17,165 nucleotides of DNA from Methanobacteriota archaeon (GTDB lineage: Archaea > Thermoplasmatota > Poseidoniia > Poseidoniales > Poseidoniaceae): positions 5,170 through 22,334 of the forward strand of contig PBOE01000015.1 of assembly GCA_002725275.1 (NCBI GenBank). Reading direction: 5' to 3'. Shown piece after piece: positions 1 through 17,165 of the stretch. The notes below the pieces were generated by a model that saw only the letters and a list, made by a program, of their open reading frames with translations, was not told the origin of the DNA and did not search any database. The first letter of the stretch is position 1. Each line of letters opens with the position of its first letter. The position numbers were made by a program, and so were the translations under genes.

Positions 1-839
1 GGGGTCAAAGGAAGGGTCTCGATGATGCGGTAAGGGTCGTGCGTCTCGTCAATGCCAAACCGATGCAGGAGGCTCGTCGCCAAGCCGAGCGCACGGTCCC
101 AGGGCTGGCAGGTGTACCAGCACACCGAGAGGTGCGGGTCGGACTCCATGTGCTGTTGGAGCCAATGAGCGATGAGGGTTGACTTTCCAATGCCAGCGAT
201 GCCGTGCACCACCATGCAGGGGTGCCGGTCGGCGAACCATCCGTGAAGGGTGTCCAGTTCATCGTCCCGACCGTAGACCGGCCTCGTGGCGGGGGGACGG
301 TTCGCATAGGTGGCATGGACGCCGACCAGCGGGGTCAGGCGGCCGGGTTTCGGAAGCCCGTCCTCCTTGGCCTTTCGAATGCTTCCGAACCGAATGTCGC
401 CGTAGGTCAGGACGCCTTCGTGCTGGGCGTGCAGGAGGATTTGCAGCAAACTGAGGTCCGTTTCAAGCAACTGCGAGGCTTCGGCGGCCTTGACCTCCAA
501 CAGTTCGCCGTTCATGTTGCGGACCAGAACCTTGGTGTCGTCCAGCGTGGCGTGGCGTTGCTGAGCTCGCATGCGTCCCTCGTCGGTCAACTGCCAGGTT
601 TTCTGTCGACGTTCGTCCCCCTGAACGGCTCGGGTGTGCTCCTCGACGAGCAGTTCCTTGAGCAGGTCTCGCATGGTCCGGCTGACGTTGGGCGGGTGTT
701 GTGCGCAGGCCTCTGCGATGCCGGGTCGAGTGAGGCTTGGCGGAACCATGTAGCGGTCCGCCCAGTCGTCGTTGGCCAGCAGGTGCAGGAGCACCCGATC
801 TTTGGCTGCGACGTTCACCTTGGGGATGTCGCCCGCCAT
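1..839 (-). CDS. Winged-helix / P-loop STAND-like ATPase, N-terminal part (runs off left edge)
   Basis: The reading frame is open from an ATG at 837-839 to the left edge, giving 279 residues with no stop, so the C-terminal part lies outside. Residues about 10-95 look like a winged helix, with a helix-turn-helix segment (HPPNVSRTMRDLLKEL) and a strand-turn wing ending WQLTDEGRMRAQ, as in MarR-like domains. A linker precedes VYGRDDELDTLHGWF (188-202), the sequence that typically opens a NACHT/AAA_16-type NTPase. The Walker A loop GIAGIGKST is at 213-221, followed by hydrophobic VCWYTC. Walker B, sensor and any TPR or effector region are outside. Known members of this broad class are regulators or ligand-sensing ATPases; the specific role here is unknown. 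GTG at 855-857 is an alternative in-frame start. The gene is divergent from the surface propeller gene across a 113-bp gap. A DNA-binding regulator is the best guess; a defence STAND protein is possible. Confidence 0.8.
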   Translation of the reverse strand, partial: MAGDIPKVNVAAKDRVLLHLLANDDWADRYMVPPSLTRPGIAEACAQHPPNVSRTMRDLLKELLVEEHTRAVQGDERRQKTWQLTDEGRMRAQQRHATLDDTKVLVRNMNGELLEVKAAEASQLLETDLSLLQILLHAQHEGVLTYGDIRFGSIRKAKEDGLPKPGRLTPLVGVHATYANRPPATRPVYGRDDELDTLHGWFADRHPCMVVHGIAGIGKSTLIAHWLQQHMESDPHLSVCWYTCQPWDRALGLATSLLHRFGIDETHDPYRIIETLPLT

Positions 840-923
840 GCTTGTGGGTGGCTTCACCAACTGTTCAAGACTTTGCTCTCTTGTGGGGCGTCAGAAAATT
901 TGTTTGAGCATTTTTGCAAAAAG

Positions 924-935
924 CCCTTTATAGGG
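924..935 (+). promoter_or_regulatory. Candidate TATA box within a CCCT/AGGG inverted repeat
   Basis: CCCTTTATAGGG lies in an AT-rich patch of an otherwise GC-rich intergenic region, with an A-rich run (AAAAAG, 918-923) just upstream that could serve as BRE. Its centre is about 24 bp before the ATG at 953. That spacing suits an archaeal TATA box driving a leaderless or almost leaderless mRNA. On the opposite strand the same element reads CCCTATAAAGGG and could serve the divergent ATPase gene, with a leader of roughly 60 nt. The flanking CCCT...AGGG inverted repeat could be an operator. The role is inferred from position and composition only. Confidence 0.5.
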
Positions 936-952
936 ATAAAATTAGCAGAACT

Positions 953-3900
953 ATGGCAAATTCCGGCGAGACCCAACCCCATCGAAAACGCGGGGCTGTC
1001 CTGCTGACCTTCCTCTTTCTCGTCTCCGTGACCAGCATGGGCGTTCAAGCCGCAGATTCCGACGGCGATGGCGTACAGGACAGCGCTGACGACTGCCCGT
1101 GGTCGGCCGGCACCTCAACCGTCGACAAGGACGGCTGCCCGGACCGAGACGGCGACGGGACCTCCGATTTTAACGACGGGTGGGTCATCGGTAACCCCAA
1201 CTTCCAGAACGAATACACCATCACGTCGAGCAACGACTACTACGCCGTTGACTACGACCCTAACGGCGAATTCATCGTGACCGGCGGCGAGGACGGCTTT
1301 GTTCGGATCTGGAACGCCAGCACCTGGACCATCGTCCGTTCGGCCAACACCAACACCGACGTGTTTGGCGTCGACTTTTCTCCCGACGGCATGTACGTCG
1401 CAGCGGCCCTCAACGACGACACGATCAACATCTATCACAGCAGCAACATGACGTCCCTTCACGGTGCCATCAGCGTCGATGTCGGCGGAAACGACCAGGT
1501 CAACAGCGTGGAGTTTTCGCCCGACAGTTCCAGCGTGGCCGTGGCCATTGGACGGGACAACGGCAACCAAGGCACCAACGGCGAAGTCACCGTCATCGAC
1601 GTGCAAACGGGGTCAGAACTCTATGCCGTGAACCCCAACGGCGAAGATCGGTTCTTTGACGTGGCTCACTCGCCCGATGGCCAGTACATGGCTTTGGCCG
1701 GGAACAGTGACATCTACATCGTCAACACGAGTTCCGGTGCGACAACGTGGACGTTTACCAACCCCCCCGCTGCCGTCAACGCCGTGGCTTGGTCGCCCGA
1801 CGGCAACTACATCTCGATGTGCGGTGGTTGGGAGGGCCAATCTGCAAGTTTCGACATGTACCAGTACGCCAGCGGTTCGTGGAACCGAATCTGGCAAAAG
1901 ACCACCTCGACCTCTTGCGCCTCCACCACGTTCTCGGCCGACGGCTCACAGGTGGTCGCCGGCATGTACTGGTACCAAACCGACGGCAACACGGCGCGCG
2001 TGTACGAATCCAACACGGGCAATCAGGTTGATTCCTTTAGCGGCCCCCGACCAGGCGGATGCAGCTCGGGCAACAACAACCAGTGCGGCGTGATGTACGG
2101 CATCGCATGGAGCCCCGACTCCACCCACATCGTCACCGCCAACGGACGCAACGACGAGGGTGTTTACTTCTGGTTCGCTGACATCGATGAGGACAACGAC
2201 GGCTACAACACCACCGACCAGGGCGATGGTGTCGTCGACGCCTTCCCCTCCGATGGAACCCAGTGGGACGACACCGACGGTGACGGCTACGGCGACAACC
2301 CTGCGCCGGCCAACGAACCCGACGAGTGCATCACCACGCCGGGCACCTCGACCGAAGACCGCTATGGCTGCCCCGACGCTGACGGCGACGGTTGGTCGGA
2401 CGCAGGCGACTGGGCACCCAACGACAGCACCCAATGGGTTGACGCCGATGAAGACGGCTACGGCGACAACTACCTCTTCGAACTTGACGAATACCAGCTC
2501 CACGTGAACCAAGCCGGCGATGCCTTCCCCAACGACCCCACGCAGTGGAACGACACCGACGGCGACGGCTACGGCGACAACTACGACAACGCCTCTTGGG
2601 ACACCTACCGACCCGCCATTTGGCCGGGGCTCTTGCTCGACCAGGCGAACCAGCCCGATGCCTTCCCGCTCGAGCGAACGCAGCACATGGATTCCGACGG
2701 TGACTGGATCGGCGACAATCCAAACGGTGACCCTGCCGATGCTTGCCCGTATGCGTACGGGAATTCCCAATACGACCGCCTCGGCTGCCCGGACGCCGAC
2801 GGCGACGGTTATTCCGACCCCACGGCCAACTGGCCGAGCACCACCGACTGTTTCGGGGCCGATGCTTTCCCCGATGACCCCACCCAATGGTGCGATGAGG
2901 ACAACGACGGCTTTGGAAGCAACCCCGACGGCAACAACGCCGACGACTGCCCCTCGAACGCAGGGAGCTCCACCATCGACCGTCTGGGATGCGCCGACCG
3001 CGACGGGGACGGGTACTCAAACGCCGGTGACCCGTTCCCCGACGACGCCACGCAGTGGTCGGACCGCGACGGTGACAACCGTGGCGACAACGCCTCGGGT
3101 AACAACCCCGACGCCTTCCCTGACGACACCAGCCAGTGGAAGGACAGCGACGGTGACGGCTACGGCGACAACCCGGGCGGCTTCAACGGCGATGCCTTCC
3201 CCTCCGACCCCACCCAGTGGAGCGATGAGGACGGCGACGGCTACGGGGACAACACCGACGGAAACGCCGGCGACGTTTGCCCGCTTGACTACGGTGAATC
3301 GCAAGCTGAACTGAGTCGAGGTTGTCCCGATTCCGACCTTGACGGCGTCACCGACCCGTTGGACGCTTTCCCCGATGACCCGTTCCAGTGGGCCGACACC
3401 GACGGTGACGGCTACGGCGACAACACCAACGTCCCCAGCGGTGATGACTGCGTTGAAGAGTTCGGCAAGTCCTACGAGAAAGGGCGCCAAGGCTGCCCGG
3501 ATGCCGATTTTGACGGCTATGCAGACGTTGACGATGTGTTCCCCAACGATTTCGAGCAGTGGGAAGATTCCGACGGTGACGGCTACGGTGACAACTACTA
3601 CTGGGAAAACGACACGGTGGCGGATGAGGAGAACCCTGGTCTTTTCCTGACCCTGCGAACGCAGCGCGGCGACGCCTTCCCTCAAATCGCCAGTCAGTGG
3701 TCCGACATTGACGGCGACGGCTGGGGCGACAACCAAAGCAGTTCCAACCGAGTTGACAATTTCCCTCTCCGCTCCAGCCAGTGGCTGGACTTTGACGGCG
3801 ACGGCTACGGCGACAACGCCACCGGCTACCAGTTCGACGCTTGCTACAAAGTCCCCGGCACGTCCACCACCGGAGACTACGAGGAATACTTCGGGTGCCC

Positions 3901-4384
3901 GGACGCCGACGGTGATGGCACTGCAGACGAATACGACCCGTGCCCGTGGGACCCTGAGGTGTCCCAAGGCTCCCGAACCACGGCGGTTTGCGGCATCACG
4001 TCCGACCCCAACCTTGCGGCAAACAACGACGGCGAAAGCGGTTCGTTCCTGAGCGGCGAGGGCGGCACGGTTCAAATCATGGGCGGCATCATCATCTTCT
4101 TGCTCGCCCTCATCATCGTTGCCCAAGTCGCCAAGACCGCCGGCAGGCGAAAGGCCATCTCCACAAAGCGTGACGATCAGCTCGCTCAGGCCTCGGTGGC
4201 CGAGGAAGAAGAGCGTCGACAAGCGTGGATTCAGCACTACATCGCTGAAGGTAACTACGCCGAAGCACGGGCGCTGGGTTGGGAAGGAACCCAAGGGCTG
4301 CCGGAGTGGAAGCAGTACGAAATGCAGCAGCAGGCTGCACAAGAAGCCGCCATTCCCACCATGATGGATCTTGAAAACCTGTGA
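953..4384 (+). CDS. Surface-anchored seven-bladed WD40-like propeller with TSP3-type Asp-rich stalk
   Basis: The ATG at 953 gives 1143 residues. It is preferred over the in-frame ATG at 914 because it follows the TATA box at leaderless spacing and starts a clean signal peptide (1-33, basic then hydrophobic, ending GVQA). One isolated TSP3-like unit (34-75, with DSDGDGVQD and DRDGDGTSD) comes first. A seven-bladed WD40-like propeller (about 85-410) follows; blades carry the recurrent FSPDG/WSPDG turn. Residues about 411-1005 form a stalk of Asp-rich repeats: 12 DAFPxDxxQW plus DxDGDGYGDN units, with Cys-paired CPxxxGxS...GCPDADGDG units between them. Such Asp loops bind calcium in the thrombospondin family. 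A single TM (about 1044-1063) and an 80-residue Gln/Glu/Ala-rich cytoplasmic tail end the protein. Predicted to be a membrane-anchored extracellular adhesion or binding protein; the ligand is unknown. The regulator gene begins 58 bp downstream. Confidence 0.88.
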   Translation: MANSGETQPHRKRGAVLLTFLFLVSVTSMGVQAADSDGDGVQDSADDCPWSAGTSTVDKDGCPDRDGDGTSDFNDGWVIGNPNFQNEYTITSSNDYYAVDYDPNGEFIVTGGEDGFVRIWNASTWTIVRSANTNTDVFGVDFSPDGMYVAAALNDDTINIYHSSNMTSLHGAISVDVGGNDQVNSVEFSPDSSSVAVAIGRDNGNQGTNGEVTVIDVQTGSELYAVNPNGEDRFFDVAHSPDGQYMALAGNSDIYIVNTSSGATTWTFTNPPAAVNAVAWSPDGNYISMCGGWEGQSASFDMYQYASGSWNRIWQKTTSTSCASTTFSADGSQVVAGMYWYQTDGNTARVYESNTGNQVDSFSGPRPGGCSSGNNNQCGVMYGIAWSPDSTHIVTANGRNDEGVYFWFADIDEDNDGYNTTDQGDGVVDAFPSDGTQWDDTDGDGYGDNPAPANEPDECITTPGTSTEDRYGCPDADGDGWSDAGDWAPNDSTQWVDADEDGYGDNYLFELDEYQLHVNQAGDAFPNDPTQWNDTDGDGYGDNYDNASWDTYRPAIWPGLLLDQANQPDAFPLERTQHMDSDGDWIGDNPNGDPADACPYAYGNSQYDRLGCPDADGDGYSDPTANWPSTTDCFGADAFPDDPTQWCDEDNDGFGSNPDGNNADDCPSNAGSSTIDRLGCADRDGDGYSNAGDPFPDDATQWSDRDGDNRGDNASGNNPDAFPDDTSQWKDSDGDGYGDNPGGFNGDAFPSDPTQWSDEDGDGYGDNTDGNAGDVCPLDYGESQAELSRGCPDSDLDGVTDPLDAFPDDPFQWADTDGDGYGDNTNVPSGDDCVEEFGKSYEKGRQGCPDADFDGYADVDDVFPNDFEQWEDSDGDGYGDNYYWENDTVADEENPGLFLTLRTQRGDAFPQIASQWSDIDGDGWGDNQSSSNRVDNFPLRSSQWLDFDGDGYGDNATGYQFDACYKVPGTSTTGDYEEYFGCPDADGDGTADEYDPCPWDPEVSQGSRTTAVCGITSDPNLAANNDGESGSFLSGEGGTVQIMGGIIIFLLALIIVAQVAKTAGRRKAISTKRDDQLAQASVAEEEERRQAWIQHYIAEGNYAEARALGWEGTQGLPEWKQYEMQQQAAQEAAIPTMMDLENL
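2237..3817 (+). repeat. Twelve 21-residue Asp-rich (TSP3-like) coding repeats
   Basis: Within the surface protein, twelve copies of a 63-base coding unit read D-[A/V/N]-F-P-x-x-x-x-Q-W followed by x-D-x-D-G-D-G-Y-G-D-N. The first copy begins at 2237 and the last ends at 3817. Most spacers are 6 to 30 residues, and several hold Cys-paired units ending GCPDADGDG. The fourth copy (QHMDSDGDWIGDN) and the sixth (DRDGDNRGDN) are degenerate. At DNA level the string GACGGCTACGGCGACAAC recurs nearly verbatim, which suggests recent duplication or gene conversion and also makes assembly error possible. Confidence 0.9.
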
Positions 4385-4442
4385 AAGCTCACACATGAAG
4401 TGCACCGCTGACCTTTCAAAGGGGAACGGGTCATGTTTTCAC

Positions 4443-6992
4443 ATGGGCGAGCAGCCGACAGGCCGATGGTTGGTGATGGCGGGGTTGCTGGTGACCTCGC
4501 TGTTCGTCGGCATGGTTTCGGCTGAGGAAGGCGAGGTGGCTTTGACGGCCGACGTCTTGAACGCTCCAGACCAACCTTGGTTTGAGCCCAGCCAACCGCT
4601 CGTTCTCGAACCGCAACTGGTCAACAACGGCCCGGACGCATCGCTTTCGATGAATCCTGCATGCCCCGTCGTCCTGAACGTCTACGACACCAACGGCACG
4701 ATGCTCGTGAACGGTTCGGCTGCATGCCCCCAGCGTGAACAGGGCTTGGACCTCTTTGCTGGCGAGCGACTCGACCTTGACCCGGTGACCTGGTCGATGA
4801 AAGATGAAGCGGGCGAATGGTTGGAGAGCGGCACCTACACCATCGAATTGCTTCACACCGCCGGTCCGTCCTTCACCACTCAAGCCACCATTCAAACACC
4901 CGTCATCATTCCTGCGGACCTCACCTATTCCGTTCAGACCACCCAACGCAGCGAAGGCGAGGCGGTGCTCCACCAGGTCAGTTTGCACAACCCTACGGAG
5001 AAAAGTGTCGATCTTAGCAACATCCTGCCCTGTCGATTTGAAGTGTCGGTGGACAACGTCCACCGGTTGGGGGCGCCGTGCACGGGCAGCGTCTCAAACC
5101 TGATGCCGGGCGAAGTCATGCAGGTTGAGCAGTTCATCGCACCGGCCACGTCCGCCGTCACCGTTTCAACGCCGGGTGAAACGCCCTTGTACACCTCCGA
5201 TGCACCTGAATCTGTCACCTCCAAGGCGGGTTCGCTGACAATGGCCCTCGCCCTCAGCGGCAACGAACTCCCCGCCTTTGGTCCAGGAGAAGTCATGGTC
5301 AGCGAAGTGCTTCTGATGTCGTCCAATCAAGCCACGCAGGTCGAATTCACTGATGCTTGCAAAGCCGAACTTTGGGTTGTCGACGACATGGGTGAGATCG
5401 TTTTTGACAGTCGCCTTGGAAAGACCTGCACCCCCATCGACCTCGAGCTCACGGTGAGCGCTGATGAACCCGAGCGCCTGTCCTTGCCCCAGTGGAACTT
5501 CTACGACGCTCAAGGCTGCGTGGTTGAACCTGGGACGTACACCGTCATCGCCGAGGTGCCGGAACACCAACTCATCATCAGTGACACCATCGAATTCTTT
5601 TCCATTGAAGACAACCCGTGCGCCACAACCGATGCGGCTCGCCTCTCAGCGACGCTGGAATGGCAGGACGAACAGACGGTTCGTCTCAACGCCGTGGCCT
5701 CCACCGGCGAAGCGCCTTACTTGCGCATGGCCCAGCCCTGCACCTTTGAAGTGGCCTTCGTGAACGAGGACGGCAACGTCGTCCACGTGTTCCAGACCCT
5801 TTGCGACGCCTACGACGGTCGCAAGCTCTTCCTGCCCGACGCTGCTCAGCCGCTTGAGTTTGACAACGTGGACATCAGCATGGTTCAGGAAGGCACGCCG
5901 CTCCTTCCCGACGGGTATTACACGCTTGAACTCACGATGCTGTCCACGTCGGTGTCCTCGGTCTCGCTTCCCGTCGCATGGCCCGCCGACCACGGGCAGA
6001 CGACGGTCGATGAAGCGGTGAGTGATGACGTCGAAACGTTCGAACTCACCGGCACGTGGAACGGCTTGTTGACCGAACAAGGCACCTGCTACGTCATGGA
6101 AGCGGACGACCAAACCTACCTCTTGTCCAGCGCCCGAACGCTTGGCTCCTGGCAACCCAGCGCTCAAAACCAAGGTGTCTATGTCGTGGTTGAAACCGAC
6201 CCGTCCCCTGCATGCAACGGCTATGTTGCTCCTTCTGTTGAGGTGATTGAGGTTCAAATGGAGCAACCGATAACGAGCGAAGCATCCGTTCTCGATCCTG
6301 TTGTCGAAGCGGCACCACCCAGCACCGTCGAATCCAACATCGTGGTATCGGCCGCCGTCATGGTCGTGACCGCTTCCCTGCTGTCGCTGCTGGTGGCCGT
6401 TACCATCACCAACGAGGGTTTGCGATGGCCTGCCACCGCCGCTGGTTTGTGGTTCCTCGGCCTGATCGGGAAAACCCACGAAACCACCGATGGCCGCTAT
6501 CAACGGGGTCGTCTGATGGGCTACCTCACGGCCAATCCTGGGTGCCACTTCCGTGCCCTCATGAGTGCGCTGGACATGAGCAACGGCCAGATCACGCATC
6601 ACCTCCGCATTTTGGAGGCTGAAGAGCACGTTTGGCGCAAGGGAGACGGGCGACTCGTTCGGTTCTACCCTCTCACCAGTCAACTTCATCCAAACACGAA
6701 CGAAGAGGACCTCCCCGTCCCTCCCCTTTCGCCCGACCCCAAGAGCCTGCAGGGCAAGATCCTGAACTTGCTCGATCAGGACGGTGGCCTGGGCCAATTC
6801 CCCACGCAAGCTGAACTCGCCTCTCGCCTCGAAAAGAGTCAACAGTTGATCTCCCACCACCTGCGCACCCTGCAGAAGTACGGCTTGGTCGAGCGCCGAA
6901 AGATGGGCGTCAAGAACCGGTACAAACTGACTCGCGAAGCGGTCTTCCTGTTGGAGACCAACGATGACTTTGCTCATGGCGACCTCGTCTGA
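4443..6992 (+). CDS. Membrane-anchored one-component regulator: four BsuPI-like ectodomains, TM, two winged helices
   Basis: The ATG at 4443 gives 849 residues starting MGEQPTGRW and a signal sequence ending MVSA (about 27). The in-frame ATG at 4371 would overlap the upstream gene and add a Cys-rich non-signal leader, so it is disfavoured. The ectodomain (28-630) contains four Ig-like segments resembling BsuPI. Each has a Cys pair: 74/95, 197/213, 306/329 and 433/454. Two segments end with the family-typical PGTYT or DGYYTLEL strand. Further Cys pairs are 359/393 and 549/591. A TM (about 632-654) is followed by a short hydrophobic stretch (659-676). Next come a winged helix (about 681-745, ANPGCHFRALMSALDMSNGQ then ITHHLRILE) and a second one (about 770-840, SQQLISHHLRTLQKYGLVE). 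Such proteins are thought to sense outside the membrane and bind DNA inside. The signal and targets are unknown. Its position 58 bp after the surface propeller gene suggests co-transcription. Confidence 0.82.
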   Translation: MGEQPTGRWLVMAGLLVTSLFVGMVSAEEGEVALTADVLNAPDQPWFEPSQPLVLEPQLVNNGPDASLSMNPACPVVLNVYDTNGTMLVNGSAACPQREQGLDLFAGERLDLDPVTWSMKDEAGEWLESGTYTIELLHTAGPSFTTQATIQTPVIIPADLTYSVQTTQRSEGEAVLHQVSLHNPTEKSVDLSNILPCRFEVSVDNVHRLGAPCTGSVSNLMPGEVMQVEQFIAPATSAVTVSTPGETPLYTSDAPESVTSKAGSLTMALALSGNELPAFGPGEVMVSEVLLMSSNQATQVEFTDACKAELWVVDDMGEIVFDSRLGKTCTPIDLELTVSADEPERLSLPQWNFYDAQGCVVEPGTYTVIAEVPEHQLIISDTIEFFSIEDNPCATTDAARLSATLEWQDEQTVRLNAVASTGEAPYLRMAQPCTFEVAFVNEDGNVVHVFQTLCDAYDGRKLFLPDAAQPLEFDNVDISMVQEGTPLLPDGYYTLELTMLSTSVSSVSLPVAWPADHGQTTVDEAVSDDVETFELTGTWNGLLTEQGTCYVMEADDQTYLLSSARTLGSWQPSAQNQGVYVVVETDPSPACNGYVAPSVEVIEVQMEQPITSEASVLDPVVEAAPPSTVESNIVVSAAVMVVTASLLSLLVAVTITNEGLRWPATAAGLWFLGLIGKTHETTDGRYQRGRLMGYLTANPGCHFRALMSALDMSNGQITHHLRILEAEEHVWRKGDGRLVRFYPLTSQLHPNTNEEDLPVPPLSPDPKSLQGKILNLLDQDGGLGQFPTQAELASRLEKSQQLISHHLRTLQKYGLVERRKMGVKNRYKLTREAVFLLETNDDFAHGDLV

Positions 6993-7068
6993 GGTTGGCG
7001 ATGTCGCCGCCTGAGGAAGGCGTGGATTTCATAGCGTGTCGGTGAGTGGCCGGGGTTGTCCAGTGGAC

Positions 7069-7073
7069 GGTGA
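7069..7073 (+). promoter_or_regulatory. Shine-Dalgarno site of leuS
   Basis: GGTGA, complementary to part of the archaeal 16S tail, lies 6 nt before the ATG at 7080 and supports that start. The upstream ATG at 7072 is out of frame with the synthetase. Confidence 0.6.
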
Positions 7074-7079
7074 TGAAAC

Positions 7080-9905
7080 ATGACAGCCGACGCAGAGCCC
7101 GTGGACGAAGTCGGCTGGCAACGACGTTGGGACGATGCCGGCTTGTTTCATGCGGACATCCACGGCGACCGACCCAAGTTCTACTGCCTCGAGATGTACC
7201 CTTATCCGTCCGGAAAAATGCACATGGGCCACGTGCGAAACTACTCCATCGGCGATGCTGTTGCCCGGTTCAAGCGATTGATGGGTTTTGACGTGCTCTA
7301 CCCGATGGGCTTCGATTCGTTCGGGATGCCCGCAGAAAACGCTGCCATCTCTGAAGGTGGCCACCCTCACGACATTACGGAACGGAACATGGCCTCCATC
7401 ACCGAGCAAATCAAGCGAATGGGGTTCTCCTACGACTGGCGTCGCACCCTCAAGAGCCACGACCCTCGCTACTACAAGTGGAACCAGTGGTTCTTCACCA
7501 AGTTCATGGAAAACGGATTGGCCACCCGTGAATTTTCCCCCGTCAACTGGTGCGAATCTTGCAGCACCGTGCTCGCCAACGAACAGGTCAAGGCCGGGCG
7601 ATGCTGGCGTTGCAACGGCCCGGTCGCCCAGAAGGAGATGAATCAATGGTTCCTCAACCTCCCTGCGTACGGGCAGGAACTGCAGGACGGGCTTGATACC
7701 ATCGGCTTTCCCGAGCACGTCAAATCCCTCCAACGCGATTGGCTCGGCCGATCAGAGGGCGCCAACATTCTGTTTGGCATCGTCGACGACGACCGGGACA
7801 TCGAGGTGTTCACCACCCGCCCGGACACCCTGTTTGGTTCTACCTTTGTCACCCTCGCCCCCGAACACCCGCTTGCCGAATCCTTGGTGGCGGGAACCGA
7901 ACACGAGGCGGCCTGGAAGGCGCTCTACGATGAAGTGGCGTCCATGGCGGAGTTCGACCGCATCAAGAACATGAACAAGAAGAAAGGCGTGTTCTCTGGA
8001 CGGTACGCTGTTCACCCCTTGACGGGTGAACACGTGCCCATCTGGATCGGCAATTTCGTCATCGCCACCTACGGCACGGGCGCTGTCATGGCCGTCCCAG
8101 GCCACGATGAGCGGGACCACGACTTTGCCAGGCAGTATGAGATTCCCATCAAGCGCGTGCTCGTGATGGAAGAAGGCGGTGACGCCCAAGCCCCCTTGGA
8201 CAAGGCCGAAGTTGACCTCGGTTGGATGGTCAACAGCCCAATGGAAGGGTTTGACGGCCTGTACGGTGCGGAAGCCAAGCAGGCCGTCTGCAGCGCCCTT
8301 GAACAGCGCGGCCGCGGCCACCAAACCATCAACTGGAAGATTCGACCGTGGTTGATTTCCCGTCAGCGGTATTGGGGCACCCCCATTCCCGTGATTCACT
8401 GTAAGGCCTGCGGCGCCGTTCCCGTTCCCGAGGAGGACCTCCCGGTTGAACTCCCCCGAGACGTGGTGTTCGGTCATGGAAACCCGTTGACCACGTCGGA
8501 GGCGTTCCTGAACGTCGACTGCCCAACTTGCGGCGAGCCCGCCCGCCGGGAAACCGACACCATGGACACGTTCATTGATTCCTCGTGGTACTTCCTTCGC
8601 TACACCGACGCTCTGAACGACGAGACGTCCTTTGCCAAACAGGTGGCCAACCACTGGATGCACGTGGATTTCTACTGCGGGGGCATCGAACACGCACAGA
8701 TGCACCTCATTTACGCCCGTTTCATGACCAAGGCGCTCCGGGACCTTGGCTTGGTTGACGTGGATGAACCGTTCAACGAGCTTCTCTGTCAGGGCATGGT
8801 CAACAAAGCCGCTCCGTTTTGCCAGCCGTGCGGTGTGACCCTTTCGACCGCGCATGAAGGGCAACCGTGCCCACACTGCGGCAGTGAATTGGGTTCTCGT
8901 TCAGCCAAGATGAGCAAGTCATTGGGCAACACGGTTTCCCCCGAGGACATGATCGCTCGCTACGGTGCCGACACGGTCCGCTTGTTCATCCTCTTCGCTG
9001 CCAACCCGACGGCCGGCATGGACTGGTCCGATGCAGCCCTCGATGCCAACCACCGCGTGATGGTGCAAATGCGAGGCATGCCGGCGCAACTGATGGCATG
9101 GTCAGGCGGAGCCTCACCGATGGACGGATGGCTGGAGGCTCGTTTTACTCAGCGCGTGCACGAGTTCGTCAAGGCCATGGACGAGTACGACTTGCGCCGT
9201 GCGGTCGAACTCTCCCACTACGAGGTCATCAAGGACATCAACTGGTACACGCGTCGCGGCGGACAAAACCTCGACCTCGCCCGGCGCTGGTTACCGTTGT
9301 GGGCGCAGATGGTTTCGGTGTCAACACCTCACCTGGCAGAGGAATGGTGGGCGGCCCTCGATGGCACCACCGGGTTGGTCGCCGGCAGCACCATGGCCGT
9401 CCCTGCGCCTCTTTCAGACGACCAAGAAACGGTGCTGGCTGGGGAACAGTACGTACGGGACGTGCTCGAGCAAGCCCGTAAGGTGCGCGTGGTCGCCGAG
9501 CGCCATCTCGGACAGCCTGCATCAGCAGCCACGTTTGTGGTCGCTCCATCCTGGAAACGAACCATGGCCCGTGCTGCGCTGGACTTCATCCAACAAGGGG
9601 GTCATCCAAAGCAATTCATTCCCGTGCTGCAGGACCTGCCGTTTGCGCAGGGGGAGCGCAAGGGCGAAATCATGGGTTTTTGGGGCAAGAAAATGCTGCC
9701 CCAGGTCTTCAAATGGGACGATGCTTCGAAAGCGGTGGTCGTCTCGTCCCTCGATGAAACATCGGTGCTGGAGAGCGCCAAGGCCTTCATCGCCCAAGAA
9801 CTTCAACTCGAGAACGTCACGGTCGTCCTCGGTGAGAGCGATGCGGACGAATCCGGGCGCGCCGGTTCGGCGATGCCGCTGTCGCCCGCCGTGGTCTATG
9901 CTTGA
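7080..9905 (+). CDS. leuS: Leucyl-tRNA synthetase (bacterial-type core)
   Basis: Charges tRNA-Leu with leucine in the cytoplasm and edits mischarged tRNA. The 941-residue class Ia enzyme shows the HIGH motif as HMGH (48-51) within YPYPSGKMHMGH and the KMSKS loop at 610-614 (AKMSKSLGN). The CP1 editing domain lies at about 222-415, with TTRPDTLFG (245-253) and GTGAVMAVPGHDERD (332-346). Cys pairs at 158/161 and 175/178 form a ZN-1-like module placed before CP1. This order and GFDSFGMPAENAA are features of bacterial-type LeuRS; archaeal enzymes insert CP1 differently. Further CxxC pairs occur at 441/444, 481/484, 581/584 and 597/600. The tail (about 800-941) ends AMPLSPAVVYA, recalling archaeal LeuRS C-termini rather than bacterial ones. 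The start is supported by GGTGA 6 nt upstream. The stop at 9903-9905 abuts the stop of the convergent gene. Confidence 0.97.
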   Translation: MTADAEPVDEVGWQRRWDDAGLFHADIHGDRPKFYCLEMYPYPSGKMHMGHVRNYSIGDAVARFKRLMGFDVLYPMGFDSFGMPAENAAISEGGHPHDITERNMASITEQIKRMGFSYDWRRTLKSHDPRYYKWNQWFFTKFMENGLATREFSPVNWCESCSTVLANEQVKAGRCWRCNGPVAQKEMNQWFLNLPAYGQELQDGLDTIGFPEHVKSLQRDWLGRSEGANILFGIVDDDRDIEVFTTRPDTLFGSTFVTLAPEHPLAESLVAGTEHEAAWKALYDEVASMAEFDRIKNMNKKKGVFSGRYAVHPLTGEHVPIWIGNFVIATYGTGAVMAVPGHDERDHDFARQYEIPIKRVLVMEEGGDAQAPLDKAEVDLGWMVNSPMEGFDGLYGAEAKQAVCSALEQRGRGHQTINWKIRPWLISRQRYWGTPIPVIHCKACGAVPVPEEDLPVELPRDVVFGHGNPLTTSEAFLNVDCPTCGEPARRETDTMDTFIDSSWYFLRYTDALNDETSFAKQVANHWMHVDFYCGGIEHAQMHLIYARFMTKALRDLGLVDVDEPFNELLCQGMVNKAAPFCQPCGVTLSTAHEGQPCPHCGSELGSRSAKMSKSLGNTVSPEDMIARYGADTVRLFILFAANPTAGMDWSDAALDANHRVMVQMRGMPAQLMAWSGGASPMDGWLEARFTQRVHEFVKAMDEYDLRRAVELSHYEVIKDINWYTRRGGQNLDLARRWLPLWAQMVSVSTPHLAEEWWAALDGTTGLVAGSTMAVPAPLSDDQETVLAGEQYVRDVLEQARKVRVVAERHLGQPASAATFVVAPSWKRTMARAALDFIQQGGHPKQFIPVLQDLPFAQGERKGEIMGFWGKKMLPQVFKWDDASKAVVVSSLDETSVLESAKAFIAQELQLENVTVVLGESDADESGRAGSAMPLSPAVVYA

Positions 9906-12602
9906 TTAAGCCTCTTCATCCATTGAAGGTCGAATCGGTGGGACGGTATCAGGCGCAATCTTTGGGAGTGGCGGGCCGGGCCGTTGCGAATTGGTGTAGA
10001 GCGCGTAGACGATGACCGCTCCAGCCAGCAGGAAGAGGACGGTGGAGAGGCTCACGCCGGATTCCTCGGTTTCGCTCGCCGGGTTGACGCTGGTGGTTTC
10101 ACACCCTCGCTCGTCGACCACGCTGTCCACCGGTGAATTGCCGCAGAAGTCGTAAGCGTTCACGACGCCGTCGCCGTCGTCGTCAAGTTGGTACTGACTG
10201 CAACCGTTGGACGACACCGTTTCTTCGCTGTCGGTGTTTGGACAGCGATCCAACGGGTCAAGAACGCCGTCCTGATCGTCATCGTCGTCTTCCACGGCGT
10301 CAATGCATCCGTCGCCGTCGTTGTCTTGACCGGGCGGAGCCGTCCCGATGAGCCCTCGAGGACAGCGATCAAAGGGATCGCTGATCCCGTCCTGATCGTC
10401 GTCGTTGTCTTCAAGGTCGTCATGACACCCGTCCCCGTCGTTATCGTACAGAGCAGCGTCGCCGCCCCAGTTTTTCTCACCGAGAGGGCAGGCGTCGTTG
10501 ACGTCCAAGACCGCATCGTCGTCGTCATCCTCGTCCGAGGTTTCGTCCAAGCAACCGTCGGCATCGTAATCGTTCCACGAAAAGGACACCCACGAGCGAA
10601 TGTCGTTCGGGCAGTTGTCATCGGGAATGGCAATGCCGTCTCCGTCCTTGTCGAGGTCGCAAGCATCACCGAGACCATCGTTGTCGAGGTCGGCTTGGGT
10701 TGGGTTGGCCAGCGCAGGGCAGTTGTCCGCTTGGTCAACGAAGCCGTCCCCGTCGTTGTCTTCGTCGGAGCATCCGTCGGTTTCAATGTCGGTCTCCTCG
10801 GTCGAGACCCAGCCCACCGGCCCTTTCGGGCACAGATCGTATTCATCGAACACACCGTCCTCGTCGTCGTCAAGGTCTTCGGTCAAGTCCCGGCACCCGT
10901 CGCTGTCATGGTCAGATACGTCGTTCGCAACCCATCCCACGTCCCCGGTAGGGCAATCATCGTTCACGTCCAACACCCCGTCGCCGTCAACATCATCGTC
11001 GCATGCGTCACCGTATGCATCAGCGTCGAGGTTGGCTTGGTCGCTGTTGGCGAGCTTGGGGCAGTTGTCCAACCCGTCAAGGACCCCGTCGAGGTCGAGG
11101 TCGGTCTCGTACAGCCAAATGCCCATGTCGTAATGGTCGCGTTGCACGAAGGCGTGAGCGCCGTAGGTTCCATCGCTGTTGGAGATAAACGAGATCACGG
11201 GTGAACCGGTGGCGCTCATGCTCAGGGAATCCGGGAGGTCGTCCCCTCCACCGCCTGCTGCAATGGCCCAATCCCACGTGCTGTTGGCTTGCCTTCGTCC
11301 GAGGAACAGGTCGTGATGGTTGCCGTCGTTCATGCCGTCGATGTCCGTCAGCGTGTACTCGCCGAGGACCAAGGTTCCCGTGGTTTTTCCAAGGATGAGC
11401 GAGTCACCCTGCTCGGTGATGTGAATCGCTGCGGCATGGTCAGCAGCACCGCCACCGAACCCGGTGGCGTGCAACCACTCGCCCTGGTCGGAGATGTGAG
11501 CCTCGTAGAAATCAACCCAGATCGAGGGGCCGATTTCGAGGTCGCCGAAGGTCATGTTTTGGAGGAAATCACCGACGATGGCAACACCACCGTCGTGGCG
11601 TCCGTCGCAATCCGTTGCCGATGCATCACTTGTCCCTCCGGCGCTCTTGGCCCAGAGCCAACCGCCGGAATTGTACTGTGCAACGGCAACGTGTGTTCCT
11701 CCACTGCTGGTGAGCTCGTGATCTCCAAAACTCACGAGTTCCAAGAAGGACGTGGCGAGGTACGTCTGTCCGCTGTAATCCGAGCAGAGCGAGCCGATGT
11801 TCTCAAGGTTCTGACTTGAGAACACGGTGTGCATGTGCAGGTGGTTGCCGGTGCTGTCAAGCACCAGCACGGCGATGGAATCTTCCGACACGCTCCCCGG
11901 TGCGAGTTCATCACCCGACGTCAAAGAGTCTCGGTGCAACACCGCCAGGTGAACCTCGTCGTTGGGACCGACCATCATGTCGATGACTGAAAGTTGGTAC
12001 GGGTTAGAGAGGCTCGTCGCCCACATCCATTCACCCGCAGGGGTCATTCCTGCGACAAAGACGCCGTTTTCATGGTCGTCAGCGGATTTGTTGACCGGTG
12101 GCAATTCACCGAGGGTCATGTTGCAGGCGTCCCCCTTGGTCATGTCGCAAAACGTTCCAGCAATGATGACGGTTCCGTCGCTTGTCCGGTCCATGGCTTC
12201 AATCCCGTCGAGCCCGCTGCTCGTTCCTGCCATGGTACCGGTCCACGTGCCGTTTTCATCCAGCCAGCCCAAAAAGAAATCAAGGCCAAAACTGGAGTCG
12301 TCGCTGGAAAATCCAATCACATCGCCGTGGAATTCGACGTTTTGCTCAAACAAGCCTCCGACCAACATGCTGCCGTTAGGGAGCGGGACCATGGCGCTGA
12401 CCCGTTCGTAACTAGCGCCGCCTGCACTCGCCAGCCAGCCGCTGACGTTCTCCGCTTGGCTCATCCTTGGCTCGGTTGAGGCTGGCAGCGCGTCGCCGCC
12501 TTCGTGGTTGGCCATTGACAGGGGCGTCAGCACCATCATGCTCACGACCAGCATCGGAAGGATGCCACGGATTGTCATGGCGGAACGACGATGCTTTCGC
12601 AT
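9906..12602 (-). CDS. Surface-anchored seven-bladed propeller with TSP3 repeats and C-terminal TM
   Basis: The product is 898 residues starting at ATG 12600-12602; ATG at 12576-12578 is an alternative. A signal peptide (1-31: RKHRR then hydrophobic, ending SMA) leads to about 445 residues that divide into seven repeats of 55-75 residues. Each has a GGxxD-type opening, a GSxLVxGxF-type core and an ending such as GEWMWA, GGWLWA or STWDWA. This resembles SBBP-type propeller repeats. Residues 501-834 hold nine Cys-paired Asp-rich units. Two are textbook thrombospondin type 3 (NCPALANPTQADLDNDGLGD); the others are the longer CPxG...GW...DGC variant. A Ser/Glu linker, a TM (about 850-870) and a short Pro-rich cytoplasmic tail (RPGPPLPKIAPD) follow. 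Predicted to be an extracellular, calcium-stabilised binding or adhesion protein with unknown ligand. It shares architecture but not evident sequence with the propeller protein at 953-4384. Confidence 0.87.
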   Translation of the reverse strand: MRKHRRSAMTIRGILPMLVVSMMVLTPLSMANHEGGDALPASTEPRMSQAENVSGWLASAGGASYERVSAMVPLPNGSMLVGGLFEQNVEFHGDVIGFSSDDSSFGLDFFLGWLDENGTWTGTMAGTSSGLDGIEAMDRTSDGTVIIAGTFCDMTKGDACNMTLGELPPVNKSADDHENGVFVAGMTPAGEWMWATSLSNPYQLSVIDMMVGPNDEVHLAVLHRDSLTSGDELAPGSVSEDSIAVLVLDSTGNHLHMHTVFSSQNLENIGSLCSDYSGQTYLATSFLELVSFGDHELTSSGGTHVAVAQYNSGGWLWAKSAGGTSDASATDCDGRHDGGVAIVGDFLQNMTFGDLEIGPSIWVDFYEAHISDQGEWLHATGFGGGAADHAAAIHITEQGDSLILGKTTGTLVLGEYTLTDIDGMNDGNHHDLFLGRRQANSTWDWAIAAGGGGDDLPDSLSMSATGSPVISFISNSDGTYGAHAFVQRDHYDMGIWLYETDLDLDGVLDGLDNCPKLANSDQANLDADAYGDACDDDVDGDGVLDVNDDCPTGDVGWVANDVSDHDSDGCRDLTEDLDDDEDGVFDEYDLCPKGPVGWVSTEETDIETDGCSDEDNDGDGFVDQADNCPALANPTQADLDNDGLGDACDLDKDGDGIAIPDDNCPNDIRSWVSFSWNDYDADGCLDETSDEDDDDDAVLDVNDACPLGEKNWGGDAALYDNDGDGCHDDLEDNDDDQDGISDPFDRCPRGLIGTAPPGQDNDGDGCIDAVEDDDDDQDGVLDPLDRCPNTDSEETVSSNGCSQYQLDDDGDGVVNAYDFCGNSPVDSVVDERGCETTSVNPASETEESGVSLSTVLFLLAGAVIVYALYTNSQRPGPPLPKIAPDTVPPIRPSMDEEA
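10101..11102 (-). repeat. Nine Cys-paired TSP3-like coding repeats
   Basis: Residues 501-834 of the surface protein consist of tandem D-x-D-x-D-G-V-x-D units, each followed by Asp-x-Cys-Pro. Seven units are of the long type (CPxG, Trp-rich spacer, D-x-D-x-DGC) or degenerate forms of it. Two are the canonical short type ending GDACD. The last unit lacks Pro after Cys (DFCGNS). The spacing fits calcium-binding thrombospondin-type repeats; metal binding is inferred. Confidence 0.88.
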
Positions 12603-12674
12603 AAGAACCCGTCGTGCAGCCGTCCGGTCGGAAGCGGGGGAGCCTTCATTGAGTGTCGGCGGAGACCGGCGTCC

Positions 12675-13718
12675 ATGGGTGATGGCTCAACGCCGAATCG
12701 AGGCCGAAAACAACGAAGCCGTTCATCGTCCAAACGCCGCTATGGCGGTCCAAAGCGCACGCAACAAATGGAACGATTTGCTCGTGATGTGGCGTCCATG
12801 AACACCGTCGCCGAGCAACGGTTTGACCGCACCCCCCTTCCCATGGCGTTCCCGAAGGACATGGAAGCGCCCCGGACGTTCCACCTTTCGTGGACACCCG
12901 AACCGGTCCCGCTGAACACCGAAGAACGGGTCGCCTCCATGGTGGTCAAGCGCGGGGACTTCGGATGGCTTTCAGACGACCGCGTGGACAACATCGCCAA
13001 GCAACTCGATTCGGAGAACATGACCCTCGATCAAGCGCTCTCGCTGCGGTCGGCGCTGCTGCAGCAAAAAACGGTCTATTCCCATCACCGTTTGAAGTCA
13101 AAAGCGAAGGAACTCGCACGACGCTACCGCAACGGGACGTCCATTGTCGATCTCTCAAAAGAGTATGATTTCCCACCCGTGAACATCTTCCGCGTGGTGC
13201 TCGAGGCGATGGGTTGGTCCAAGAAACGAATCAAGGAGAGTTTGCGGAACCCCTCGAGCATGAAGCAGCGTGAACGTGAGGAATTTGAAGCCGCAGAGGC
13301 CATCGATCGGGTGTCAAGCGTCGATCAGTCCGAAACGCAAGTCAAGGCCGACCTGTTCGAGGACATCCTTGCTGATTGGTTTGAAGCGCAAGGCATCCGG
13401 TTGCGTCGTCAACCCGAGATGGTGAAGGAACAATCCGAACTGCTGGGCCGACCCGTTCGAACACCGGACTTGCTGTTTCTCGATCACGTCTACATCAACG
13501 ATCAACCGGTCGCTTGGATCGATGCCAAGCACTTCTACGGGGCCGACGTGGAATTCCAACGCAAGAAGATGAAGAAGCAGATGAATCGCTACATCGAGGA
13601 GTGGGGCAGCGGAGCAATCATGTTTCGCCACGGGTTCTCAGAGAACCTCTTCTTGCCGGGTGTCCTGATGCTGGATGCCAGCCCCATTGACCTCACCCGC
13701 CTCAATCAGGACGACTGA
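12675..13718 (+). CDS. TPD-motif PD-(D/E)XK nuclease-like protein, CDIN1/C15orf41 homologue
   Basis: From ATG 12675 the protein is 347 residues. In-frame ATGs at 12591, 12768 and 12798 are alternatives; the first would overlap the divergent gene and none has a clear RBS. After a basic N-terminus (RGRKQRSRSSSKRR) comes a helical HTH-like region, with LARRYRNGTSIVDLSKEYDF then PVNIFRVVLEAMG (about 146-180). It matches in order the human CDIN1 N-terminal region as I recall it. The C-terminal domain has TPDLLF (263-268), then WIDAKHFYG (281-289). This is the TPD motif and D-x-K of the PD-(D/E)XK fold; human CDIN1 has TPDFIL and WIESKASFG. The stretch WGSGAIMFRHGFSENL follows, again collinear with the human protein. 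It is probably a nucleic-acid-cleaving or binding protein; the substrate is unknown. It starts divergently from a surface-protein gene and overlaps the 3' end of the pantoate kinase gene by 17 bp. Confidence 0.82.
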   Translation: MGDGSTPNRGRKQRSRSSSKRRYGGPKRTQQMERFARDVASMNTVAEQRFDRTPLPMAFPKDMEAPRTFHLSWTPEPVPLNTEERVASMVVKRGDFGWLSDDRVDNIAKQLDSENMTLDQALSLRSALLQQKTVYSHHRLKSKAKELARRYRNGTSIVDLSKEYDFPPVNIFRVVLEAMGWSKKRIKESLRNPSSMKQREREEFEAAEAIDRVSSVDQSETQVKADLFEDILADWFEAQGIRLRRQPEMVKEQSELLGRPVRTPDLLFLDHVYINDQPVAWIDAKHFYGADVEFQRKKMKKQMNRYIEEWGSGAIMFRHGFSENLFLPGVLMLDASPIDLTRLNQDD

Positions 13719-14733
13719 CCGGCGCAACGGACGTGATGAGGCAGGCGTACCCCCGCTCACGAACACCGGCCGCCAAGGCCTCCAACTCTCGCTCGGTAGG
13801 ATGGTTGTCCAAATTCCGAGGGAGAACGGCCACGGAACTTCCCAGCATGCACAGGCGAACCGCCATCGTCGCTTGCCATCCACCGTCTTGAACTGCGAGA
13901 AGCGTGCTTCGGTGGATGCGGACACGCTCGTCCTCATCCAGCATGCCTGAGGCCGCCGCAAAGGTTCTCGCTTCTCGAAGGAGGTCAGCCCAACGCGCCT
14001 CGGACCACGGTTCGGCGGCCAAGGCAGCCACCCCTTCCTCGCCCGCCGCCGTGATGGAGCGTTGCCAATCGGGGTCGTCGATGTAGGTCGATGTGTGACG
14101 TTCTTCCGTGGGATCCCACGCCAGCAGGACCGGAACGGTTGCCTCAAACGAGGTCGCTTGACCCGGCCAACCGGGAGCACCCGGTGCCAAACGGAGCTCA
14201 ACGCCGCCGACGGAGGCGCCCAAGACGTCGCCCAAACCCGCACCGTGCAACCGTTCAATCCGGTGAGCGATTTTGAGGTATTGTGTCGGTCGGCCCCGCC
14301 CGGTGAGGGCGTGGATGACCCGACCCACAGCGATCAGACCGGCGGCGGACATGCCAAAGCCCTGGCTGGTCGGGCATTCAATTTGGATATCAATGTCCAC
14401 GTGTTCGTCATCTCGCAACAGGGTGGCATCGTGGCAGGCTTCGATGAAATCCAGGTAGAGGTCGATTTGCTCGATGTGTTCGTCGTGCATGTTTCGAACG
14501 GTGACAACGGAGGGCTCGGGGGTTTGCTTTTGCAGCGGTGTGTCCGGTTTGATCCCCGCCATGGGTTCGGTTGTGGCGGTGGGTCGACGGTGGAGGGTTC
14601 CGGTTGCTTCGACACCGTGGTGAATCGAAAACCCAGCGCCTTTGCTGCCCTGGCTCCGGCTGAGGGCGGTGGTCTTGTCAACGGTGAACAGGAGGGTGAT
14701 GTGGCCACCGCAGCGTTGCGTAACGGTGGTCAT
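13702..14733 (-). CDS. Pantoate kinase (GHMP family), archaeal CoA biosynthesis
   Basis: Phosphorylates pantoate to 4-phosphopantoate, the first of two steps by which archaea replace bacterial PanC/PanK in coenzyme A synthesis. From ATG 14731-14733 it has 343 residues. The N-terminal GHITLLFTVD with QGSKGAGFSIHHGVEA (about 10-43) matches the family's opening strand and glycine turn. The GHMP ATP loop is PTSQGFGMSAAG (121-132). GAGLGDVLGASVGG (164-177) is the conserved second glycine segment. The frame stays open up to a TTG at 14782-14784 that overlaps the rpoD end, but the ATG leaves only 10 residues before the conserved core and is preferred. The ATG lies 43 nt after the rpoD stop, so the gene is probably the last of the ribosomal operon. 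Its 3' end overlaps the convergent TPD-protein gene. Mevalonate kinase-like paralogues share the fold, but the end motifs favour pantoate kinase. Confidence 0.85.
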   Translation of the reverse strand: MTTVTQRCGGHITLLFTVDKTTALSRSQGSKGAGFSIHHGVEATGTLHRRPTATTEPMAGIKPDTPLQKQTPEPSVVTVRNMHDEHIEQIDLYLDFIEACHDATLLRDDEHVDIDIQIECPTSQGFGMSAAGLIAVGRVIHALTGRGRPTQYLKIAHRIERLHGAGLGDVLGASVGGVELRLAPGAPGWPGQATSFEATVPVLLAWDPTEERHTSTYIDDPDWQRSITAAGEEGVAALAAEPWSEARWADLLREARTFAAASGMLDEDERVRIHRSTLLAVQDGGWQATMAVRLCMLGSSVAVLPRNLDNHPTERELEALAAGVRERGYACLITSVAPVSRPD

Positions 14734-14776
14734 CCCTTCGTCCGAAGGAGCGCTGGCTGATGAATGCCGCGATGCC

Positions 14777-15709
14777 TCAGGCAAGAGCGGAGGCCAGGTC
14801 CTCGCTCAGGTTGTTGAACCGGTTCTTCAGTTCCTCCAGGGCCATGTTGAAGGCCGTGACCGGGTCGAGGCTACCGTCGGTCTCGTAGGAGAACACGTAG
14901 GCTCCATCAACCGGTTCGAGGGTGATGGCGTCGTCAAAGGCGTCTTCTCGACCGGTGCCTTCACCCACTTGATGCAGGGCCTTTTCGAGGTCCATCACGT
15001 GGTTGATGTTGGTCAATTTCTTGTCCTTTCCAAACAGTTTGGCGTCGATGGCCGTGCCGTCAGAGGTTGTGAGACCAAGGTCGAACAGCACGCTGGCCTT
15101 CTTTGGCTTGTTGAGGACGGCGGTGCGGTGCGGTCGGAAGCCGACGGCGGCCACGGGGGACCACTTGGCGTGGTCGCGGCCTCGGCCGAGGACGGCGAAG
15201 GCGTAGAACTCGAGGAACTGTCCCTTGGACAGCACCGTCAGCGGAATCTGCTTGTGTTCGTCGCGGATGTCAAAGACGGGGTCGGAAATGGTGGTGATGT
15301 CTCCGGCGTACACCGTTTTGAAGTTCTCTTCAGCATCGGCTGCGGGGCCTCGAGCCGAGAGGGTGTAGAGCACTTGGCACATGGGGCAACCCTTGTCCTT
15401 CTCAACAACGTCCTGGCAGTTGACGCATTCGTTGGGGAACACCAGCCCTTCGTCGAGGTTGGTGGGAATGGGGATCATGGCCAAGCGGTGGGCGAGGACT
15501 TCGTCGGGGAGCACGTTGACCGATTCCACGACTTCGCCCTTGTTGTCTTGCGTGACACCTTGGGAAAAATCCACGCGAGTGATGGCGAGCTTGGGGACAT
15601 CGGCGATCAGGGCTCGGCGAATAGCGTTGACCTGGGAAGCGTCGGTTTCGCTGATGAGGATACGGATCTCGTGGCCTCGTGGCCAGCCTTCAACAATCTC
15701 GGTCTTCAT
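14777..15709 (-). CDS. rpoD: DNA-directed RNA polymerase subunit D (Rpo3)
   Basis: This is the archaeal counterpart of Rpb3 and of the bacterial alpha N-terminal domain; it dimerises with subunit L to nucleate polymerase assembly. The start at ATG 15707-15709 (310 residues, MKTEIVEGW) is preferred. AAGGAG lies 9 nt upstream, and other archaeal D subunits begin close to this point. An ATG at 15725-15727, overlapping the rps11 stop as TGATG, would add six residues. ETDASQVNAIRRALIADVP (21-39) is the conserved alpha-motif helix. Cys 95, 98, 108 and 111 (CVNC...CPMCQ) sit where Rpb3 has its zinc loop before the LTL strand. There is no other Cys, so the D3 region (about 193-259) lacks the Cys set that holds a [4Fe-4S] cluster in Sulfolobus. 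The C-terminal helix (TAFNMALEELKNRFNNL) completes the dimerisation domain. Confidence 0.96.
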   Translation of the reverse strand: MKTEIVEGWPRGHEIRILISETDASQVNAIRRALIADVPKLAITRVDFSQGVTQDNKGEVVESVNVLPDEVLAHRLAMIPIPTNLDEGLVFPNECVNCQDVVEKDKGCPMCQVLYTLSARGPAADAEENFKTVYAGDITTISDPVFDIRDEHKQIPLTVLSKGQFLEFYAFAVLGRGRDHAKWSPVAAVGFRPHRTAVLNKPKKASVLFDLGLTTSDGTAIDAKLFGKDKKLTNINHVMDLEKALHQVGEGTGREDAFDDAITLEPVDGAYVFSYETDGSLDPVTAFNMALEELKNRFNNLSEDLASALA

Positions 15710-15718
15710 GTGTTTCAA

Positions 15719-15724
15719 CTCCTT
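15719..15724 (-). promoter_or_regulatory. Shine-Dalgarno site deciding the rpoD start
   Basis: AAGGAG on the minus strand lies 9 nt before ATG 15707-15709 and just inside the frame begun by the upstream ATG 15725-15727. It cannot serve the upstream ATG, so it argues that translation of subunit D starts at the inner ATG. Confidence 0.55.
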
Positions 15725-15726
15725 CA

Positions 15727-16113
15727 TCAGACGCGCCGTCCACGACGTCCGCCTTTCTTTTTGGTGCCATCGTGAGCGATGGGGGTGACGTCTTCAATGC
15801 GAGTGATGGTCATGCCGGCACGGGTCAGTGCGCGGATGGCGGCTTGGGCACCGGGACCGGTGTTGTTGGAAAGGTTCCCACCCGGAGCACGGTACTTGAC
15901 GATGAGTTCGTTGAATTCTTTGTCCTTGAGGGCGTCGGCCATGCGTTCAGCAGCACGGGTGGCAGCGAACTGACCGCCTTTGTCCTTGCCAGCCTTGACG
16001 ACTTCACCGCCGTTGCAGGTGGTGATGGTTTCCGCACCGGTCAGGTCGGTGGCGGTCATCAGGATGTTGTTGTAGGAGCTGAAGATGTTGACAATGGCTT
16101 TGCGAGACATCAT
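15727..16113 (-). CDS. rps11: 30S ribosomal protein S11
   Basis: S11 is a small-subunit platform protein that binds 16S rRNA near the 3' region. The 128 residues match the usual archaeal length. Diagnostic stretches are [18 protein letters not shown] (10-27), [13 protein letters not shown] (47-59) and [20 protein letters not shown] (75-94). The C-terminal [24 protein letters not shown] is the typical basic tail. There are two adjacent start codons (ATGATG); the first overlaps the rps4 stop by 4 nt as ATGA, with AGGAGG 6 nt upstream. This indicates translational coupling with rps4. Confidence 0.98.
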
Positions 16114-16760
16114 TCACCGCCTCCTTCGATGGCTTCTGTTGAGGCCTCAGCGGCTTCCTGAACTTCCTGAGCGAACTCGGCCGTGGCTTCGGGACTCACG
16201 TCTTCATCTTCGTAGTTGGCGGCCTCGCGGACGCCCTCGATGGCCTTGCGAATCGGGTGGTTGGGGTCGTTGAGCGGGGAAGCGGGGTGGTATCGGAGTT
16301 CGCCCTCCTCGTCACGGCTCACGGCGTAAGATGGGATGGTGATCTTCTGGTCGCCGATGCAGATTTGGCCGTGGGTGACCAGTTGCCGTGCCTGCTTCAT
16401 GGTGCAGGCCAGCCCTTTGTAGTAGACTTGTGCTTGGAGGCGACGGTTGAGCACGTCCTCCGTGCTCAGCGAGAGAATGTCACCGAGTTCGGCGTCGGAT
16501 TCGATGAGTCCTTTGTGGTGCAGGGAGCGGAGAAGGTCTTCCCGCTCTCGCTTGCCGTGGCCTTCGGTGGTGTCGATGTTGCCGATGAGCCGCATGGCCT
16601 GGCGTCGATGTCGGCGCAGCTGGGACTTGGCCTTCCAAATCTCCTTCATGTTCTTGAGACCGTGATTGGCTTGAATGGCGTGCTCTTCTTCAATTCGGTC
16701 GGCCTTCCAAGGGTGCGAAGGCGTGTCGTATTTGGGTCGTGAAAACTTTGGCTCTCCCAT
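16110..16760 (-). CDS. rps4: 30S ribosomal protein S4
   Basis: S4 is a primary 16S rRNA-binding assembly protein of the small-subunit body. The 216 residues begin [18 protein letters not shown], the archaeal/eukaryotic S4(S9e)-type N-terminus. Conserved [11 protein letters not shown] follows, then the S4 RNA-binding domain (about 107-155: [40 protein letters not shown]). The last 40 residues form an Ala/Glu-rich acidic tail ([20 protein letters not shown]), which makes the protein longer than the usual 170-190 residues of archaeal S4. The start has GAGGAGG 7 nt upstream and lies 15 nt after the rps13 stop. The 3' end overlaps rps11. Confidence 0.97.
16120..16125 (-). promoter_or_regulatory. 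Shine-Dalgarno site of rps11 inside rps4
   Basis: AGGAGG lies 6 nt before the first ATG of rps11 and 9 nt before the second. This favours the first ATG and supports coupling to rps4 translation. Confidence 0.6.
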
Positions 16761-16767
16761 CTTGATT

Positions 16768-16774
16768 CCTCCTC
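16768..16774 (-). promoter_or_regulatory. Shine-Dalgarno site of rps4
   Basis: GAGGAGG lies 7 nt before the rps4 ATG, in the short rps13-rps4 junction. It is a full-strength archaeal ribosome binding site and fixes the start. Confidence 0.7.
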
Positions 16775-16775
16775 A

Positions 16776-17165
16776 TCACTTCTTTCGGCTGACACCCAAG
16801 GTCAGGCCGCCGCGGCCGTTGGAACGACCGCGCTGTCCACGAACCTTGTTGCCGGAGGCGTGGCGAACACCACGGTAGCACTTCATGGTTCGAAGACGGT
16901 TGATGTCGTCTTGAAGGGTTAATCGGACCTGTTGACCCGTCAGATGAATCTCGTTGCCCGTCTCCAAGTCGCGCTGTCGGTTGAGCATCCAGAGGGGGAC
17001 GTTCTCAGCGTACGATTCAATGGCGACCCGGAGTTGCTCTTGCTGGTCGGTGTCGAGGAAACCAGCGAGGGCGTAGGGATCAAAGCCGGTGTTCTTGCAA
17101 ATTTGGATGGCGGTGCGGGCACCGACGCCTTTGACCGAGGTCAGGGCGGTCGCCAGAGGCTTCAA
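16776..17165 (-). CDS. rps13: 30S ribosomal protein S13 (N-terminus beyond right edge)
   Basis: S13 sits in the head of the small subunit, contacting P-site tRNA and the large-subunit bridge. The 130 in-window codons (129 residues plus stop) begin LKPLATALTSVKGVGARTA, which aligns slightly inside known archaeal S13. The TTG at the edge is therefore internal and roughly 20 residues are missing. Diagnostic stretches are the helix-two-turn-helix TSVKGVGARTAIQI, LRTMKCYRGVRHASGNKVRG (the conserved rRNA-binding loop) and QRGRSNGRGG. It is the first gene seen of the rps13-rps4-rps11-rpoD cluster, in canonical archaeal order. Confidence 0.97.
   Translation of the reverse strand: MKPLATALTSVKGVGARTAIQICKNTGFDPYALAGFLDTDQQEQLRVAIESYAENVPLWMLNRQRDLETGNEIHLTGQQVRLTLQDDINRLRTMKCYRGVRHASGNKVRGQRGRSNGRGGLTLGVSRKK

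What the first reader, a model, noticed from the sequence alone, without database searches (positions are those of the whole stretch)
12675..13718. Archaeal full-length homologue of human CDIN1 (C15orf41), a disease-linked TPD nuclease-like protein
Seen: TPDLLF followed 12 residues later by WIDAKHFYG, then WGSGAIMFRHGF, preceded by an HTH-like helical region with ARRYRNG...VDLSKEYDF. Known: human CDIN1, mutated in congenital dyserythropoietic anaemia type I, has TPDFIL, WIESKASFG and a similar tail, and is related to PD-(D/E)XK nucleases such as archaeal Holliday-junction resolvases. Inference: collinearity across both halves suggests an ancestral archaeal protein whose substrate could explain the poorly understood human one. 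The catalytic Asp and D-x-K are intact.
Basis: partly seen in the sequence, partly recalled or inferred. Interest (0 to 1): 0.75.

Follow-up and report, generated by a model that had tools for sequence, protein, structure and literature searches.

The report
Archaeal relative of anaemia protein CDIN1
A marine archaeon carries a full-length, apparently catalytically intact but strongly diverged relative of the human anaemia-linked protein CDIN1; archaeal relatives were already known, but this one belongs to a second, distinct type whose nearest relative found outside the archaea is in a diatom.

Summary
ORF 12675-13718 (+, 347 aa) matches Pfam TPD (PF14811; 66.9 bits, cut-off 27). Both halves align with the ~256-aa archaeal TPD proteins that NCBI already names 'C15orf41 family' (N half E 7e-15, C half E 1e-18). 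The predicted fold (pLDDT 88) resembles PD-(D/E)XK nucleases. E229, D265, K285 and Q302 are invariant in 270 of 270 relatives; residue 283 is D in 121 of 121 Poseidoniales-type and E in 149 of 149 other archaeal proteins.

'Archaeal CDIN1 homologue' is not new: PMC7092493 reported Euryarchaeota orthologues in 2020. What I did not find in print is that archaeal TPD splits into two well-separated types. The window has the diverged type, near-universal in its kin (117 of 121 marker-positive genomes). A diatom gene model (44% identity) and one viral predicted structure lie nearer this type than the other.

Most likely role: a housekeeping metal-dependent endonuclease. TPD does not track histones (found in 14 of 184 genomes) and is no general stand-in for Hjc (present in 117 of 122 genomes with this type). 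Activity and substrate remain unshown. Animal CDIN1 could not be compared directly.

The parts
12675..13718 (+). Poseidoniales-type TPD (CDIN1/C15orf41 family) protein, 347 aa
   Evidence: ORF; PF14811 E 2.2e-18; AlphaFold2 pLDDT 88.0
12675..12905 (+). N-terminal extension (res. 1-77), basic and Arg/Ser-rich at its start, absent from the ~256-aa archaeal form
   Evidence: secondary-structure comparison of the two models; alignment A1
12906..13319 (+). all-helical HTH-like half (res. 78-215); its order of helices matches residues 1-127 of the ~256-aa form
   Evidence: N-half profile comparison E 7.2e-15 over res. 124-213; 20 column-shuffled controls reach at most 4.3% probability; res. 78-123 matched by order of predicted helices only
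13320..13715 (+). PD-(D/E)XK-like nuclease domain (res. 216-347): E229, T263-P264-D265, D283-A-K285, Q302, Y306
   Evidence: invariance counts; structure matches
13702..14784 (-). neighbour: GHMP kinase (diverged pantoate-kinase-like), convergent with TPD; ORF ends overlap by 17 bp
   Evidence: next to TPD (gap between matches -10 to 55 bp) in 79 of 80 loci, the exception's contig ends there
9906..12602 (-). neighbour: Asp-rich repeat protein, TSP3-like by eye, divergent (head to head) with TPD, 72 bp between the ORFs
   Evidence: a match on the opposite strand within 950 bp upstream of TPD in 66 of 80 loci; not scanned against Pfam

Best explanation
The gene encodes a diverged archaeal member of the TPD/CDIN1 family: an N-terminal helical HTH-like nucleic-acid-binding half followed by a PD-(D/E)XK metal-dependent endonuclease domain. 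Inferred mechanism: the HTH-like half positions a nucleic acid, and E229, D265, D283 and K285 bind one or two divalent metals and cut a phosphodiester bond. It is a housekeeping gene of Poseidoniales, most likely acting on DNA in genome maintenance beside Hjc rather than in its place. The family's ancestral job did not need PF00808 histones; the Codanin-1/ASF1 link would be a later eukaryotic addition. Shown: family, collinearity with other archaeal members, predicted fold, invariance, retention. Inferred: catalysis, DNA as substrate, the pathway, the order of events.
Confidence: 0.5

Rival explanations
1. Same family and fold, but the substrate is RNA: an RNA-processing endonuclease.
For: Basic Arg/Ser-rich N-terminal tail in the Poseidoniales type. 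Codanin-1 resembles CNOT1, the scaffold of an RNA deadenylase, and Sedor and Shao suggest by analogy that it may control substrate access for CDIN1 (PMC11911400, passages).
Against: Structural neighbours are mostly DNA nucleases or CRISPR ancillary nucleases, though fold does not fix substrate. The basic tail is absent from the ~256-aa form.
Confidence: 0.2
2. A stand-in for the Holliday-junction resolvase Hjc.
For: PD-(D/E)XK-like fold. Among genomes with the ~256-aa type 32 of 116 have no Hjc hit. TPD sits directly before a membrane Cas4-like nuclease gene in 19 of the 50 genomes I compared, and 15 of these 19 have no Hjc hit. An Hjc protein from a related genome found 0 of 37 Hjc-negative, TPD-positive genomes but 8 of 8 controls, its own source included.
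Against: 117 of 122 genomes with the window's TPD type also have Hjc. Over all 389, Hjc is missing about as often with TPD (37 of 238) as without (24 of 151). The 15 of 19 may be a single loss in related genomes (several share gene order). No PF01870 match for this protein.
Confidence: 0.07
3. A defence (restriction-like) nuclease.
For: Structural neighbours include restriction enzymes and CRISPR ancillary nucleases.
Against: One match per genome in 235 of 238 genomes, near-universal in the window's kin, fixed neighbour. No sequence hit in phages or IMG/VR (window protein and ~256-aa type) or in plasmids (~256-aa type only). Padloc was not run.
Confidence: 0.05
4. No longer a nuclease: a catalytically silent nucleic-acid or protein binder.
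For: Repeated failure to detect activity in the human protein (PMC7261414).
Against: Full invariance of the catalytic set across both types, with an acidic residue kept at 283 even where D and E swap.
Confidence: 0.12

Closest known systems
TPD family, Pfam PF14811 / CDIN1 (C15orf41)
   Same: profile match well over cut-off; TPD motif; helical half then nuclease half; catalytic residues
   Different: diverged type: 24-30% identity to the ~256-aa archaeal form, 77-residue N-terminal extension, insert before TPD, W-I-D-A-K in place of W-I-E-S-K; Codanin-1 is reported from eukaryotes only (PMC7092493)
~256-aa archaeal TPD proteins ('C15orf41 family protein', Methanomassiliicoccales and other Thermoplasmatota)
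   Same: collinearity, fold, catalytic set
   Different: 126-168 bits to PF14811 against 82 or less; no N-terminal extension; E-S-K motif
Diatom gene model P0327 (eukprot label jgi/Psemu1/210285)
   Same: 44% identity over 99% of the 174-aa query; same insert before TPD; W-I-D-x-K; groups with the Poseidoniales type at 100/100
   Different: W-I-D-C-K; lies outside sampled archaeal diversity; only 198 aa
Archaeal Holliday-junction resolvase Hjc (PF01870)
   Different: no sequence match; Hjc has no HTH half (recall); both genes coexist in 201 of 238 TPD-positive genomes
Viral predicted proteins A0A8F8SNR0, A0A167RJG3 (Powai lake megavirus, 'TPD domain-containing'), A0A2L2DJP4 (mimivirus, 'CDAN1-interacting nuclease 1')
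   Same: Foldseek match to the window model over 222-293 columns (E 6e-24 to 2e-8)
   Different: 17-29% identity; sequences not held here

Membership tests
TPD family (PF14811) | profile score over the curated cut-off | tested here: met
   66.9 bits, cut-off 27
TPD family (PF14811) | conserved TPD motif | tested here: met
   T263-P264-D265; T and D kept in 270 of 270, P in 269 of 270
TPD family (PF14811) | N-terminal helical half collinear with other members | tested here: met
   against archaeal members only: N half E 7.2e-15, 20 shuffled controls at most 4.3% probability
CDIN1 | direct full-length similarity to animal CDIN1 | tested here: inconclusive
   no animal sequence held; viral proteins named TPD/CDIN1 match by fold over 222-290 columns
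CDIN1 | binds Codanin-1 | not testable with these tools
   needs protein interaction assays
PD-(D/E)XK nucleases | predicted core fold | tested here: met
PD-(D/E)XK nucleases | catalytic E, D, (D/E)-x-K | tested here: met
   270 of 270 aligned sequences; superposition on a solved active site not done
PD-(D/E)XK nucleases | metal-dependent cleavage | not testable with these tools
   none reported for any family member in the papers seen
Hjc (PF01870) | profile match | tested here: not met
   no PF01870 hit at E<=1
AraC/XylS-like HTH | profile match to an HTH family | tested here: inconclusive
   no Pfam HTH family at E<=1 for the window protein; region predicted all-helical

The most novel reading that the evidence does not exclude
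TPD/CDIN1 exists as two anciently separated types, each with an archaeal and a non-archaeal branch: a ~256-aa E-S-K type (Methanomassiliicoccales and relatives, and presumably animal CDIN1) and a D-x-K type (Poseidoniales, diatoms, and a viral protein). Eukaryotes or their viruses would then have gained CDIN1 at least twice from different archaea, and diatoms, which are reported to have Codanin-1, would pair it with the Poseidoniales type.
Probability: 0.35. Interest if true: 0.7.

Novelty: new variant of a known kind. Interest (0 to 1): 0.42.

Why it matters
Loss of CDIN1 is lethal to mouse embryos and its mutations cause congenital dyserythropoietic anaemia, yet its function is unknown and no nuclease activity has been published (PMC11911400 and PMC13370696, passages). 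Archaeal members in genomes without recognised histones show that the family can work without them. That separates a putative nuclease function from the Codanin-1/ASF1 function and offers small, stand-alone proteins for assays. If the diatom pairing holds, comparing the two types would help show which surface Codanin-1 uses.

Tried and rejected
Fusion of TPD to another domain: open frames of about 540-700 aa in some genomes looked like fusions. Read, their upstream parts are low-complexity read-through, and in one of the three ~700-aa cases (L146) the start found gives 294 aa with the TPD part at its usual place. Rejected by eye; no domain scan was made of the upstream parts.

Viral or plasmid origin: no relative in IMG/VR with the window protein, A2 or A1, none by motif, none in phages; plasmids searched only with the ~256-aa protein, no match. 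Only predicted viral structures matched.

Solved structures: no significant relative by sequence. The best hit, 3kdq (E 0.014), covers about 36 residues, and I treat it as chance. Neither profile found a CDIN1 chain in the PDB copy.

Histone link in archaea: not supported. TPD is present in 9 of the 14 histone-positive genomes and in 12 of the 20 histone-negative genomes that were listed, out of 170 (status read). Only PF00808 was searched.

Hjc replacement: see rivals.

Operon partners: in 20 loci of the ~256-aa type, a same-strand Cas4-like gene follows TPD in 8 and a same-strand pyridine-nucleotide oxidoreductase precedes it in 9 (families). In the window neither flanking gene is on TPD's strand.

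Papers: searches for 'TPD domain' with archaea and nuclease, and for PF14811, found none. PMC3762094 (Babbs 2013) is not held; I know it only through citing papers.

Full report
It matches Pfam TPD, PF14811, at 66.9 bits against a cut-off of 27, and 907 database proteins at E<=0.001, of which the best 120 were listed. The window is from Poseidoniales, judged from its named relatives and shared gene order. The TPD gene is flanked by genes on the other strand: a GHMP kinase follows it, ends nearly touching (-10 to 55 bp between matches), in 79 of 80 loci, and in the exception the contig ends; a match to the window's Asp-rich repeat protein lies within 950 bp upstream in 66 of 80.

Two types of archaeal TPD. 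In 389 Thermoplasmatota genomes PF14811 occurs in 238, with one match in 235 of them. The best E-values fall into two sets with a wide gap: 116 genomes at 9.7e-37 or better and 122 at 4.9e-23 or worse (split by hand on E-value). The first set are the ~256-aa proteins that NCBI names 'C15orf41 family protein', 126-168 bits. The second is the window's type, 82 bits or less. By the window's RpoD as a marker (E<=1e-60), 121 genomes are close kin and 117 of these have this TPD type; 4 have the marker only and 5 have this TPD type without the marker. In the ~256-aa type the motif is W-(I/V)-E-S-K, in the Poseidoniales type W-(I/L)-D-A-K, without exception at the D/E position in the 149 and 121 sequences aligned (these are the best hits of two searches plus 29 loci, so some are near-copies).

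Kinship of the two types along their length. Profile comparison aligns residues 124-341 of the window protein with 30-247 of the ~256-aa form, probability 99.7%, E 7.5e-27. The N half alone gives E 7.2e-15 and the C half alone 1.4e-18; 20 column-shuffled versions of the N half reached at most 4.3% probability. AlphaFold2 models (pLDDT 88.0 and 95.5) show the same order of helices and strands from window residue 80 on, with residues 1-77 as an addition.

Relatives outside archaea. Both models match three viral predicted structures at E<=0.001, two of them named TPD or CDIN1. The best, A0A8F8SNR0, is nearer the window's type (E 6.2e-24, 29% identity over 293 columns) than the ~256-aa type (E 7.9e-16, 20% over 280); its virus is not named in the table. 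The two named ones do not separate the types clearly. A search with a 174-aa profile of the Poseidoniales type found P0327, a gene model labelled jgi/Psemu1 (which I recall as the diatom Pseudo-nitzschia multiseries), 44% identity over 99%, E 4.3e-54 (120 of 226 hits listed). It scores 82 bits to PF14811, like the Poseidoniales type. Two metagenomic proteins of unnamed origin group with it at 98/97. In a 46-row tree this group lies with the Poseidoniales type against the ~256-aa type at 100/100; whether it lies inside or beside the archaeal group is not resolved (57/60), and the tool warns that long branches meet there. Contamination of the diatom genome is unlikely, because the sequence lies outside the sampled archaeal diversity, but it is not excluded. 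No animal sequence could be placed.

What is already known. PMC7092493 (passages and section 7) reports C15orf41 orthologues in Euryarchaeota and in protists including diatoms and oomycetes, which also have Codanin-1, and notes that human-archaeal similarity (E 1e-34) exceeds human-choanoflagellate similarity (1e-12). PMC6519365 (passages) mentions archaea and viruses. PMC7261414 (passages) reports failed nuclease assays on many substrates. My searches found no paper on two archaeal types or on Poseidoniales TPD (open-licence PMC library only; I read passages of seven papers and not every paper listed).

Function. PF00808 histone hits were found in 14 of 184 Thermoplasmatota genomes (13 over cut-off; control positive in M. 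jannaschii, H. volcanii and M. acetivorans); 9 of these 14 have TPD, as do 12 of the 20 histone-negative genomes listed. So TPD in this phylum does not track these histones. Hjc is present in 201 of 238 TPD-positive genomes: 117 of 122 with the window's type and 84 of 116 with the ~256-aa type. It is missing about as often with TPD (37 of 238) as without (24 of 151), so TPD is no general substitute. In 19 of 50 compared genomes the ~256-aa TPD gene is followed on the same strand by a Cas4/PDDEXK_1-like nuclease gene with membrane stretches by eye. Fifteen of the 19 lack a detectable Hjc, which may be a single loss. I take a housekeeping, metal-dependent endonuclease acting on DNA as the most likely role (0.5), with RNA as the main rival (0.2).

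Noticed in passing
L117:4934-5917 (-), and 18 other genomes: Cas4/PDDEXK_1-like nuclease with membrane stretches and a Cys cluster (by eye) directly downstream of the ~256-aa TPD gene; relatives, many of them partial matches, in 251 of 389 Thermoplasmatota genomes.
   Followed up: partly
window 7080-9905: LeuRS carries the PF13603 editing domain, which I recall as the bacterial type; unusual for an archaeon and possibly a transfer.
   Followed up: no
window 4371-6992: 873-aa protein with C-terminal winged-HTH hits (HVO_0163_N, ArsR, MarR) after a long extracellular-looking part and a hydrophobic stretch (by eye): possible membrane-anchored regulator.
   Followed up: no
window 13702-14784 (-): GHMP kinase scoring 66 bits against pantoate kinase (cut-off 380), beside rpoD: a diverged pantoate kinase or another GHMP kinase.
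   Followed up: no
P0006: A Poseidoniales-like TPD protein (84% identity) is deposited under a Verrucomicrobiales MAG, probably mis-binned.
   Followed up: no
15 of 19 genomes with the TPD/Cas4-like pair: Apparent lack of Hjc; an Hjc protein from a related genome found none in 37 Hjc-negative genomes, while 8 of 8 controls (its own source included) were found.
   Followed up: partly
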